In this document: positions 1 to 64,000 of the stretch, piece by piece
Layout of the letters: each line of letters opens with the position of its first letter
Position numbering within the stretch: the stretch's first letter is position 1
From: Sphingomonadales bacterium
Lineage (GTDB): Bacteria; Pseudomonadota; Alphaproteobacteria; Sphingomonadales; Sphingomonadaceae
Length of the DNA: 64,000 nt
Direction of reading: 5' to 3'
Assembly (NCBI GenBank): GCA_014763545.1
Contig: JACXVD010000006.1
Span: 62,001 to 126,000, forward strand
Notes under the pieces: model-generated
The model's database searches: none
Told to the model about the DNA's origin: nothing
The model's input: only the letters and a program-made list of their open reading frames with translations
Program-made: the position numbers and the translations under genes

Positions 1-1
1 G

Positions 2-271
2 GGCTGGAGCGTTGACGATGTCGACCTGTTCGAAGTCAACGAAGCCTTCGCCTGCGTCACCATGTTCGCGATGCACGACCTCGCCATCCCGCATGACAAG
101 GTGAATGTGAACGGCGGCGCGACCGCACTCGGCCACCCGATCGGCGCCAGCGGCACGCGCATCATCGTCACGCTGCTCAACGCCCTGAAGGAACAGGGAA
201 AGAAGCGCGGCGTCGCCAGCCTGTGCATCGGCGGCGGCGAAGCCACCGCCATCGCGGTCGAGCTGGTCTGA
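2..271 (+). CDS. Acetyl-CoA C-acyltransferase (thiolase), C-terminal part
   Basis: This is the last 89 residues of a thiolase; the start lies before the window. The reading frame is open from base 2. The family signatures of the C-terminal half are visible: [22 protein letters not shown] with the catalytic His in GHP, and CIGGGEA with the second catalytic Cys. Thiolases cleave 3-ketoacyl-CoA or condense two acetyl-CoA in the cytoplasm. The fragment cannot separate a degradative FadA type from a biosynthetic PhaA/AtoB type. A GC-rich inverted repeat follows the stop. Confidence 0.9.
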
Positions 272-289
272 CCATCGCCCACCACGCGC

Positions 290-316
290 GGCCCGGAATC
301 GCTTAGGTTCCGGGCC
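290..316 (+). terminator. Possible terminator hairpin after thiolase
   Basis: GGCCCGGAA (290-298) pairs perfectly with TTCCGGGCC (308-316) around a 9-base loop, 19 bases after the thiolase stop. No T-run follows, so it may be only a stable 3' end hairpin. Confidence 0.35.
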
Positions 317-363
317 TGCCCAGTGGTATGTTCCCCTCCCTCTGCAAAAGAGGGAGAGGAAAA

Positions 364-747
364 ATGAAAAAATTGCTCCTGTTCGCTGCCGTGGCATCGT
401 TAGCCGCCTGCAGCCAATCGAACGAGGACGCCCCGCCTCCGCCGCCAGACGACACCCCGGCCGCACCGGCCACGGCGGAATCGATCGTCGGCACCTATGA
501 AGAGACGACGCCCGAGGGCAAGGTGCTGGTCACCGACATCAAGGCGGACGGCACCTACACCGAAAGCATCGAAGGCAAGGTGACCGAAAGCGGCAGCTGG
601 ACCCAGGCCGACGGCAAGGATTGCTTCGATCCGGAAGGTGACGATACGCCGGCGCGATGCTTCACCGCCACGCCGATGGCCGAAGACGGCACCTTCACCG
701 CAACCAACGAGAAGGGCGAATCGATCACCGTCAAGAAGACCGGCTGA
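364..747 (+). CDS. Small hypothetical lipoprotein
   Basis: A 127-residue predicted lipoprotein. The N-terminus MKKLLLFAAVASLAAC is a signal peptide with the lipobox LAAC and Cys16 as the lipidated residue. A Pro/Ala-rich linker follows, then a small domain rich in Thr, Glu and Gly (IVGTYEETTPEGK onward) resembling short beta-rich periplasmic lipoproteins. I chose ATG 364 over the in-frame ATG at 328 because a purine-rich AGAGGGAGAGGA stretch sits just upstream and the lipobox is then correctly placed. Single gene, closed by a clear terminator. Function not recognised. Confidence 0.75.
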   Translation: MKKLLLFAAVASLAACSQSNEDAPPPPPDDTPAAPATAESIVGTYEETTPEGKVLVTDIKADGTYTESIEGKVTESGSWTQADGKDCFDPEGDDTPARCFTATPMAEDGTFTATNEKGESITVKKTG

Positions 748-773
748 CCGGATCGCGATGATAAAGGATGGAG

Positions 774-800
774 AGGGCGGCGGTGAAAGGCCGCCCTTTT
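774..800 (+). terminator. Rho-independent terminator
   Basis: AGGGCGGC (774-781) pairs with GCCGCCCT (790-797) around an 8-base loop and is followed by a run of T (797-800). It lies 26 bases after the lipoprotein stop on the same strand. Confidence 0.7.
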
Positions 801-828
801 CATGGCAGCCGCCAACACCTTCTGTGGG

Positions 829-1305
829 TCAGGGTTCGCCCGAACCCCACAGCCGATCCTGCCGCACGAAGCCGCGATGCCCGCCGACATCGAACTCGCA
901 CCAGCCCGCATCGCAATCGCCCAGCTTGCCGACCACGCCCGGTTCGAGCTTCCATTTCAATTTCGCATCGTCGGCTGGCGCATCGCGCATAGCGGCCAGA
1001 TCCTTGCCGATCACCAGTGCGCCGCGCTCAGGCGTTAGCAGGCGGGCGACCACCCAGCCCTGCGCCCCGTCCGGATCGCGGATCAGCCGCCAGCCTTCGA
1101 GCACGCGGATCACCTTCACCGGCAGTCCCTGTCGCTTGTAGACCCATTCGATGGGATAGTCCTCGCTAGGGCCGACGCGCATGTTCACCTCGCCCGCGCG
1201 CATGGCTGCCCAATAGGGTACCTCGCGTTCCTGCGCGGCGGCGGGGATGGCGAGGCACAGCGCAAGCACCGGCAGCAAGGACGAAAGGCGTGAGAGATTC
1301 GACAC
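829..1305 (-). CDS. Secreted protein with two bacterial SH3 domains
   Basis: A 158-residue protein with a signal peptide (SNLSRLSSLLPVLALCLA, cleavage likely near AAAQ). The first SH3b unit is marked by VNMRVGPSEDYPIEW and GWRLIRDPDG, the second by MRDAP, GWCEFDV and GFVRQDRLWG. Such domains usually bind cell-wall peptides or mediate protein contacts in the periplasm. The frame is open further upstream, but that extension has no signal peptide and runs into the divergent dehydrogenase gene. GTG at 1305 with GAGGGG just upstream is preferred. Transcribed divergently from the dehydrogenase at 1393. Confidence 0.75.
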   Translation of the reverse strand: MSNLSRLSSLLPVLALCLAIPAAAQEREVPYWAAMRAGEVNMRVGPSEDYPIEWVYKRQGLPVKVIRVLEGWRLIRDPDGAQGWVVARLLTPERGALVIGKDLAAMRDAPADDAKLKWKLEPGVVGKLGDCDAGWCEFDVGGHRGFVRQDRLWGSGEP

Positions 1306-1392
1306 CTGCCCCTCATAATTCGCCCTGCCCCCCCGCTTCAACCCGCCATGCGTGCTTGACCGGCAGGCCGCACCCGTCCTAGCCACAGATTC

Positions 1393-2400
1393 ATGCCAGA
1401 AACTTCGCTCCGCCAGACCATCGGCAAGCCCAGGGTCATCGTCACCAGGCATCTATTGCCCTCGATCGAGGCGCGCATGGGCGAATTGTTCGACACGGTG
1501 CTCAACACCGACGACCACCCGATGAGCCGCGAAGAACTCGCCGCGGCGATGCGCGATTGCGATGTGCTGGTCCCCACCGTCACCGACCGGATCGACGCCG
1601 AACTGATCGAACAGGCGGGCGATCGACTGGGATTGATTGCCAGTTTCGGGGCGGGCATCGACCATATCGACCTCAACGCGGCGCGCGCGCGCAAGATCGT
1701 GGTCACCAACACGCCGGGCGTGTTCACCGACGATACGGCCGACCTGACCATGGGGCTGATTATCGGCGTGCCCCGCCGGATGCGTGATGGAACCGCTCTG
1801 GTGCGGCGCGGCGAATGGACCGGCTGGGCCCCTTCGACGATGCTTGGCCGCCAGCTGGGGGGCAAGGTGTTGGGCATCGTCGGTATGGGGCGCATCGGGC
1901 AGGCGGTTGCTCACCGTGCCCGCGCTTTCGGGCTGCAGATCGCCTATCACAACCGCCATCGCCTGCCGGCAGCGGTCGAAAACATGTTCCAGGCGCGCTA
2001 TTTCGACAGTCTCGAGGGTTTGCTCGGCGCAGCCGACATCGTAACTCTGCACTGCCCCTCGACCCCGGCGACGCATCAACTCATCGATGCTTCACGGATC
2101 GCGCAGATGAAACCGGGTTCCGTTCTGATCAATACGGCTCGGGGCGACCTGATGGACTATGATGCGCTGATGGATGCGCTGGAATCCGGCCATCTCAGCG
2201 GCGCCGGGCTGGATGTCTATCCGGACGAGCCGAAGGTGGACCAACGCCTGCTGGACCATCGCAACACGATCACCCAGCCACACACCGGTAGCGCCACGGT
2301 CGAGGGGCGCGCCCATGCGGGCGAGAAGGTGGTCACCAACATCATGCTCTGGTCCCGCGGTGAGCGACCACCCGACATGGTGCTCGAAGGTCTGGTCTGA
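1393..2400 (+). CDS. D-2-hydroxyacid dehydrogenase (glyoxylate reductase type)
   Basis: A 335-residue member of the NAD(P)-dependent D-isomer-specific 2-hydroxyacid dehydrogenases, likely reducing glyoxylate or hydroxypyruvate in the cytoplasm. The Rossmann motif GMGRIGQAVA lies near residue 162. The catalytic triad is visible as Arg in NTARGD, Glu in YPDEPK and His in TQPHTGSAT. Length is usual for the family. ATG 1393 gives a normal N-terminus. Substrate cannot be fixed from sequence; glyoxylate/hydroxypyruvate is the best guess from the overall family resemblance. Confidence 0.88.
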   Translation: MPETSLRQTIGKPRVIVTRHLLPSIEARMGELFDTVLNTDDHPMSREELAAAMRDCDVLVPTVTDRIDAELIEQAGDRLGLIASFGAGIDHIDLNAARARKIVVTNTPGVFTDDTADLTMGLIIGVPRRMRDGTALVRRGEWTGWAPSTMLGRQLGGKVLGIVGMGRIGQAVAHRARAFGLQIAYHNRHRLPAAVENMFQARYFDSLEGLLGAADIVTLHCPSTPATHQLIDASRIAQMKPGSVLINTARGDLMDYDALMDALESGHLSGAGLDVYPDEPKVDQRLLDHRNTITQPHTGSATVEGRAHAGEKVVTNIMLWSRGERPPDMVLEGLV

Positions 2401-2472
2401 CCCGCCGCCGGGCGTCCCGTATCGCCGACACAATCGCCGCACCGGTGGTGGAAGGAACGGTTCCCTCGGACT

Positions 2473-2997
2473 ATGACGGCGTTCATGGACAACAGGGTCG
2501 AAACCGGGGATTTGTGCCTGCACTGCGGCATGTGCTGCACCGATGCGATGTTCGGCTGGATCCCGCTGGTATCGGACGCAGATCGCGAGCTGATGCTGCG
2601 CCGGGGATACGACCCGGAGCGCATCGGCCACGATCGTTTCGCGCTGCCGTGCGATTTCCTTCGCGGCAAGGCATGTGGCATCCATCCCGACCGTCCGGCG
2701 TCATGCGAAGCCTTCCGGTGCGAAGTGCTGGTCGCGGCGCAGGACGGAACGATGCCGCTGGATGATGCGCTCGCAACGGTCCGCCGCGCGGTGGCCCTGC
2801 TCGATGGTTTGCGGGCCGCCCTGCCGGCTGGCGAAACGCTCTCCTCGATGCGCAAACACTGGGACCAGCTCGACCAAAGCGGAATGCCGACCCCGCCCGA
2901 ACAGGCGCAGGCGCGCGTCGCTTTCTATGCCTTCAACCTCTACCTCGACCGGCACTTCCGGCCCGCAGGAAAGGGGTTGGTCAACCGCGTGGAATAG
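2473..2997 (+). CDS. YkgJ-like cysteine-cluster protein
   Basis: A 174-residue cytoplasmic protein with two groups of cysteines: CLHCGMCC near residue 16, then single Cys in LPCDFLRG, KACGIHPDRPASC and FRCE. This is the pattern of the YkgJ/UPF0153 CxxCxxCC family, thought to bind zinc or an Fe-S cluster; the biochemical role is unknown. The C-terminal half is helical and polar. The start could instead be Met5 (MDNRVE). It follows the dehydrogenase by 72 bases on the same strand and may be cotranscribed. Confidence 0.75.
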   Translation: MTAFMDNRVETGDLCLHCGMCCTDAMFGWIPLVSDADRELMLRRGYDPERIGHDRFALPCDFLRGKACGIHPDRPASCEAFRCEVLVAAQDGTMPLDDALATVRRAVALLDGLRAALPAGETLSSMRKHWDQLDQSGMPTPPEQAQARVAFYAFNLYLDRHFRPAGKGLVNRVE

Positions 2998-3020
2998 CCC
3001 GCGCGATCTGTGCCTTCCGC

Positions 3021-4355
3021 TCAGCCATCGCCGTAAACCCAGGTTGCAAATTCAGGCCCCAGATCACGGCGCGTCGCGGCCTGCATCGACCGCTGGAAAT
3101 CCGCACTCGTCACCGTGCCCCCGGCATGGGCACGCGAATAGGCGCGGATGCCTGCCCAGAACGCGCGTTCACCCATCGCTTGGCGCAGATGATCGAGGAA
3201 TAGCGCGCCCTTGGAATATTGCACCGCACGCCGCAGCCCCAGCGAAGGGTATTTGCCGTTCCAGGCGAGCGGCTTGTCATAGCCCTTCTCACGCGCGGCA
3301 GCGATGCGCTTGCGGGCGACATCCAGCTCTGCATCATAGGCCGCGCGGCCATAGCGCTGTTCCTTCCACGCCGCAGTCATGAAAGTGGCGAAGCCTTCGT
3401 TCAGCCAGAAATCCTGCCAACTGGCGCAGGTAATCGCATTACCCCACCACTGGTGCGCCAGTTCGTGGACCACGATCCACTCCTCGTCCGGGCGTTCGAG
3501 GTCGCGCGCCAGTGCCTTCGCGCCGATCAACGAATAGCTCGTCGCCTCCTGAGCCTCATATTCTGGCACGAGCAATTGCGTGTATCGCCCCCCAGGCAGC
3601 GCAAATCCTGCCCTGTCGGAGAGGAAGGCAACCAGATCGGGGGTGTTGCCGAAGGCGCGCTCCAAATCGTTGCGATCGCCCGTCGCATCCAGAAAGGCCA
3701 GTTCCGTATCGCCGGTGGAGACACTGGCCGCGCGGAATTTGCCGACTGCAAACCCGTAGAGATAGGGCGCGTAGTCCTGCCCGCTCACCCACCGATCCAC
3801 CCGCGTGCCTTCGCTAAGGGCGATGCTTCCGGTCAGCATGCCCGGCCCCAAACTATCCATCCCTGCAGGGACCGTCAGCCAGAGCGCAATGCGCGCCTTG
3901 TCGCCCGGCGTATCCTGCCGGCAGACCATCCAGTCGCAAGCGAAATAGGCGGTGTAGAGCCCGCCTTCCGGCAATTGCGTGATCCCGCGCGCTGGCTTGC
4001 CCGAATAGGCGAAGCGCAAAGTCGCTTGCTCCCCAACCGGAAGAACGCGCCCGAGATCGACATGCACCCCGCTCGCGTCGGACGTTACGCCGACCGGCAC
4101 TCCATCAAGTGTCGCATTCGCGATCGTCAGCGCATTGGGAGAGAATTCGAGCGCCGCGATCGGCGCGCCGACGACGGCAAACCGGATCGCCTCGCGCCCG
4201 TCGAACACGCCATCGACCGAAAGAGCGGGGGTGAGATCGACCTCGTAGGAGACGACGTCGAAATCGCCGTCCTCACGCACCACCGGGGCTGCGCCGATGA
4301 GGCATGCTGCGAATGCAGAAACGACGACCGTCCTCGTAAGCCCCCTCAGAATCAT
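3021..4355 (-). CDS. Compact M1-family metallopeptidase, secreted
   Basis: A 444-residue zinc peptidase with an N-terminal signal peptide (VVVSAFAACLIGAAP). The zinc site is complete: HELAH followed 18 residues later by Glu in WLNEGFATF. An N-terminal beta domain (about 25-210) precedes the catalytic domain. The usual GAMEN exopeptidase motif is replaced by a divergent stretch around QEATSYSLIG. The long C-terminal helical domain of 850-residue M1 enzymes is absent, leaving about half the usual length. Probably a periplasmic peptidase; substrate unknown. Confidence 0.85.
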   Translation of the reverse strand: MILRGLTRTVVVSAFAACLIGAAPVVREDGDFDVVSYEVDLTPALSVDGVFDGREAIRFAVVGAPIAALEFSPNALTIANATLDGVPVGVTSDASGVHVDLGRVLPVGEQATLRFAYSGKPARGITQLPEGGLYTAYFACDWMVCRQDTPGDKARIALWLTVPAGMDSLGPGMLTGSIALSEGTRVDRWVSGQDYAPYLYGFAVGKFRAASVSTGDTELAFLDATGDRNDLERAFGNTPDLVAFLSDRAGFALPGGRYTQLLVPEYEAQEATSYSLIGAKALARDLERPDEEWIVVHELAHQWWGNAITCASWQDFWLNEGFATFMTAAWKEQRYGRAAYDAELDVARKRIAAAREKGYDKPLAWNGKYPSLGLRRAVQYSKGALFLDHLRQAMGERAFWAGIRAYSRAHAGGTVTSADFQRSMQAATRRDLGPEFATWVYGDG

Positions 4356-4449
4356 GGCACCGCGCTAACTGGCAGGCAGGTCACTGGCCAATCCCGCGCG
4401 ACAAGCCGCTTGTTCCGTGCGGCGGCCAGCTGCTGTTGGAGCGACCGCC

Positions 4450-5856
4450 TCAATCGCCCGTCAGGATCCGGTCGACCAGTTCCTTCACTGTCGGCGTGAA
4501 GTTGTTGGAGTAGAACGGGTCCTGCTTGAAACGATAGGCAGCATGGCCTGCGAAGGCGAGATTTTCGTCGGGCTCACCTCCATGGGCGATATCCTGCAGG
4601 GTCTTCTGGATGCAGAAGCTGCGCGGATCGGCCAGGCGGCCGGTGGTGTGGTTGTCGTGGTCCTTCCAGCTCGAGAACTGGCAGTGCGACAGGCAGCCCA
4701 TGCAGCCCTGCTGGTCGGCGCGAATCTGTTCGGCGCTTTCGGGGGTGACGAACACCACCGTGTCATCCGGCGTCTTGAGCGGTTCGGAGAAACCTTCGTG
4801 CATCCATGCCAGCGCCTTGCGCTGGTCACCGGGGTGGACGAAGAAATACTTCGCCTTGCCATGGTCGGCCAGCGGGATGGCGCCTTCCATCTCGTCGCGC
4901 TTGAAGATCGGGATCTGGCGCTCCGAACGGTGCATCAGATCATAAAGGAACGGCGTCTTCACCGCGCTGGAATAGAAGCCGGTGGGGCTGAACTTGTGCA
5001 GCAGCACATCGCCTGGCTCGACGGTGCGCAGCATGTCCTTCCACACCTGCGGGATCGGGCTTTCGTGCGTCAGCAGCGGGCGCGTGCCGAACTGGAAGGC
5101 AATCTTGCCCAGCTCGGGATTGTCGATCCAGTCGTTCCATTCGCGCAGGAACCACACCCCGCCCGCCATCACGATCGCGGTATCTTCCGACACGCCTTCG
5201 GCGCGCATCGTTTCGCGCAGCGCCTTCACGCGCGGATAGGGATCTTCCGGCTTGGTCGGATCCTCGGCATTCGAGAGGCCATTGTGGCCACCTGCCAGCC
5301 AGGGATCTTCATAGACCACTGCGGCCATCAGCTCCGGCACTTTGGAATAGCTGCGCTTCCACAGCGCGCGGAAGGCGCGGGCTGAGCTGATGATCGGCAG
5401 GTAATGAACGTTATAGCGTGCAGCGATCTCCGCCAGCTTGTAGGGCATGCCCGCACCGCAGGTGACGCCGGTGATCAGCCCCTTGCAGTTTTCCAGCACC
5501 CCTTCGAGCACGGCCTGCGCGCCGCCCATTTCCCACAGCACATTGATGTTGATCGCGCCCTTGCCGTTGGCGACTTCATAGGCGCGCTTCACCTGTTCGG
5601 TCGCGCCGTCGATGGCGTATCGCACGAGCTGTTCGAACCGTTCGACACGGGTCGCCTGGGGGTAGATCTGCGGGATCGGATTGCCGTCCTCATCGTAAGT
5701 GTCGGCGTTTACGGCGCTGACCGTTCCGATGCCACCGGCTGCAGCCCATGCGCCCGAACTGAGATGATTCGTCGCGGAAACGCCCTTGCCGCCCTCGATC
5801 AGCGGCCAGACTTCCTTGCCGCCATAGATGATCGGGCTCAATCCCTTGAAAGACAT
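4450..5856 (-). CDS. NAD(P)H-dependent flavin oxidoreductase, nitronate monooxygenase-like
   Basis: A 468-residue FMN-dependent TIM-barrel protein of the nitronate monooxygenase / 2-nitropropane dioxygenase superfamily. Features seen are GIGTVSAV near the N-terminus, GLITGVTCGAGMP in the FMN-binding region and the glycine-rich AVVYEDPWLAGGHNG. A C-terminal Cys group (QQGCMGCLSHCQF) is unlike short NMOs and is typical of the long proteobacterial subgroup. The substrate is unknown; nitronate detoxification is only the family label. The gene sits 24 bases downstream of the lipoprotein methyltransferase on the same strand. Confidence 0.8.
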   Translation of the reverse strand: MSFKGLSPIIYGGKEVWPLIEGGKGVSATNHLSSGAWAAAGGIGTVSAVNADTYDEDGNPIPQIYPQATRVERFEQLVRYAIDGATEQVKRAYEVANGKGAININVLWEMGGAQAVLEGVLENCKGLITGVTCGAGMPYKLAEIAARYNVHYLPIISSARAFRALWKRSYSKVPELMAAVVYEDPWLAGGHNGLSNAEDPTKPEDPYPRVKALRETMRAEGVSEDTAIVMAGGVWFLREWNDWIDNPELGKIAFQFGTRPLLTHESPIPQVWKDMLRTVEPGDVLLHKFSPTGFYSSAVKTPFLYDLMHRSERQIPIFKRDEMEGAIPLADHGKAKYFFVHPGDQRKALAWMHEGFSEPLKTPDDTVVFVTPESAEQIRADQQGCMGCLSHCQFSSWKDHDNHTTGRLADPRSFCIQKTLQDIAHGGEPDENLAFAGHAAYRFKQDPFYSNNFTPTVKELVDRILTGD

Positions 5857-5880
5857 AATTATTCCAATACTTTCCCGCAG

Positions 5881-6639
5881 CTATTTTGCTGCGTTGCCTG
5901 CCCCCGCCGGCGACCCCCGGCATGGCTTTATATCCTTTGGTTGCGGCCTGTTAGCCGCTGCCTTGAATTGTGCATAGTACCCCGACAGCTCGGGCGCATC
6001 CTTGAATGCCACGAGTTCGTAGCCTACCGCCCGAAACTCGCACGACAGCAGCAGCGGGTCGATCCCGTGCTGGTCGGTGGGGCGGTCGACATCGACCACC
6101 ACCACCTGCCCACCTGCCTTCAGCGCAGGCCACATACGCCACAGAAAGGCGTAAGGTTCCTGCACCTCATGATACATGTGGACGAGGAAAATGCGGTCGA
6201 AACTGTGTTCGGGCAGCTTGGGATCGTCTTCGGTACCAAGCTTGATCGAGACATTGTCCAGCCGGTCGCGCTCCACGCGCTGGCCCAGGCGTTCGAGTGC
6301 GTCGTGGTCGATATCTTCCGCCAGCACCCGGCCCCCGATACCGACCCGTTCGGCGAGGCGGACAGTATAGTACCCTTCGCCCGCGCCGATATCCGCCACG
6401 GTCATGCCTGGTGCGATTTCGGCGAGATCCATCACCGTCCGCGCCTCGCCCACGCTATCGCGCTTGGTCTCGCTCGAAAACTGGTTCGCGCCGAGTTGCG
6501 AAACCGGGCGATCCGCCCGGGGAAATTCCTGCGAGGTCGCAGGTCGGTCGGACTGATCGTCAGCCTGTTTGCACCCGGCAAGCGCCAGCATGGCGGAACC
6601 CACCGCCAAGGCCAGTCGCAACGGGCGCGAACGCGCCAT
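5881..6639 (-). CDS. Lipoprotein-anchored SAM-dependent methyltransferase-like protein
   Basis: A 252-residue protein with a lipoprotein signal (LALAVGSAMLALAGC, Cys23) followed by a class I methyltransferase fold. SAM-binding motif I is VADIGAGEGYYTVRLAERV and motif II is RVLAEDIDHD. An exported SAM-dependent enzyme is unexpected because SAM is cytoplasmic, yet such lipoprotein methyltransferase-like proteins are seen in Sphingomonadales and related groups. The start codon overlaps the prfB stop by one base (TGATG), implying translational coupling. Substrate unknown. Confidence 0.78.
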   Translation of the reverse strand: MARSRPLRLALAVGSAMLALAGCKQADDQSDRPATSQEFPRADRPVSQLGANQFSSETKRDSVGEARTVMDLAEIAPGMTVADIGAGEGYYTVRLAERVGIGGRVLAEDIDHDALERLGQRVERDRLDNVSIKLGTEDDPKLPEHSFDRIFLVHMYHEVQEPYAFLWRMWPALKAGGQVVVVDVDRPTDQHGIDPLLLSCEFRAVGYELVAFKDAPELSGYYAQFKAAANRPQPKDIKPCRGSPAGAGNAAK

Positions 6640-7766
6640 CAGTCGGCGTCCTCCACATCCACCTTCTCGCCCGTCACGCGCTGCGCCAGCGCGGCAGAGA
6701 TGAACGGGTCGATCTCGCCATCGAGCACATCGTCGGGCGCGGTCGAGGTGGCGCCGGTGCGCAGATCCTTCACCAGCTGATAGGGTTGGAGGACATAGGA
6801 CCGGATCTGGTGACCCCAGCCGATGTCGCTCTTGCTCGCATGTTCGGCGCTGGCGGCTTCCTCACGCTTGCGCATCTCTTCTTCGAACAGCCGCGCCTTG
6901 AGCATGTTCATCGCTATTTCGCGGTTCTTGTGCTGGCTGCGGTCGATCTGGCTGGCGACGATGATGCCGCTGGGCGCGTGAGTGATGCGCACCGCGGAAT
7001 CGGTAGTGTTCACGTGCTGTCCGCCGGCGCCCGAGGCGCGATAGGTGTCGATCTTGAGATCGGCGGGATTGATGTCGATTTCGAAACTGTCGTCGATCAC
7101 CGGATAGACCCAGACCGAGCTGAAGCTGGTGTGGCGGCGCGCCGAACTGTCGTAGGGGCTGATCCGCACCAGGCGATGCACGCCGCTTTCGGTCTTGGCA
7201 TAGCCATAGGCGTTGTCGCCCTTGATCAGCAGCGTCGCGCTCTTGATCCCGGCCTGTTCGCCCGAATGGTAATCGACCAGTTCGACCTTGTAGCCGCGCC
7301 GTTCGGCCCAGCGGGTGTACATCCGCTGCAGCATTTCGGCCCAGTCCTGGCTCTCGGTACCGCCGGCGCCGGCGTGGATTTCCAGATAGGTGTCGTTGCC
7401 GTCCGCCTCGCCCGATAGCAGGGCCTGCACCTTGTCCGCATCGGCCCGGTCGGCCAGCGCGGCAAGGCTAGCGAGGCCATCGGCCACCACTTCGTCATCG
7501 CCCTCGGCCTCGCCCAGTTCGACGAATTCGACCGCATCCCCCATTTCGGCGGAGATCTGGTTGACGGTGTTGATCGCGCTTTCGAGCTGCTTCTGCTCGC
7601 GGCTGATCGCCTGTGCTTCCTTGGGATTGTCCCACAGCGTGGGGTCCTGCACGCGCGCGTTCAGTTCGTCGAGGCGGCGCAGCGCACGGTCCCAGTCAAG
7701 CGACTGGCGCACCAGCGACAGCGCGGCTTCGATACGGTCGATATGGGCCTGCCCTTCGGCACGCAT
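6639..7766 (-). CDS. prfB: Peptide chain release factor 2
   Basis: A 375-residue class I release factor that recognises UGA and UAA stop codons and triggers peptide release. The GGQ hydrolysis motif is present (SGAGGQHVNT). The stop-codon recognition tripeptide, SPF in E. coli RF2, reads SPY here (VRISPYDSSARR). The N-terminus is continuous in one frame, so the +1 programmed frameshift that controls E. coli prfB is absent. The methyltransferase follows with a one-base overlap. The peroxiredoxin and mrcA lie upstream of it on this strand. Confidence 0.96.
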   Translation of the reverse strand: MRAEGQAHIDRIEAALSLVRQSLDWDRALRRLDELNARVQDPTLWDNPKEAQAISREQKQLESAINTVNQISAEMGDAVEFVELGEAEGDDEVVADGLASLAALADRADADKVQALLSGEADGNDTYLEIHAGAGGTESQDWAEMLQRMYTRWAERRGYKVELVDYHSGEQAGIKSATLLIKGDNAYGYAKTESGVHRLVRISPYDSSARRHTSFSSVWVYPVIDDSFEIDINPADLKIDTYRASGAGGQHVNTTDSAVRITHAPSGIIVASQIDRSQHKNREIAMNMLKARLFEEEMRKREEAASAEHASKSDIGWGHQIRSYVLQPYQLVKDLRTGATSTAPDDVLDGEIDPFISAALAQRVTGEKVDVEDAD

Positions 7767-7828
7767 GGGTCTTGCTCCGCAGTTGAGCGGCCCCGCTTAG
7801 CGCAGGCTTGGGGAATGTAAAGGGAAGC

Positions 7829-7844
7829 CCCCGCAGCGCCGGGG
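7829..7844 (-). terminator. Possible terminator after peroxiredoxin
   Basis: On the minus strand CCCCG pairs with CGGGG around GCGCTG, 12 bases after the peroxiredoxin stop, followed by the pyrimidine-rich GCTTCCCTTT. The stem is short and the T-run imperfect. Confidence 0.35.
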
Positions 7845-7855
7845 AAAGCCCGCGG

Positions 7856-8401
7856 TCAGCGACGCGCCTTGAGCGCCTTCACCGCCTCCAGCGTCAGCCG
7901 CACATGATCGGCATAATTCATGTCCGAATGGACCATGGTGATGCGGCCGTTGCGGGCGATAACGAAGGATGTCCGCTTGGTCATGCCGGTGGATTTGCCA
8001 TCCGCCCCCACCAGATCGACGTCATAGGCCTTGACGATCTTCGGGCTCGCCGCAGCAACAGCGAATTTGTCGCGGCAGGCCTCGGTGGAAAAGCGCTTGA
8101 GCGTGTCGATGTCGTCGTTCGACATGCCGATTACCGTGGCACCCAGCTTCCTGAACTGCGGCGTCGCCTCGGCAAAGGCATGCGCTTCGAGCGTGCAGCC
8201 CTGGGTAAAGGCCTTGGGATAGAAATAGAGGACCACTGGCCCCTTCGCGAGCGCTGTGCGCAGGTTGAAGGCGAATTGCTTGCCTGCCAGCGCACCCTGT
8301 GTCGCGAACAGCGGCGCTTTTGCACCGACCGGGAGCTCTGCCGATGCCGGCAGCGCGACGGCAGTCGCAATGGCAACTGCGAAGGCGAATTTCCTGGTCA
8401 T
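7856..8401 (-). CDS. Periplasmic peroxiredoxin (AhpC/TSA, BCP-like)
   Basis: A 181-residue thiol peroxidase with a signal peptide (FAFAVAIATAVALPASAE), so it should act in the periplasm. The peroxidatic Cys lies in PKAFTQGCTLEA, matching the family pattern P-x3-T-x2-C; a second Cys in STEACRDKF could be the resolving residue. The conserved Arg motif appears as KRTSFVIA. It reduces hydrogen peroxide or organic peroxides; its electron donor is not visible here. It stands between mrcA and prfB on the same strand. Confidence 0.87.
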   Translation of the reverse strand: MTRKFAFAVAIATAVALPASAELPVGAKAPLFATQGALAGKQFAFNLRTALAKGPVVLYFYPKAFTQGCTLEAHAFAEATPQFRKLGATVIGMSNDDIDTLKRFSTEACRDKFAVAAASPKIVKAYDVDLVGADGKSTGMTKRTSFVIARNGRITMVHSDMNYADHVRLTLEAVKALKARR

Positions 8402-8439
8402 TGCATCATCCTTCAGCTTGGCCGCCCCATTCGGCCCGA

Positions 8440-10977
8440 TCAGTAAATCCCGCCCTGTTCCTCGACGAAATCGGCCGGAGGTTCCTCTCGATTGCCCGCG
8501 CCCCCACCACGCGCGGCACCTTCACGCGCCTTGCGGATCAGTGCGAGGACTTCGTCCCGCTTGGCGGCAATACGATCCTGCCGCGTCGCCCGCGGCGGTT
8601 CGGTGTCGGGTTTGAAGGCTTCCCAGATCACCGACGACATCGGATCGTTGCCCGGCCAGCCTTCGAACACCCGCTTGCCGCTGGCGCGGTCGATGCGAAC
8701 CATACGCACGCCGGCAGGCGCAACCAGCGGGTCGGCATTCCAGCGCTTGAAGGTTTCCTGCACGAATTGCTTGAAAATCGGCGCGCCGATCGTGCCGCCC
8801 TGTGCGTATCCGCCCATGTTACGTGGCTTGTCGAACCCGAGATAGACGCCCGCGACCATGTCCTGGGTGCCGCCGACGAACCATGTTTCCTTCGGCCCGG
8901 TGGTGGTGCCGGTCTTGCCGAACAGCGGCAGCTTGAGATCGCGCAGCACCTTCGCGGTGCCGCGCTGGACCACGCCCTGCAGCATATGCACGACCTGGAA
9001 CGCGGTGCGCGGATCCATCGCCTGCACGCCGGAAGCGCCGAGGCGCGGCATGGGCGAACCATCCCACTCCGGCATGTTGCAGCCGGTGCAGGGGCGCGTA
9101 TCGGCGCGCCAGATCACCTTGCCCCGTCGGTCCTGCACATAGTCGATCAGCGTCGGTTTGTGCAGGCGGCCGTTGTCGGCCAGCGCGGAATAGGCGTTGA
9201 CCATGTCGAGTACGGTCGTCTCGCCCGCGCCCAGCGCGAAGGCGGGATAGGCGGGATAGTCGCCGATGCCCATGGTCTTGAAGGTCTTGACCACCTTGGG
9301 CATGCCCGTTTCCATCGCAATGTGGATGGTCATCAGGTTGCGGGATTGCTCGAGACCCCAGCGCATCGGGTGGATCCCGCCGCCACCGCCGCCCGAGTTG
9401 CGGAAGCATTTCTGTCCCAGCTTGGCGCCCTGGTAATAGCAAAACGTCTGGTCGGGCACTTCGGTAGCCGGGGTCATCCCGTTGTCCAGCCCGGTTGCAT
9501 AGACGAAGGGCTTGATCGTAGAACCCGGCTGGCGCTTGGCCTGCGTCGCGCGGTTGAACGAGCCGAGGCGACTGTCGAACCCGCCCTGCATGGCGAGGAT
9601 GCGGCCGCGCTGCGGGTCTTCCACCACCATGCCGCCCGAAACCTCGGGGATCGCCTGCACCTGCCAGCCGTTGCCCGATGGGGTCACTGCGGTGACGTCA
9701 CCGACTTTCAACTTCGCAGGCAGGCTGCCGAGCCGGCCTTCCTCACCGTTGGAGAAGCCGATCGTCGCATCCGATCCATTGCGCGACAGCACCACGCCTA
9801 TGCGCCAGTTCTTGTAGCTGATGCCGATGTTGCTGGAGGCCAGCTGCTGCTTCAGGTCGCCCTTCTCGGCATCGAGCGTCGCCACCGGTCCGGCCCAGCC
9901 ACGCCCGCCGTGATAGCGCAGCATGCCGGTGCGCAATGCATCGCGCGCGGCAACCTGCAATTGCGGATCGAGCGAGGTGCGCACCCAAAGGCCGCCAGCA
10001 TAGACGCTGTTCTTCCCGTCTTCGGCGGTCTCACCGAATTTGCCGATCAGGTCGCGGCGCACCTCCTCGAGGAAATAGCCCGCATCGACCCGCCGGAAAT
10101 CCGATGTTCCCGGCGCAACCAACCCGAGCGGCTTGGCCTTCGCCTGGTCGGCCGCCGCGCGGGTGACGAACCCGTTATCGACCATCTGGTCGAGCACCCA
10201 GTTCCGCCGTTCCAGCGCGCGCGCCTCGTTCGCCTTACGCCCATAGACTTCGGGCGCCTTGGGCAGGATCGCGAGGAAAGCCGCTTCCTGCAGGTCGAGA
10301 TCGGCGACATCCTTGTTGAAATAAGCGCGGGCCGCCGCCTGCACGCCGTAAGCGCGGCGACCGAGGGGGATTTCGTTGAGATAGAGCTCGAGGATCTGCT
10401 GCTTGTTCAGCACCCCTTCGATCCGCCGGGCAAGGATCATTTCCTTGAGCTTGCGGGTAACCGAATATTCGTCCCCGATCAGGATATTCTTCGCCACCTG
10501 CTGGGTGATCGTCGATCCGCCGACCGCACGGCCCGACCGCATCGGGTTGAGATAGTCAATCACCGCGCTGGCAAAGCCGCCGAAGTCGATCCCGCCGTGG
10601 CTGAAGAAGGTCTTGTCCTCCGCGGCCAGATAGGCGTCGATCAGCACCGGCGGGAAATCGGCATATTGCAGCTGCACCCGGCGTTCGCGGGCGTAGGAAT
10701 CGACAATTTCGCCGTCTGCGCCGCGCACCATGGTGGGCAGCGGCGGTTCGTATTCCAGCAGCGTCTTCGCATCGGGCAGGCCGCGCGCCAGCAGGACCCA
10801 GCCCAGGATCAGCGCCGCTAGCCCGATGCCGAGCAGGTAGGTCCCCCAGCGCAGCCAGCGCTTCTCGCGCCAGTGCGGCGCCAGCCATTCCAGGCGCGCA
10901 CCGGCCCAGCTCAAAATGCCGCTCGCCTCGCGACGAATGCGATAGCGCAGCGGTTCGTTTGCGGAAGTGTCAGCCAT
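8440..10977 (-). CDS. mrcA: Penicillin-binding protein 1A
   Basis: A bifunctional class A penicillin-binding protein of 845 residues that polymerises and cross-links peptidoglycan at the inner membrane. Order of parts: cytoplasmic tail, one membrane segment (YLLGIGLAALILGWVLLA), glycosyltransferase-51 domain with EDKTFFSHGG and GGSTITQQVAKN, an OB-like insert, then the transpeptidase domain. The transpeptidase motifs are STIK (Ser near residue 486), SRN and KTGT. ATG 10977 is preferred; the longer frame begins with TTG and adds a tail typical of no PBP1A. It follows the amidase gene, so two cell-wall genes are paired. Confidence 0.93.
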   Translation of the reverse strand: MADTSANEPLRYRIRREASGILSWAGARLEWLAPHWREKRWLRWGTYLLGIGLAALILGWVLLARGLPDAKTLLEYEPPLPTMVRGADGEIVDSYARERRVQLQYADFPPVLIDAYLAAEDKTFFSHGGIDFGGFASAVIDYLNPMRSGRAVGGSTITQQVAKNILIGDEYSVTRKLKEMILARRIEGVLNKQQILELYLNEIPLGRRAYGVQAAARAYFNKDVADLDLQEAAFLAILPKAPEVYGRKANEARALERRNWVLDQMVDNGFVTRAAADQAKAKPLGLVAPGTSDFRRVDAGYFLEEVRRDLIGKFGETAEDGKNSVYAGGLWVRTSLDPQLQVAARDALRTGMLRYHGGRGWAGPVATLDAEKGDLKQQLASSNIGISYKNWRIGVVLSRNGSDATIGFSNGEEGRLGSLPAKLKVGDVTAVTPSGNGWQVQAIPEVSGGMVVEDPQRGRILAMQGGFDSRLGSFNRATQAKRQPGSTIKPFVYATGLDNGMTPATEVPDQTFCYYQGAKLGQKCFRNSGGGGGGIHPMRWGLEQSRNLMTIHIAMETGMPKVVKTFKTMGIGDYPAYPAFALGAGETTVLDMVNAYSALADNGRLHKPTLIDYVQDRRGKVIWRADTRPCTGCNMPEWDGSPMPRLGASGVQAMDPRTAFQVVHMLQGVVQRGTAKVLRDLKLPLFGKTGTTTGPKETWFVGGTQDMVAGVYLGFDKPRNMGGYAQGGTIGAPIFKQFVQETFKRWNADPLVAPAGVRMVRIDRASGKRVFEGWPGNDPMSSVIWEAFKPDTEPPRATRQDRIAAKRDEVLALIRKAREGAARGGGAGNREEPPADFVEEQGGIY

Positions 10978-11061
10978 GGTCGGCGCCGCCCTTAGCACGG
11001 CGATTCCGCTGTGCGCCAGTTCCCTTTGCGCGGCCTGCAATGCCGTTACTCGGGCGCTCAA

Positions 11062-11940
11062 TCATGTTCCCTGCGCTCCCGACTGGCGCGCGAAGAAGAT
11101 GCGGATTGCGCGGGCCATGGTGATCGCGAAATTCAGCCGGCCCTGCGGCGAGGCCAGGCGCTGGGCATCGGCGGGGTTGGAGATATACCCGGATTCATAC
11201 AGCACGCTCGGCACGTCGGGCGCACGTAGCACGGCCAGCGCGGCGGAGCGGCGCGGCTGCGGGTGGAAGGTCAGCCTACCCTGCCCCTCACGCACGATCA
11301 GCTGCGCAAATTGCGCGGAATCGCCCTGGTTGCGGCGCTGCGACAGGTCGACGAGGATACGGCTGACATCCTCGCTCTGTCCTTCGAGTGGGACGCCGTT
11401 GACCTCGTCAGCAGCATTTTCACGCGCGGCGAAACGCTCCGCCGCTTCGCTCGATGCCTTGTCGGACAGCGTATAGATGCTGGCCCCGCTGACCCCCGCA
11501 CTGTCCCCTGCGCTGTCGGCGTGGATCGACACGAACAGGTCGGCGCCCAGCGCGCGGGCGATGGCGAAACGTTCGCCCAGCACCAGGAACCGGTCGTCCT
11601 CGCGCGTCAGCGCCACGCGGATACCGCCCTGCTTGACCAGTTCGTCCCGCAGCGCGAGCGCGAGACCGAGTACGATGTCCTTTTCCTGGAACCCCGCCCC
11701 GCTGGCGCCGGGATCATGCCCGCCATGCCCGGCGTCGATCACCACCAGCGGGCGGCTGCGATCTTCCGGCCCGTAGACCTTCGGCAAGTCGGCGGGTTGG
11801 CCTGCATCGGGCAGGTCCACCCGCAGCACATATCCCCGCCCCAGCACCGGCACCGGGATCGTCAGGCCCAGGGCGTAAAGCCCCCCCATAAGGGCAAGCG
11901 GAGCAAGGAAAATCAGCCAGAGCTGGGCGCGAAGCGACAT
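11062..11940 (-). CDS. N-acetylmuramoyl-L-alanine amidase (Amidase_3)
   Basis: A 292-residue zinc amidase that removes stem peptides from peptidoglycan, as in AmiC-type daughter-cell separation. An N-terminal membrane/signal segment (LIFLAPLALMGGLYALGL) precedes the catalytic domain. Zinc ligands are visible in VVIDAGHGGHDPGASG, the catalytic region in FVSIHADS and the final Glu in LYESGYISNP. No AMIN domain is present, so the protein is shorter than E. coli AmiC. ATG 11940 is chosen over a much longer open frame because it places the hydrophobic segment at the N-terminus. The mrcA gene follows. Confidence 0.9.
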   Translation of the reverse strand: MSLRAQLWLIFLAPLALMGGLYALGLTIPVPVLGRGYVLRVDLPDAGQPADLPKVYGPEDRSRPLVVIDAGHGGHDPGASGAGFQEKDIVLGLALALRDELVKQGGIRVALTREDDRFLVLGERFAIARALGADLFVSIHADSAGDSAGVSGASIYTLSDKASSEAAERFAARENAADEVNGVPLEGQSEDVSRILVDLSQRRNQGDSAQFAQLIVREGQGRLTFHPQPRRSAALAVLRAPDVPSVLYESGYISNPADAQRLASPQGRLNFAITMARAIRIFFARQSGAQGT

Positions 11941-12394
11941 GATGGAGCGAGTGTTAGGCGGCGAATAAGGGTTTGCGCAATATGGTTGCTCATGCCGATA
12001 CCCGGTGCTAGCTAGTCGGCGCCGGCTACCATGCAGTCCCGCCCGGCCCCGCGCATCACGGCGCGACGGCAGCGGGGCGGTCTCCCGGCAACCGATCCGG
12101 GCCCCACGCCCGGACTTCATGACAGGTTGATGCAGAACATGAGTATCCCCTCCCCGTCCCAGCAGGTGCCGCCTTACGGCCGCATCGCGACCGGGCCGGG
12201 CCGGGCCGCGCCTGCATGGCGCGATCACATGGCTGCAGACACATCACCCCGGTTCGGTGCGGATTTCCGCCCGGGCCGGCCCGAAATCGCCGTCCGCCCG
12301 CAGTGGGCTGGCGGCAATCACACATATTCGCGCATCCCCGCAAACCGGCGACTGGTATCCAGCGCCCCGCCCGGATGCGCCTGGAGAATTCATA
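11941..12394. other. 454-bp gap: divergent promoter region and rne leader
   Basis: This non-coding gap separates the amidase (minus) from rne (plus). It holds a run of GGGCC units (CCGGGCCGGGCCGGGCCG at 12191-12208) and several GC-rich inverted stretches. RNase E commonly controls its own mRNA through a long 5' leader, so the length fits such a leader. I could not recognise a known conserved structure by eye. Open frames crossing the gap are unbroken only because of high GC and show no family signatures. Confidence 0.5.
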
Positions 12395-15193
12395 ATGGCA
12401 ACGCGCATGCTGATCGATGCGCGCCACCCGGAAGAAACGCGGGTGGCGGTGCTCAAGGGAAACCGGATTGAGGAGTTCGACTTCGAATCTGCCGAGCACA
12501 AGCAGATCAAGGGCAATATTTATCTCGCCAAGGTAACCCGTGTAGAACCCAGCCTGCAGGCCGCTTTCGTCGATTTCGGCGGCAACCGGCATGGCTTCCT
12601 GGCATTCAGCGAAATCCATCCCGACTATTACCAGATCCCCAAGGAGGATCGTGAGGCCCTGCTCGCCGAAGAAGCGGCTGCGGCGGAAGAAGAGGCTGCA
12701 CTGCGTGCCGCCGAAGACGTTGACGATTTCGGCGAAAGCGCACTCGACCGCATCGGCGGCGAAGACGACAATGGTGACGACAACGGCAGCGCCGGCGGCG
12801 TCACCGAAATCGACACCTCCGAGAAGGACGATGTCGCCACGATCGAGGAAGGCCGCCTCGAAGACGGCGACGACGAGGATGATGGCGCCGATGGCGACGA
12901 GGATGACACCTCCGAAGCAGGCGACGAAGACGACGACGATCGCTCCGAAGACGACGGCGGTGAGGACGACCGCTCGCGCGGGGGCCGTGGCCGTCGTGGC
13001 CGCCGCCAGGGCAAGGGTTCCAGCGCCCGCGCCAAGGAAGCCGACGCGCTGCGGGCCAAGCGCCTGAACCTGCGCCGCCGCTACAAGATCCAGGACGTTA
13101 TCCAGCGCCGCCAGGTGCTGCTGGTACAGGTCGTCAAGGAAGAGCGCGGCAACAAGGGCGCCGCGCTGACCACCTATCTCAGCCTCGCCGGTCGCTATTG
13201 CGTGCTGATGCCCAATTCCAGCCACGGCGGCGGCATTTCGCGCAAGATTTCCAGCGCGGCCGACCGCAAGCGGCTGAAGAGCATCGTCTCGGAAATGAGC
13301 CTGCCCAAGTCGATGGGCCTGATCGTGCGCACCGCCGGGCTGCAGCGCACCAAGACCGAGATCAAGCGTGACTTCGACTATCTCGCCCGCCTGTGGGACG
13401 AAATCCGCGAAAATACGCTCAAATCGACCGCGCCGGCGCTGATCCATTCGGACAGCGACTTGATCAAGCGCGCGATCCGCGACATCTACAATCGCGAGAT
13501 CGAGGAAGTCATCGTCGAAGGCGAGGACGGTTATCGTTCGGCGCGCGAGTTCATGAAACTGCTGATGCCCAGCCATGCGCGCCGGGTGAAAGCCTATTCC
13601 GACCCGATGCCGCTGTTCCAGCGCTATGGCGCGGAAGACCAGCTGCGCGCGATGTACGACCCGGTCGTGCAGCTCAAGAGCGGCGGCTATCTGGTGATCA
13701 ACCCGACCGAAGCGCTGGTTTCGATCGACATCAACTCGGGCCGTTCGACCAAGGAACACGGCATCGAACAGACCGCCGTTGCGACCAATGTCGAAGCGGC
13801 GAAGGAAATCGCCCGCCAGCTGCGCCTGCGCGACATGGCAGGCCTCGTCGTGATCGACTTTATCGACATGGAATATTCGTCGAATATCCGGAAGGTCGAG
13901 AAGGCGATGAAGGATGCGCTGAAGCATGATCGTGCGCGCATCCAGGTCGGTCGCATCTCTGGCTTCGGCCTGATGGAAATGAGCCGCCAGCGCCTGCGCA
14001 CCGGCGTGCTCGAAGCGACCACCCGCGAATGCCCGCATTGCGACGGCACCGGGCTCGTCCGCACCGCCAGCAGCGCAGGCCTTTCCGCCCTGCGCCTGAT
14101 CGAGGACGAAGCGGCCAAGGGCAAGGGCACGATCATCACCCTGTCGGCCAGCACCGAAGCATCGATCTACCTGCTCAACGCCAAGCGCGGCGACCTGCAG
14201 GAGATCGAAGATCGCTACGGCGTCCACGTCCAGGTTATCCCCGAGGGCGAGGACGAAGGCGCGAAGATGAGCGTCTCCAGCTCCGGCCCGCGCCCGACCC
14301 AGGCGCCGCGGTTCGATCCGATCGTCGACGAAGAGGAAGAAGGCGAAGATCTGATCGACGAGATCGAGGACGAGGAAGACGAGGACGACGCACCGCGCGG
14401 CGATGCCGACGACGATCGCGGCAACCGCAACAAGAAGCGCCGCCGCCGCCGTGGCGGTCGCGGTCGCAAACGCCGCGACGAACAGGGCACCGACGGCGAT
14501 GCCGAAGACAGCGAAACCGACGATCGCGACCTGGACGACGAGGATTCGGCTGACGACGACAGCAGCCCTGCAGAGGCGGACGATGCTGGCGACCGCCCGA
14601 AGAAGCGCCGCCGTCGCGGTGGTCGCCGTCGGCGTGGCCGCAAGGGCGAGGAAGGTGAAACGACCTCCTCCGAAGGCGAAGAAGCGCTCGACGAAGTGAG
14701 CGAGCAGCTGGCCGACGATATCGCCGTCGTCGCTGAGCCTGCCGAAGCAGTCGAGGCCGAAGCCCCCGCCGAGGAAGCACCCAAGCCAAAGCGCAGCCGC
14801 CGCAAGAAGGCCACTGAACCCGCCGCCGAAGAAGCTGGAGCGCAAGAAGCTCCGACAGAAGAAGCGGCGACCGAAGAGGCGGCCGAGGAGAAGCCCAAGC
14901 CCAAGCGGACGCGCCGCAAGAAGGTTGAAGAACCGGCTGCCGACGAACAGCCCGCTGCGGAAGCCCCGGCGAGCGAGGAAGCCCCCGCCGCCGAAGACAA
15001 GCCGAAGCCCAAGCGGACGCGCCGCAAGAAGGCCGAAGAGGCCCCGGTGGTGGAAGACGCCGAACCCATCGCAGCGCCTGCTCCGGCAGAGCCGGTTGCC
15101 GAGCCCGCCGAAGCGCCGGCAGCGGAAGCCGAGGCTCCCGCCGAAGATGGCGCCCCACGTCGCGGCTGGTGGCAACGCACCTTCGGGGAATAG
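12395..15193 (+). CDS. rne: Ribonuclease E
   Basis: A 932-residue endoribonuclease that starts mRNA decay and processes rRNA and tRNA as the hub of the degradosome. The S1 domain (from about residue 35) is split by an acidic, low-complexity insert at roughly 85-225, ending in a basic RGRRGRRQGKG patch. Catalytic Asp445 (VSIDINSG) and Asp488 (VVIDFIDM) and the Zn-link C546/C549 (CPHC) keep exactly the spacing of E. coli D303, D346, C404 and C407, shifted by 142. The C-terminal tail alternates acidic blocks with Arg/Lys blocks and ends with three KPKR(S/T)RRKK units. ATG 12395 has GGAG upstream. Confidence 0.95.
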   Translation: MATRMLIDARHPEETRVAVLKGNRIEEFDFESAEHKQIKGNIYLAKVTRVEPSLQAAFVDFGGNRHGFLAFSEIHPDYYQIPKEDREALLAEEAAAAEEEAALRAAEDVDDFGESALDRIGGEDDNGDDNGSAGGVTEIDTSEKDDVATIEEGRLEDGDDEDDGADGDEDDTSEAGDEDDDDRSEDDGGEDDRSRGGRGRRGRRQGKGSSARAKEADALRAKRLNLRRRYKIQDVIQRRQVLLVQVVKEERGNKGAALTTYLSLAGRYCVLMPNSSHGGGISRKISSAADRKRLKSIVSEMSLPKSMGLIVRTAGLQRTKTEIKRDFDYLARLWDEIRENTLKSTAPALIHSDSDLIKRAIRDIYNREIEEVIVEGEDGYRSAREFMKLLMPSHARRVKAYSDPMPLFQRYGAEDQLRAMYDPVVQLKSGGYLVINPTEALVSIDINSGRSTKEHGIEQTAVATNVEAAKEIARQLRLRDMAGLVVIDFIDMEYSSNIRKVEKAMKDALKHDRARIQVGRISGFGLMEMSRQRLRTGVLEATTRECPHCDGTGLVRTASSAGLSALRLIEDEAAKGKGTIITLSASTEASIYLLNAKRGDLQEIEDRYGVHVQVIPEGEDEGAKMSVSSSGPRPTQAPRFDPIVDEEEEGEDLIDEIEDEEDEDDAPRGDADDDRGNRNKKRRRRRGGRGRKRRDEQGTDGDAEDSETDDRDLDDEDSADDDSSPAEADDAGDRPKKRRRRGGRRRRGRKGEEGETTSSEGEEALDEVSEQLADDIAVVAEPAEAVEAEAPAEEAPKPKRSRRKKATEPAAEEAGAQEAPTEEAATEEAAEEKPKPKRTRRKKVEEPAADEQPAAEAPASEEAPAAEDKPKPKRTRRKKAEEAPVVEDAEPIAAPAPAEPVAEPAEAPAAEAEAPAEDGAPRRGWWQRTFGE
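14897..15032 (+). repeat. 28-bp direct repeat inside rne tail
   Basis: Identical 28-base copies at 14897-14924 and 15005-15032 encode the basic units KPKRTRRKK of the RNase E tail. A third, diverged unit (KPKRSRRKK) lies upstream near 14785. The spacing between copies is 108 bases. Confidence 0.85.
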
Positions 15194-15200
15194 TAACGCG

Positions 15201-16244
15201 ATGCTCGGGAAGGGCTTGCTGTGCCGTGCGCTCGTCGTAGCGATTGGCCTGCTCGCCCTTCCCGCTGCTCCCGCCGATGCGGCCGGGGAAAAGGCTGGCG
15301 CGGCCGAGCGCGCCTATCGGGACGGCGATTTCCATGAAGCCGCACGCCTGTGGGGCGAAGCCTGCGATCATAACGACGCTGCATCCTGCTACGAACTCGG
15401 CATCGTCTATCGCGACGGCGAAGGCACACCCGCCGACCATCCCCGCTATCTGAAATTGATGCGCACCGCCTGCGACGGCGATGAGCCGCGCGGGTGCTAC
15501 CAGCTGGGGCGCGAGGAACTTGGCCAGCAGGAAGACGGCGGGCCGCGGGCAACGCCCGAGCAACGCGAACGCGGCCTCGCCTTTTACGGCAAGGCTTGCG
15601 ACCTTGGCCTGTCGGCTGCGTGCCGCAATCTCTCGCTTCACATGGGCGAGGACGGGGCGCTCGAACACGATCCGCAGGCCTACGTCGCCCGGCTGGAACA
15701 AAGCTGCGCCACGGGTGACGGCGCGGGCTGCTTTGCGCTCGCCGCGCTGTATGACCGGCACGAGGGCAAGGTGCTGCGCGACAATCCCGCAGCCGCCAAC
15801 GATGCGCTACGCCGGGGTTGCAGCCGGCTGGACCGCGACAGCTGCCAGAACCTGGCCTGGCATTATGCCCACGGCTTCGGGGTGAAGACGGATTTGCGCA
15901 AGAGCGCCGTACTCTACCAACTCGCCTGCGATGACGACGCGGGCTTCAACTGCCCGTTCATTCCTGCCACACACATCCGCCCAGCCCCCTATTCCGGCAG
16001 TGCGGTGGCCAATGAATGGCGCGCCGCTGCGGGGACGTACGAACAGGCTTGCCATGCCGATTTTGCACCCGGCTGCTTCGGCCTTGCCCGGCTGATTGCG
16101 CGCAGCGGCAAGGGCGCAGAACATGCGGACCAGATGCGTAGCCTGCTCGAAAAAGCGATCCGCCTCGAACCGGATTTCGTGATCGCGTGGGAATTGCTGC
16201 GCCGGGTCGATGCGGGCGAATTGCCGGACGCTAAGGTCAGTTGA
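15201..16244 (+). CDS. Secreted Sel1-repeat protein with paired cysteines
   Basis: A 347-residue protein with a signal peptide (VVAIGLLALPAAPADA) and about seven Sel1/TPR-like repeats. Each repeat carries two Cys eight residues apart: CDHNDAASC, CDGDEPRGC, CDLGLSAAC, CATGDGAGC, CSRLDRDSC, CDDDAGFNC, CHADFAPGC. This matches the disulfide-locked repeats of Helicobacter cysteine-rich (Hcp) proteins and suggests an exported, oxidised scaffold. ATG 15201 comes 7 bases after the rne stop, so it may ride on the rne transcript. Binding partner unknown. Confidence 0.82.
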   Translation: MLGKGLLCRALVVAIGLLALPAAPADAAGEKAGAAERAYRDGDFHEAARLWGEACDHNDAASCYELGIVYRDGEGTPADHPRYLKLMRTACDGDEPRGCYQLGREELGQQEDGGPRATPEQRERGLAFYGKACDLGLSAACRNLSLHMGEDGALEHDPQAYVARLEQSCATGDGAGCFALAALYDRHEGKVLRDNPAAANDALRRGCSRLDRDSCQNLAWHYAHGFGVKTDLRKSAVLYQLACDDDAGFNCPFIPATHIRPAPYSGSAVANEWRAAAGTYEQACHADFAPGCFGLARLIARSGKGAEHADQMRSLLEKAIRLEPDFVIAWELLRRVDAGELPDAKVS

Positions 16245-16247
16245 CGC

Positions 16248-16883
16248 TTACTCGCCGGATTTGCGACCGACGCCCCATTCCATCCATCCGGCCCAGCGCG
16301 GCGCCTTGTCGGCATAGGCGCTGCCTACTTCTTCCACAGCAAAACCGGCCTTGCGAACATTGTCGAACACGGGCCGTGTCAGATGGCAATTGCCCGCCAG
16401 CCGTTTCCACACGGGTTCGATCCGCCGCTGCCATTTCTGCGGTCCCGCATCGGGCGCGCGACCGTGCTCGAGGAACAGCAATTGCCCGCCCGGTTTGAGG
16501 ATGCGACGCATCTCGGACAGCACCCGATCTGTCTCGCCCACCGAACATAGCGTATAGGTGCACACAACCGTGTCGAAGCGGTGGTCCTCGAAGGGGATAG
16601 CTTCACCCACGCCTTCGCGCAGATCGGCGGGCCAGCCTTTCTCCGCCGCGCGGGCGCGGGCGCCGTCGAGCAGCGTGTGGTTCGGGTCGATCCCCGCGAA
16701 CGAAACGACCTTGTCGCGGTCGTAGTAACGTTGGTTCAGCCCTCCTCCGCACCCCAGCTCGAAGACATCGCCTTGCGCCAGCGGGATCAACTGGGCGCGC
16801 AATTCGGAAATCTCGTCCTGCCCGCAGGCCATGGTGATCATCCGCGAGAGGATCTTCTCCTCATAGAAATTCTTCAGGCCCAT
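16248..16883 (-). CDS. Class I SAM-dependent methyltransferase
   Basis: A 211-residue cytoplasmic methyltransferase. SAM-binding motif I is VFELGCGGGLNQRYY, the acidic loop is FAGIDPNH, and later motifs are VVCTYTLCSV and PGGQLLFLEHGRA. This pattern resembles UbiE/phospholipid N-methyltransferase-like enzymes; the substrate is not certain. ATG 16883 has GGAG nine bases upstream and is preferred to the GTG at 16898. It converges with the Sel1-repeat gene, leaving three bases between stops. Confidence 0.8.
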   Translation of the reverse strand: MGLKNFYEEKILSRMITMACGQDEISELRAQLIPLAQGDVFELGCGGGLNQRYYDRDKVVSFAGIDPNHTLLDGARARAAEKGWPADLREGVGEAIPFEDHRFDTVVCTYTLCSVGETDRVLSEMRRILKPGGQLLFLEHGRAPDAGPQKWQRRIEPVWKRLAGNCHLTRPVFDNVRKAGFAVEEVGSAYADKAPRWAGWMEWGVGRKSGE

Positions 16884-16951
16884 CGCGGTCCACTCCACCT
16901 GCTACTGCGCGACAATAGCGCCTTCGCACGGCAAGGGAATGGCGGTTGCGG

Positions 16952-17707
16952 TCAGGCCTCGCGCGATGCGAGCAGCGCGCGGATATCGGCAAGGTCGGCT
17001 TGCTTGTCGACATCGACCGCTGCCAGCCCGTTCTCCGCCGGGACAAGCGCGGCACCAATGCCGATGCGTCGGCCGAGCCGTGCCAGCCCCTCGGCCAGCG
17101 ACAGGCGGCCCAGCGCATAGGCTGCAAGCGTCCCCAGCCCCAGCTTCGCGGCGATTTTCCACGGGCGTTTGCGATCGGCCTCGATCCCCTGCCAGGTGTC
17201 GATCGCCGCACGAGCCTTGTCCGTTCGCAGGTAGAACAAATTGCAACCCGACCATTGCCCATCGGCGAAGCGCCAATAGGTGCGCTTCGATCCGGGCATG
17301 GCTTGTTCAATCTTCTCGCGGCGCGCCAGCATCACCGCGACATCGCAGTCCATCGGCGCCTGGTCGACGATCTGGCGCACCCAGTCCCCCTGCAGCAGCG
17401 CATGATCGGCGGTGGTAACGAGTAGCGGCGCGCCGAGCACGTCGAAGCCGCGCATGACGCTGCCAGCAGGGCCACGTGCAGCTTCGAGCACTTCGACGCC
17501 GAGCGTCCGTGCCAGTTCGATCACGGCGGGTTCGTTGGCCGACACCGCGATCCGCGCGGCGCCCGCTACTCGCAATGCTCCGACCACGCGCGCCAGCAGC
17601 GGCTCGCCTTCGAGCGCTATCAGCGCCTTGTGCGGCACGCCTTCATGCCCGGCGAGCGGGTCGCCGCCTGGGCGCGATCCGGCGAGGACCAGCGCGTTGA
17701 ACGTCAT
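16952..17707 (-). CDS. MobA-like nucleotidyltransferase
   Basis: A 251-residue protein with an N-terminal nucleotidyltransferase fold: LVLAGSRPGGDPLA (nucleotide loop), HKALIALEGEPLL and the metal-binding VTTADHALL. The family activates sugars or cofactors with NTPs. The start overlaps the flippase stop by four bases (ATGA), so its job is probably in the same glycan or phospho-polyol pathway, for example making a nucleotide-activated precursor. That last step is inference. Confidence 0.72.
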   Translation of the reverse strand: MTFNALVLAGSRPGGDPLAGHEGVPHKALIALEGEPLLARVVGALRVAGAARIAVSANEPAVIELARTLGVEVLEAARGPAGSVMRGFDVLGAPLLVTTADHALLQGDWVRQIVDQAPMDCDVAVMLARREKIEQAMPGSKRTYWRFADGQWSGCNLFYLRTDKARAAIDTWQGIEADRKRPWKIAAKLGLGTLAAYALGRLSLAEGLARLGRRIGIGAALVPAENGLAAVDVDKQADLADIRALLASREA

Positions 17708-19032
17708 TTCGGCGCCTTGTGCGCAGCCAGTTCGCGCAGCACGACCCAGGCAAGGATGCTGAACAGCGCGTAGCCGATGGCCATGCCGAGTGCCACCGCC
17801 CAGCCGACAGCCGCCGCGCCCATTCCGACCATCGCGACAATCGCCACCGCAACCGCCACGACCGTGACGCTGCGCACGATCAGTGGGTAGGAGGCATGGC
17901 CGGTCGCATAGAACATCGGCTCATAGGACACGCTGGCCAGTTCGAACGAGGCGCCGATTGCGAGCGGCAGCAGGATCGACGCGCCGGTGGCAAAGGCATC
18001 GCCGCCCACCAGATCGAGCAGCGGCCCACCCAGCAACATCGCGCAGACTGTCACCACTACGCCGCCGATCCCGGCGATGATCGTCACCCGGCGGACCATG
18101 CGGCGAAACGCCTCGGCATCGGAGCCGATCTGCGCATGGACGAATTCGGGGAAGACGGCGCGCGCCACCAACTGGGCGAATTTGCCGATGCTCTGCGCCA
18201 GCTGGTCGGCAAGGCGATAGACGCCCGCCGCGCTTGTGCCGAGGAAATAGCCGACCGCCAGCAGCGGCCCCTGCTTGGTCAGCGCATCGAGCGTGGAGTT
18301 GCCGTAGGTGATGCCGAAAAAAGCGCCCAGCCCCGGATTTTCCTCCATCGCCTGGCGCCATTTGCCGAAATTGGCGCGGCTCATCGCCTCGGGCGCAAGC
18401 CGCCAGGCAGCATACCAGTAGAGCGCACCCGAAAGCAGGTCGAGCAGGGCCCAGGCGAACAGGAACCGGCCCACAGTCGGCCCCACGAACAGGATGATCA
18501 GCGCGGCGATCAGCCTGCCTGCCGGCACCACCGCTTCGACATAGCTGCCGATATCGAAGCGGTCGAGCACGCGCACCACGCCGTTGGGCGCGGTCATGCG
18601 CGACCACAACAGCGCACAATTGAAGGCGAAGGCCATGTCGATATATCGAGGATTGAGCTGCAAGGTATGCCCAAAGCCGTAGAACACGACGAAGGCAATC
18701 ACGCAGCCGACCACCGCGCCCGACACGTCGATCGCGCCGCACAACCAGGTCAGTCGCCCGAACTGCGGCCAGTTCTTTTCCGTCACCGGCTTCGCGCCGA
18801 AGCGCACCAGCGTCTGCCAGGTCTGGAAGCTGGCGATGGCGACCAGCGCCTGCGCCGTGCCGAAGATCAGCGAAAAGTGGCCGAAATCCTTGACGCCCAG
18901 CGAGCGCGAGAGGATCGCGATATAAACCAGGCTGATGACGGCGGCGAAACCCTTCCCGCCAAGCAGCCACGCCAGGTTGCGGAGGATGTTCCTCAGACCG
19001 TCGCGGCGCACGTCAGGCAGCGGCTGTTCCAT
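17704..19032 (-). CDS. Polysaccharide flippase (Wzx/MATE-like)
   Basis: A 442-residue integral membrane protein with about twelve to fourteen hydrophobic segments, for example AAVISLVYIAILS near the N-terminus and AVAIVAMVGMGAAAVGW near the C-terminus. It resembles the oligosaccharide flippase (Wzx/PST) family, which turns lipid-linked repeat units across the inner membrane. It is translationally coupled to the nucleotidyltransferase downstream and divergent from the glycerophosphotransferase-like gene at 19125. Confidence 0.82.
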   Translation of the reverse strand: MEQPLPDVRRDGLRNILRNLAWLLGGKGFAAVISLVYIAILSRSLGVKDFGHFSLIFGTAQALVAIASFQTWQTLVRFGAKPVTEKNWPQFGRLTWLCGAIDVSGAVVGCVIAFVVFYGFGHTLQLNPRYIDMAFAFNCALLWSRMTAPNGVVRVLDRFDIGSYVEAVVPAGRLIAALIILFVGPTVGRFLFAWALLDLLSGALYWYAAWRLAPEAMSRANFGKWRQAMEENPGLGAFFGITYGNSTLDALTKQGPLLAVGYFLGTSAAGVYRLADQLAQSIGKFAQLVARAVFPEFVHAQIGSDAEAFRRMVRRVTIIAGIGGVVVTVCAMLLGGPLLDLVGGDAFATGASILLPLAIGASFELASVSYEPMFYATGHASYPLIVRSVTVVAVAVAIVAMVGMGAAAVGWAVALGMAIGYALFSILAWVVLRELAAHKAPK

Positions 19033-19124
19033 TGCGGCGCTCTTTGGACGAGGCGTGGGACAAGTTCAATGGGATTGGCGCATCGGATTGGCAAGCGCCC
19101 ACCACTGCCCTATTGCCCGCCGCG

Positions 19125-20288
19125 ATGAAGCGCGTCCTGTTTCTGTTCAATCACGATGCGGCGCATCAGGTCGCCCATCTCGCGTCGGTTGCCGCGGCCA
19201 TGGGGCGCACCCATCCCGAAGTGGCGACCATCGTCGCCTATTCGACCCCGGCCATCCGCGACCAGTTGCGCAAGCTGATCGGCGAAGACGATGCAGCCCG
19301 CCTCGACTGGAAGGAACTCGCCCTCCCCGGCTGGGCACGCATCGCAGCGCGTCTGTTCGACAGGGTGTTGCCTGCAACGCGCTTGCTGCGCCTGCGTCTC
19401 AACGCACCGCTGTTCGCATCGGTCGACATGGTCGTTTCGACCGAGCGGACCTGCCTGCGGCTCAAGGCGCAGCTCGACCCGGCCCAAACGCCACTGTTCG
19501 GCTTCATCCCGCACGGATCGGGCGATCGAAGCGTTTCCTATCACCCCGATATCACGCGGTTCGACCTGGTGATGGTGTCGGGCCGCAAGGTGGTGGACCA
19601 GCTGGTGTCGCATGGCGTATCGCCCGAGCGGATCGAGGTCACGGGCTACCCCAAGTTCGAGGCGGTCGACCTGTCGGCCAAGCCGGACTTCTTCGGTAAC
19701 GGCAAGCCGACCTTCGTCTACAACCCGCATTTCGACCCGCATCTGTCCAGCTGGTACGATGCCGGGCCGGAACTGCTGCGCTGGTTTGCCAGCGACGAGG
19801 GCCAGGCGTTCAACTGCATTTTCGCGCCGCACGTGATGCTGTTCCGCAAGCGGCTGCACATTTCGCCCGAATACAAGGTCGCAAGGCAGCGGCCCGATAT
19901 TCCGCCCGAGGCACTCTCCGCGCCCAATATCCTGGTCGATGTCGACAGCCCGCGCCTGTTCGACATGAGCTACATGCTCGGCGCCGATGCCTATATCGGC
20001 GATGTGTCGAGCCAGATGTACGAGTTCCTCACCCGGCGCAGACCCGCCTACTACCTCGATTGTCGCGAGAACCCGCGCGAGGAGGACGATAGCTGGCACA
20101 TGTTCTGGAAAACCGGGCCGAAGGTGGGCTCGATCGCCGAACTCACACCACTGCTGCCGCGCTATGCCGAAATCGGCGCGCAATATCGCGCGGCGCAGGA
20201 CGAATTGCTCGACTATACCTTCGACATGGGCGACCAGCCTGCCTCGGTTCGCGCCGCCGACGCTATCGCGCGCAAGGCGGTGGGCTAG
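19125..20288 (+). CDS. CDP-glycerol glycerophosphotransferase-like protein
   Basis: A 387-residue GT-B-like protein. The N-terminus MKRVLFLFNHDAAHQ and the C-terminal half (VYNPHFDPHLSSW, LVDVDSPRLFDMSYMLGAD, GDVSSQMYEFL) recall the TagF/TagB-like glycerophosphotransferase family, which transfers polyol phosphates or sugars to surface polymers. ATG 19125 is used; the frame is open further upstream to 19032 but adds no domain. The stop overlaps the convergent GT4 gene by four bases. Donor and acceptor are unknown. Confidence 0.7.
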   Translation: MKRVLFLFNHDAAHQVAHLASVAAAMGRTHPEVATIVAYSTPAIRDQLRKLIGEDDAARLDWKELALPGWARIAARLFDRVLPATRLLRLRLNAPLFASVDMVVSTERTCLRLKAQLDPAQTPLFGFIPHGSGDRSVSYHPDITRFDLVMVSGRKVVDQLVSHGVSPERIEVTGYPKFEAVDLSAKPDFFGNGKPTFVYNPHFDPHLSSWYDAGPELLRWFASDEGQAFNCIFAPHVMLFRKRLHISPEYKVARQRPDIPPEALSAPNILVDVDSPRLFDMSYMLGADAYIGDVSSQMYEFLTRRRPAYYLDCRENPREEDDSWHMFWKTGPKVGSIAELTPLLPRYAEIGAQYRAAQDELLDYTFDMGDQPASVRAADAIARKAVG

Positions 20289-21412
20289 GCCAGTCCCATG
20301 ACGCCAAGATGGCTGGCGACCGCATTCCCGACACTGTAATCAGCCGCCCGCGCGCGCAGGATAGCGGGTTCGCGCGGGTCGCCGAGCGAATCAACCACCC
20401 CCTGCGCCAGTGCCGCTTCTGTCAGTCCGGTGACCCGGCAGCCCGGCAAGCCTTCCAGCAATTCGCGCGCAGGCAGGAAGCAGTCGGTCGTCACCACCGG
20501 GCAGCCGCAGGCGAGCGCCTCGATCACCGATGCTGGAAGCCCTTCATATTCGGATGACATCAGCAGCAGGTCGGCGCGGGCCAGCATGTCGACCGGATCG
20601 GTGACGAAGCCGGGCATGTCGACTGCGTCGGCCAGCCCCAGCTCATTCGCCAGCACTTCCAGCTCTCCACGCTGCGGCCCTTCGCCGAGGATCACCAGCC
20701 TTGCGTGCGCCGCCACACTCTCGGGATAATCCTTGCGCACGAGCGCCAGCGTGCGGATCGCCCGGGCAAAATTCTTCTGTGGGGCCAGTCGGCCCAGCGC
20801 CACGATCAGCGGCGCGTCACCAGCATCGCCGCCATCCGGCGCGGCAGCGACCATGCGGCCCGTTACATAGGGGTTATGGACCGAGCGGAAGCACGCATCG
20901 CTGCCCGCGAACTGCGCTTCGAGCAGATGCGTTTCGGCATCGCTCAGCGTCAGCACCGCATCGGCCGATCCGAACAGGGCACCATAGCCCGCGCGCCGGA
21001 TCCCTGTGATCAGCGGGCCATCCGCCTTACGCAGGATCGGGTTGGTCGTCTTGATAAACAGCCGCGGGCGCGCCTTGCCCGCGCCCCTGACCGCCAGCCC
21101 GGAGAACCAGCTGATGTTGTTGGCCGTACCCAACAGGACATCGGGACGCTCCGCACGCAGCCAGCGGCGCATTGCGGCAAAAGTCATTACCTGGCCCAGC
21201 GCGCGTTTGCGAAACCGCCGGTTGGCGAGTGCGACCACGGCCACATCGCGGCTCAGCATCCCGCGCAATTCGCTATCGAGCTCGCCCGCATCAGTACACA
21301 GCACCACCGAAACCCGGTGTCCGCATGCCGCGAACCCATTGGCCAGATAGACCACGACCCGCGAGATTCCGCCGGTTTCCAGATCGTAGGCGGCGAGGGC
21401 TATGTGCGCCAT
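20285..21412 (-). CDS. Glycosyltransferase family 4
   Basis: A 375-residue GT-B glycosyltransferase. The N-terminal domain starts HIALAAYDLETGGISRVV, and the donor-binding domain contains VALGRLAPQKNF, the linker SSEYEGLPASVIEALACG with the family E-x7-E pair, and VVTTDC. It transfers a sugar from a nucleotide donor to a growing glycan at the cytoplasmic face. It lies in the first glycan cluster, between the glycerophosphotransferase-like gene and the HAD phosphatase. Sugar not determined. Confidence 0.86.
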   Translation of the reverse strand: MAHIALAAYDLETGGISRVVVYLANGFAACGHRVSVVLCTDAGELDSELRGMLSRDVAVVALANRRFRKRALGQVMTFAAMRRWLRAERPDVLLGTANNISWFSGLAVRGAGKARPRLFIKTTNPILRKADGPLITGIRRAGYGALFGSADAVLTLSDAETHLLEAQFAGSDACFRSVHNPYVTGRMVAAAPDGGDAGDAPLIVALGRLAPQKNFARAIRTLALVRKDYPESVAAHARLVILGEGPQRGELEVLANELGLADAVDMPGFVTDPVDMLARADLLLMSSEYEGLPASVIEALACGCPVVTTDCFLPARELLEGLPGCRVTGLTEAALAQGVVDSLGDPREPAILRARAADYSVGNAVASHLGVMGLA

Positions 21413-21461
21413 GCTGATGCTCGCTCACGCTGGTTGCCAGACCGGGTGGGCCAGCGCAGGA

Positions 21462-22124
21462 TCAACCGACGTCTCCGCGCGACAAATCCGCCGCCTGCCA
21501 TCCCCGGCTGTGGGCACGGGCCGCTTCGCTGTCGCTGCCGGTGGCGAAAATCGCCTCGTCCGCCACATCGAGCAGCGGTGCATCGGCGAAACTGTCGCTG
21601 ACGAAACGAATGGTGCAATCGTCCGGATCGATACCCTGCGCCTCCATCCAAGCTTGCACCCGCGCGAGCTTTTCCGCGCCGTAGCAATTGCCGCCGGGAA
21701 TATCGCGCCCGTCCCAGCGCGTGGCGATGAGGTCCGGTATATCCAGCGCCTGCGCGAATGCGCGCGCGTAAAATCCGAAAGCGGCGGTGGCGATCACCAG
21801 CCGTGCGCCTGCAGCACGATCTTCCGCCAGCAGCTGCAGCGCCCCCGGCATCAGGCCACCCGCAGCAATCCGGCGACTGGCAAACTCCTCCCCGACCCGC
21901 TCGAGTTCCGCGAGCGGCGCGCTGCCCGTCATCAGCTTCATCCCCATCCGCTTCAGCGTGGTGCGGCTGTAGAGCTTCGCCTTGTAGAGCAGCATCAGCA
22001 CGATCCACACCGGCGAGAACGCCAGCCGCCACGGGGCGAGACGGGCCGCCGCGAAATGGAGGAAGGGGGTGAAGGTCGGCGCGCGGGTAAGCGTCCGGTC
22101 GAGGTCGTAGATCGCGATGCGCAT
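21462..22124 (-). CDS. HAD-IB family phosphatase
   Basis: A 220-residue HAD phosphatase. The nucleophile motif is YDLDRTLTR, motif II lies around VIATAAFGFYAR, the Lys near AEKLARV and the acidic motif in FVSDSFADAPLL. A hydrophobic cap region (LAFSPVWIVLMLLYKAKLY) is like PgpC-type phosphatases that act on phospholipid head groups. The neighbouring glycerophosphotransferase-like gene would fit a glycerol-phosphate theme. Substrate unproven. Confidence 0.75.
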   Translation of the reverse strand: MRIAIYDLDRTLTRAPTFTPFLHFAAARLAPWRLAFSPVWIVLMLLYKAKLYSRTTLKRMGMKLMTGSAPLAELERVGEEFASRRIAAGGLMPGALQLLAEDRAAGARLVIATAAFGFYARAFAQALDIPDLIATRWDGRDIPGGNCYGAEKLARVQAWMEAQGIDPDDCTIRFVSDSFADAPLLDVADEAIFATGSDSEAARAHSRGWQAADLSRGDVG

Positions 22125-22216
22125 CGCGATTGTGGCTAGCCCGCTCGCTTACGCTGCGCAAGCCGGGTTGCGGCCCGGATTTGACCATGGGCCATCGCAG
22201 GGGCCATAGAGCAATC

Positions 22217-22519
22217 ATGCAAGCCACCATATCACATGCCGCCCACCCTCGCGGCCTCTCGCCGCGCTGGCGGCTGGCGCTGTGGAGCGCGGCGGCGGGA
22301 CTGTTGCTGATCCCCGCCATCGCCATGCAATTCACCGCCGAGGTGAGGTGGACGGCACTCGACTTCACTGTGATGGCGTTGATGCTGGCCCTGACTTGCG
22401 GCGGTATCGAACTGGCCGCGCGGCTGTCGCCCAGCCGCCGGGCGTTTGCCATTGCCGTGGCAGTGGTGCTTGCACTGTTCCTGCTCGTTTGGGGCGAGCT
22501 TGCCGTCGACATAGTCTAA
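22217..22519 (+). CDS. Small membrane protein of unknown function
   Basis: A 100-residue protein with three hydrophobic segments: LALWSAAAGLLLIPAIAM, FTVMALMLALTCGGIEL and AIAVAVVLALFLLVWG. No motif recognised. ATG 22217 is chosen because the upstream extension of the frame is Arg/Cys-rich and not membrane-like. It is divergent from the HAD phosphatase and ends eight bases before the convergent SDR. Confidence 0.6.
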   Translation: MQATISHAAHPRGLSPRWRLALWSAAAGLLLIPAIAMQFTAEVRWTALDFTVMALMLALTCGGIELAARLSPSRRAFAIAVAVVLALFLLVWGELAVDIV

Positions 22520-22527
22520 GCGCGCGG

Positions 22528-23316
22528 TCAGGCGGGGATGATCTCGCCCTTCCAGTCGAATACCTTGCCGCTGTCGTGTGGGCCCAACCGGTCGATCACC
22601 GCCAGCAAATTGCGCGCTGCCGAGGCGGGCGAGGTAAGCTGGCCCTCGGCGAGATTGGCCCGAAACGGAGCGGACAGCGCCGTATCCACGGTGCCCGGAT
22701 GCAAGGCCACGACCGCCATGTCCTCGTTACGCCGGGCCATTTCGATCGCGAAATTGCGGATCAGCATGTTGAGTGCCGCCTTGCTCGCGCGATAGGAATG
22801 CCACCCACCCAGCCGGTTATCCCCGATCGACCCGACCCGTGCAGAGAGCGCGGCGAACACCGCCCTCCCCTGGCGCGGCATGATCGGCAGAATGTGCTTG
22901 GCGATCAGCGCCGGGCCGATGGTGTTGAGGCGAAACACGGCTTCCATCGCAGCCCCGTCGATCATCCGCAGGCCCTTTTCCGGTCCGGGTCCATCCGGCG
23001 GCGTGAGCACGCCGCTCGCCACGATTACGAGCTGCGGTGGGGTGGCGGCCATCGCGCTGACCGCCCCAGCGATCGAGGCCTCGTCGGTCAGGTCGAAACG
23101 GAACGGTTCGATTCCCGGACCCTCCGGCCCGGCACCGCCCCGCGATCCGGCGTACACGCGCACGCCGCTTTGCGCCAATTCATGCGCCAGCGCCGCACCA
23201 ATTCCGCCGCTCGCGCCGAATATCGCCGCCACGCGCGGCCAGCTGGGTTCACCCTGTTCCACGCGCCGTTTACTACACGATCCATTCGCCTTGCGGACCC
23301 TGAAATGCACCGCCAT
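22528..23316 (-). CDS. Short-chain dehydrogenase/reductase
   Basis: An SDR oxidoreductase with the Rossmann motif AIFGASGGIG, the active-site Ser in FAALSARVGS and the catalytic pair in YRASK. The C-terminal HPGTVDT is the usual substrate-side motif. The start is uncertain: ATG 23316 (262 residues, AAGG upstream) or GTG 23262 (244 residues, closer to the usual SDR N-terminus). The frame stays open into the sdhB promoter region. Substrate unknown. Divergent from sdhB. Confidence 0.8.
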   Translation of the reverse strand: MAVHFRVRKANGSCSKRRVEQGEPSWPRVAAIFGASGGIGAALAHELAQSGVRVYAGSRGGAGPEGPGIEPFRFDLTDEASIAGAVSAMAATPPQLVIVASGVLTPPDGPGPEKGLRMIDGAAMEAVFRLNTIGPALIAKHILPIMPRQGRAVFAALSARVGSIGDNRLGGWHSYRASKAALNMLIRNFAIEMARRNEDMAVVALHPGTVDTALSAPFRANLAEGQLTSPASAARNLLAVIDRLGPHDSGKVFDWKGEIIPA

Positions 23317-23425
23317 CGCCGCCTTGTTCCGCTGCTCCGGTCGCCAAGGCGGCAGGCCGCGGCCCATTTGACCCTGTACCATGCGACAAGTGTGACATCT
23401 CCCGGCGAAACTGGGCTCCACGCGC

Positions 23426-23453
23426 TTGTGTTGGCGCGCGTAATCGTTAGATA
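23426..23453 (+). promoter_or_regulatory. Possible sigma-70-type promoter of sdhB
   Basis: TTGTGT (23426-23431) and TAGATA (23448-23453) are separated by 16 bases, 43 bases before the sdhB start. The match to TTGACA/TATAAT is partial. Confidence 0.35.
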
Positions 23454-23495
23454 GGCCGCACACGAAAGCGGGCATAGCAACGGGATTATCCAGCC

Positions 23496-24278
23496 ATGGC
23501 AACCTTCACCCTCCCGAAAAACTCCAAGATCCGCAAGGATGGCAAGGCGCACACCGCCGCCGGTGCCAGCCGGGTGAAGAAGTTCAAGATTTACCGCTAC
23601 GATCCCGACAGTGGCGAAAATCCGCGCTACGACACGTTCGAAATCGACCTCGACAATTGCGGGCCGATGGTTCTCGACGCGCTGATCAAGATCAAGAACG
23701 AGATTGACCCGACGCTGACGTTCCGCCGTTCCTGCCGCGAAGGGATTTGCGGTTCCTGCGCGATGAACATGAACGGTGCAAACGGCCTCGCCTGCACTAC
23801 TGCGATGGAAGATCTGCCCAGCGAAGTGCGCATCACCCCGCTGCCGCATATGGACGTGATCAAGGATCTCGTCCCCGACTTCACCCATTTCTACGCCCAA
23901 TATGCCTCGATCCGCCCATGGCTGCAGGCTGTCAGCCCTGCGCCGAGCGGCAAGGAGCGCAAGCAGAGCCCGGAGCAGCGCGAAAAGCTCGACGGGCTGT
24001 ACGAATGCATCCTGTGCGCCTGCTGTTCGACCAGCTGCCCGAGCTATTGGTGGAATTCGGACAAGTTCCTCGGCCCGGCGATCCTGCTGCAGGCCTATCG
24101 CTGGCTGGCAGACAGCCGTGACGAGATGACCGGCGAACGGCTCGATGCGCTGGAAGATCCCTTCCGGCTGTATCGCTGCCACACGATCATGAACTGCGCC
24201 AATGTCTGCCCCAAGGGGCTGAGTCCGGCGCGCGCGATCGCGGAAATCAAGAAGATGCAGGCGGAGCGCCAGATCTGA
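23496..24278 (+). CDS. sdhB: Succinate dehydrogenase iron-sulfur subunit
   Basis: A 260-residue subunit that carries electrons from the SdhA flavin to quinone at the inner membrane (TCA cycle, complex II). Cys motifs for the [2Fe-2S] cluster are CREGICGSC and the later Cys in NGLAC; those for [4Fe-4S] and [3Fe-4S] are [11 protein letters not shown] and [12 protein letters not shown]. The N-terminal positive tail is slightly long. sdhC, sdhD and sdhA are not adjacent; the upstream gene is a divergent SDR. A thioesterase and zapE follow closely. Confidence 0.95.
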
Positions 24279-24280
24279 TC

Positions 24281-24751
24281 GTGGGCGCCAGGCCACAGCT
24301 GGAATTCAACGAATATCTGCGGGAAAGCCACCCGGACCATCCGGGCTGGCACGAATGGCGCATCGCCGATGAAACGCGGTTCAACGGGGGCGTGCTCGGC
24401 ACCGTGCTGGTCCGTCCCGAAGGCGACGACCAGGCCCGGGTGCGCATCTTCCCGCGCCGCATCCACACCAATCTGGCCGACAATGTCCACGGCGGGATCA
24501 TCCTGGCGCTGATCGACATTTCGCTGTTCGCCGGGTCAACCGTCGCGACCGGCCACGACATGAAATTCGGCGTGACGGTGGAGGTTAACAGCCATTTCGT
24601 CGGCGCAGGCGATCCTTCCCGCCCGCTCGATGCCGTGGTCGAAGTGGTGCGCGAAACGGGCCGCATGATCTTCGTGCGCGGACAAGTGGTGCAGGACGAC
24701 GACATGGTCGCCAGTTTTAGCGGTATCCTGCGCAAGATCGCCCGCCCGTGA
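24281..24751 (+). CDS. PaaI-type hotdog thioesterase
   Basis: A 156-residue hotdog-fold protein of the PaaI family. The conserved block NVHGGIILALIDISLF contains the HGG motif and the acidic residue that takes part in catalysis; the C-terminal strand FVRGQVV is also typical. It hydrolyses acyl-CoA thioesters; the substrate is unknown. GTG 24281 starts two bases after the sdhB stop. The stop overlaps the zapE GTG start by four bases (GTGA). Confidence 0.8.
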   Translation: MGARPQLEFNEYLRESHPDHPGWHEWRIADETRFNGGVLGTVLVRPEGDDQARVRIFPRRIHTNLADNVHGGIILALIDISLFAGSTVATGHDMKFGVTVEVNSHFVGAGDPSRPLDAVVEVVRETGRMIFVRGQVVQDDDMVASFSGILRKIARP

Positions 24752-25866
24752 CCGGGGTGCTGCAACGCTACACCGCGCTGGTCGAGGCCGGCGAGTTGCG
24801 CGCCGACCGCGAACAGACCGCGGCGGCACAGCGCCTCGACGCGTTGCAGCAAGAACTTCAAGCCGTCCCCCAGCGCGGCAGCGTGTTGTGGCGCGCGCTT
24901 GGCCGCAAACCGCAGCGTCCGCGCGGGCTATACATCTGGGGCGGAGTCGGGCGCGGCAAGTCGATGCTGATGGACCTGTTCCACGATTCGCTGGCGATAG
25001 CGGAAAAGCGGCGGGTGCACTTCCACGCCTTCATGCTCGAAGTCGACGCGCTGGTGCGCGAGGAGCGCAAACGCGAAGCGGGCGATCCGATCGCCCCGGT
25101 CGCCGCCCGGCTAGCCGAGGGGCTACGCTGCCTCGCCTTCGACGAGATGGTGGTCAACAACACCGCCGATGCCGCGATCATGAGCCGGTTGTTCACCGCG
25201 CTGATCCGCGACCAGGGGGTGACGGTGGTTACAACCAGCAACCGGCCGCCGCACGATCTCTACAAGGACGGGCTCAACCGCTCGCTGTTCCTGCCCTTCA
25301 TCGACCTGATCGAGCAGGAGCTCGACATCTTCACGCTCAACGGCCCGGTCGACTACCGGCTGGACCGGCTTGGGGGGCTTGGCACCTGGCACCATCCGTG
25401 GGGCGATGAGGCGACGGCGCAGGTGCGCGAAGCCTTCTTCCGCCTGACCGACTACAAGCCCGAAGATGCCGCCCACGTGCCCAGCGCGGAGCTCGACGTC
25501 GGCGGGGGGCGCATGCTGCACGTTCCCAAGAGCCTGAAAGGCGTCGCCGTTTTCAGCTTCAAGAAGCTGTGCGGCGAGAACCGTGGCGCTTCCGACTATC
25601 TCGCGATTGCGCGCGCCTATCACACGGTGGTGCTGGTCGGGATTCCCCGGATGGGGCCGGAAAACCGCAACGAGGCGATCCGCTTCACCAAGCTGGTCGA
25701 TGCGCTCTACGAACACAAGGTCAAGCTGTTCGTGACTGCCGCGGCCCTTCCGGAAGACCTCTACAAGAGCGGCGATGGTGCCTTCGAATTCGAACGCACG
25801 GTCAGCCGGTTGATGGAAATGCAGAGCGACGATTACATGGCGCTCGGCCACGGGATCGAGGATTAG
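24748..25866 (+). CDS. zapE: Cell division protein ZapE (AFG1-like ATPase)
   Basis: A 372-residue P-loop ATPase. Walker A is GGVGRGKSML (residues 65-74), Walker B is LAFDEMVV and a sensor region appears at VVTTSNRPP. This is the AFG1/ZapE family; E. coli ZapE associates with the Z-ring under oxygen limitation. GTG start, coupled to the thioesterase through a four-base overlap. It converges on the rpfF-like gene, with five bases between stops. Confidence 0.9.
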   Translation: MTGVLQRYTALVEAGELRADREQTAAAQRLDALQQELQAVPQRGSVLWRALGRKPQRPRGLYIWGGVGRGKSMLMDLFHDSLAIAEKRRVHFHAFMLEVDALVREERKREAGDPIAPVAARLAEGLRCLAFDEMVVNNTADAAIMSRLFTALIRDQGVTVVTTSNRPPHDLYKDGLNRSLFLPFIDLIEQELDIFTLNGPVDYRLDRLGGLGTWHHPWGDEATAQVREAFFRLTDYKPEDAAHVPSAELDVGGGRMLHVPKSLKGVAVFSFKKLCGENRGASDYLAIARAYHTVVLVGIPRMGPENRNEAIRFTKLVDALYEHKVKLFVTAAALPEDLYKSGDGAFEFERTVSRLMEMQSDDYMALGHGIED

Positions 25867-25871
25867 GGACC

Positions 25872-26831
25872 TCAGGCCGCGTTGGCGAGCTTGGCCTGTG
25901 CCGTGGTCAGCCGGTTCATCACCTTGAGGTCCTGCTCGCGCAGTTGCAGCGCGGAATCGGCCCACAATTCGGTGATGTCGGTCAGTTCCTCGAGCTTGAG
26001 GTCCCACACCAGCTTGGTCGCGCGGCGTGAATTGACCAGCCCGGCATGGCGCCGTTCGGACTTGCGGATGAATTCGCGGCAGGCATGCAGCCCCTCGCCC
26101 GTTTCCGCCAGCTCGTGCACCAGGCCCAGCTCGAACATTTCCTCCGCCGTATAGGTCTGGTTGGAAGTGATGATCCGGTCTGCCATCGCGCTGCCCAGCT
26201 TGCGGGTGAGCAGCGCATGGGCGCCCATCCCGGGGAACAGGCCAAACATGATTTCGGGCAGGCCGAAGGTCGCACCGCGTTCGGCGACGATGTAGTCGAA
26301 GCTCAGCAAGGCTTCGAACCCGCCACCCAGCGCCGCGCCCTGGGCGAGCCCGATGGTCAGCACCGGCAGGTCAAGCGACTGCATGTTGCGGTGGAGCATG
26401 CGGCAGCAACGGTGGCCGTAGCGCACCAGCCCTTCGCGGTTGCGTTCGAGGATCAGCTTGCGGAACAGCGCTAGGTCGCCACCGAAACAGAACACCCCCG
26501 GCGCGCGACTGCCCAGCACCATATAGCGCAGCGGAACCTTGCCAGGTCCGAAACTGCCGACGATCATATCCTGCCAGTTTTCGAAGTCGGCGAGCATCGG
26601 CGGCGTAAAACTCGGCCGACCGGAAGGGCGCATGAAAGTCCACAAGGTCTGGCTGTCGTCTTCGTAAAGGACATCGAGCTCGTTCAGTGAGAACAACCCC
26701 TCCGGGATCGAGGAATGCAGCGCACTTTCGGCGATCAGGTCTTCTTCGTTTCCTTCGAAAGGAAACGCCGAACTGCTCAGATCGGTGCCTTCTTTGCCCA
26801 CGCCATCAATTCCATTCGACAAACGATCCAC
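25872..26831 (-). CDS. rpfF: RpfF-type DSF synthase (crotonase superfamily)
   Basis: A 319-residue crotonase-fold protein closely resembling RpfF of Xanthomonas, which makes diffusible signal factor (a cis-2-enoic acid) from 3-hydroxyacyl-ACP by dehydration and thioester cleavage. The shared blocks are FGGDLALF (116-123), QGAALGGGFEALLS and FGLPEIMFGLFPGMGA. The two catalytic glutamates are E173 and E193, spaced 20 apart as in RpfF E141/E161. RpfF-like C-terminal blocks LTDITELWADSALQL and VMNRLTTAQAK also match. The N-terminus is about 30 residues longer than in RpfF; GTG 26831 is the start. No RpfC/RpfG partner is nearby. The gene follows the XrtA operon on the same strand. Confidence 0.82.
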   Translation of the reverse strand: MDRLSNGIDGVGKEGTDLSSSAFPFEGNEEDLIAESALHSSIPEGLFSLNELDVLYEDDSQTLWTFMRPSGRPSFTPPMLADFENWQDMIVGSFGPGKVPLRYMVLGSRAPGVFCFGGDLALFRKLILERNREGLVRYGHRCCRMLHRNMQSLDLPVLTIGLAQGAALGGGFEALLSFDYIVAERGATFGLPEIMFGLFPGMGAHALLTRKLGSAMADRIITSNQTYTAEEMFELGLVHELAETGEGLHACREFIRKSERRHAGLVNSRRATKLVWDLKLEELTDITELWADSALQLREQDLKVMNRLTTAQAKLANAA

Positions 26832-26869
26832 GTGCGACCCCCGGACCGGAATTTCTTCGATGGACCGGG

Positions 26870-26897
26870 ATTATGCCCCGCTAAATTCGCTTGGCAA
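26870..26897 (-). promoter_or_regulatory. Sigma-70-type promoter for the rpfF-like gene
   Basis: On the minus strand TTGCCA (26897-26892) and CATAAT (26875-26870) are spaced 16 bases apart. The -10 box lies 38 bases before the GTG start. This suggests that the gene can be transcribed separately from the XrtA operon, which ends at 26968. Confidence 0.55.
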
Positions 26898-26967
26898 TGC
26901 ATTAATTTCTAGGAAGAATCCGGGCGCGTCCCGTTTTTGGCCACGGCGCTTGAAAAGGCCCGCTTTT

Positions 26968-28866
26968 CTATCCCCCGATTTCGAGCCGCGACAGCGCGCG
27001 GTCGAGCATTGTAAGCTGCCACAACAGTCGCCCATGGTCCGAACGGCCCGCGATATGCGCTTCGGCCAGCGCCGAAATCCGCGCGCTATCGAGCCACCCG
27101 GTGCGTGCGAGCGAGGCGCTGGAGGCAATCGCCCGCGCCTGTCCGGCGAGCGGCCCGCGAAACCATTCGGCCAGCGGGGTGACGAAACCCTGCTTCGGCC
27201 GGTAAAGGATATCCACAGGCAAATAGCGTTCCATGGTCTTCTTCAGCAGCCATTTTCCCTGCGTGCCGCGGATCCGCTCGCCGCGCGGCAGTTGGGCGGC
27301 AAATTCGACCAGGCGATGGTCGAGCAGCGGCTCGCGCGCCTCCAGGCTCACCGCCATGCTCGTGCGATCGACTTTGGTCAGGATGTCGCCCGGCAGCCAG
27401 AATTTGAGATCGGCATATTGCGCCCGGTCCAGCCCATCGCGCGCCGGGGCGTTGCGCATCAGTTCCACCAGCGGCTGCTCGGCACGGTAATCGCCGCGCA
27501 GGCGCAGGAAGTCCGGCGAATAGAGGCTCTGGCGCAATTCGGGCGGCAAGATCGCCAGGGCCCTGGCGTAGCCTTCATTGCCGTCGCCGGCGAGCGAGAG
27601 GAACGTCGTCTTCGCGCGCAGGGGGCGCGGCGCCCAATCGGCCTTGGGCCAGAGACTGCCGAGCGCACCGAAAACCGGGCCGCGCAGGACTGCGGGCAAG
27701 ACGGAGCGTGCCTGTTCCTCACGCGCATGGAATATCTGGCGGCGATATCCGGCCAGCGCTTCGTCCGCGCCGTCACCCGACAGCGCAACCGTCACTGTCT
27801 CGCGCGCCAATTGGCACACGCGCCAGGTCGGCAGGGCGGAGGCATCGGCGAAGGGTTCGTCGAACATCGCCGCCAGCGTGTCGATCGCGCCGAAATCGTC
27901 GGGGTCGACCATCCGCGCGTGATGCTGTGTGTGGAACCGATCCGCGATCTGCCGCGCGTAGGAACTTTCGTCCACCCCTGCGACATCGAAGCCGATCGAG
28001 CAGGTCCGCACTGGCTCGCGGCTTGCCTCCGCCATCAACGCGACGACGCTGGAACTGTCGACCCCGCCCGACAGGAATGCGCCCAGCGGTACATCCGCAA
28101 CCATGCGCGACGATACCGCCTCGCGCATCAGATGGAGCAGTTCGGCCGAATGGTCCGCTGTGCTGCCCTTGCGCCGCTCGGCGAAGGAAATGTCCCACCA
28201 TTGCACCGGCGCCGGCGGCGGCGCGCCGTGACGCAGCAGGCGATAGTGCCCGGCGGGTAGCTTCTCGACACCCTTCAGCATCGAACGGTGATCGGGCACA
28301 TAACCCCAGGTGAGATAGTCCTCCACCGCCAGCGGGTCCGCCTCCCGGCGCAGCAGCGGGTGTGCGAGCAGGCCCTTCAGCTCGGAAGCGAAAGCCAGGC
28401 TGCCATCGCTCAGCGGGGCCATGAACAGCGGTTTCACCCCGAAACGATCACGCGCCAGCAGCAATTCGCGCCGCTCGAGATCGTAGAGCGCGAAGGCAAA
28501 CATGCCATGCAACCGTGGCAGGCAATCGGCGCCCCAGCGCTGCCAGGCGGCCAGGATCACCTCGGTATCGCCATCGGTGCGGAACTGCGCCCCGCCCGCC
28601 TGCAATTCGGCCCGCAATTCGCGGTAATTGTAGATCTCGCCGTTGAACACGATCGCAGCGCGCCCGTCCGCCGAATGCATCGGCTGCGGTGACCCGGCGA
28701 GGTCGATGATCGAGAGACGACGATGGCCCAGCCCCACACCTGGCGCGGTCCAAACGCCCGCCCCATCCGGCCCGCGATGCTCCATCGCATCGCACATGCG
28801 CTCTATCCGCGCCGGATCGACCGGCTTCGGGGTGGGACAATGGAAGAGGCCGGCGATCCCGCACAT
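26968..28866 (-). CDS. XrtA/PEP-CTERM-associated amidotransferase (asparagine synthase family)
   Basis: A 632-residue class II glutamine amidotransferase fused to an asparagine-synthase domain. The start MCGIAGLFH places the Cys nucleophile at residue 2, which fixes the start at 28866. The synthase ATP-binding loop is LSGGVDSSSVVA. In exosortase-A loci this family (TIGR03108) is thought to amidate a sugar or uronic acid of the exopolysaccharide. It is the last gene of the XrtA operon, 13 bases after xrtA. A GAAAAG/CTTTTC inverted repeat overlaps the stop. Confidence 0.88.
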   Translation of the reverse strand: MCGIAGLFHCPTPKPVDPARIERMCDAMEHRGPDGAGVWTAPGVGLGHRRLSIIDLAGSPQPMHSADGRAAIVFNGEIYNYRELRAELQAGGAQFRTDGDTEVILAAWQRWGADCLPRLHGMFAFALYDLERRELLLARDRFGVKPLFMAPLSDGSLAFASELKGLLAHPLLRREADPLAVEDYLTWGYVPDHRSMLKGVEKLPAGHYRLLRHGAPPPAPVQWWDISFAERRKGSTADHSAELLHLMREAVSSRMVADVPLGAFLSGGVDSSSVVALMAEASREPVRTCSIGFDVAGVDESSYARQIADRFHTQHHARMVDPDDFGAIDTLAAMFDEPFADASALPTWRVCQLARETVTVALSGDGADEALAGYRRQIFHAREEQARSVLPAVLRGPVFGALGSLWPKADWAPRPLRAKTTFLSLAGDGNEGYARALAILPPELRQSLYSPDFLRLRGDYRAEQPLVELMRNAPARDGLDRAQYADLKFWLPGDILTKVDRTSMAVSLEAREPLLDHRLVEFAAQLPRGERIRGTQGKWLLKKTMERYLPVDILYRPKQGFVTPLAEWFRGPLAGQARAIASSASLARTGWLDSARISALAEAHIAGRSDHGRLLWQLTMLDRALSRLEIGG

Positions 28867-28879
28867 ATTCTGCTGCCCC

Positions 28880-30433
28880 CTATCGCAGCCCTGCCGCGTG
28901 GTCCATCCACGCGCCGCGATCGCCAATGGCTGCGGCGAAGGCAGCCACGCTCCTGGAAGCGTCGCGATCTTCGGACGAGACAATCAGCATCATGGCGGGC
29001 TGCGAACGCAACAACAACTTGTCACGCATCGTCGCCAGCTTGAACCGGCTGGCGCTACCGGTGGTCAGATCGCCGCGCCGGTAGCTGGTCTGCGCCAGGC
29101 GCTTGATCGAGCCGAGCGCAAACAGCCAGTCGCCCTGCGCCTGTTCATCCGAGGCTCCCGGTTCGAGCCAGCGCCAGGGTGTTTCCAGCATCAACGCGCC
29201 TTCGCCGAAGGCGGTCGCTTCCTGACCTTCGCGCTGCGCGGAATAGAGAGCCAGGAAAACATCGACCGTCTGCCCCTGCCCGTCGCGATAGCGCGCGAAC
29301 AAGCGGTGGTCCGCCCCGGTTGCGCGCGGCTCCCAAAAAAGCTGCTGCGGCGCGTCCACCATGGTCCACCCACTCACCTGCGGCAAAGCGACCCGCTCCG
29401 GCAGCGGAGCCTCGACACGCGCGGCAAGCGTGCTCCACACGGCAAAGCCAAGCACCAGCGCGCACAAGGCAGCAAGCGCGGCATTGCCCGGCAGGCGCAG
29501 GTCGGCAAGGCGGGCCAACAGCGGCGAAGCTTCGATAGCGGCAGGATCGAACGCTGGGTCTTCGGGTGCGCGGTCGAAACTGCGCCACCACATGCCCAGC
29601 AACATGGCGATCACCAGCGCGAAGAATATCCAGCCGTAGAAGATATGATCGAAACCGGCAGCGAATTCGATCCCCTGCGACTGGGCGATGAAGATCGTCC
29701 CCCAGGCGCGCACCCCGTTGGCGACCACCGGCAGCACGATGGCCACCGCCATGAAGGCGATCCGGCGCGCCCAGCTGCGAAAGCAGCAGTTCGCAACCAG
29801 CGCACCGAGCGCGATCATGGCGACGAGGAATTGCACGCCCGAACATGCCTCTGCCACTTCGAACAGGCCGCCGGGCGTATCGATGAACACGCCGTCAATC
29901 TGCGCGGGAACGCCACTCCACCCGACCAGCGCGACGACGATACGGGCCGTAATCATCTGCAGTGGCGGCACGAATTCATCGCCGAAGGGCACCAGGAAGG
30001 CACTGTAAGCCAGCGGGAAGGCCAGCCCGGCCCCAACGCGCGGCCCCAGAAGCGCCAAGACGGCGCCGACCAGCGCTGCAACCGCTCCGGCCTGCGAAAC
30101 CAGATTCACCCCCGCAATCGAACCGGCCAGCCATCCGAACAATGCCAGTGCGGTCGCAACAAGTCCCGGCCACCAGCCCTGCGGACCGAGCGGGGCAAGC
30201 TCGCGGCGGCGCATCCACACCAGCCAGCCGATGATCGCCGGGATCAGCAGGATGTGGTTGTAGGTGGAGCTGTTCCACCACTGCCCGGCCATTTCGAACC
30301 AGTCATGCGCCGTCAGCAGCAGGATCGCCGCCCATGCCAGCGCGAGGCGTGTCAGCGGGCGACGCCAGGCCTCGGGCAGCGACGCGATGATGCCCTGTCG
30401 TGGCAGCGGTTCGATATGCGCCTCAGGCGGCAT
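28880..30433 (-). CDS. xrtA: Exosortase A with fused EpsI domain
   Basis: A 517-residue polytopic membrane protease-transpeptidase that cleaves the C-terminal PEP-CTERM signal of exported proteins. The catalytic triad is visible as Cys197 (EACSGVQF), Arg242 (VANGVRAWGT) and His263 (FDHIFYGW). About eight membrane segments fill residues 25-290. A periplasmic EpsI-like domain occupies roughly 320-517, as in the XrtA subtype. The start overlaps the preceding glycosyltransferase stop by 11 bases. No PEP-CTERM substrate is encoded in the window. Confidence 0.92.
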   Translation of the reverse strand: MPPEAHIEPLPRQGIIASLPEAWRRPLTRLALAWAAILLLTAHDWFEMAGQWWNSSTYNHILLIPAIIGWLVWMRRRELAPLGPQGWWPGLVATALALFGWLAGSIAGVNLVSQAGAVAALVGAVLALLGPRVGAGLAFPLAYSAFLVPFGDEFVPPLQMITARIVVALVGWSGVPAQIDGVFIDTPGGLFEVAEACSGVQFLVAMIALGALVANCCFRSWARRIAFMAVAIVLPVVANGVRAWGTIFIAQSQGIEFAAGFDHIFYGWIFFALVIAMLLGMWWRSFDRAPEDPAFDPAAIEASPLLARLADLRLPGNAALAALCALVLGFAVWSTLAARVEAPLPERVALPQVSGWTMVDAPQQLFWEPRATGADHRLFARYRDGQGQTVDVFLALYSAQREGQEATAFGEGALMLETPWRWLEPGASDEQAQGDWLFALGSIKRLAQTSYRRGDLTTGSASRFKLATMRDKLLLRSQPAMMLIVSSEDRDASRSVAAFAAAIGDRGAWMDHAAGLR

Positions 30434-31655
30434 CGCGGCGCTGCTCCGTCACCCGCTTGCCCACCAGCCCGGCGAGCGGGGCGAGCATCGCGGGCCAACC
30501 CTGCCGTTCGACGACGAAGCGACGCGCGGCGGCCGCCATCGAAAGCGCCGCCGCCCCATCCGCCAGCAGGGCCAACGCCCGGCGAACCAACGCAGCATCG
30601 TCGGCGGCAATCGCGAAATGTTCGCCATCTGCCGCGTCTATGCCGGTCGCGGCTTCGGGCGTCAGCAGCACCGGGCGCGCCATCGCCATGGCCTCCAGCA
30701 CCTTGTTCTGCACGCCGCGCGCAATATCCAGCGGCGCAATCACGATATCGGCACCGGCAAGGAAGGGCCGCACATCGGGCACCTCGCCCCACACTCGCAC
30801 ACCGTTCCTGCCGTCTAGCGCACGCAGTTTCGCCACCGGGGCCCGACCCACGATATGAAACTGCGCCGTCGGATATTGTTCGCGGACCGCCGGAAGTATC
30901 CGCGCAGCAACCCGTTCGGCGGCAGCGACATTGGGCGCATAGTCCATCTGCCCGGTGAACACGAAATGCGGCCCCGGCTCGGTAGCGAGCTTATGATGCG
31001 GCGCGGCGGATTGCGGATCGAAGAAGCGATGGTCGATCCCGTTGCGCAGTACCTGCACGTCGGCCTGCGCGCCCTGAGGCTGGCGGGAAGCGAACAGCGC
31101 GGCCTCGTTCTCGCTGATCAACAGCGTATGGTCCGCGCGCTGTGCCAGCCGCGTCTCTTCCGCCGCCAACAGCCGCCCTTCGCGCGCATCGATCCAGCGA
31201 CGGGGAAAAGATCCGGTGCGGGCGTAGGCATCGAATTTCGCGCTGTCGACATCGCACAAATCGACGATCACACGGCCCGAGAAATGTTCGGGCACATATT
31301 GCCCCATCTGCCCGGAAAACACAAAAATCGTGTCGATCCCGCGGTTGGCGACTGCATGGTCAACCCATGCACGCAATGGCCGATCGTCGAACGCCGTCAG
31401 GCTGACCGGTTTGCCCGATTGGAGCGCCTCGACCCCTGCACGCCACAGCGGCCTTGTGCGGCGGGCGAGGCGATAGCTGGCCGCGACCTGCTTGAGCGCG
31501 CCTTCCTGCGCCATATCCCCGTCGGTCTCACCGAAACAGGCAACATGCACCGGCGCCATCCGCACCAGTTCCTTGAGCAAATGGTGCGATCGAATCTTGT
31601 CGCCCCGGTCCGGCGGGAAAGGAATGCGATGGGCGAGAAACAGGATCTCGCCCAT
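30423..31655 (-). CDS. XrtA-associated glycosyltransferase (TIGR03087-like)
   Basis: A 410-residue GT-B glycosyltransferase that starts MGEILFLAHRIPFPPDRGDK, typical of the exosortase-A-linked TIGR03087 family. The donor domain carries FVFTGQMDYAPNV and PLDIARGVQNKVLEAMAMA, with the usual Glu for nucleotide-sugar binding. It should add a sugar to the exopolysaccharide repeat unit in the cytoplasm. The start overlaps the FemAB stop by one base (TGATG), so the long upstream extension of the frame is rejected. Confidence 0.88.
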   Translation of the reverse strand: MGEILFLAHRIPFPPDRGDKIRSHHLLKELVRMAPVHVACFGETDGDMAQEGALKQVAASYRLARRTRPLWRAGVEALQSGKPVSLTAFDDRPLRAWVDHAVANRGIDTIFVFSGQMGQYVPEHFSGRVIVDLCDVDSAKFDAYARTGSFPRRWIDAREGRLLAAEETRLAQRADHTLLISENEAALFASRQPQGAQADVQVLRNGIDHRFFDPQSAAPHHKLATEPGPHFVFTGQMDYAPNVAAAERVAARILPAVREQYPTAQFHIVGRAPVAKLRALDGRNGVRVWGEVPDVRPFLAGADIVIAPLDIARGVQNKVLEAMAMARPVLLTPEAATGIDAADGEHFAIAADDAALVRRALALLADGAAALSMAAAARRFVVERQGWPAMLAPLAGLVGKRVTEQRRDAA

Positions 31656-32722
31656 CAGCCCAGTCCCCTCGCGATATGCGGCCCGATCCGGTTGGCAAGC
31701 GCAAGCGGCAGGCGCTTCCACGCCTCGATCTTGGCGGAATAGCCCGCATCGGTCGGGTCGATGTTGCGCGCCTCGCTGCCGGGTGCGGCCCATGTCGCAT
31801 AGGTCAGCGGCTCGGGCTCGAAGCCCCAGTTCTTCTTGAAGCGATAGGGTCCGCTGTCCACTTTGGAGCGGCCGAAGTCGAAATGCTCACAGCCGCGCCG
31901 GCGCGCGTGGCACATCAGTTCGTAATACATCAGCTCGCTGGCTCGCAGCCCGCGCGCAGCCCAGCCACCCCCGCCCCAATAGGGCAGGACCACACCCTTG
32001 TGATACAGGCTGAGGACGCTGGCGACGGGTGTTCCGCCGTGGCGGACCGTGAGTATGTCCGCATCCTCGCCAAACAGGTCAAGCACGGCATCGAACAGGC
32101 TGCGCGGGAAGACCGGCGTGCCGAGATTGCGCACGCTTTCAGCGTAGCATGCGTAATGCGCCGCGCGATCCGCCTCCTCGCGACCGACCGATACCGTCAG
32201 ATCGTTGCCCAGCCCCTTGCGCACTTCCGCACGCTGCTTGCGCGGGATCGCATTCAGCTGCGCCTCGTCGTCCTCGGCCAGCGGGCCGGAGAAACCGGCA
32301 TGTTTGCCGCCGATGACCTGCCAGTGGGCGGGCAGATATCCGCCGCGCAGTTCCACGCTGGCGCAAGACCGGCGCTGCGCGACTTCTTCCGCCACGCCGC
32401 ACAGGCGGCGGGCAGTCACTTCGCGCTCCGCCAATGCGCCGCCGCCAACCGCGAAACCGCTCGATACCAGCGCACGCCCGAACAGGGGCGAATGAACCTC
32501 GGTCAACGGCAGCCAACCGGTGATCGCCCCGCCCTTCTCGGCGATCAGGCCGATGGCGCGCTGGCCCGCGCCCTGCTCCACCGCGCGCAGCCAGGCCGGG
32601 CGGTGAAAAGCGGTACCCTGCGGCATGGCCGCGACCAGGCCTTCGATCCGCGCCACTTCGCCCGGATCGCGCAAATCGACCTGCGAAATCACCTCGCTGC
32701 AAAGGGGAAAGGGCGCGTTCAT
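31655..32722 (-). CDS. FemAB-family protein, XrtA/PEP-CTERM-associated
   Basis: A 355-residue FemAB/GNAT-fold protein (TIGR03019-like). Recognisable blocks are ITGWLPLTEVHSPLFG, RAEVRKGLGNDL, YYELMCHARRRGCEHFDFGRSK and PYRFKKNWGFEPEPL. FemAB proteins move aminoacyl or acyl groups to an amino group; in these loci the target is presumably the exopolysaccharide. Its stop overlaps the glycosyltransferase start, and its own start overlaps the deacetylase stop by four bases. A second FemAB-like gene lies at 42734. Confidence 0.87.
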   Translation of the reverse strand: MNAPFPLCSEVISQVDLRDPGEVARIEGLVAAMPQGTAFHRPAWLRAVEQGAGQRAIGLIAEKGGAITGWLPLTEVHSPLFGRALVSSGFAVGGGALAEREVTARRLCGVAEEVAQRRSCASVELRGGYLPAHWQVIGGKHAGFSGPLAEDDEAQLNAIPRKQRAEVRKGLGNDLTVSVGREEADRAAHYACYAESVRNLGTPVFPRSLFDAVLDLFGEDADILTVRHGGTPVASVLSLYHKGVVLPYWGGGGWAARGLRASELMYYELMCHARRRGCEHFDFGRSKVDSGPYRFKKNWGFEPEPLTYATWAAPGSEARNIDPTDAGYSAKIEAWKRLPLALANRIGPHIARGLG

Positions 32723-33591
32723 GCGACCAGCTCCGTGGCGCGGGCGGCCTCGCGATGGGCCAGCACATCCATGCGCCCCCAGGCGAATTCACCGACCAGT
32801 TCGCGCAGCTTGGGCGCCATCCGGTCGAGATTGGTATAATGCCTGACCCGCGAGCGTATCGGCGCGCCGGGCACACGCGGCTGGTCGGGGTCGATTTCCC
32901 ACGGGTGGAAATAGAATACAGCGGGGCGTTCGTCCTCGCGGTTTACCTGCCGGATCGCCCAGCGGGAAAAAGCATAGGGCAACACGCGGAAGAAGCCGCC
33001 GCCACCCGCCGCCACCCGCCGGCCGCCGAGCATCGCGGTGGTCACCGGAATTTCGACCAGATCGCTCCATGGCAATGGCGTGAAGGCAAAGCGCGGCGCT
33101 TCGCGCCAGCCGTAATGGTCATGCACGATCGGTGCGACGCTGGAGGAGTAGGCATAGCCCTGCTCGGCCAGCACCATGTAGGCCCAGGGGGTCCGCTGGT
33201 CGATCGAGAAGCTGGGCGCGCGATAGCCGGAGATCCGCTGCCCGGTCGCATCCTCGAGGATCTTGCGTGCGCGCTCGATATCGGCGGCGAATGCTTCGCG
33301 CCCCAGGGTAAAAACCCGTGCATGGTCATAGCCGTGGCTGGCGATCTCATGCCCGGCGTCGGCGATCCGGCGCATCAGCGCACCATTGCGCCGCGCCACC
33401 CAGCCGAGCGTGAAGAAGGTCGCCTTCACATCGGCTTCGTCGAACATTTCGAGGATCAGCTCGACATTGCGCACGACGCGACTGGAGAGCCCGTCCCAGG
33501 CGTCGCGTTCGATCACATTCTCGAACGCTCCGACCTGGAACCAGTCCTCGACATCGACCGACAGGCCGTTGACGATGCGCGGCGCCTCCAT
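32719..33591 (-). CDS. XrtA-associated polysaccharide deacetylase
   Basis: A 290-residue NodB-fold deacetylase (TIGR03006-like). The metal site is made of Asp in LSVDVEDWFQV and the two His of IASHGYDHARVF. Further family motifs are ISGYRAPSFSI and FYFHPWEID. It would remove N-acetyl groups from the exopolysaccharide. No signal peptide is seen, so its compartment is unclear. The length is standard for the subfamily. Confidence 0.9.
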   Translation of the reverse strand: MEAPRIVNGLSVDVEDWFQVGAFENVIERDAWDGLSSRVVRNVELILEMFDEADVKATFFTLGWVARRNGALMRRIADAGHEIASHGYDHARVFTLGREAFAADIERARKILEDATGQRISGYRAPSFSIDQRTPWAYMVLAEQGYAYSSSVAPIVHDHYGWREAPRFAFTPLPWSDLVEIPVTTAMLGGRRVAAGGGGFFRVLPYAFSRWAIRQVNREDERPAVFYFHPWEIDPDQPRVPGAPIRSRVRHYTNLDRMAPKLRELVGEFAWGRMDVLAHREAARATELVA

Positions 33592-33602
33592 GGAAACCCT
33601 CC

Positions 33603-34745
33603 TCAGGCCGCGACGCGCGGCTCTTTGCCGGTTTCGATGAATTCGATCATCATGGTCAGCGCGCTGCGGATCGAACGTTCCTGCTCGTCGAGCCGCGCCT
33701 CGATCTTGGCCAGCCGCTCCTCGATAGCGGGCGAAGATGCGCCGTCGGTCGCGGCAACCTCGATCACCGCCTGTTGCAGCTCAGCGATCTGCGCATCCCG
33801 CTGGGCGAGCAAATGCTCGACCGATTCCGCGGGCGCGACCGGCTGGGACTGATTCGACTGGTGCTTGATCGGGGTCGGCGCAGGCCCGCGTTCGACCTTG
33901 GGCATGGGCTGCGGTGCCGCTTCGGGGAAAGCATTGTCGCCTTCCATCTCCTTGAGCACCGAAGTCAGCATCGCATTGTCGATGCGGCTGCGTTGTTCGA
34001 CCGCGCCAAGCAGCAGCAGGCGGGTCATCACTTGGTTCACGCGGCGCGGGATACCACTGGTGGCCTGATAGAGTTCGGCAAAGACGCGCTGGTCGATCGC
34101 CGGGTTGCCATCCCACCCGACACAGGTCAGGCGGTGGCGGATATAGGGCTCGATTTCCGCGGGCTCCATCGGGCCGAGATGGTGGTTGGCGATCACGCGC
34201 TGGCGCAACTGCTCCAGTTCCTCGTGCCGCTGCAGCACTTCGCGGAATTCCGGCTGGCCGAGCAGCAGCGTCTGCAGCAGCGGGTGCGAGCCGAGCTGGA
34301 AATTCGACAACATGCGCAGTTCTTCCAGCGCCTCGACACTGAGGTTCTGCGATTCGTCCACCACCAGCAGGCAGCGACGGCCTGCACGCGCCTCGTCATG
34401 GAGGAAGGATTCGATCGCGCCGAGCGCGCTCGCCTTGTCGTGCCCCTCGATATCGAGGCCAAAGCTCTGCGCGGCGACATGGACCATTTCCTCGCCGTCG
34501 AGCGCGCTGGTCACGATCTGGCCGACTGTCATCTGGTCGGGGTCGATCTTGCTGGTCAGGTGCGCGACCAGCGTGGACTTGCCCGCGCCGACCTCGCCGG
34601 TGATGACGATGAAGCCTTCACCCTGCGCCATGCCGTAACCGAGGTAGGACAGCGCCTTGCGGTGCGTCGCGCTCTCGAAATAGAACTTCGGGTCGGGCGT
34701 AAGCTGGAAAGGCCGCCCCGAGAGTTGGTAGAAATCGTCGAACAT
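33603..34745 (-). CDS. XrtA-associated ATPase (ExeA/GspA-like)
   Basis: A 380-residue AAA ATPase (TIGR03015-like). It begins MFDDFYQLSGRPFQLTPDP, with Walker A ITGEVGAGKST and Walker B LLVVDESQNLS. After the ATPase core (about 1-270) comes a Pro/Gln linker and a coiled-coil tail (about 310-370) rich in Glu, Gln and Arg. It is related to ExeA/GspA proteins that use ATP to assemble envelope machines. It sits 14 bases downstream of the outer-membrane protein gene. Confidence 0.9.
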   Translation of the reverse strand: MFDDFYQLSGRPFQLTPDPKFYFESATHRKALSYLGYGMAQGEGFIVITGEVGAGKSTLVAHLTSKIDPDQMTVGQIVTSALDGEEMVHVAAQSFGLDIEGHDKASALGAIESFLHDEARAGRRCLLVVDESQNLSVEALEELRMLSNFQLGSHPLLQTLLLGQPEFREVLQRHEELEQLRQRVIANHHLGPMEPAEIEPYIRHRLTCVGWDGNPAIDQRVFAELYQATSGIPRRVNQVMTRLLLLGAVEQRSRIDNAMLTSVLKEMEGDNAFPEAAPQPMPKVERGPAPTPIKHQSNQSQPVAPAESVEHLLAQRDAQIAELQQAVIEVAATDGASSPAIEERLAKIEARLDEQERSIRSALTMMIEFIETGKEPRVAA

Positions 34746-34759
34746 CGTCAGTCTCCAGC

Positions 34760-36463
34760 TCAGAAGTCGTAGCGCAGGCCCACCAGCGCGCTGGCCGCCG
34801 CGATATCCTCTGCCGACAGGTCGGAATTGAGGAAGTCGTATGCGACCGCGGCACGCGCCGAGAGGTTGCGGGTGATGCTTTGGCTATAGGATGCGGTCGA
34901 GCCGACGCCCCAGGCGCTGGCATTGCTCACCCCGCTGTCGAAGTAGTTGCCATAGGTCGACAGGGTGAAATTGCCGCTGCGCCCGACCTGCCCGTTGAGC
35001 GCGATTGCCGCCCAGTAGGTTTCGTCGATCTTGCCGTTGGCCGCAGCCAGGATGGTGCCCGGCGCGGCGATGAACTTGCGCCGGTCGTAGCCGAGGCCGA
35101 AAGTCGCACCCATGCGGCCCGCCTGGACCGAATAGGTCGCTGCCAGCCCGCGGCTGCGGAAGGTCGCGGCGCGCACCGAACCGAGCACACCGTTGAGGCA
35201 GCTGCCACCTTCGAGGCTGGCAACGCAGCCGTTGACGTCACCGGTCAGCGGGTTGCGCACGGCCTGGAAATCGGTCGGCAACGCCGCCAGTGCGTTGGTC
35301 AGCTGGCCGCCGTAACCGAATACACCGTCATAGGCGGCGATATTCACCGCGCTGCGGCTGGTCGGCGCCCAGGCGAAGCTGCCGTAATAGGTCGTGGAAT
35401 CGTACCGCTTGCCAACATGCGCCTCGAACGAGGTACGCGTGCTCGGCCGCCACAGCACGCCGACATCCCAGATCAGGCCGGAGGTGTCATAGGCGATCTG
35501 GCGCGGCGCGCTCTTGTCGGTCACATAGCGACCGTCGCTGCCGATGACCGGATCGCCGTTGGTGTCACGCAGGACATCGCGGCTGGAAATCTGGACATCT
35601 TCGTATCCCACACCGCCCACGACCGCGACGCTGGGCGACAGCGGCACGGTGACATCGGCGCGCACATGCGCATCGCGCACGCGCTGGTCGAGGTTCGAGA
35701 TGTCTTCCTGGTAGAAACCACCGCCGACGCCCAGCCCCACCGGCAGCGGTTCGCCCGGTCGGGTCGCGAGGTGCAGATTGGCGGAGTGGACCCGCGAATT
35801 GTCGAACACATCGACCGGGTTCGCGCCCGGTGCGGCGACATAGGCGTTGGGCGCTTCGACCTTGGTATAGCCGAAGCGGTAGTTGGCGTTCACTTCGACA
35901 TCGCCCGCCCGCGTGTGCAGGTTAGGGCCGATATAGCCCGCGTAAGTGCGGCTTTCAGCGCTGGAGTTGTCGAGCGGGCTCAGCGTGGTGCTGCCGCTCG
36001 CATCCACCCGCGTGCGCGCGGCCAGTGCGCCGCCTTCCACGGTCAGCGCCTGCGGCACCACCGTGGCATAGCCGCGCGCGACGCCCGTGATCGTGTCGCT
36101 GTCGTAGGAATTGGCGTTCCAGCCGAAATTGCGCTCGTAACGGATCGAGACCGAACCGCCGTTGTTGCGGCCCTGCACGCTGGCATCCACCCCGGCAGCG
36201 ACCTGGGTGTAGGTCACCGTATCGTCGCCCGGCGACAGTTCCTTGAGCACGACCTGCGACACTTCGAGATACGGGGTCAGCGCAACCCGCCGACCGCCCG
36301 AACTCGCTGTGGGCGACGCGGACGATGGCGCCCCATCGCCGCCGCCTTCGCCGCCGCCGGTCACCTCGTCACCCCACGACTGCGCCACTGCGGGAGCCGC
36401 ACCGGCCAGCGCCAGCACCAGCGCAAACGGCGCGCCCAGCAGGGAAAGATGGGCCTGTTTCAT
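34760..36463 (-). CDS. XrtA-associated outer-membrane protein (TIGR03016-like)
   Basis: A 567-residue secreted beta-rich protein. The signal peptide is MKQAHLSLLGAPFALVLALAG with cleavage after AVAQ, then a Gly/Ser-rich linker. The rest consists of alternating amphipathic strands with aromatic girdles, ending in Phe (VGLRYDF), the C-terminal signature of outer-membrane beta-barrels. The TIGR03016 family occurs in XrtA loci and may be the outer-membrane channel or anchor for export. ATG 36463 has GAGGG upstream and is favoured over ATG 36478. Confidence 0.83.
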   Translation of the reverse strand: MKQAHLSLLGAPFALVLALAGAAPAVAQSWGDEVTGGGEGGGDGAPSSASPTASSGGRRVALTPYLEVSQVVLKELSPGDDTVTYTQVAAGVDASVQGRNNGGSVSIRYERNFGWNANSYDSDTITGVARGYATVVPQALTVEGGALAARTRVDASGSTTLSPLDNSSAESRTYAGYIGPNLHTRAGDVEVNANYRFGYTKVEAPNAYVAAPGANPVDVFDNSRVHSANLHLATRPGEPLPVGLGVGGGFYQEDISNLDQRVRDAHVRADVTVPLSPSVAVVGGVGYEDVQISSRDVLRDTNGDPVIGSDGRYVTDKSAPRQIAYDTSGLIWDVGVLWRPSTRTSFEAHVGKRYDSTTYYGSFAWAPTSRSAVNIAAYDGVFGYGGQLTNALAALPTDFQAVRNPLTGDVNGCVASLEGGSCLNGVLGSVRAATFRSRGLAATYSVQAGRMGATFGLGYDRRKFIAAPGTILAAANGKIDETYWAAIALNGQVGRSGNFTLSTYGNYFDSGVSNASAWGVGSTASYSQSITRNLSARAAVAYDFLNSDLSAEDIAAASALVGLRYDF

Positions 36464-36467
36464 GGGA

Positions 36468-37556
36468 TTATCCCTCATACCCGTAGTAAGACCCGAAGCG
36501 GCGACCGCTCGGGCTGAAATGCGCCGCGTTGAGCAGTAGCTTGATGTCGGGACAGGCGGAGAGCAGCTGGTAGGCGTCCTCCAGCGCGTTCTGTCCGGTG
36601 CGATCGGCGCGCGCGATGAGCAGCGCCTGGCCCACATGCTTGGCCAGCTCTGCCGCCGGCGAAGCGGCGAGCGCGGGTGCGGAATCGAAGATGACCATGC
36701 GATGCGGCGCGCCCATGGTCAGCCGATCGAGCACTTCGCCCGTGCGGGTGCTGGCGAGATATTCGGCATCGGCATTGGTCTGGTTGCCGGCGGGCAGCAC
36801 CCACAGGCCGGGGATGTCGGTCCCCATCACCAGCTCTTCCACCTTGATCGAAGGATCGGCCAACGCATCCATGAAGCCCGGCCCCTTGGGCAGACCGAGT
36901 ACCGAGAGGATCGACGGCTTGGCGAAATCGGCATCGACCAGCAGCACTTCGCCGTCGCGCTCATGCGCCATGGAAATCGCGAGATTGGTCGCGCAGAAGG
37001 TCTTGCCCTCGCCCGGCAGCGGCGAACAGACCAGCACGCGGCGTGAAGCAGCGGTTCCGGCATTGCGGGCAGACGACAAGATCTGCCGCTTTACGATGCG
37101 GAATTCTTCCAGCAGGCCGGTGACGCCCCCTTCGGGTACGATCAGGCCCTGTTCGCGCAGATGCTTGCGATCGACCTTGTGCGTCGCGCCGCTGAAGCTG
37201 ATCGCGTCGAATCCCTTGGACAGCATCATTTCGCCCGGCGGAACCGGGACCGGCATCGTCGCCTCGACCGGCAGGACGGGCTGAACATCGACCGGCGGTG
37301 CCGGCTGCACGTCTTCGCGAGCGACCGGGGCGTCCATCTGCGGCGCGGGTGCGTCGTCGATCCGTTCGGCCTTGCGCACAACCTTCTTCGCACGCTTCAT
37401 CGGCGCTTCGGCAAGTTCCTTGGGCACGGGCGCGGCACGATAGGCATCGAAGCCGAAGGTGCCGCTCGCACGCTCGAACAGCGAACCGGGCTGGCCGTTG
37501 CCGTTGCCCTTTTCCGGGTCTTCGCCGGGGAGCGGGATCTTGGTGTGTTCGGTCAT
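36468..37556 (-). CDS. XrtA-associated tyrosine autokinase (CpsD/Wzc kinase-like)
   Basis: A 362-residue BY-kinase that regulates polysaccharide chain length by phosphorylating its own tyrosines. Walker A is SPLPGEGKTF, Walker A' is LLVDADFAKPS, and Walker B-like VIFDSAPAL follows. The C-terminal tyrosine cluster YYGYEG would be the autophosphorylation site. The first 150 residues are Pro/Val-rich and unstructured. The membrane activator domain is encoded separately by the adjacent chain-length gene, as in CapA/CapB systems. Confidence 0.9.
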   Translation of the reverse strand: MTEHTKIPLPGEDPEKGNGNGQPGSLFERASGTFGFDAYRAAPVPKELAEAPMKRAKKVVRKAERIDDAPAPQMDAPVAREDVQPAPPVDVQPVLPVEATMPVPVPPGEMMLSKGFDAISFSGATHKVDRKHLREQGLIVPEGGVTGLLEEFRIVKRQILSSARNAGTAASRRVLVCSPLPGEGKTFCATNLAISMAHERDGEVLLVDADFAKPSILSVLGLPKGPGFMDALADPSIKVEELVMGTDIPGLWVLPAGNQTNADAEYLASTRTGEVLDRLTMGAPHRMVIFDSAPALAASPAAELAKHVGQALLIARADRTGQNALEDAYQLLSACPDIKLLLNAAHFSPSGRRFGSYYGYEG

Positions 37557-37566
37557 TCCGCTCTCC

Positions 37567-39087
37567 TCAGGCGACCATGCCGCGCTGGATGAATTCCACC
37601 GCCAGCAGCAGCACGAACACGCCGCCCAGCGCCGCGCTCGCCGCCATGAACATCCGCAGCCGCCTTGACCGCACGGCGCGCTCCGCGTCGCTGAAGGTCT
37701 GCGAGATCGACCCGATCACCGGCAGGCCCAGCGCCTTTTCCAGCGCGGAGGTTGTGGCGAAGGTCGAGCGCAGGTGGCCAATGGCAAAGGCAGCCCCCGC
37801 CCCGGCACCAAGCCCGGCAATCAGCACACCCAGCAGCAGCAGCGGCCGGTTGGGCGCGGAGGGCTGGCGCGGTGTGGTCGGCGGGTCGATCACCTCGAAC
37901 TTCACGCTCGAATTGTCGTTCTCCACCTGGCCGCGCAGCCGCATGTCCTCGCGGTTCTGCAAGAGATCTTCGTATTTTTTCTTGAGCACGTCGTAATCGC
38001 GGCTGATCCGGCTCGCCTCGGCCGCAACTGCCGGTTCGCTGGCCTGGTTGGCAGCCATCGACATGATGTCCGACTGCAACGCGGCGCGCCGGGCCTGGAG
38101 CGATTCGACCTTTGCTTCGCGGTCTGCCTTGATCGCCAGCAGCGAACTGTATGCCGGATTGGGCGTGCCGCCCGCCCCGGCGGGTTCACCGGATGCCTGC
38201 TTTTCGAGCAGCGCGATCTGGCGCTTCAGCGCCACGACATCGGGATGTTCGTCGGTCAGCCCGCGCGCCTGCAGCGAAGCGAGCTGCGAACGCGCCTGCA
38301 TCAGCGCGCCGCGCGCGCCACCCGCATCGCCCGGAGTGACCAGCGTCCGGGGCGTGCCGGCCAGCTGGCCGTTGATCGCCGCGAGCGAGCTTTGCGCTGC
38401 AGCAAGGTCTGCTTCGACACCGGTCAGCTCCGACCGGCTGGCGACCAGCCGCGTACCGATGCCATCGGCACCGCCGATCAGTTCGGGATGTTCCGCCTCG
38501 AAGGCGACGCGGCGTGCTTCGGCCGCTTCCAGTTCGGATTTGCGCTGTTCCAGCTGCTGGTCGAGGAAGACCAGCGAATCCTGCACTTCGCCGCGATTGC
38601 CGGCGATGTTTTCTTCGCGGAAGATGTCGATCATCTTCTGCACCACGACCTGCGCCAGCTTGGCGTTGTCGGCATCCGACAGGTTGCCCTTGCCGATCTT
38701 CGCGGTGAGCACGAAGAGGTTATCCTCGGTGCTGGTCACGGTCACCGCCTTGGCCAGTCCGCCGATCGCACCGTCGAGATCGCGCTGGGTGGTCACGCCT
38801 TCGCCCAGCTTGGTCGAACGGATCACCTTTTCCAGATTGACCGAGCTGGTCAGCGTCTGGCGGACGCGCTCGATATCCTGCTTGCTCGTGCCCGGGATGC
38901 CGATCTGCTGGGCGAGCACATCGTCCAGCTGGATGTAGATGCGAGCGCGCGATTCATAGCTGTTGGGGATCATCGCGATCGCCATCCAACCCAGCAGGCA
39001 CACGCCCCACGCCACCGCCAGCGCCAGCCAGCGGCGGTGCCAGATCGAATGGATCGCGGAGCGCAGTTCTTCGAAGATTTCATTCAT
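37567..39087 (-). CDS. XrtA-system polysaccharide chain-length determinant (Wzz-like)
   Basis: A 506-residue inner-membrane protein of the Wzz/PCP family (TIGR03007-like). An N-terminal membrane segment (ALAVAWGVCLLGWMAIAM) is followed by the Wzz domain, long periplasmic coiled-coil helices (about 150-420, rich in Glu, Ala and Gln), a Pro-rich stretch (PTTPRQPSAPNRP) and two C-terminal hydrophobic segments. It sets polymer length and would activate the tyrosine kinase encoded 10 bases downstream. Confidence 0.9.
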   Translation of the reverse strand: MNEIFEELRSAIHSIWHRRWLALAVAWGVCLLGWMAIAMIPNSYESRARIYIQLDDVLAQQIGIPGTSKQDIERVRQTLTSSVNLEKVIRSTKLGEGVTTQRDLDGAIGGLAKAVTVTSTEDNLFVLTAKIGKGNLSDADNAKLAQVVVQKMIDIFREENIAGNRGEVQDSLVFLDQQLEQRKSELEAAEARRVAFEAEHPELIGGADGIGTRLVASRSELTGVEADLAAAQSSLAAINGQLAGTPRTLVTPGDAGGARGALMQARSQLASLQARGLTDEHPDVVALKRQIALLEKQASGEPAGAGGTPNPAYSSLLAIKADREAKVESLQARRAALQSDIMSMAANQASEPAVAAEASRISRDYDVLKKKYEDLLQNREDMRLRGQVENDNSSVKFEVIDPPTTPRQPSAPNRPLLLLGVLIAGLGAGAGAAFAIGHLRSTFATTSALEKALGLPVIGSISQTFSDAERAVRSRRLRMFMAASAALGGVFVLLLAVEFIQRGMVA

Positions 39088-39103
39088 GGCCGGGCGCCGA
39101 TCC

Positions 39104-39745
39104 TCAGAACATACTTTCGGGGATGATGATCACGTCGCCGGGCTGCAGCATCACGTTGGCCTCGCTGTCGCCCTTGCGCAGCAGGTCGCCCAGCCGCAGG
39201 CCATAGGTGCGCTGCTTGCCGCTCTGCTTGTCGAAGCGGATCAGCTTGGCGTGGTTGGCGGCGGCGAATTCCGACAGGCCGCCGACCGCGATCATCGCGT
39301 CGAGCACGGTCATGTTCGCGCGGAAGGGGATGCTGGCAGGCTTCTCGGTCGCACCAACGATGCGCACCTGCTGGCTGAACGTGCCGGCAAACTTGGTCAC
39401 GATCACGCTGACCAGCGGATCTTCGATATACTGGCTGAGCTGCAGGCGGATGTCCTCCGCCAGCATCGCCGGGGTCTTGCCGACCGCGGGCATATCGGTG
39501 ACCAGCGGTGTGGTGATGCGCCCGTCGGGGCGGACCTGGATCTTTTCCGCGCCCAGTTCGGGGTTGCGCCAGACATGGATGGTCAGTTCATCGAGCGGGC
39601 CGATGATATATTCCTGGCTCGGCCCTTCCTGCATCGAAACGAAGGCAGCGGGCGGCAATTCCGGCTCGGTCGTGGCGCAGCCCGACAGGGCGAGAGCCAT
39701 GGTCGCGGCCGAGGCCATGAGAGCGGGAAAATGTGACTTCGGCAT
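39104..39745 (-). CDS. XrtA-system exopolysaccharide export lipoprotein (Wza-like)
   Basis: A 213-residue lipoprotein of the polysaccharide export family (TIGR03027-like). The signal ends in ALSGC. The Poly_export domain starts at YIIGPLDELTIHVWRNPEL, and a SLBB-like domain follows (VRIVGATEKPASIPF, QPGDVIIIPESMF). It should form the export pore through the outer membrane. First gene of the ten-gene XrtA operon, 181 bases downstream of the decarboxylase stop. Confidence 0.92.
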   Translation of the reverse strand: MPKSHFPALMASAATMALALSGCATTEPELPPAAFVSMQEGPSQEYIIGPLDELTIHVWRNPELGAEKIQVRPDGRITTPLVTDMPAVGKTPAMLAEDIRLQLSQYIEDPLVSVIVTKFAGTFSQQVRIVGATEKPASIPFRANMTVLDAMIAVGGLSEFAAANHAKLIRFDKQSGKQRTYGLRLGDLLRKGDSEANVMLQPGDVIIIPESMF

Positions 39746-39854
39746 CGATGCGCATCCTTGCCTTGCTGCGGGCAGGTTATGCGCAAGGGAGGAGCTACCT
39801 GCCCTTCCGCACCCGCGGTTCAGGCCTGCTTCCTCGCCAAAAAGGGTGAATATA

Positions 39855-39909
39855 CCGTTAGCCTTGGCGCCCTAACCGCCGGTTTCCAGTGCATGATCCC
39901 GAAACGGGA
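39855..39909. promoter_or_regulatory. Two dyads upstream of the XrtA operon
   Basis: In the gap before the export gene, GTTAG (39857-39861) faces CTAAC (39872-39876), and TCCCGAAACGGGA (39897-39909) is a perfect palindrome with a three-base centre. They lie 110-165 bases upstream of the first gene of the XrtA operon. They could be operators or parts of a hairpin. I saw no convincing sigma-54 or sigma-70 box with them. Confidence 0.4.
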
Positions 39910-39926
39910 CAGTCGGCGCGGAAAGG

Positions 39927-41186
39927 TTAAACCAGCAATTCCGCGGCCGGACCCTGGCCGAGGAAGGCCGCCGGCGAGGCACTGGCGCCATAAGCTCCGG
40001 CGCAGAAAACCGCGACCAGATCGCCCACATTGGCGTGCGGCAGCAGCGCCTTGTCGGCCAGCCGATCGAGCGGGGTGCACAGGCAGCCCACGACATTGAC
40101 CTCTTCGGTCGGCTCCGCGCCGAAATGACTGGCGATGGCGACGGGGTAATTTCGCCGCACAACCGTGCCGAAATTACCCGAGGCGGCAAGCTGATGGTGC
40201 AGCCCGCCATCGGTCACGAGATAAGTCTCGCCGTGGCTGGTCTTGCGGTCGACGATGCGCGTCAGATAGACCCCGGCCTCACCCACCAGGTAGCGCCCCA
40301 GTTCGATGCAAAGCGCTGTATCGGCCAGGTTTTCGGGCAGGTTTTCGAACCGCGCAGCCAGCGCCGCGCCGACTTTCACGAGGTCGAGTGGCTCGTCACC
40401 CGCGAAATAGGGAATGCCCAAACCGCCACCCATGTTCAGCTTGGGCAACGGAGTGCCGATTTCCTCCGCCAGTTGATCGGCGAGGTTGAGCACATTGCCC
40501 TGCGTTTCGATGATCGCATCCGCGTCGAGCGCCTGGCTGCCGGTGAAAATATGCAATCCGCGCCAGTCGGCACCGGCGGCGATCAAATGTTTCGCCAGCG
40601 CGGGCACGCGATCCTGGTCGATGCCGAAAGGCTTGGCCCCGCCGCCCATCTTCATCCCCGAGCCGCGCAGTTCGAAGCTGGGATTGACGCGGATCGCCAT
40701 ACGCGGCGCCGTGCCCAAACGCTCGGCAATGGCCAGCGCGCGTGCCGCCTCGCCTTCGCTCTCGCAATTGAGTGTGACCCCGGCAGCGATGGCCGCTTCG
40801 AGTTCCTCGTCGCGCTTGCCCGGCCCGGCGAAACTGACCAGCGCGGGGTCGATCCCTGCTGTCCGCACCATCGCCAGTTCGCCGCCCGATGCGATGTCGA
40901 ACCCATCGACCAGCCCGGCCATGTGTTCGATCACCGGCCGCCAGGGATTGGCTTTCACCGCGTAATGGATCGCCAGCCGTTCGGGCAGCGCCGCGCGCAG
41001 TTGCGCCACCCGTGCATCCAGAAGGTCGCGCGAATAGACAAACAGCGGCGTGCGCCCGGCCTCTTCCACCAGTTCGCTCGCCTTGCGCCCGCCGATCGCG
41101 AGTTCGCCGTCGATGCCTGAGAACCCTGCGGGGATCGGGCCGAGTGGCTTGTTGGTCGGACGGTCGGAACGCTTTTCGCGGGTCAT
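39927..41186 (-). CDS. PLP-dependent decarboxylase, exosortase-A-associated
   Basis: A 419-residue fold-III PLP enzyme of the ornithine/diaminopimelate decarboxylase superfamily (TIGR03099-like). The PLP lysine is in IHYAVKANPW; the phosphate-binding region is NMGGGLGIPYF and the C-terminal catalytic Cys is in VVGCLCTPLD. It decarboxylates an amino acid, possibly one attached to a carrier. The start overlaps the acyl-ligase stop by four bases (ATGA), so the two work together. Confidence 0.88.
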   Translation of the reverse strand: MTREKRSDRPTNKPLGPIPAGFSGIDGELAIGGRKASELVEEAGRTPLFVYSRDLLDARVAQLRAALPERLAIHYAVKANPWRPVIEHMAGLVDGFDIASGGELAMVRTAGIDPALVSFAGPGKRDEELEAAIAAGVTLNCESEGEAARALAIAERLGTAPRMAIRVNPSFELRGSGMKMGGGAKPFGIDQDRVPALAKHLIAAGADWRGLHIFTGSQALDADAIIETQGNVLNLADQLAEEIGTPLPKLNMGGGLGIPYFAGDEPLDLVKVGAALAARFENLPENLADTALCIELGRYLVGEAGVYLTRIVDRKTSHGETYLVTDGGLHHQLAASGNFGTVVRRNYPVAIASHFGAEPTEEVNVVGCLCTPLDRLADKALLPHANVGDLVAVFCAGAYGASASPAAFLGQGPAAELLV

Positions 41187-42709
41187 GCGCCGATCTCCCG
41201 CGCGATGGCCGTGCGGTCAAGCTTGCCATTGGGATTGAGCGGCAGGCTGTCGCGCCAATGGATCACCTTGGGCTGCATGAAATTGGGCAATTCTTTCGCC
41301 AGCGCCTTGGGCAGGCTGACCTGCGGATTGTCCGCGCCCGCCAACGCGCGCACGACGAGGTGGACCGCATGGCCGAGCCGCGCATCGGGCACGCCCAGCG
41401 CAACGGCTTCGGCCACCAGCCCGGTCGCCCGTGCGGCATCTTCCAGTTCCTGCGGGCTGATGCGGTTGCCCGCGCTCTTGATCATCGCATCGCGCCGCCC
41501 GACGAAATAGAGCAGCCCGTCAGCGTCGCGTTTCACCCGGTCGCCCGACCAGACGGCCATGCCGCCATATTCGGACGCGGCAGGGGCCGGTTTGTACCGT
41601 TCTGCGGTACGTCCTGCGTCCTGCCAGTAGCCTTGTGCCACCAGCGGCCCGCAATGAACCAGTTCGCCCTCCTCGCCCGGATCGGTGACCTCGCCATCGT
41701 CACCGATGACGAGGATTTCGGCGAAGGGGATCGCCTTGCCCATGCTGGTGGGATGCGTATCGACCAGCGAGGGATCGAGATAGGTCGAGCGGAAGGCTTC
41801 GGTCAGCCCATACATCGGGAATAGCCGCGCCTGCCGGAAGATGCGGCGCAGATCGTGCACCAGTTCCTCGGTGAGCGCGCCGCCACTGTTGGTCAGGCGG
41901 CGCAGCGGCTTGCTTGCCTCGTCAGGCCAGTCGAGTTCGGTCAGTTGGACCCACAAGGGCGGCACTGCGGCCAGCGTCGTGACGCCATGTTTGGCGCAGG
42001 CCTTCACGACGTCACGCGGGAGGAGGTAATCGAGCGGAACGACGCTACCGCCGGCATACCAGGTGCTGAGCAGCTGGTTCTGCCCATAGTCGAAGGATAG
42101 CGGCAACACCGCCAGCGTGACGTCATCCGCGGCCATGCCAAGGTAATGCGCGACGCTGACTGCACCGAGCCACATATTGGCATGGCTCAGCATCACGCCC
42201 TTGGGCTTGCCGGTCGAACCGCTGGTGTAAAGAATGGCTGCCAGATCCGCTGGATCATGTGATGACGGCTGCGATCCGCCGTCGCACGCGTCGATCGCGG
42301 CGAGCGCTTCACCTTCCTCCAGCAGCGCGCAATCCGCTGGCACATCCGCTCCTTCCAGCGTTGCCAGCCGTGCCTTGGTCGCAACCAGCAGCTGCGTGCC
42401 GGAATCGGCGAGGATATGGTTTACCTGCGCATGTTTGAGCAGCGGGTTGATCGGCACATGCACCAGCCCCGCGCGCGCGGCGGCGAGCGGCATCAGGCAG
42501 GTCAACTCACCCTTGGCCGCCCATGTCGCAACGCGTGCGCCCGGCTCCGGTACCTGGTCGCTCAACCACGCCGCCATGCGGGCGACACGGGTTCTTAAGT
42601 CCTTGTAGCTAAGCGTGCCACTGCGCAGCACCAGCGCAGGCGCAGCGTCCGCCCCGCATTCGGCGAGGTGGTCGAGCGGCTTGGGCTGGGGATCGAGCGC
42701 GAGAGACAT
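41183..42709 (-). CDS. Acyl-CoA/ACP ligase (AMP-forming), exosortase-A-associated
   Basis: A 508-residue adenylating enzyme (TIGR03098-like). The ATP loop is LYTSGSTGKPKGV, further core motifs are PMYGLTEAFRST and VGRRDAMIKSAGNRISP, and the catalytic Lys is in NPNGKLDR. It would activate a carboxylic or amino acid and load it on CoA or the nearby carrier protein. ATG 42709 is chosen; the frame is open much further but the extra part runs antisense to the FemAB-like gene and has no domain. Start lies only 24 bases from the divergent gene. Confidence 0.88.
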   Translation of the reverse strand: MSLALDPQPKPLDHLAECGADAAPALVLRSGTLSYKDLRTRVARMAAWLSDQVPEPGARVATWAAKGELTCLMPLAAARAGLVHVPINPLLKHAQVNHILADSGTQLLVATKARLATLEGADVPADCALLEEGEALAAIDACDGGSQPSSHDPADLAAILYTSGSTGKPKGVMLSHANMWLGAVSVAHYLGMAADDVTLAVLPLSFDYGQNQLLSTWYAGGSVVPLDYLLPRDVVKACAKHGVTTLAAVPPLWVQLTELDWPDEASKPLRRLTNSGGALTEELVHDLRRIFRQARLFPMYGLTEAFRSTYLDPSLVDTHPTSMGKAIPFAEILVIGDDGEVTDPGEEGELVHCGPLVAQGYWQDAGRTAERYKPAPAASEYGGMAVWSGDRVKRDADGLLYFVGRRDAMIKSAGNRISPQELEDAARATGLVAEAVALGVPDARLGHAVHLVVRALAGADNPQVSLPKALAKELPNFMQPKVIHWRDSLPLNPNGKLDRTAIAREIGA

Positions 42710-42733
42710 TGGACTCCAAGGGGACAGATTGCT

Positions 42734-43708
42734 GTGATTGCCGCCAGCTATCACGACAGGGTTAACGTCTTGCAAGGGACGAGCGCGCGAATTTCCTCGC
42801 CCTTCGACCGGGCGGAGTGGTTCGCCTTGCTCGCCGACAGCGGCATCGCCCCGATGGTGGCGCTGGCGACGAGCGAGGATGCCGTCGCCGCCATGGCGCT
42901 GACTCGCGCCAATGGACGGCTTGAGCCGCTGCGTAACTGGTACAGCTTCACCTGGCGTCAAGTTGCGCCCGAGGGGCCGCGCGGCGACGCGCTGCTTGCG
43001 GCCCTCGCGCGCGACCTCAAGGCTCAGGCACACCGCGTCACGCTGTGGCCGGTGCCGGATGAAGACGGGTCTGCCACCCGCCTCGAAACAGCCTTTCGAG
43101 GCGCAGGCTGGAACGTAACCCGTACACAAAGCGACCATAACCACGTCTTGCCGGTGCGTGGGCGCAGCTTCGCCGAATATTGGGAAAGCCGCCCCGGCCA
43201 GCTGCGCACGACACTCAAACGCAAGGCGAAGAAGGTCGAAGTCGAACTGCTGACCCGCTTCGACGCGTCGGCCTGGGGCGAGTATGAGGAAATTTACGCG
43301 CAGAGCTGGAAGGAGGCCGAGGGCGACCCAGCCCTGCTGCGCCGCTTCGCCGAAGAGGAAGGTGCGGCAGGCCGCATCAGGCTGGCCATCGCGCGGCACG
43401 AAGGGCGCGCAGTAGCGGCGCAGTTCTGGACGGTGGAGGCAGGCTGCGCCTTCATCCACAAGCTCGCCCACCTCGAAGAGATGAAGCCGCTGTCCGCCGG
43501 AACGACGCTGAGCGCGGCGCTGTTCGAACATGTGATCGACGTCGACAAGGTCGATCTGGTCGATTTCGGCACGGGCAACGACCGCTACAAGGCGGACTGG
43601 ATGGAGCAGGTGCGCCCGCGCTTCCGGCTCGATTGCCTCGACCCGCGCCAGCCCGCTGCCTGGCCGCCGCTGGCCAAGCGCCTTGCGAACAACCTGTTGC
43701 GCCGCTAA
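42734..43708 (+). CDS. FemAB/GNAT-like acyltransferase of the exosortase locus
   Basis: A 324-residue GNAT-fold protein related to FemAB. Recognised blocks are FDRAEWFALLADSG, SRPGQLRTTLKRKAKK, GRAVAAQFW, AFIHKLAHLEEMKPLSAGT and VDFGTGNDRYKADWM. It probably transfers an acyl or aminoacyl group, with the carrier protein 35 bases downstream as likely donor (inference). GTG 42734 with AAGGGGA upstream is the start. It heads a plus-strand operon with the carrier protein and two hydrolases. Confidence 0.8.
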   Translation: MIAASYHDRVNVLQGTSARISSPFDRAEWFALLADSGIAPMVALATSEDAVAAMALTRANGRLEPLRNWYSFTWRQVAPEGPRGDALLAALARDLKAQAHRVTLWPVPDEDGSATRLETAFRGAGWNVTRTQSDHNHVLPVRGRSFAEYWESRPGQLRTTLKRKAKKVEVELLTRFDASAWGEYEEIYAQSWKEAEGDPALLRRFAEEEGAAGRIRLAIARHEGRAVAAQFWTVEAGCAFIHKLAHLEEMKPLSAGTTLSAALFEHVIDVDKVDLVDFGTGNDRYKADWMEQVRPRFRLDCLDPRQPAAWPPLAKRLANNLLRR

Positions 43709-43743
43709 GGGCTGCGCCCTGAATTGAGGGGGGACAGACCCGC

Positions 43744-44025
43744 ATGACCGGTCTTGCACCAAGCCGCAACGAAGTAGACGCCAAGCTGCGCCAGATCCTG
43801 TGCGACGTGCTCGGGCTCGACCCGTCCGATGTCGCCGATTTCGACGGCGATACCGGCCTGTTCGGCCATCTGCCCGAACTCGATTCCATGGCCGTCGCCG
43901 GGCTGCTGACCGAAATGGAAGACCGGCTGGATATCATCATCGAAGACGATGACGTCGATGGCGAGATGCTGGAAACCTTTGGCGGCCTGCTTGCCTTTGC
44001 CGAAGCGAAAGTGATCGAAGGCTAA
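43744..44025 (+). CDS. Acyl carrier protein, exosortase-A-associated
   Basis: A 93-residue phosphopantetheine-binding carrier protein. Ser48 in LPELDSMAVAG is the attachment site; the acidic helix around EMEDRLDIIIEDDD is typical. It differs from the fatty-acid AcpP in having LDSM and a longer N-terminus. Its setting among an acyl ligase, a decarboxylase, an acyltransferase and hydrolases points to a dedicated carrier for decorating the exopolysaccharide. Confidence 0.9.
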   Translation: MTGLAPSRNEVDAKLRQILCDVLGLDPSDVADFDGDTGLFGHLPELDSMAVAGLLTEMEDRLDIIIEDDDVDGEMLETFGGLLAFAEAKVIEG

Positions 44026-44033
44026 GCTGGCGG

Positions 44034-44720
44034 ATGTACGTCGACTGGCCCTGCCCCAGCCGCGCCGGTAATATCGGCGAGGAAATGGCGCTCGCCTTCG
44101 ATCGCAAGCGCGACAAGCGGCTGCTGGTGCTGCCCGCGCTGTTCGACGAGGCGAACAAGATGCGGCGCCTCACGGTCGAAGTGATGCGGCGGCTCAACAT
44201 GTCGGGGATCGACTGTTTCCTGCCCGACCTGCCGGGCTGCAACGAAAGCCTGGCCGCGCTGGAGAGCCAGACGCTGGAAGGCTGGCGCGCGGCGGCGACT
44301 GCGGCCGCCGATCATTTTGCTGCCACCCACTTGCTGACAATCCGTGCCGGCGCGCTGCTGGCGCCCGATGGCCTGCCCGGCTGGCGGTTGGCGCCGACCT
44401 CGGGCCGCCAGGTCCTGCGCGCCATGCTGCGTTCGCGCACCATCGCCGCGAAGGAAGCCGGGCGCGATGAAACGATGGAGCAACTCTCCGAAGCAGGCCG
44501 CACAATGGGTGTGGAGCTGGCAGGCTGGCCGCTCGGCGCGGCTCTGTTTGCCGGGCTGGAACAGGCCGCGGTGCCAGAATCGCCCATGCTGACGACGGTC
44601 GAGCAGTCCGATCTGGGTGGCGGCGTCCTGTGGCTGCGCGCCGAGCCGGACGAAGATCCGGACCAGGCCGATGCGCTCGCCGCGATTATCGCGGTCGCCC
44701 TGCTGGGAGACGGGCATTGA
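44034..44720 (+). CDS. Hydrolase 2, exosortase-A-associated
   Basis: A 228-residue alpha/beta-hydrolase-like protein (TIGR03101-like). The early strand RLLVLPALFDEANKMRR and the region DCFLPDLPGCNES fit the fold. At the usual GxSxG nucleophile elbow it reads TIRAGALLA, with no Ser or Cys, so it may not be a classical hydrolase. It follows the carrier protein by eight bases and overlaps the start of hydrolase 1 (TTGA). Confidence 0.78.
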   Translation: MYVDWPCPSRAGNIGEEMALAFDRKRDKRLLVLPALFDEANKMRRLTVEVMRRLNMSGIDCFLPDLPGCNESLAALESQTLEGWRAAATAAADHFAATHLLTIRAGALLAPDGLPGWRLAPTSGRQVLRAMLRSRTIAAKEAGRDETMEQLSEAGRTMGVELAGWPLGAALFAGLEQAAVPESPMLTTVEQSDLGGGVLWLRAEPDEDPDQADALAAIIAVALLGDGH

Positions 44721-45493
44721 GGCGCCTCCCCCTCACTTTCCAGTGCAATGGCATCACGCTGGCCGGGACGCTCGACACCGGACCGCTGGCGAGCGGGCTG
44801 CTCTATGTCAGCGGCGGCAATGAAATCCGCTCGGGCGCGTTTTCGGGCCAGGCGCGGCTGGCGGCGAAGATCGCCCGCGCCGGCTTCCCCGTGTTCCGCT
44901 TCGACCGGCGCGGGATCGGCGACAGCGACGGCGAAAATCGCGGCTTCCGCAAGAGCCGCCGCGATATCGAGGCCGCGCTGGAAGCCTTCCGCGCGATGAA
45001 ACCGCAGATGAGCCGGGTCGTCGCCTTCGGCAATTGCGATGCGGCCAGCGCGCTGATGCTGGCTGGCGGCGCAGGCTGCGACGCGCTGGTCCTGTCGAAC
45101 CCATGGACCATCGAAGACGATGGCGACGACACGCCGCCGCCCGCTGCGGTGCGCTCGCGCTATCTCGAAAAGCTCAAGAATCCGCGCGAAGTGATGCGCC
45201 TGCTCACCGGCGGGGTCGATCTGCGCAAGCTCGCCAAGGGGTTGGGCCAGGCTGCCAAGGGCAATAGTGCGCCCAGTTCGCTGGCGCAGGAAATGGCCGC
45301 CGGTCTTGCCGAATTCAGCGGCCCGGTGCGCATCTTGCTCGCCACTGCCGATCGCACCGCGCAGGTGTTCGAAAGCGCGTGGGACGGCAGCGATGAACGC
45401 ATCGCCCGCTGCCCCGGCGCGACCCACGCCTATTCCGAACCGGCGGCGATGGACTGGCTGGAAAAGCAGCTGCTGGCCGCCCTGCGCAGCTAA
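44717..45493 (+). CDS. Hydrolase 1, exosortase-A-associated
   Basis: A 258-residue alpha/beta hydrolase (TIGR03100-like). The oxyanion region is LLYVSGGNEIRSG, the strand FRFDRRGIGDS is typical, and the nucleophile elbow is FGNCDAASA with Cys in place of Ser. The final His lies in GATHAYSEP. The start is a TTG at 44717 that overlaps the hydrolase-2 stop; no ATG is suitable. It may release acyl groups from the carrier protein as a thioesterase (inference). Confidence 0.82.
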   Translation: MRRLPLTFQCNGITLAGTLDTGPLASGLLYVSGGNEIRSGAFSGQARLAAKIARAGFPVFRFDRRGIGDSDGENRGFRKSRRDIEAALEAFRAMKPQMSRVVAFGNCDAASALMLAGGAGCDALVLSNPWTIEDDGDDTPPPAAVRSRYLEKLKNPREVMRLLTGGVDLRKLAKGLGQAAKGNSAPSSLAQEMAAGLAEFSGPVRILLATADRTAQVFESAWDGSDERIARCPGATHAYSEPAAMDWLEKQLLAALRS

Positions 45494-46689
45494 TCGCGCA
45501 GGAACAGGCTCGCCAGCTCGACATGGGTGGACCAGCGGAACTGGCCCACTGGCCGCAATTCCGCCAGCCGCCAGCCTGCATCGACCAGCAATTTCGCATC
45601 GCGTGCCCAGCTGGCCGGATTGCAGCTGATATAGGCGATGCGCGGCACGGTGCTCTCGGCCAGCCGCATGACCTGCTCGCGCGCGCCAGCACGGGGCGGA
45701 TCGAGCAGCACCCCTTCGAACCGGTTCAGCTCGTCGGCCTGCAGCGGGTTGCGGAACAGGTCGCGGTGCAGCGCGTGGACCGGCTTCTGCGCCCGGCCCG
45801 CCGCCGCCTTGCACGCCAGATGCGCATCGCGCGCCGCCTCTACCGCCAGCACCTTGGCCGGGCCTGCCAGCACGAAGGCAAAGGTGCCGAGGCCGGAAAA
45901 CAGGTCCGCCACGGTCGCGCAACCACCCAGCCATTCGCGGGCAGCGGCGCCCAGCGCGTCCTCGCCGTCGCGGGTTGCCTGCAGGAACGCCCCGGGCGGT
46001 AGCGATACCGGCACCCTGCCGAGCGTGATCGTCACCGGCTCGGGTTCCCACAGCGCCTCCGGCCCGAAACCCTGGTCGAGCGTCAGCCGCGCCAGCCCGT
46101 TCTCCCGCGCGAAATCGAGCGCGGCCTCGGTCTCCTCCAGCCCCTCGACGGTGAAATGCTTGAGTGCGCAGTCGATCCCCTGGTCGGCCAGGGTCAGGTC
46201 GATCTCGATCCCGTAGCGCCCCTTGCGCCGGGCCAGCATCCGCCGCAATGGCGCGACGAGCGCGAAGAGTTCGGGGGCGAGGATTTCGCATTGCTGCAAA
46301 TCCACCACCTTGTGCGAGCCGCCTTCGCGGAAGCCGACCAGCGGGCGTCCGCCGCCGTTGATCGCGAACAGGCTCGCCCGGCGGCGACTGCGCGGCGGCG
46401 AGAGATGGGCGGCAGGCATGCCCGGCAGGGCGATACCCTGCCCTTCGGCAGCATAGGCGACGCGCTCGAACACGAAGCGTGCCAGGCTCTCCTCGTCGCA
46501 ATGCTGCAATTGGCAGCCGCCGCAGGTGCCAAAATGGCGGCACGGCGGAGTGGCATGGTGCGGTCCATGCGCCAGCGAGCCATCGGCCTGCACGACGTCA
46601 CCGGGCGCGGCACGCGCGATGTGCCGCCCCGACGCGGTGACGCCATCGCCCTTGGCGGCGATACGGATGACTTCTTCGGTTTCGTTCAC
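45490..46689 (-). CDS. TrmA/RumA-family RNA uracil-C5 methyltransferase
   Basis: A 399-residue class I methyltransferase acting on rRNA or tRNA uridine. A four-Cys Fe-S cluster motif is seen early (CRHFGTCGGCQLQHC). SAM motif I is VADLFSGLGTFAFVL. The catalytic Cys is in YISCNPASWARD, preceded by LLDPPRAGAREQV. The TRAM domain appears reduced to the first 50 residues. GTG 46689 overlaps the nnrD stop by four bases. Whether it is RlmD-, RlmC- or TrmA-like cannot be settled. Confidence 0.87.
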   Translation of the reverse strand: MNETEEVIRIAAKGDGVTASGRHIARAAPGDVVQADGSLAHGPHHATPPCRHFGTCGGCQLQHCDEESLARFVFERVAYAAEGQGIALPGMPAAHLSPPRSRRRASLFAINGGGRPLVGFREGGSHKVVDLQQCEILAPELFALVAPLRRMLARRKGRYGIEIDLTLADQGIDCALKHFTVEGLEETEAALDFARENGLARLTLDQGFGPEALWEPEPVTITLGRVPVSLPPGAFLQATRDGEDALGAAAREWLGGCATVADLFSGLGTFAFVLAGPAKVLAVEAARDAHLACKAAAGRAQKPVHALHRDLFRNPLQADELNRFEGVLLDPPRAGAREQVMRLAESTVPRIAYISCNPASWARDAKLLVDAGWRLAELRPVGQFRWSTHVELASLFLRD

Positions 46690-48083
46690 AGCAGCGCCGC
46701 GTAGGCGGCGGAAATGCTCCCGGCAAGCTGCGATGCAGTCAAAGCGGGCCCCGCGATGCGTGCAGCCTCCCCGTGGAGCGCCAGCCCCTCCAGCGCGGCG
46801 ATCAGCGGATCGCGACCCGTGGCAAGCCGACTGGCGATGGCCCCGGCCAGCACATCGCCCGTTCCGGCGGTGGACAGCCAACTTGGCGCCGGCGGGACAA
46901 GGCGAAGCGAACCATCGGGAGCGGCCACCACCGTATCCGGCCCCTTGGCGACGACCACGGCGCCGCTTGCCTGTGCCAGTGCGCGTGCCCGGGCCGGCTT
47001 GTCGGCGGAGGGAGCAAGCTCGAAAAGTCGCTCCAGCGCTGCCAGTTCCCCCTCGTGCGGAGTTAAAATTACGGGTGAGGTATTTCCTGTAAAATCCTGT
47101 TTTTCAGCTATAATCAGGGCATCTGCGTCCATCACCACGGGGCGGTCGGCCTGCAGGGCCGCACTCAGCCGCGTGCGGGCGATGGCATCGCGCCCAAGCC
47201 CCGGCCCCACCAGCACCGCCGCGATACGCCGGTCCGACAGGGCCTCTGCCAGCGGCGACCCGTCGACCACCAGATCGACCGGCGCCCGTGCATCGCCGCC
47301 GGACAGCAGCTTCACATAGCCGGCCCCGCCCTGCATCGCCGCGCGCGCGGCCAGCAGGCTGGCCCCCGGCATCGCCCCGCCCACCACCGCAAGCAGGCCG
47401 CGGCGATATTTGTGAGCATCGGCACCGGGCGCCGAAAGACGCGGCTTGCCCGCGACACGGGCTGCCCCGGCCACTTCCGCCACGCCGATATCCACCAGCC
47501 GCAAGGCACCCATATTGGGCTGCGCGGGCATCAGGAAATGCGCGTATTTCCACGCCCCGAGTGCAATCGTGGCGTCATAGCGCGGGACGGGCGAGAGCAC
47601 CGCCCCGCTGTCGCTCTCCACCCCGCTCGGCAAATCGACCGCCATCCGCACATGATGGCGCGACGCCAATCCTTCGAGCAATCCGGCCAGGTCAGGCGAA
47701 AGGCCGCGCGACAACCCGCTGCCGAACAGGCAGTCCACCAGCAGCTGGCCGTGAGCGCGGCTGCCATCCGTCGTGACGTCACCCCGGTAGAGCGACCGGG
47801 CATGGCGCGCCGCAGCTGTCGTGGGGTCGGCAGGAGCGACGACCGTAACCGGCAGGCCGCGTTCGCGCAAAACCTCTGCGATTACATAGCCATCGCCGCC
47901 ATTGTTGCCGGGGCCACAGAGGATTGTGACCGGGTTCCCGGCGGCCATGCGCCAGGCATATTCGGCCGCCCCCCGGCCGGCTCGCTGCATCAGTTCATCG
48001 ATCGGGATCCCGCCATCGACCAGCGCCTGCTCCGCCGCCTGCATTTGTGCGACGGTCAGGGCCTGCCTACTCGCCCGGTGCAT
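46686..48083 (-). CDS. nnrD: Bifunctional NAD(P)H-hydrate epimerase/dehydratase
   Basis: A 465-residue repair enzyme. The N-terminal YjeF_N half epimerises R- and S-NAD(P)HX (ILCGPGNNGGDGYVIAE near residue 60). The C-terminal half is a ribokinase-like ADP/ATP-dependent dehydratase with LLAVVGGAMPGAS, ILTPHEGELA and the catalytic STAGTGDVLAG. Both halves are complete. It overlaps the upstream lipoprotein gene by 17 bases and the downstream methyltransferase by four. Confidence 0.92.
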   Translation of the reverse strand: MHRASRQALTVAQMQAAEQALVDGGIPIDELMQRAGRGAAEYAWRMAAGNPVTILCGPGNNGGDGYVIAEVLRERGLPVTVVAPADPTTAAARHARSLYRGDVTTDGSRAHGQLLVDCLFGSGLSRGLSPDLAGLLEGLASRHHVRMAVDLPSGVESDSGAVLSPVPRYDATIALGAWKYAHFLMPAQPNMGALRLVDIGVAEVAGAARVAGKPRLSAPGADAHKYRRGLLAVVGGAMPGASLLAARAAMQGGAGYVKLLSGGDARAPVDLVVDGSPLAEALSDRRIAAVLVGPGLGRDAIARTRLSAALQADRPVVMDADALIIAEKQDFTGNTSPVILTPHEGELAALERLFELAPSADKPARARALAQASGAVVVAKGPDTVVAAPDGSLRLVPPAPSWLSTAGTGDVLAGAIASRLATGRDPLIAALEGLALHGEAARIAGPALTASQLAGSISAAYAALL

Positions 48084-48462
48084 CGCCGCTGCCCGTTTCA
48101 GCTTTGCCCTGGGCGGACTTGTCGGTTGCCGGAAAGCGGTAGCGATCGCCCGCCACCGTCACTTCGAGCATACCATTGCGATAATCCAGCGCCGCCTCGT
48201 CGGCACCATCGGCCACCGCCAGCCCGCGCCCGTCGGCCAGCAGGACGAACCGGCGGAAACTGCCATCGGGATGGCGCACAACCAGCAGCTGCGCGTCGCC
48301 CTCTTGGACCTGTTCGACCTTGCAATCGGGGCCGAAGGTGCCGCCCGGCCCGATGGCGCAGTCGATCGTCACCGCGCCTGCATCGGCCTGTGGCTGCGCC
48401 TCCCCGCCGCCCGAGCAAGCGCCAGCGAGCAGGAACAGGGTGGCGGTGAGCGCGCGGGTCAC
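48067..48462 (-). CDS. Hypothetical lipoprotein
   Basis: A 131-residue predicted lipoprotein: [16 protein letters not shown] gives a lipobox LAGAC with Cys16. The mature part has a Cys pair (IDCAIG, GPDCKVE) and a beta-rich region with [12 protein letters not shown]. No known domain recognised. GTG 48462 overlaps the ilvD stop by four bases, and its 3' end overlaps nnrD by 17 bases, which argues for a real, coupled gene. Confidence 0.7.
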
Positions 48463-50315
48463 TTGCGCTTCAGCTGCGTGACGTCACGCACCGCGCCGCG
48501 CGCTGCGCTGGTGGTCATCGCAGCATAGGCTTGCAATGCAGGGGAAACCTGCCGCGCGCGGGGCCGGGCCGGTTGCCAGGCATCGTCGCCCTTCGCCTCC
48601 ATCGCGGCGCGGCGCGCGGCCAGTTCGCTGTCGGCAATGGCCAGCGTGATGCGGCGCCCGGGAATGTCGATTTCGATGCGGTCGCCATCTTCGACCAGCC
48701 CGATTGCGCCGCCTTCGGCCGCTTCCGGGCTGGCATGACCGATCGAGAGCCCGCTGGTCCCGCCGGAAAAGCGCCCGTCGGTGATCAGCGCGCATTCCTT
48801 GCCCAGACCCTTCGATTTCAGATAGCTGGTGGGATAGAGCATTTCCTGCATCCCCGGCCCGCCGCGCGGCCCTTCGTAGCGGATCACCACCACATCGCCC
48901 GCAACCACCGCGCCGGCGAGGATCCCGGCGACAGCAGCATCCTGGCTTTCGAACACCTTGGCCGGGCCGGAGAATTTGAGGATGCTCTCGTCCACCCCGG
49001 CGGTCTTCACGATGCAGCCGTCGAGCGCGATATTGCCGCTCAGCACGGCCAGCCCGCCATCCTGGCTGAAGGCATGGTCCTTGCTGCGGATCACCCCGCC
49101 CTGCCGGTCGAGATCGAGCTCGTCCCAGCGGCGCGACTGGCTGAAGGCGGTCTGCGTCGGCACGCCGCCGGGCGCTGCGCGGAAAAATTCGTGCACGTTG
49201 GGATCGTTGGTGCGGGAAATATCCCATTTGTCGATCGCCGCGCCCAGCGAACGGCTGTGGACCGTTGGCAGGTCGCGGTTGATCAGCCCGGCCCGGTCGA
49301 GTTCGCCCAGGATCGAGAAGATGCCGCCTGCGCGGTGGACGTCTTCCATGTGAACGTCCTGCTTGGCGGGGGCGACCTTGGACAGGCAGGGAACCTTGCG
49401 GCTCAGCCGGTCGATATCCTCCATGGTGAAATCGACCCCTGCCTCATGCGCTGCGGCGAGGAGGTGGAGCACCGTGTTGGTCGATCCACCCATCGCAATG
49501 TCGAGGCTCATGGCGTTCTCGAACGCACCGAAGCTGGCGATGCTGCGCGGCAGGACGCTCTCGTCCTCTTCATCGTACCAGCGGCGGCACATTTCGACGG
49601 CGAGCGCCCCGGCGCGCAGGAACAGTTCCTTGCGATCGGCATGCGTGGCCAGCGTGGAGCCGTTGCCGGGCAGCGAAAGCCCCAGCGCCTCGGTCAGGCA
49701 GTTCATCGAATTGGCGGTGAACATGCCGCTGCATGATCCGCAGGTCGGGCAAGCCGAGCGCTCGATCTCGGCCACTTCCTCGTCGCTGTAATGCTCGTCG
49801 GCTGCGGCGACCATCGCGTCGATGAGGTCGAGCGCGACCTCCTTGCCCTTCACCACCACCTTGCCCGCTTCCATCGGCCCGCCGGACACGAACACCGCCG
49901 GAATGTTGAGCCGCAACGCCGCCATCAGCATGCCGGGCGTGATCTTGTCGCAATTGGAAATACACACCATCGCATCGGCGCAGTGGGCGTTGACCATATA
50001 TTCGACGCTATCCGCGATCAGGTCGCGGCTGGGCAGCGAATACAGCATCCCGTCGTGGCCCATGGCGATGCCATCATCGACCGCGATGGTGTTGAATTCC
50101 TTGGCAACGCCGCCCGCCGCCTCGATCTCGCGCGCGACCATCTGGCCGAGGTCTTTAAGATGCACATGGCCGGGCACGAACTGGGTGAAGCTGTTCACCA
50201 CCGCGACGATCGGCTTGCCGAAATCCCCGTCCTTCATCCCCGTCGCGCGCCACAGCCCGCGCGCGCCGGCCATGTTGCGGCCATGGGTGGAGGTGCGGGA
50301 ACGATAGGCGGGCAT
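48459..50315 (-). CDS. ilvD: Dihydroxy-acid dehydratase
   Basis: A 618-residue Fe-S enzyme of branched-chain amino acid and pantothenate synthesis; it dehydrates 2,3-dihydroxy-isovalerate and -methylvalerate. Cluster and signature residues are seen in [12 protein letters not shown] and [18 protein letters not shown], and the C-terminal [19 protein letters not shown] is diagnostic. ATG 50315 gives the usual start [19 protein letters not shown]. First gene of a four-gene overlapping operon with the lipoprotein, nnrD and the RNA methyltransferase. Confidence 0.96.
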
Positions 50316-50469
50316 TTCGGGGACTCCGGCTGCGTTTGGGTGTCTTTGTAGCGCCCTAACGCAGGATTGACCGGCGATTGAAACAAAAATTTGCTGTTGG
50401 CGCGCAGCCACGCATGACTATTGCGGCGCGAGGCTCGATCTTGTCATTCCGAAATGGGAACCTGCACGC

Positions 50470-51765
50470 ATGGATGTTCGCGAAGAATACGCCGCCAAGC
50501 TTACCACTGCCGAAGCGGCTGCCGCGCTCATCGAAGGGTCGTGCGACGTTGCGATCGGCATGGCCGCCGCCGAACCGCCGCTGATGCTGTCGGCCCTCGC
50601 CGACCGCGTCGCCCGCGACGCTCTGGCCGATTTGCGCATCTGGTATCTCCATTCGATGGAGATGGCCGAACGCACGGTATTGAGGCCCGAACTGCTCGGC
50701 GCGGTGCAGCCGCGCTGCATGTTCCTCAGCTCGGTCGAGCGGCGGCTGATGCGCGACCACCCCGATGCCGCGCGGCATATCGGCTTCGTGCCGGTCTCCT
50801 TCAGCGAATCCTCCCGCCTGCTGACCGAGCAGGTCGATCTGGACGCCTGCATCACCACCGTTTCGCCGATGGACGAGCACGGCTTCTTCACCTTCGGCAC
50901 CAGCAATGATTATACCTCCACCGCCGCGCGCAAGGCGCGCAAGCTGATCGTCGAGGTCAACCCCCACATGCCCCGCGTCTTCGGCGAAGCGCCGCTGCAT
51001 GTCTCGCAGGTCGATGCCATCGTCGAACACGCGGCGCCGCTGGCCGAAGTGACGGACAGCAACCTCGCGCCCGAAGACCAGGCGATTGCGGACATCGTCG
51101 CCGGGATGATCGACGACCGCGCCTGCCTGCAAATGGGCATCGGCAATCTTCCCAATGCCGTGTGCCGCCGCCTGCGCGACCGCCGCGACCTGGGCATCCA
51201 CACCGAATTGATGACCCCGGCGCTGGCCGAACTGATGGAATGCGGCGCGGTGAGCAACCATGCCAAGACCACCTTCCCCGGGCGCAGCGTCTTCACCTTC
51301 GCCCTGGGCGACCGGCGGTTCTACGATTGGCTGAGCGACAACCAGGCGATCTACAGCCTGCCGGTGCAGATCGTGAACGACCCGCGCCATATCGCCAAGA
51401 ACGACGGGGTGGTGTCAGTCAACGCCACGCTGCAGGTCGATTTGCGCGGTGCCTGCAATTCGGAACATCTGATGGGCCGCCAATATAGCGGATCGGGCGG
51501 CCAGCTCGATTTCGTGCGCGGTGCCAACGCTTCGAAAGGCGGGATCTCGGTGATTGCGTGTCGTTCCACGGCGGGGGGCGGAGCGGTCTCGCGGATCGTT
51601 CCGCGGCTTGACGGGCCGGTGACCACGCCGCGCAACGATGTGCATTTCATCGTCACCGAATATGGCTGTGCCGACATGCGCGGCAAGACGCAGGAAGAGC
51701 GCGCGGTGGCGCTGATCGAACTCGCCCATCCCCGCTTCCGCGACGAGCTGGCGCGCGCGCTCTAG
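50470..51765 (+). CDS. Acetyl-CoA hydrolase/CoA-transferase family protein
   Basis: A 431-residue CoA-transferase of the Cat1/4-hydroxybutyrate CoA-transferase family. The catalytic Glu is in ACNSEHLMGRQYSG; GGQLDFVRGA and SKGGISVIA follow, and TEYGCADMRGKT is a conserved C-terminal block. It exchanges CoA between acetyl-CoA and another acid or hydrolyses it. Divergent from ilvD with a 154-bp shared upstream region. Its stop overlaps the convergent N-formylglutamate amidohydrolase by four bases. Confidence 0.87.
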   Translation: MDVREEYAAKLTTAEAAAALIEGSCDVAIGMAAAEPPLMLSALADRVARDALADLRIWYLHSMEMAERTVLRPELLGAVQPRCMFLSSVERRLMRDHPDAARHIGFVPVSFSESSRLLTEQVDLDACITTVSPMDEHGFFTFGTSNDYTSTAARKARKLIVEVNPHMPRVFGEAPLHVSQVDAIVEHAAPLAEVTDSNLAPEDQAIADIVAGMIDDRACLQMGIGNLPNAVCRRLRDRRDLGIHTELMTPALAELMECGAVSNHAKTTFPGRSVFTFALGDRRFYDWLSDNQAIYSLPVQIVNDPRHIAKNDGVVSVNATLQVDLRGACNSEHLMGRQYSGSGGQLDFVRGANASKGGISVIACRSTAGGGAVSRIVPRLDGPVTTPRNDVHFIVTEYGCADMRGKTQEERAVALIELAHPRFRDELARAL

Positions 51766-52487
51766 CTGAGGCGGAGCGCCACCTCGTTGCACACACGGGC
51801 CAGCCGGTCGGCCCATTCGCGCTGCTGCGCCGGGGTGGCGACAAGGTCCTGCCGCACTTCTAGGTAGAGATAGGGCCGCCCCTCGCTCTCGAAATGGCGG
51901 CGGATCACCGCGTTATAGACCTTGCCCGAATAGGGCATCTGGTCGCCCACCAGCAGTCCGTCCGCCTCCAGCAGCGGCCGCGCGAGCACGGCGCCGCGAT
52001 CGTCATCGTCGTAGAGCAACCCGCAATGCCAGGGCCGCGCCGCATCCGGATCGGTCGCGAGCCGCGGGGTGTAGCTATGCAGCACCAGCGTCAGCATCGG
52101 CGGCGTGGTGGCGAGCAGGCTATCTAGCGCCTGGTTGTAGGGCCGGTGAAACCGCGCCAGCCGCGCCTCGCGGTCGATGCCGATATTGCCGGGAATCGCA
52201 CGCCCGTCGCTCATTTCGGGAATGGCGGCGGGATCGGTTTCGACCCGGTTGGTATCGGCGACCAGCCGGCTGACGTTGCCAAGGAAGGCAGCGGTCCCGG
52301 CCCGCTCCGCCATCATCTCGGCAATCGGGCCGACGCCGATATCGATGGCGATATGTTCGTGCATCAACGCCGGATCGATGCCGAGCGCGATGTCGTCGGG
52401 CACGCGGTTGCTCGCGTGGTCGGCCGCGACCAGCAAGCCACCGAAGCGGGGCGTGCCGATGATGCGATAGGCTTCGTGCTCACTCAC
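51762..52487 (-). CDS. N-formylglutamate amidohydrolase family protein
   Basis: A 241-residue HutG-like amidohydrolase. Signature stretches are VAADHASNRVPDD, HIAIDIGV, VADTNRVETD and LVLHSYTPRL. Classical members release glutamate from N-formylglutamate in histidine breakdown, but no hut gene is nearby, so the true substrate is open. GTG 52487 overlaps the ispE stop by four bases, which rejects the much longer open frame. Confidence 0.82.
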   Translation of the reverse strand: MSEHEAYRIIGTPRFGGLLVAADHASNRVPDDIALGIDPALMHEHIAIDIGVGPIAEMMAERAGTAAFLGNVSRLVADTNRVETDPAAIPEMSDGRAIPGNIGIDREARLARFHRPYNQALDSLLATTPPMLTLVLHSYTPRLATDPDAARPWHCGLLYDDDDRGAVLARPLLEADGLLVGDQMPYSGKVYNAVIRRHFESEGRPYLYLEVRQDLVATPAQQREWADRLARVCNEVALRLS

Positions 52488-53329
52488 CTGAGATGCCCTG
52501 CCATCTGCCACCAGCCGGGATGGTCGGCGGAAATCTGCGCCGCGGCGGCATCGCGCGCTGCGCTGCTGTCGTAAAGTGCGAAACAGGTCGCGCCGGAGCC
52601 GGACATACGCGCGAGCCAGGGCGCAGTGGCCCGCAAGGCTGCCAGTACCTCGGCGATTTGCGGGCACAGGGAAATCGCAGGCGCTTCGAGGTCGTTGCGG
52701 CCTGCCAGCGCGATTTCGGAGACTGTGCCCTCGGGCAGACCGCCACGATCCTCGCCATCCCCTGTACTGGCCCCTGTACTGGCCCCTGTACTGGCCCAAG
52801 CCTTGAACACCGGCCCGGTGGCGAGTGGCACGCGTGGATTGACCAGCAGCACGGGCTTGCCAGCAAGGTCGCTCTCGACAGGTTCCAGCTCGGTGCCGGT
52901 CCCGCGCCCGATGCAGGTCACGCTTTCGACGCAGGCAGGCACATCCGCACCGAGTTTCGCCGCGCGCGCCTGCCAGTCGGCGGGCAGACCATGGCTGCGC
53001 TCGACCAGCCGGAACACCGCCCCGGCATCCGCCGAACCGCCCCCCAGCCCCGCCGCGACGGGCAGGCGCTTGTCGAGTGCAATCGCCAGTCCTTCGGCGC
53101 GCGGCAGCGCAGCCATGGCCTTGGCGACGATATTGCCGAATGGATGGTCCAGTGCTGGGGCAAATTCGCCGCTGACCGCCAGCCGATCCTCCGGCGAGAT
53201 GCGCGCCACCAGCCGGTCGCCATCGTCGACGAAGGCGAACACGGTCTCCAACTCGTGATACCCATCCTCCCGCCGCCGCCGGACGTGGAGGGCAAGGTTG
53301 ATCTTAGCGTAGGCGGTTTCGGTGAGCAT
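52484..53329 (-). CDS. ispE: 4-diphosphocytidyl-2-C-methyl-D-erythritol kinase
   Basis: A 281-residue GHMP kinase of the MEP isoprenoid pathway. N-terminal substrate residues lie in AYAKINLAL, and the ATP loop is AGLGGGSADAG (about 92-102). The C-terminal GHMP motif MSGSGATCFALY is intact. Between the two lobes, residues about 178-190 are the repeat ASTGASTGASTG, encoded by a 12-base tandem repeat and absent from E. coli IspE. The downstream amidohydrolase is translationally coupled. Confidence 0.92.
   Translation of the reverse strand: MLTETAYAKINLALHVRRRREDGYHELETVFAFVDDGDRLVARISPEDRLAVSGEFAPALDHPFGNIVAKAMAALPRAEGLAIALDKRLPVAAGLGGGSADAGAVFRLVERSHGLPADWQARAAKLGADVPACVESVTCIGRGTGTELEPVESDLAGKPVLLVNPRVPLATGPVFKAWASTGASTGASTGDGEDRGGLPEGTVSEIALAGRNDLEAPAISLCPQIAEVLAALRATAPWLARMSGSGATCFALYDSSAARDAAAAQISADHPGWWQMAGHLR
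52761..52796 (+). repeat. 12-bp tandem repeat (3 copies) within ispE
   Basis: Three perfect copies of CCTGTACTGGCC. They read as Ala-Ser-Thr-Gly units on the ispE strand. Since the unit is a multiple of three, gain or loss of copies keeps the frame. Confidence 0.95.
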
Positions 53330-53365
53330 GGGCGCGATGTAACGCTAGTGGCTTGGAATAAATAG

Positions 53366-53483
53366 CCCTCTCCCCTTCAGGGGAGAGGGTTGGGAGAGGG
53401 GGAAGCGCTGCGCCATCCCCCTCTCAACTCCGGCTAGGTGCTATGCACCAAGCCTGCGTATCTCTCCCCTCAAGGGGAGAGAG
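53366..53483. repeat. Cluster of four hairpins (REP-like element)
   Basis: The 354-bp gap between ispE and the ETF oxidoreductase holds four stem-loops in 118 bases: CCCTCTCCCC/GGGGAGAGGG (53366-53389, TTCA loop); GAGAGGGGG/CCCCCTCTC (53394-53425); GGCT-GGTGC/GCACC-AGCC (53432-53454, one mismatch per arm); TCTCTCCCC/GGGGAGAGA (53461-53482, TCAA loop). Related CT-rich stems at both ends look like one mobile-type palindromic unit, as in REP/BIME elements. Copy number elsewhere is unknown. No tRNA or coding signal. Confidence 0.7.
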
Positions 53484-53683
53484 CATCAACGCCAAATTCT
53501 CGTCAGCAAATTCAATTGGAAGGTGTGTTCCTAGGCACCTTCCGTTTCCGTTCGGACGTTCCACTTTGAATCTGCTGCCTTACGCTCCGCTATAAGGTCT
53601 GGAGCAATTCCGGCCACTTCAATCACGTCCGGAGACCTCTCCACCATGCTGCGCATTGTCGCTCTCCCGGATCCGGGGAGGAA
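53484..53683. other. Non-coding gap downstream of the hairpin cluster
   Basis: I see no gene here. GGAAGGTG (53518-53525) pairs with CACCTTCC (53536-53543), and CCCGGATCCGGG (53666-53677) is a perfect palindrome just after the ETF oxidoreductase stop; neither is followed by a T-run on that gene's strand. The composition is less GC-rich than in the neighbouring genes. Confidence 0.5.
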
Positions 53684-55333
53684 CTACATGTTCGGGTAAT
53701 TCGGCCCGCCACCACCTTCGGGCGTGACCCAGGTGATGTTCTGGTTCGGGTCCTTAATGTCGCAGGTCTTGCAGTGGACGCAGTTCTGCGAGTTGATCTG
53801 GTATTTCATCGCGCCCGTCGCTTCGTCCTCGAGCCATTCATAGACCCCGGCGGGGCAATAGCGCGTCGATGGACCGCCATAGACGGCCAATTCGCTTTCG
53901 AGCTGCAGTTCCGGGTCTTTCAGCACGAGGTGGCACGGCTGGTCCTCGGCATGGCTGGTATAGCTGTAGGATACGCTCGTCAGCCGGTCGAAGCTGATCG
54001 TGCCATCGGGCTTGGGATAGTCGATCTTGGGGAACAGGTCCGCGCGGCCGGTCAGTTCGTAGTCCGGTTCATGCTTCATGGTGATGGGCAGCCCGATCTT
54101 GAGCGTGCGCATCCACATGTCCGCGCCCGCGAGGATCGTGCCGAGGTCGCCGCCGAACTTGGCAACCGCCGGCTGGGCGTTCTTCACCAGCTTGAGTTCC
54201 TTGGCGATCCAGCTGCCGCGAACGGCCGCGTCGTAATCCATCAACTCGCTATGCTCATGTCCCGCAGCGATCGCCGCGGCGATGCTTTCGGCGGCGAGCA
54301 TGCCGCTCTTCATCGCGGTGTGGCTGCCTTTGATCCGCGGCACATTGACGAAACCGGCCGAGCAGCCGATCAGCGCGCCGCCGGGGAAGGCCAGCTTGGG
54401 CACCGATTGCCAGCCGCCTTCGTTGATGACACGCGCGCCATAGGCCACCCGCTTGCCACCTTCGAGATATTCGCGGATTGCCGGGTGCTGTTTCCAGCGC
54501 TGGAATTCCTGGAACGGGCTGACCCACGGGTTCTTGTAGTCGAGCGCAGTGACGAAGCCGAGCGCCACCTGTCCGCCCGCCTGGTGGTAGAGAAAACCGC
54601 CGCCCCAGCTGTCGCTTTCGGAAAGCGGCCAGCCCTGCGTGTGGATCACCCGGCCCGGCACGTGCTTGGCAGGGTCGATGTCCCACAATTCCTTGATGCC
54701 GAGGCCATAGACCTGCGGCTGGCAGTCGGCCTCGAGGTCGAAATGCGCCTTCATCCGCTTGGTCAGGTGCCCGCGCGCGCCTTCGGCAAACAGGGTGTAT
54801 TTCGCGTGGATTTCCATGCCGGGCTGGAAATCGCCCTTGTGGCTGCCATCGGCGGCGACGCCCATGTCCTGCGTCGCCACACCCGACACCGCCCCGCGTT
54901 CGTCGAACAGCACCTCGGACGCGGGGAAGCCGGGGAACACCATCACCCCCAGCGCTTCGGCCTGTTCGGCCAGCCAGCGGCACAGATTACCCAGCGATCC
55001 GGTGTAATTGCCGTGGTTCGACATGAACGGCGGCATGATGAAATGCGGCAGCGAGGTATGCCCGGTCTTGCTCAGCGCCCAGTGCCAATTGTCGGTCACC
55101 GGTACTTGCGCCATCGGGCAATTCATGTCGCGCCATTCGGGCAGCAACTCGTCGAGCGCCTTGGGATCGACCACCGCGCCGGACAGGATATGCGCGCCGA
55201 TTTCGGAGCCCTTTTCCAGCAAGACGACCTCGAGATCGGCGTTGAGCTGTTTGAGCCGGATCGCTGCCGAAAGCCCGGCGGGGCCCCCGCCGACGATCAC
55301 CACGTCGCATGGCATGGATTCGCGTTCGCTCAT
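53684..55333 (-). CDS. Electron transfer flavoprotein-ubiquinone oxidoreductase
   Basis: A 549-residue membrane-associated flavoprotein that passes electrons from ETF to ubiquinone, serving fatty-acid and amino-acid oxidation. The FAD loop VVIVGGGPAGLSAAIRL is at residues 10-26. The ubiquinone domain includes GCSAGFVNVPRIKG. The C-terminal 4Fe-4S ligands are YCPAGVYEW and NCVHCKTCDIKDP. Complete length. Single gene, divergent from the UDG-like gene. Confidence 0.94.
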   Translation of the reverse strand: MSERESMPCDVVIVGGGPAGLSAAIRLKQLNADLEVVLLEKGSEIGAHILSGAVVDPKALDELLPEWRDMNCPMAQVPVTDNWHWALSKTGHTSLPHFIMPPFMSNHGNYTGSLGNLCRWLAEQAEALGVMVFPGFPASEVLFDERGAVSGVATQDMGVAADGSHKGDFQPGMEIHAKYTLFAEGARGHLTKRMKAHFDLEADCQPQVYGLGIKELWDIDPAKHVPGRVIHTQGWPLSESDSWGGGFLYHQAGGQVALGFVTALDYKNPWVSPFQEFQRWKQHPAIREYLEGGKRVAYGARVINEGGWQSVPKLAFPGGALIGCSAGFVNVPRIKGSHTAMKSGMLAAESIAAAIAAGHEHSELMDYDAAVRGSWIAKELKLVKNAQPAVAKFGGDLGTILAGADMWMRTLKIGLPITMKHEPDYELTGRADLFPKIDYPKPDGTISFDRLTSVSYSYTSHAEDQPCHLVLKDPELQLESELAVYGGPSTRYCPAGVYEWLEDEATGAMKYQINSQNCVHCKTCDIKDPNQNITWVTPEGGGGPNYPNM

Positions 55334-55418
55334 TTCCCCGATTTCCTCTGCATTCCGGCTTCGCTCTTGTCACAGTGCCTTGATTGCTGGCGTGCGGCAG
55401 GTCAAGACCGCACTGGAC

Positions 55419-56174
55419 ATGGGCAAGGCAGCTGGAACCGACTGGAAGGCGGATATCGCCGGGGCGCTCGACTGGTGGCGCGAGGCGGGAGTCGACCATG
55501 ATTTCCTCGACGCCGGTCACGGCTGGCTCGAGGAGCCGGAACAAGCCGTAGCGTCGCCGACCTCGGCACCGCGAGCGCCGGTGCAGGTGGCAACGCCGCC
55601 CGAAACACCCCCTCCCCCGTCACTCGGCGGCGATCGCGGCGCGTGGCCCGCCACACTGGAAAAATTTGCCGCATGGTGGCTGGAAGAACCCACGCTCGAC
55701 ACCGGGGGCATGGGGCCGCGAATCCCCCCGCGCGGCAAGTCGGGTGCGCGGCTGATGGTGCTGGTCCCCGAACCCGAGGCCGAGGACCAGGACAGCCTGC
55801 TGTCCGGCCCGCAGGGCAAGCTGCTCGACGCGATGCTGGCGGCAATGAATATCGCGGCGGACGACGCCTATCTGGCCAGCGCGCTGCCGCGCCATACGCC
55901 GCTGGCCGATTGGCAGGCACTCGGCGCTGCCGGGCTGGCCGAAATCACCGCGCACCACATCGCGCTGGCCGCACCGCAGCGCATTCTTGTGCTCGGGCGC
56001 AACATTCTGCCGCTTCTTGGGCACGAACCGGCGCAAGACCCTGCCGCTTTACGGGAATTTAACCATGAAGGAGGAAGCGTGGCCATGATGGCCGCCGGAA
56101 GTCTCGAGAACCTGCTCCTTCAGCCGGGCAGGCGGGCAATCTTCTGGCGCCGCTGGCTCGATTGGACGGGGTAA
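55419..56174 (+). CDS. Degenerate uracil-DNA glycosylase-like protein
   Basis: A 251-residue protein whose C-terminal half (about 100-251) follows the family-4 UDG layout: a GPQGKLLDAMLAAM helix, DDAYLASALPR, and APQRILVLGRNIL. Yet the GEAPG-type catalytic loop reads VPEPEAEDQD, the His motif is missing (AMMAAGSLENLL) and there is no Cys for an Fe-S cluster. Catalysis is therefore doubtful. The N-terminal 60 residues are Trp-rich, then a Pro/Ala linker. ATG 55419 is chosen; GTG 55392 is possible. Four bases separate it from the lytic transglycosylase. Confidence 0.62.
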   Translation: MGKAAGTDWKADIAGALDWWREAGVDHDFLDAGHGWLEEPEQAVASPTSAPRAPVQVATPPETPPPPSLGGDRGAWPATLEKFAAWWLEEPTLDTGGMGPRIPPRGKSGARLMVLVPEPEAEDQDSLLSGPQGKLLDAMLAAMNIAADDAYLASALPRHTPLADWQALGAAGLAEITAHHIALAAPQRILVLGRNILPLLGHEPAQDPAALREFNHEGGSVAMMAAGSLENLLLQPGRRAIFWRRWLDWTG

Positions 56175-56178
56175 GACT

Positions 56179-57969
56179 GTGATCAGGCGAACAGGCGCGA
56201 GACTGGCCGTGGCGGCCGTGGCAGGCATGCTTGCTGCTGGTGCAGCCGTCCCCGCCAGCGCCAATTCCAGCGCCGCAGAATATTTCCGCGCCCGTGCCAC
56301 GTCGAGCAATGTCCCCGAACTGCTGAGCAATTCCGACCGCGACTGGTATCGCGCGCTGTTTGCCGCGATCGACGCGCATGACTGGGCCAAGGTCCAGGCG
56401 ATGTTTGCCGAACGGCCCGATGGCCCGCTGCACCAGATCGCCCGCGCGGAATATATCCTCGACCCCGACAGCCCGAAGATCGAAGCCAGCGAATTGCAGG
56501 ACTGGCTGGGCAAAGGTGTCGACCTGCCGCAAGCCGAACAGATCGCCAGCCTGGGTGCCAAGCGCGGGGTCGCGTCGATCCCGGTGCTGCCGCAGCAACG
56601 GTCCTTCGTCAGCCAGCCGTGGTCGGCCAAGCGCATCCGCCCGAGCAGCGTGAGCGACGGGACAATGCCCGATTCGATCCGCAGCGGCATTCTCGACCGG
56701 ATCAAGAATGACGATCCCGATGGCGCCCGCCAGCTGCTCGACGGGATCGACGCTTCGCTCAGCGCCGAGGCGCGCGCCGAATGGCGCCAGCGCATCTCGT
56801 GGAGCTATTACATCGAGAACAAGGATCCGCAGGCCTATGCCCTCGCCCAGACCGCGCGCGATGGCGGCGGCGGTGCCTGGGTAGCGGAAGCCGATTGGAC
56901 CGCCGGGCTGGCCGCATGGCGGCTGGGCGATTGCGACGCTGCGGCAGAAAACTTCGCCCGCGCCGCGCGCGGCGCCTACAACACCGAATTGTCGGCTGCG
57001 GCCTATTACTGGTCGAGCCGGTCCTACGTCCGTTGTCGCCAGCCGGAAAAGGCGGCCGAGCAGCTGCGCGGTGCCGCGCGGCTGGACGAAACGCTGTACG
57101 GCATGCTGGCCCGCGAACAGCTTGGCGAGGATTTGCCGCGCGCAGGCGAGACGCCCGATTTCAACCTGTCGGACTGGCAGAAGCTGCGCGGCGAGGCGAA
57201 TGTCCGCACCGCCGTCGCCCTGTCCGAGATCGGACGCGACGATCTGGCCGACGAAGTGCTGCGCCACCAGGCGCGCATCGGCGACCCGGGTGAATATGAG
57301 GCGCTGTCGCGCCTCGCGCGCGAACTCGGCCTGCCCTCCACCCAGCTGTGGATGGCCCATAATGCCCCCTCGGGCGGCAAGGCGGACCCGGCCCTACGCT
57401 ATCCCGCGCCGCGCTGGTCGCCGGTCAACGGCTGGAAGGTCGATCCGGCGCTCGCCTATGCCCATACGCTGCAGGAATCGGTGTTCCGCGCCGATGCCGT
57501 CAGCCCGGCGGGCGCACGCGGGCTGATGCAGATCATGCCCGCCGCCGCGACCGACCATGCGCGCGACCTCGGCTACACCGGCAACGCCCGCGACCTCAAC
57601 AAGCCCGCCGTCAACCTAGCCTTTGGCCAGAGCCACCTCGAAATGCTGCGCGACAGCCCGGCAACCGGCGGCCTGTTGCCCAAGATCATGGCGGCCTACA
57701 ACGCCGGGCTGGTGCCTGTCGGTCGCTGGAATACCGAGATCAACGACCAGGGCGACCCGCTGCTTTACATGGAAAGCATCCCCTATTGGGAAACGCGCGG
57801 CTACGTTGCGATCGTGATGCGCAATTACTGGATGTACGAGCGGCAGGCAGGCGGCGCATCGGAAAGCCGCAAGGCACTGGCGCAGGGCCTGTGGCCAACC
57901 TTCCCCGAACTGTCGGGCGGCGGCGCGGTGCGCCTGACCGCCAATACCGGGCGCAAAGATGGCCGTTGA
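56179..57969 (+). CDS. Soluble lytic murein transglycosylase
   Basis: A 596-residue periplasmic enzyme that cuts glycan strands of peptidoglycan. A signal peptide (LAVAAVAGMLAAGAAVPASA) leads to a long helical, TPR-like superhelix (about 50-400), followed by the SLT domain. The catalytic Glu is in TLQESVFRADAVSPAGARG, and LMQIMPAAA and AYNAGLVPVGRW are the standard SLT motifs. GTG start. Its last 11 bases overlap moaB. Confidence 0.92.
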   Translation: MIRRTGARLAVAAVAGMLAAGAAVPASANSSAAEYFRARATSSNVPELLSNSDRDWYRALFAAIDAHDWAKVQAMFAERPDGPLHQIARAEYILDPDSPKIEASELQDWLGKGVDLPQAEQIASLGAKRGVASIPVLPQQRSFVSQPWSAKRIRPSSVSDGTMPDSIRSGILDRIKNDDPDGARQLLDGIDASLSAEARAEWRQRISWSYYIENKDPQAYALAQTARDGGGGAWVAEADWTAGLAAWRLGDCDAAAENFARAARGAYNTELSAAAYYWSSRSYVRCRQPEKAAEQLRGAARLDETLYGMLAREQLGEDLPRAGETPDFNLSDWQKLRGEANVRTAVALSEIGRDDLADEVLRHQARIGDPGEYEALSRLARELGLPSTQLWMAHNAPSGGKADPALRYPAPRWSPVNGWKVDPALAYAHTLQESVFRADAVSPAGARGLMQIMPAAATDHARDLGYTGNARDLNKPAVNLAFGQSHLEMLRDSPATGGLLPKIMAAYNAGLVPVGRWNTEINDQGDPLLYMESIPYWETRGYVAIVMRNYWMYERQAGGASESRKALAQGLWPTFPELSGGGAVRLTANTGRKDGR

Positions 57970-58486
57970 CATCGAACGGGCCTTCAGGCCGATCAACATC
58001 GCCCTGCTGACCGTTTCCGATACCCGTACTGCCGAGAACGATACCTCGGGCGACATCCTTGCCGAACGGATCAAATCTGCCGGCCATCGGCTGGTGGCGC
58101 GCGCAATCGAACGCGACGATGCCAATGTGCTCGTCGGGCGGCTCAACAACTGGATCGACGACCCGCAGATCGACGCGATCGTGTCCACCGGCGGCACCGG
58201 CCTGACCGGTCGCGACGTGACGCCGGAAGCGCTCGACCGGGTCAAGGAAAAGGACATACCCGGCTTCGGCGAATTGTTCCGCTGGATCAGCTATCGCAGC
58301 ATCGGCACCAGCACGGTGCAGAGCCGTGCCATGGCCGTGGTGACGCGTGGGACTTATATTTTCGCCCTGCCCGGATCGAACGGCGCGGTGAAGGATGGCT
58401 GGGACGGGATCCTCGCCGAACAGCTCGACAGCCGTAACCGGCCCTGCAATTTCGTCGAACTGATGCCCCGCCTGCGCGAGAAGTAG
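57959..58486 (+). CDS. moaB: Molybdenum cofactor biosynthesis protein B
   Basis: A 175-residue MoaB/MogA-type protein of molybdopterin synthesis. Motifs are ALLTVSDTRTAENDTSG, IVSTGGTGLTGRDVTPEAL and FALPGSNGAVKDGWDGIL. It probably adenylates molybdopterin before metal insertion, though MoaB in many bacteria is redundant with MogA. The start overlaps the transglycosylase 3' end by 11 bases. No other mo genes are nearby. Confidence 0.92.
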   Translation: MAVDIERAFRPINIALLTVSDTRTAENDTSGDILAERIKSAGHRLVARAIERDDANVLVGRLNNWIDDPQIDAIVSTGGTGLTGRDVTPEALDRVKEKDIPGFGELFRWISYRSIGTSTVQSRAMAVVTRGTYIFALPGSNGAVKDGWDGILAEQLDSRNRPCNFVELMPRLREK

Positions 58487-58505
58487 GCGCTTCCTCGACT
58501 CAAAT

Positions 58506-58520
58506 GTTCTTGCTATGTTC
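58506..58520 (+). promoter_or_regulatory. LexA (SOS) box-like GTTC-N7-GTTC
   Basis: GTTC (58506-58509), seven bases, GTTC (58517-58520) exactly matches the alphaproteobacterial LexA operator. It ends five bases before the ATG of the broken radical SAM gene. The second half-site is also part of a palindrome (GTTCCAT/ATGGAAC, 58517-58532) covering the start codon. A match to eight fixed bases is expected roughly once or twice by chance in 64 kb, so the position is the main support. Confidence 0.5.
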
Positions 58521-58525
58521 CATTT

Positions 58526-59352
58526 ATGGAACGGCATCGCAAACAATTCGTGCACGGACGGGGCGCGCAGAGCGCAGCGGTTCCGACGCGTTTCGGGCTG
58601 GACGAGCGCGAGGCTGATGGCGACTGGCGCGACTATGTCGCCCGGCTGGATGGTCCGCCCGTCAAGCTGCGCACCCATGTGACCGAGGAACGCCCCAAGA
58701 CCATAGTGAGCTTCAATTCCTCGCCCGACATTCCTTTCGACCGATCGATCAACGCCTATCGCGGGTGCGAGCAACCAAGAGCGACCGGGTGCTGGCCGAT
58801 CTCGACCTGCTGGTGGAACTGGCGCAGCGCAAGCTGGTGGCCGTCGCGATATCAGTGACCAGCCTCGACCCGAAACTGTCCGGCATGCTCGAACCGCGTG
58901 CCGCTTCCCCTGCCAAGCGGCTGGCGGCATTGGGCAAGCTGGTGGAAGCGGGTGTGCCTGCCCATGTCTCGGTCGCGCCGATCATCCCGGCCATCACCGA
59001 CGAGTTCATGGAACGGATCATGGAGGATGCCGCCACACGCGGAGTGCGGTCGGCCAGCTGGATCATGCTGCGCCTGCCGCATGAGGTCGCCCCGCTGTTC
59101 CGTGAATGGCTCGATGTCCATTTCCCCGACCGCGCCGACAAGGTGATGAATATCGTCCGCTCGATCCGCGGCGGCAAGGACAATGAAGCGCGCTTCTTCG
59201 AACGGATGAAGCCGCATGGTGTCTGGGCCGACCTGTTCCGCGCCCGCTTCCACAAGGCGCGGAAACGCTACGGCATCGACAATGCGAAACTGGAGCTGGA
59301 CTGCACGCAGTTCAGGCCACCCGCGCCGGGCGGGCAGATGCGGCTGTTATGA
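58526..59352 (+). pseudogene. PA0069-family radical SAM gene with internal deletion and frameshift
   Basis: The first 82 codons are intact and family-like up to DRSINAYRGCE, the point just before the CxxxCxxC radical SAM motif. The next family sequence, TKSDRVLADLDLL, follows directly at about 58772 in another frame. About 85-95 residues (the Fe-S/SAM-binding core) are missing. Downstream blocks EPRAASPAKRLAAL, APIIPAITDEFMERI and FREWLDVHFPDRADKV are well preserved to the end. The family resembles spore-photoproduct-lyase-like radical SAM proteins. No functional radical SAM product can be made. A LexA-box-like site precedes it. Confidence 0.85.
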
Positions 59353-59380
59353 CGCGACAAGTCGCCAGCGGGGGAATGAC

Positions 59381-59809
59381 TTACCCGAACCCACCGCCCG
59401 CTTCGCCCGGGTTGAAGCGGATCAGGCGGCTGTCTTCAACTGCAGCGACGCGGTTGACCACTGCGGCCTGATAGTCCGGATCGGAAATCATCGCGAGGAA
59501 GGCATTGGCGTCCGGGTACATGGCAACGAAGCCATTGTGCCAATATTCGGCTTCCGGGCCGATCACCATCGCCTGGAACGCGCCCGCCCATACGATCGTG
59601 CCGCCCAGTCGGGCAAAGATCGGTCCGCTGGTCTTGGCATATTCCTGGTACGCGCGGCGCCCGCTCCAGCCCTTGCCCGCATGTTCGTGTCCGTCAGGAT
59701 AATCGGCCAGCTCGCGATAGCGCAGCAGGTTCAGCATGTGGATCGGCTCGTCGCGCGGCAGCGCCTTGAAGGCTGCGAAATTTTCGCGGCTGGGGTCGAT
59801 ATAAGTCAC
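59381..59809 (-). CDS. DUF1330-like small protein
   Basis: A 142-residue protein with a dimeric ferredoxin-like fold. Blocks such as EPIHMLNLLRYRELA, GRRAYQEYAK and SDPDYQAAVVNRVAAVEDSRLI are typical of DUF1330. No catalytic residue is known for the family. GTG 59809 lies four bases after the CoA-ligase stop, so it is likely cotranscribed with it. Confidence 0.75.
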   Translation of the reverse strand: MTYIDPSRENFAAFKALPRDEPIHMLNLLRYRELADYPDGHEHAGKGWSGRRAYQEYAKTSGPIFARLGGTIVWAGAFQAMVIGPEAEYWHNGFVAMYPDANAFLAMISDPDYQAAVVNRVAAVEDSRLIRFNPGEAGGGFG

Positions 59810-59813
59810 CCGC

Positions 59814-61424
59814 TCAGGCCTCCAGCACGTAGTCGGCGAATTTCGCCCGCAAATCCTTCTTGCTGATCTTGCCGGTCGCGGTGTGGGGTATCTCGTCGAC
59901 GAACTCCACCGCGTCGGGCAGCCACCACCTTGCGACCAGCGCGCGCAGGTGATCGAGGATTTCCTCCGCGCTCACCTCGGCTCCCTGCTTCTTCACCACG
60001 AACAGCACCGGGCGTTCGTCCCACTTGGGATGCGGCATGCCGATCGCCGCCGCTTCGGCCACGGCGGGATGCCCCACTGCAGCATTTTCCAGTTCGACCG
60101 AGCTGATCCACTCGCCGCCCGACTTAATCACGTCCTTGGTCCGGTCGGTCAGTTGCAGCGACCCGTCGGGATGGATGATCCCGACATCGCCGGTGTCGAA
60201 CCACTGCCCGTCGCCGACCGTGTCCTGTTCCGCCTTGAAATAGCGCTTGATCACCCATGGCCCGCGGATTTGCAGGGCGCCGGCACTTTTCCCGTCGCGC
60301 GGCAGTTCGGTCGCCATATCGCCGAGATCGACGGTGCGGATCTCCACGCCGAAGCAGGGCCGGCCCTGCATCTGCACGACGTCCACCTGTTCGTCGAAAC
60401 TCTTCTGCGCCCAGTCCCATGTCGGCGCACCGCAGGTTCCGATGGGCGAGGTTTCCGTCATGCCCCATGCATGGGCCACCTGCGTGCCGTTCTTCATCAG
60501 GCGCTCGATCATGAAGCGCGGCGCTGCCGAACCGCCGATCGTCGCCAGCTGCAACTTGGGCAGCGGCAGGCCGTTGGCATCGCAATGCTGGAACATCGCC
60601 AGCCAGACTGTCGGTACACCCGCCGAATGGGTGACGCCTTCGCGCTGCATCAGGTCATAAAGCACCTGCCCATCGTTGACGCAGCTGAACACGAATTTCA
60701 CCCCGGCCATCGCGCCCGCCCACGGCAAGCCCCAGCTGGCGGCGTGGAACATCGGGACGACCGGCAGCATCACGCTGCGCGAATCGAAATTGAACGCATG
60801 CGGCTGCAGGCCTGCCAGCGCATGGAGCGCGGTCGAGCGGTGTTCGTAGAGCACGCCCTTGGGGTTGCCGGTCGTCCCGCTGGTGTAGCACAGCATGCAG
60901 GGATCGCGCTCGTCGCACTTCTCCCACTGGGTGTCGCCGTCATAGGCGCCGATCCAGTCCTCGAACTCGCTGCCCGCGCCCTGCCCGCCCGGCCCGGCGT
61001 CGTAGCAGACATAGCGCTCGACGGTCGGCCAGCGCGGTTTCATCTTTTCGACCAGCGGAGCGAAGGCCGAATCATAAAGCAGCACACGGTCTTCCGCGTG
61101 ATTGACGATATATTCGAGCTGGTCCTCGAACAGCCGGGGATTGACCGTGTGGAGGATGCCGCCGACGCCCACCGCGCCATACCAGCTGACCAGATGCCGC
61201 GAATGGTTCATTGCCAGCGTCGCGATCCGGTCGCCCTTGCGGATACCTGCGGCGCGCAGTGCCTGGGTCATCTTCAGTGCATCGCGCCGCACCTGGGCCC
61301 AGTTCGTGCGCGTTTCGCTGCCGTCCGCCCAGCGCGTGACATGCTCGCGCGTGCCATGTTCCCGCGCGCCATGGTCGATGATGTTGGTGACCACCAGGTC
61401 CCAATCCTGCATCCCGCCCAGCAT
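59814..61424 (-). CDS. Long-chain fatty acid-CoA ligase family protein
   Basis: A 536-residue AMP-forming acyl-CoA synthetase. Motifs are [17 protein letters not shown] (ATP loop), AWGMTETSP, and [18 protein letters not shown]; the catalytic Lys is in [12 protein letters not shown]. It activates a medium- or long-chain acid for beta-oxidation or for lipid use. A strong RBS (GGAGGAG) precedes the ATG at 61424. It lies 46 bases downstream of dnaE. Chain-length preference is unknown. Confidence 0.9.
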
Positions 61425-61470
61425 CCAACTCCTCCAGCAATGTTCTTTGGTTGTTATATCGCTCGCACGA

Positions 61471-64000
61471 TCAGGCCACGAGCCTCAGATTCGCCGGGCC
61501 GCGCCGTGTCGTCAGCGACACATTGGCAAGCCCTTCGATGCTTGCCAAGCGTTCCGCGAGTTCGCCATCGAGCTGAAAATCGCGCCCCAGCCGCACGATC
61601 GGTTCTTCCCCGATCCCGGTGCGCAGGCGCGCCAGCACTTCACCGCGCCCGTCGGCGCCGGTCGCCAGTTCCATCTTGAGATCGGACAGCGCCTCGACCG
61701 TCAGGATGTCGAGCTTGAGCAGCATGCGCGCCCCGGCCTTGACCTCGTTGAGCGGGCGGGCGCCGCGCACGGTAATCCGCGGCGGTTCGTCGGGGCTCGG
61801 ACTATCCAGCTCGACATTGAGCAGGATGCAGGTGCCGTCCGATGCCCAGCGCTGGAAGTTTTCGACCAGCGATTCCTCGAAACAGGCGGCGCTGAACTGG
61901 CCCGAGCTGTCGGAGAAATCGGCGCGCACGAAATCGTTGCCCTTGCGCGTCTTGCCCTTTTTCACCGCTTCGACCATCGCCGCCATCACCGCCGGCGCGC
62001 GGCCTCCCGGTGGTGCGCCGCCTTCCATCAGGCTCGCGAAGCTGCGCGCGCCATTGGCGGAAGCCACTGCGCGGAAGGCTTCGACCGGGTGGGCGGAGAA
62101 GAAGAAGCCGAAATTCTCGCGTTCGCGGTTCATCCGCTCGGCGCGCGGCCATTCGGGTACTTCCTTCAGGCGCAGGCTTTCCCGTGCATGGTCCTCGCCG
62201 CCGAACAGCCCGGCCTGCCCGCTCGCCTTCTCGCGATTGGCGGCATCGGCCACGGCCAGCAGCATGTCGGCATTTTCGAACAGCCGCGCCCGGTTCGGCT
62301 CCAGGCGGTCGAGCGCACCGGCGCAGATCAACCCTTCGAGCTGGCGGCGATTCATCGATCCGGTCGGTAGGCGCAGGAACAGGTTTTCAAGACTGTCGAA
62401 CCAGCCATGCGCCTCGCGCTCGGCAACGATCGCATCCATCGCCTTTTCGCCGACATTGCGGATACCGGCCAGCGCATAGCGCACGGCGAAGCCTTCGTCG
62501 GTGCGCTCCACGGTGAATTCGGCTTCGCTGCGGTTCATGTCGGGCGGCGCGATCTCGATCGGCCCGCCCTTGTCCGCCGGATAGCGCCGCGCATCGTCCA
62601 CGAACACCGCCAGCTTTTCCGACTGGTGCATGTCGTAACACATCGAAGCGGCGTAGAATTCATGCGGGTAATGCGCCTTCAGCCACGCGGTCTGGTAGGC
62701 AAGCAGCGCATAGGCCGCTGCGTGCGATTTGTTGAAGCCGTAGCCGGCAAACTTGTCGATCAAGTCGAACAGTTCGTTCGCCTGCCGGGGTGCAATTCCC
62801 GACACATCCTTGCAGCCATCGACGAAGCGCTGGCGCTGCGCGTCCATTTCGGCCTGCACCTTCTTGCCCATCGCGCGGCGCAGCAAGTCCGCATCGCCCA
62901 GCGAATATCCCGCAAGGATCTGCGCGGCCTGCATCACCTGTTCCTGATAGACGAAAATCCCGTAGGTCTCCGCAAGGATGCCTTCGAGCTTGGGATGCGG
63001 ATATTCGATCGGCACCTCGCCCGCCTTGCGCTTTCCGAACAGCGGGATGTTGTCCATCGGCCCCGGGCGGTAGAGCGAGACGAGCGCGATGATGTCACCG
63101 AAATTGGTCGGCTTCACCGCGGTCAGCGTGCGGCGCATCCCTTCCGATTCCAGCTGGAACACCCCCACGGTGTTGCCCGCCTTCATCAGCTCGTAGACCG
63201 AAGCATCGTCGAGCGGGAGTTGCGACAGGTCGATCTCGATCCCGCGCTTCTCCAGCAGGGTGACCGCCTTCTTGAGCACGGAGAGGGTCTTCAGCCCGAG
63301 GAAGTCGAACTTGACCAGCCCGCTGCTTTCGACATTCTTCATGTCGTATTGCGTCACCGGCATGTCCGAACGCGGATCGCGGTAGAGCGGGACGAGCTGT
63401 GCCAACGGGCGGTCGCCGATCACCACGCCGGCTGCGTGGGTCGAGCTATTGCGCGGCATGCCCTCGAGCTGGAGCGCGAGGTCGACCAGCCGCTTGACCT
63501 CGTTGTCATTGTCGTATTCGCGGCGGAAATCGGCCGCGCCATTGAGCGCGCGCGGCAGCGTCCACGGGTCGGTCGGGTGGTTGGGCACCATCTTGCACAG
63601 GCGATCGACCTGGCCATAGCTCATCTGCAGGATACGCCCGCAGTCGCGCAGCACCGCGCGCGCCTTCAGTTTGCCGAAGGTAATGATCTGCGCGACATGG
63701 TCGTGCCCGTATTTCTGCTGCACGTAGCGGATCACTTCGCCGCGCCGCGTTTCGCAGAAGTCGATATCGAAGTCGGGCATCGACACGCGTTCGGGATTGA
63801 GGAAGCGTTCGAACAGCAGCCCCAACCGGATCGGGTCGAGGTCGGTAATGGTCAAGGCCCAGGCAACCAGGCTGCCCGCGCCCGAACCGCGCCCAGGCCC
63901 CACGGGGATGTCCTGGTCCTTGGCCCATTTGATAAAGTCGGCAACGATCAGGAAGTAGCCGGGAAAGCCCATCTGGTTGATGATCCCGATCTCGAATTCG
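61471..64000 (-). CDS. dnaE: DNA polymerase III alpha subunit, N-terminus outside window
   Basis: The C-terminal 842 residues of the replicative polymerase; the PHP domain and start lie beyond 64000. The frame is open through base 63999, reading INQMGFPGYFLIV. Palm catalytic Asp pair is MPDFDIDF, with GPGRGSGAGSLVAWAL before it. Fingers and thumb are present (ESEGMRRTLTAVKP, YGFNKSHAAAYALLAY), then a helix-hairpin-helix region and an OB domain. The PDFDIDF/fingers pattern matches DnaE1 rather than the SOS polymerase DnaE2. Confidence 0.95.
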   Translation of the reverse strand, partial: EFEIGIINQMGFPGYFLIVADFIKWAKDQDIPVGPGRGSGAGSLVAWALTITDLDPIRLGLLFERFLNPERVSMPDFDIDFCETRRGEVIRYVQQKYGHDHVAQIITFGKLKARAVLRDCGRILQMSYGQVDRLCKMVPNHPTDPWTLPRALNGAADFRREYDNDNEVKRLVDLALQLEGMPRNSSTHAAGVVIGDRPLAQLVPLYRDPRSDMPVTQYDMKNVESSGLVKFDFLGLKTLSVLKKAVTLLEKRGIEIDLSQLPLDDASVYELMKAGNTVGVFQLESEGMRRTLTAVKPTNFGDIIALVSLYRPGPMDNIPLFGKRKAGEVPIEYPHPKLEGILAETYGIFVYQEQVMQAAQILAGYSLGDADLLRRAMGKKVQAEMDAQRQRFVDGCKDVSGIAPRQANELFDLIDKFAGYGFNKSHAAAYALLAYQTAWLKAHYPHEFYAASMCYDMHQSEKLAVFVDDARRYPADKGGPIEIAPPDMNRSEAEFTVERTDEGFAVRYALAGIRNVGEKAMDAIVAEREAHGWFDSLENLFLRLPTGSMNRRQLEGLICAGALDRLEPNRARLFENADMLLAVADAANREKASGQAGLFGGEDHARESLRLKEVPEWPRAERMNRERENFGFFFSAHPVEAFRAVASANGARSFASLMEGGAPPGGRAPAVMAAMVEAVKKGKTRKGNDFVRADFSDSSGQFSAACFEESLVENFQRWASDGTCILLNVELDSPSPDEPPRITVRGARPLNEVKAGARMLLKLDILTVEALSDLKMELATGADGRGEVLARLRTGIGEEPIVRLGRDFQLDGELAERLASIEGLANVSLTTRRGPANLRLVA

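Follow-up and report, generated by a model that had tools for sequence, protein, structure and literature searches.

An RpfF-type DSF synthase gene beside the XrtA exopolysaccharide operon of Erythrobacter-type sphingomonads, and a candidate GGDEF-EAL receptor encoded elsewhere in the genome

The closest described systems are RpfF–RpfR of Burkholderia and Cronobacter (Bcam0581/Bcam0580) and RpfF–RpfC–RpfG of Xanthomonas. A convergent orientation of rpfF has been described both with rpfC and with rpfR (PMC4504480), and the FI domain of RpfR has been described as well (PMC6361424). Further points of comparison are DspI of Pseudomonas aeruginosa, a crotonase that, like RpfF, is implicated in a cis-2 fatty-acid signal, and the XrtA/PEP-CTERM exopolysaccharide operon. 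The stretch of sphingomonad DNA analysed here (64 kb; hereafter, the window) encodes a member of the RpfF family next to the standard XrtA gene set. As in RpfF–RpfR, the synthase and GGDEF-EAL genes of sphingomonad relatives are convergent, and a direct link to c-di-GMP would be expected. Unlike in that system, the synthase and candidate receptor genes are unlinked here, with rpfF beside XrtA, and the candidate receptor has a domain of 5–6 transmembrane (TM) segments where RpfR has its cytosolic FI and PAS domains. The gene order of relatives and a membrane-embedded input domain also recall the Xanthomonas system; however, the TM domains of the two show no detectable similarity, and neither the RpfC input domain nor an HD-GYP protein was detected in this genome. 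DspI differs in ranking among general crotonases in the fold search (TM-score of query 0.58–0.59, versus 0.75–0.80 for RpfF/DfsA). The XrtA operon of this clade is peculiar in having rpfF, apparently transcribed independently, at its downstream edge. The open-licence literature contained no paper pairing RpfF with an exosortase and none combining exosortase A, exopolysaccharide and cyclic di-GMP; judged from titles, counts and abstracts, its papers matching DSF together with Erythrobacter or Sphingomonas refer to these only in passing. Such absences are weak evidence of novelty.

Table 1. Features of the rpfF–XrtA region, in window coordinates.
Feature	Position	Strand	Remarks
ZapE/AFG1-type ATPase gene	24748..25866	+	own annotation; convergent with rpfF
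rpfF, RpfF-type DSF synthase	25872..26831	-	319 aa; catalytic Glu E173 and E193, RpfF-specific Trp W290
Conserved rpfF promoter (predicted)	26867..26898	-	ATTGCCAAGCGAATTTAGCGGGGCATAATCCC; -35 TTGCCA, -10 CATAAT
Conserved upstream box (candidate regulator site)	26926..26943	-	TGGCCAAAAACGGGACGC; about 35 nt before the -35
XrtA/PEP-CTERM system amidotransferase	26968..28983	-	TIGR03108
Exosortase A with EpsI C-terminal domain	28880..30433	-	TIGR03109, TIGR02914
Remaining XrtA exopolysaccharide gene set	30423..39745	-	glycosyltransferase, FemAB, polysaccharide deacetylase, ATPase, tyrosine kinase, chain-length determinant, export protein
Exosortase A system-associated pyridoxal-dependent decarboxylase	39927..41186	-	TIGR03099

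Phylogeny, predicted fold and residues confirm that the rpfF product is an RpfF-type crotonase, the identity put forward in the earlier note. Its ORF begins with GTG, a start supported by the homology of several relatives, which begins at residue 1. A quickly searched maximum-likelihood tree with SH-aLRT support, rooted on the long crotonase branches, placed the protein among RpfFs of the characterised type. Some members of this RpfF set are anchored to solved RpfFs, and a support of 99 separates the set from seven crotonases encoded in the same genome. The solved chains nearest by sequence are 7zq7, 3m6m (RpfF), 5fus, and 6dgn. The AlphaFold model has a mean pLDDT of 90.7, and the best 12 matches in a PDB fold search with this model were all RpfF or DfsA (TM-score of target 0.90–0.94).

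The protein carries the blocks GGDLALF, GGGFEALLS, and LPEIMFGLFPGMG, as had been reported earlier. All RpfF-diagnostic features are present: GGDL, the EI-F-LFPGMG block, and the C-terminal Trp helix (Trp258 equivalent). In the alignment to 3m6m, the glutamate pair corresponds, allowing for the tag offset, to E141/E161 of the Xanthomonas protein. The first glutamate and W290 (Xanthomonas W258) showed no variation across the sampled RpfF clades, and the second was invariant save for one Asp, in 1 of 16 RpfC-adjacent sequences. The exact 20-residue spacing of the two glutamates, which the earlier note had taken as a mark of RpfF, lost this status: most crotonases of the same genome have Glu at these columns (four and five of the seven housekeeping proteins, respectively), so that neither the pair nor its spacing is diagnostic. 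NCBIfam NF006452, a model with a generic family name, scored 344 bits (cut-off 177). The RpfF equivalog NF053515 gave 195 bits against a cut-off of 550; Burkholderia-type RpfFs near the solved BDSF synthases reach only 177–179 bits with it. NF053515 is a xanthomonad-type model and not a definition of the RpfF family. Since Burkholderia-type RpfFs fall short as well, the low score is uninformative on identity, and we rejected it as an argument against RpfF.

Exosortase A and its associated genes score above the curated cut-offs, except for the tyrosine kinase (181 versus 231 bits). Protein homology of the amidotransferase begins about 39 codons inside its longest ORF, and rpfF follows this gene at 137 bp, in line with the standard XrtA set, which bears out its reported position downstream of the XrtA genes. 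The decarboxylase gene serves as the left boundary marker where the XrtA operon has been lost; on the other side, zapE bounds a slot that stands empty in rpfF-less relatives. The operon also contains a 625-aa ORF (34760–36637, minus strand), which is conserved in related XrtA loci but for which neither Pfam nor NCBIfam gave a match at the thresholds applied.

Among 298 genomes of the order, rpfF is present in 60 and an XrtA-type exosortase in 236; many XrtA genomes lack rpfF. Named carriers of the rpfF type of this clade include Erythrobacter, Pelagerythrobacter, Pontixanthobacter, Altererythrobacter, and some Novosphingobium. In 36 of the 40 sampled genomes that have it, this rpfF shares the strand of XrtA and lies on its downstream side, as counted from coordinates and gene maps. 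According to tblastn maps, rpfF has stayed in place where the operon between it and the decarboxylase gene is gone (G206 and G236), where only an ATPase match is left (G186), and where only ATPase and deacetylase matches are left (G030). The same maps revealed an empty site in six rpfF-less genomes, with amidotransferase and zapE matches 9–28 bp apart. The zapE–sdhB flank of rpfF is conserved as well as the XrtA flank, and adjacency alone is therefore no proof of function. The neighbourhood is real yet positional, the result of one relocation. Of the XrtA link seen in the earlier note, the conserved linkage within one clade thus stands, while the functional pairing does not follow from it.

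Several variations were observed around these loci. Seven mapped loci (L116, L123, L127, and L175–L178) have about 5 kb inserted after the XrtA amidotransferase gene, ahead of rpfF; the two inserts examined (L116 and L123) contain ABC-transporter genes of the ABC-2 type. In L111, L112, L116, L122, L123, L126, and L128, rpfF and zapE are separated by a pirin-type gene (PF02678, as tested on L111) that is convergent with rpfF. In three genera (g3, g7, and g28), some XrtA open frames are just ~330–420 aa long, which suggests loss of the EpsI-type C-terminal domain; several genomes with such frames lack rpfF.

No site of the region resembles a sigma-70 promoter more closely than the one predicted earlier for rpfF (26870–26897), and many relatives have conserved it. 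The pattern TTGCCA-NNN(N)-RAST was found upstream of rpfF in 56 of the relatives' 110 loci, a set with some species present twice (shuffled mean 0.3), and in many relatives a TGnCC-N6-GRGAC box lies ~35 nt farther upstream. A weight matrix gave 21.6 bits at the window site, a value that is not independent given that this site is among the 24 aligned promoters used for training; all other sites in the window scored 5.9 bits or less. Strong promoter sites have been kept in L121, L167, and L166, loci that have lost all or most of the XrtA operon (an L166-type sequence was likewise used for training). Given this conservation, also where XrtA was lost, rpfF is most likely transcribed on its own, from the predicted promoter. 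The strict pattern was not found in the organism's own genome. Of its three matches across 21 genomes, two lay immediately upstream of rpfF, while the third, in G124, was elsewhere. With the matrix, neither the window nor the receptor locus of this organism yielded a credible second site; a few other loci gave weak matches, of 12.6 bits at most. On these scans, we rejected the idea that rpfF has a promoter element in common with the XrtA genes or with the receptor gene.

The earlier note had found no rpfC or rpfG sensor gene in the window. This is correct, and neither gene was found elsewhere in the genome. The five-TM input domain of RpfC was missing from this and 12 related genomes in a search that did detect the RpfC-type kinases of three control genomes. 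No HD-GYP domain (RpfG) was found in the genome, and the FI domain of RpfR was not found either, the FI-PAS profile matching a PAS/GGDEF part only. With an assembly of 123 contigs at 97.55% completeness, these absences are likely, not certain. The statement on sensors was incomplete in one respect, since a candidate of another kind is encoded on contig C67.

This candidate is orthologous to a protein encoded next to rpfF in relatives. In 13 sampled relatives that do not belong to the XrtA-linked clade, rpfF faces, in convergent orientation, the gene of a membrane GGDEF-EAL protein, whose N-terminal part has 4–6 TM segments predicted from hydropathy; the structure model of the organism's own copy has six long helices in this part. 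The N-terminal domain had no meaningful Pfam match and no PDB relative at E-values up to 1. Comparison of its profile with that of the RpfC input domain showed no similarity (hhalign probability 0.3 percent), and homology of the two was rejected. A profile of the TM domain had matches in every one of the 52 genomes carrying this RpfF type; among the remaining 246, 13 had a match above 90 bits (Fisher p 3e-46, a value that overstates the evidence, the genomes being related).

The single match in the organism's own genome (L146:5399-7369:-, on C67) has intact GGDEF and EAL motifs. In a tree, it groups with the rpfF partner of one relative, G232, and with other orphans, apart from six further EAL proteins of its own genome. 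The flanks at C67 and in G232 agree: a B12-type TonB receptor gene, a cell-wall hydrolase gene, and a small ORF precede the GGDEF-EAL gene, which is followed by rpfF in G232 and by mdh–sucD at C67. The RpfF of G232 is sister to the XrtA-linked RpfFs, and the receptor tree likewise places G232 as sister to the split clade. Given this synteny and sister position, the most parsimonious history is a single move of rpfF that separated it from the receptor gene. All 39 orphan receptors accompanied by rpfF have an intact GGDEF motif; of the 13 orphans lacking rpfF, 7, from two genera, have an altered one. This difference is suggestive only and could represent two events. The altered orphans have AGDEF or GSDEF instead (L160, L162, L180, and L183; L165, L181, and L184). 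AGDEF cyclases can be active.

The best explanation, which we consider probable, is a DSF-to-c-di-GMP circuit with an uncharacterised receptor architecture, whose relocated synthase gene now lies beside XrtA. Judging from the chemistry of its family, RpfF would most likely dehydrate 3-hydroxyacyl-ACP and cleave the thioester, giving a cis-2-unsaturated fatty acid. The most likely receptor would be the membrane protein in which an input domain of 5–6 TM segments is fused to GGDEF and EAL, and the signal would alter c-di-GMP directly at the membrane. Ancestrally, synthase and receptor genes were convergent neighbours, the arrangement seen in the 13 relatives. Trees and synteny indicate that in the clade ancestor only rpfF was relocated, into the slot that the XrtA amidotransferase gene and zapE–sdhB enclose, where it is most likely under its own conserved promoter, and that the receptor gene stayed behind. 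More speculatively, c-di-GMP might then adjust XrtA-dependent polysaccharide among other outputs. We tentatively, and with less confidence than in the circuit itself, propose a third core architecture of DSF perception in Erythrobacter-type sphingomonads: a signal-sensing 5–6 TM input domain joined to GGDEF and EAL, uncoupled from a synthase gene that lies beside XrtA under its own promoter. With a sphingomonad version whose receptor is built differently, one could test directly how an uncharacterised membrane domain reads a lipid signal into c-di-GMP, and the likely sensor gene surviving elsewhere in the genome makes the proposed circuit testable. The lineage also offers a natural experiment, with paired, split, synthase-lost, and XrtA-lost states, so that the receptor link can be separated from the XrtA link.

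Evidence against this circuit is that the candidate receptor is devoid of the FI and PAS domains through which RpfR acts and of detectable similarity to the RpfC input domain, that rpfF has no promoter element in common with the XrtA or receptor genes, and that 13 genomes retain the GGDEF-EAL protein without rpfF, so that it may have another role. The latter also favours a reading in which a DSF-type fatty acid is made but is perceived by some unrecognised protein, or sensed only by neighbours; the role of the C67 protein rests on adjacency in relatives, synteny, and co-occurrence. Co-occurrence in 52 of 52 genomes, congruent trees, and a convergent pairing like that of rpfC and rpfR in known systems (PMC4504480) make this rather unlikely. 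About as doubtful is a dedicated unit, in which the DSF signal specifically controls the adjacent XrtA operon. The linkage is kept in 36 of 40 genomes from many genera, and elsewhere DSF and BDSF govern exopolysaccharide (for example, PMC9684580); however, it goes back to a single relocation, rpfF has its own probable promoter and shares no promoter element with the XrtA genes, the sdhB side is equally conserved, and four genomes have kept rpfF after losing most or all of the XrtA operon.

A role of RpfF outside signalling, as an acyl-ACP thioesterase/dehydratase for lipid metabolism or envelope modification, is improbable. Crotonase chemistry is versatile, and the fusion of some relatives to a haem-oxygenase-like domain hints at further processing of the product, but the protein has the RpfF-specific residues and clade membership, and its family is repeatedly paired with signalling proteins. 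Least credible by far is an ordinary enoyl-CoA hydratase: the generic NCBIfam name and the glutamates and spacing common to crotonases would fit, but the tree, the residues confined to RpfF, and the fold, with RpfF or DfsA as the first 12 PDB matches, led us to reject a housekeeping crotonase.

The fusions just mentioned occur in RpfF homologs from other Sphingomonadales families, in which the C-terminal part is an iron enzyme domain resembling haem oxygenase (PF14518, as tested on L102). They are encoded beside histidine-kinase-type genes (L101:1994-3880, L102:8019-9911, L104:8820-10886, and L106:6989-9016), and their product may be processed further.
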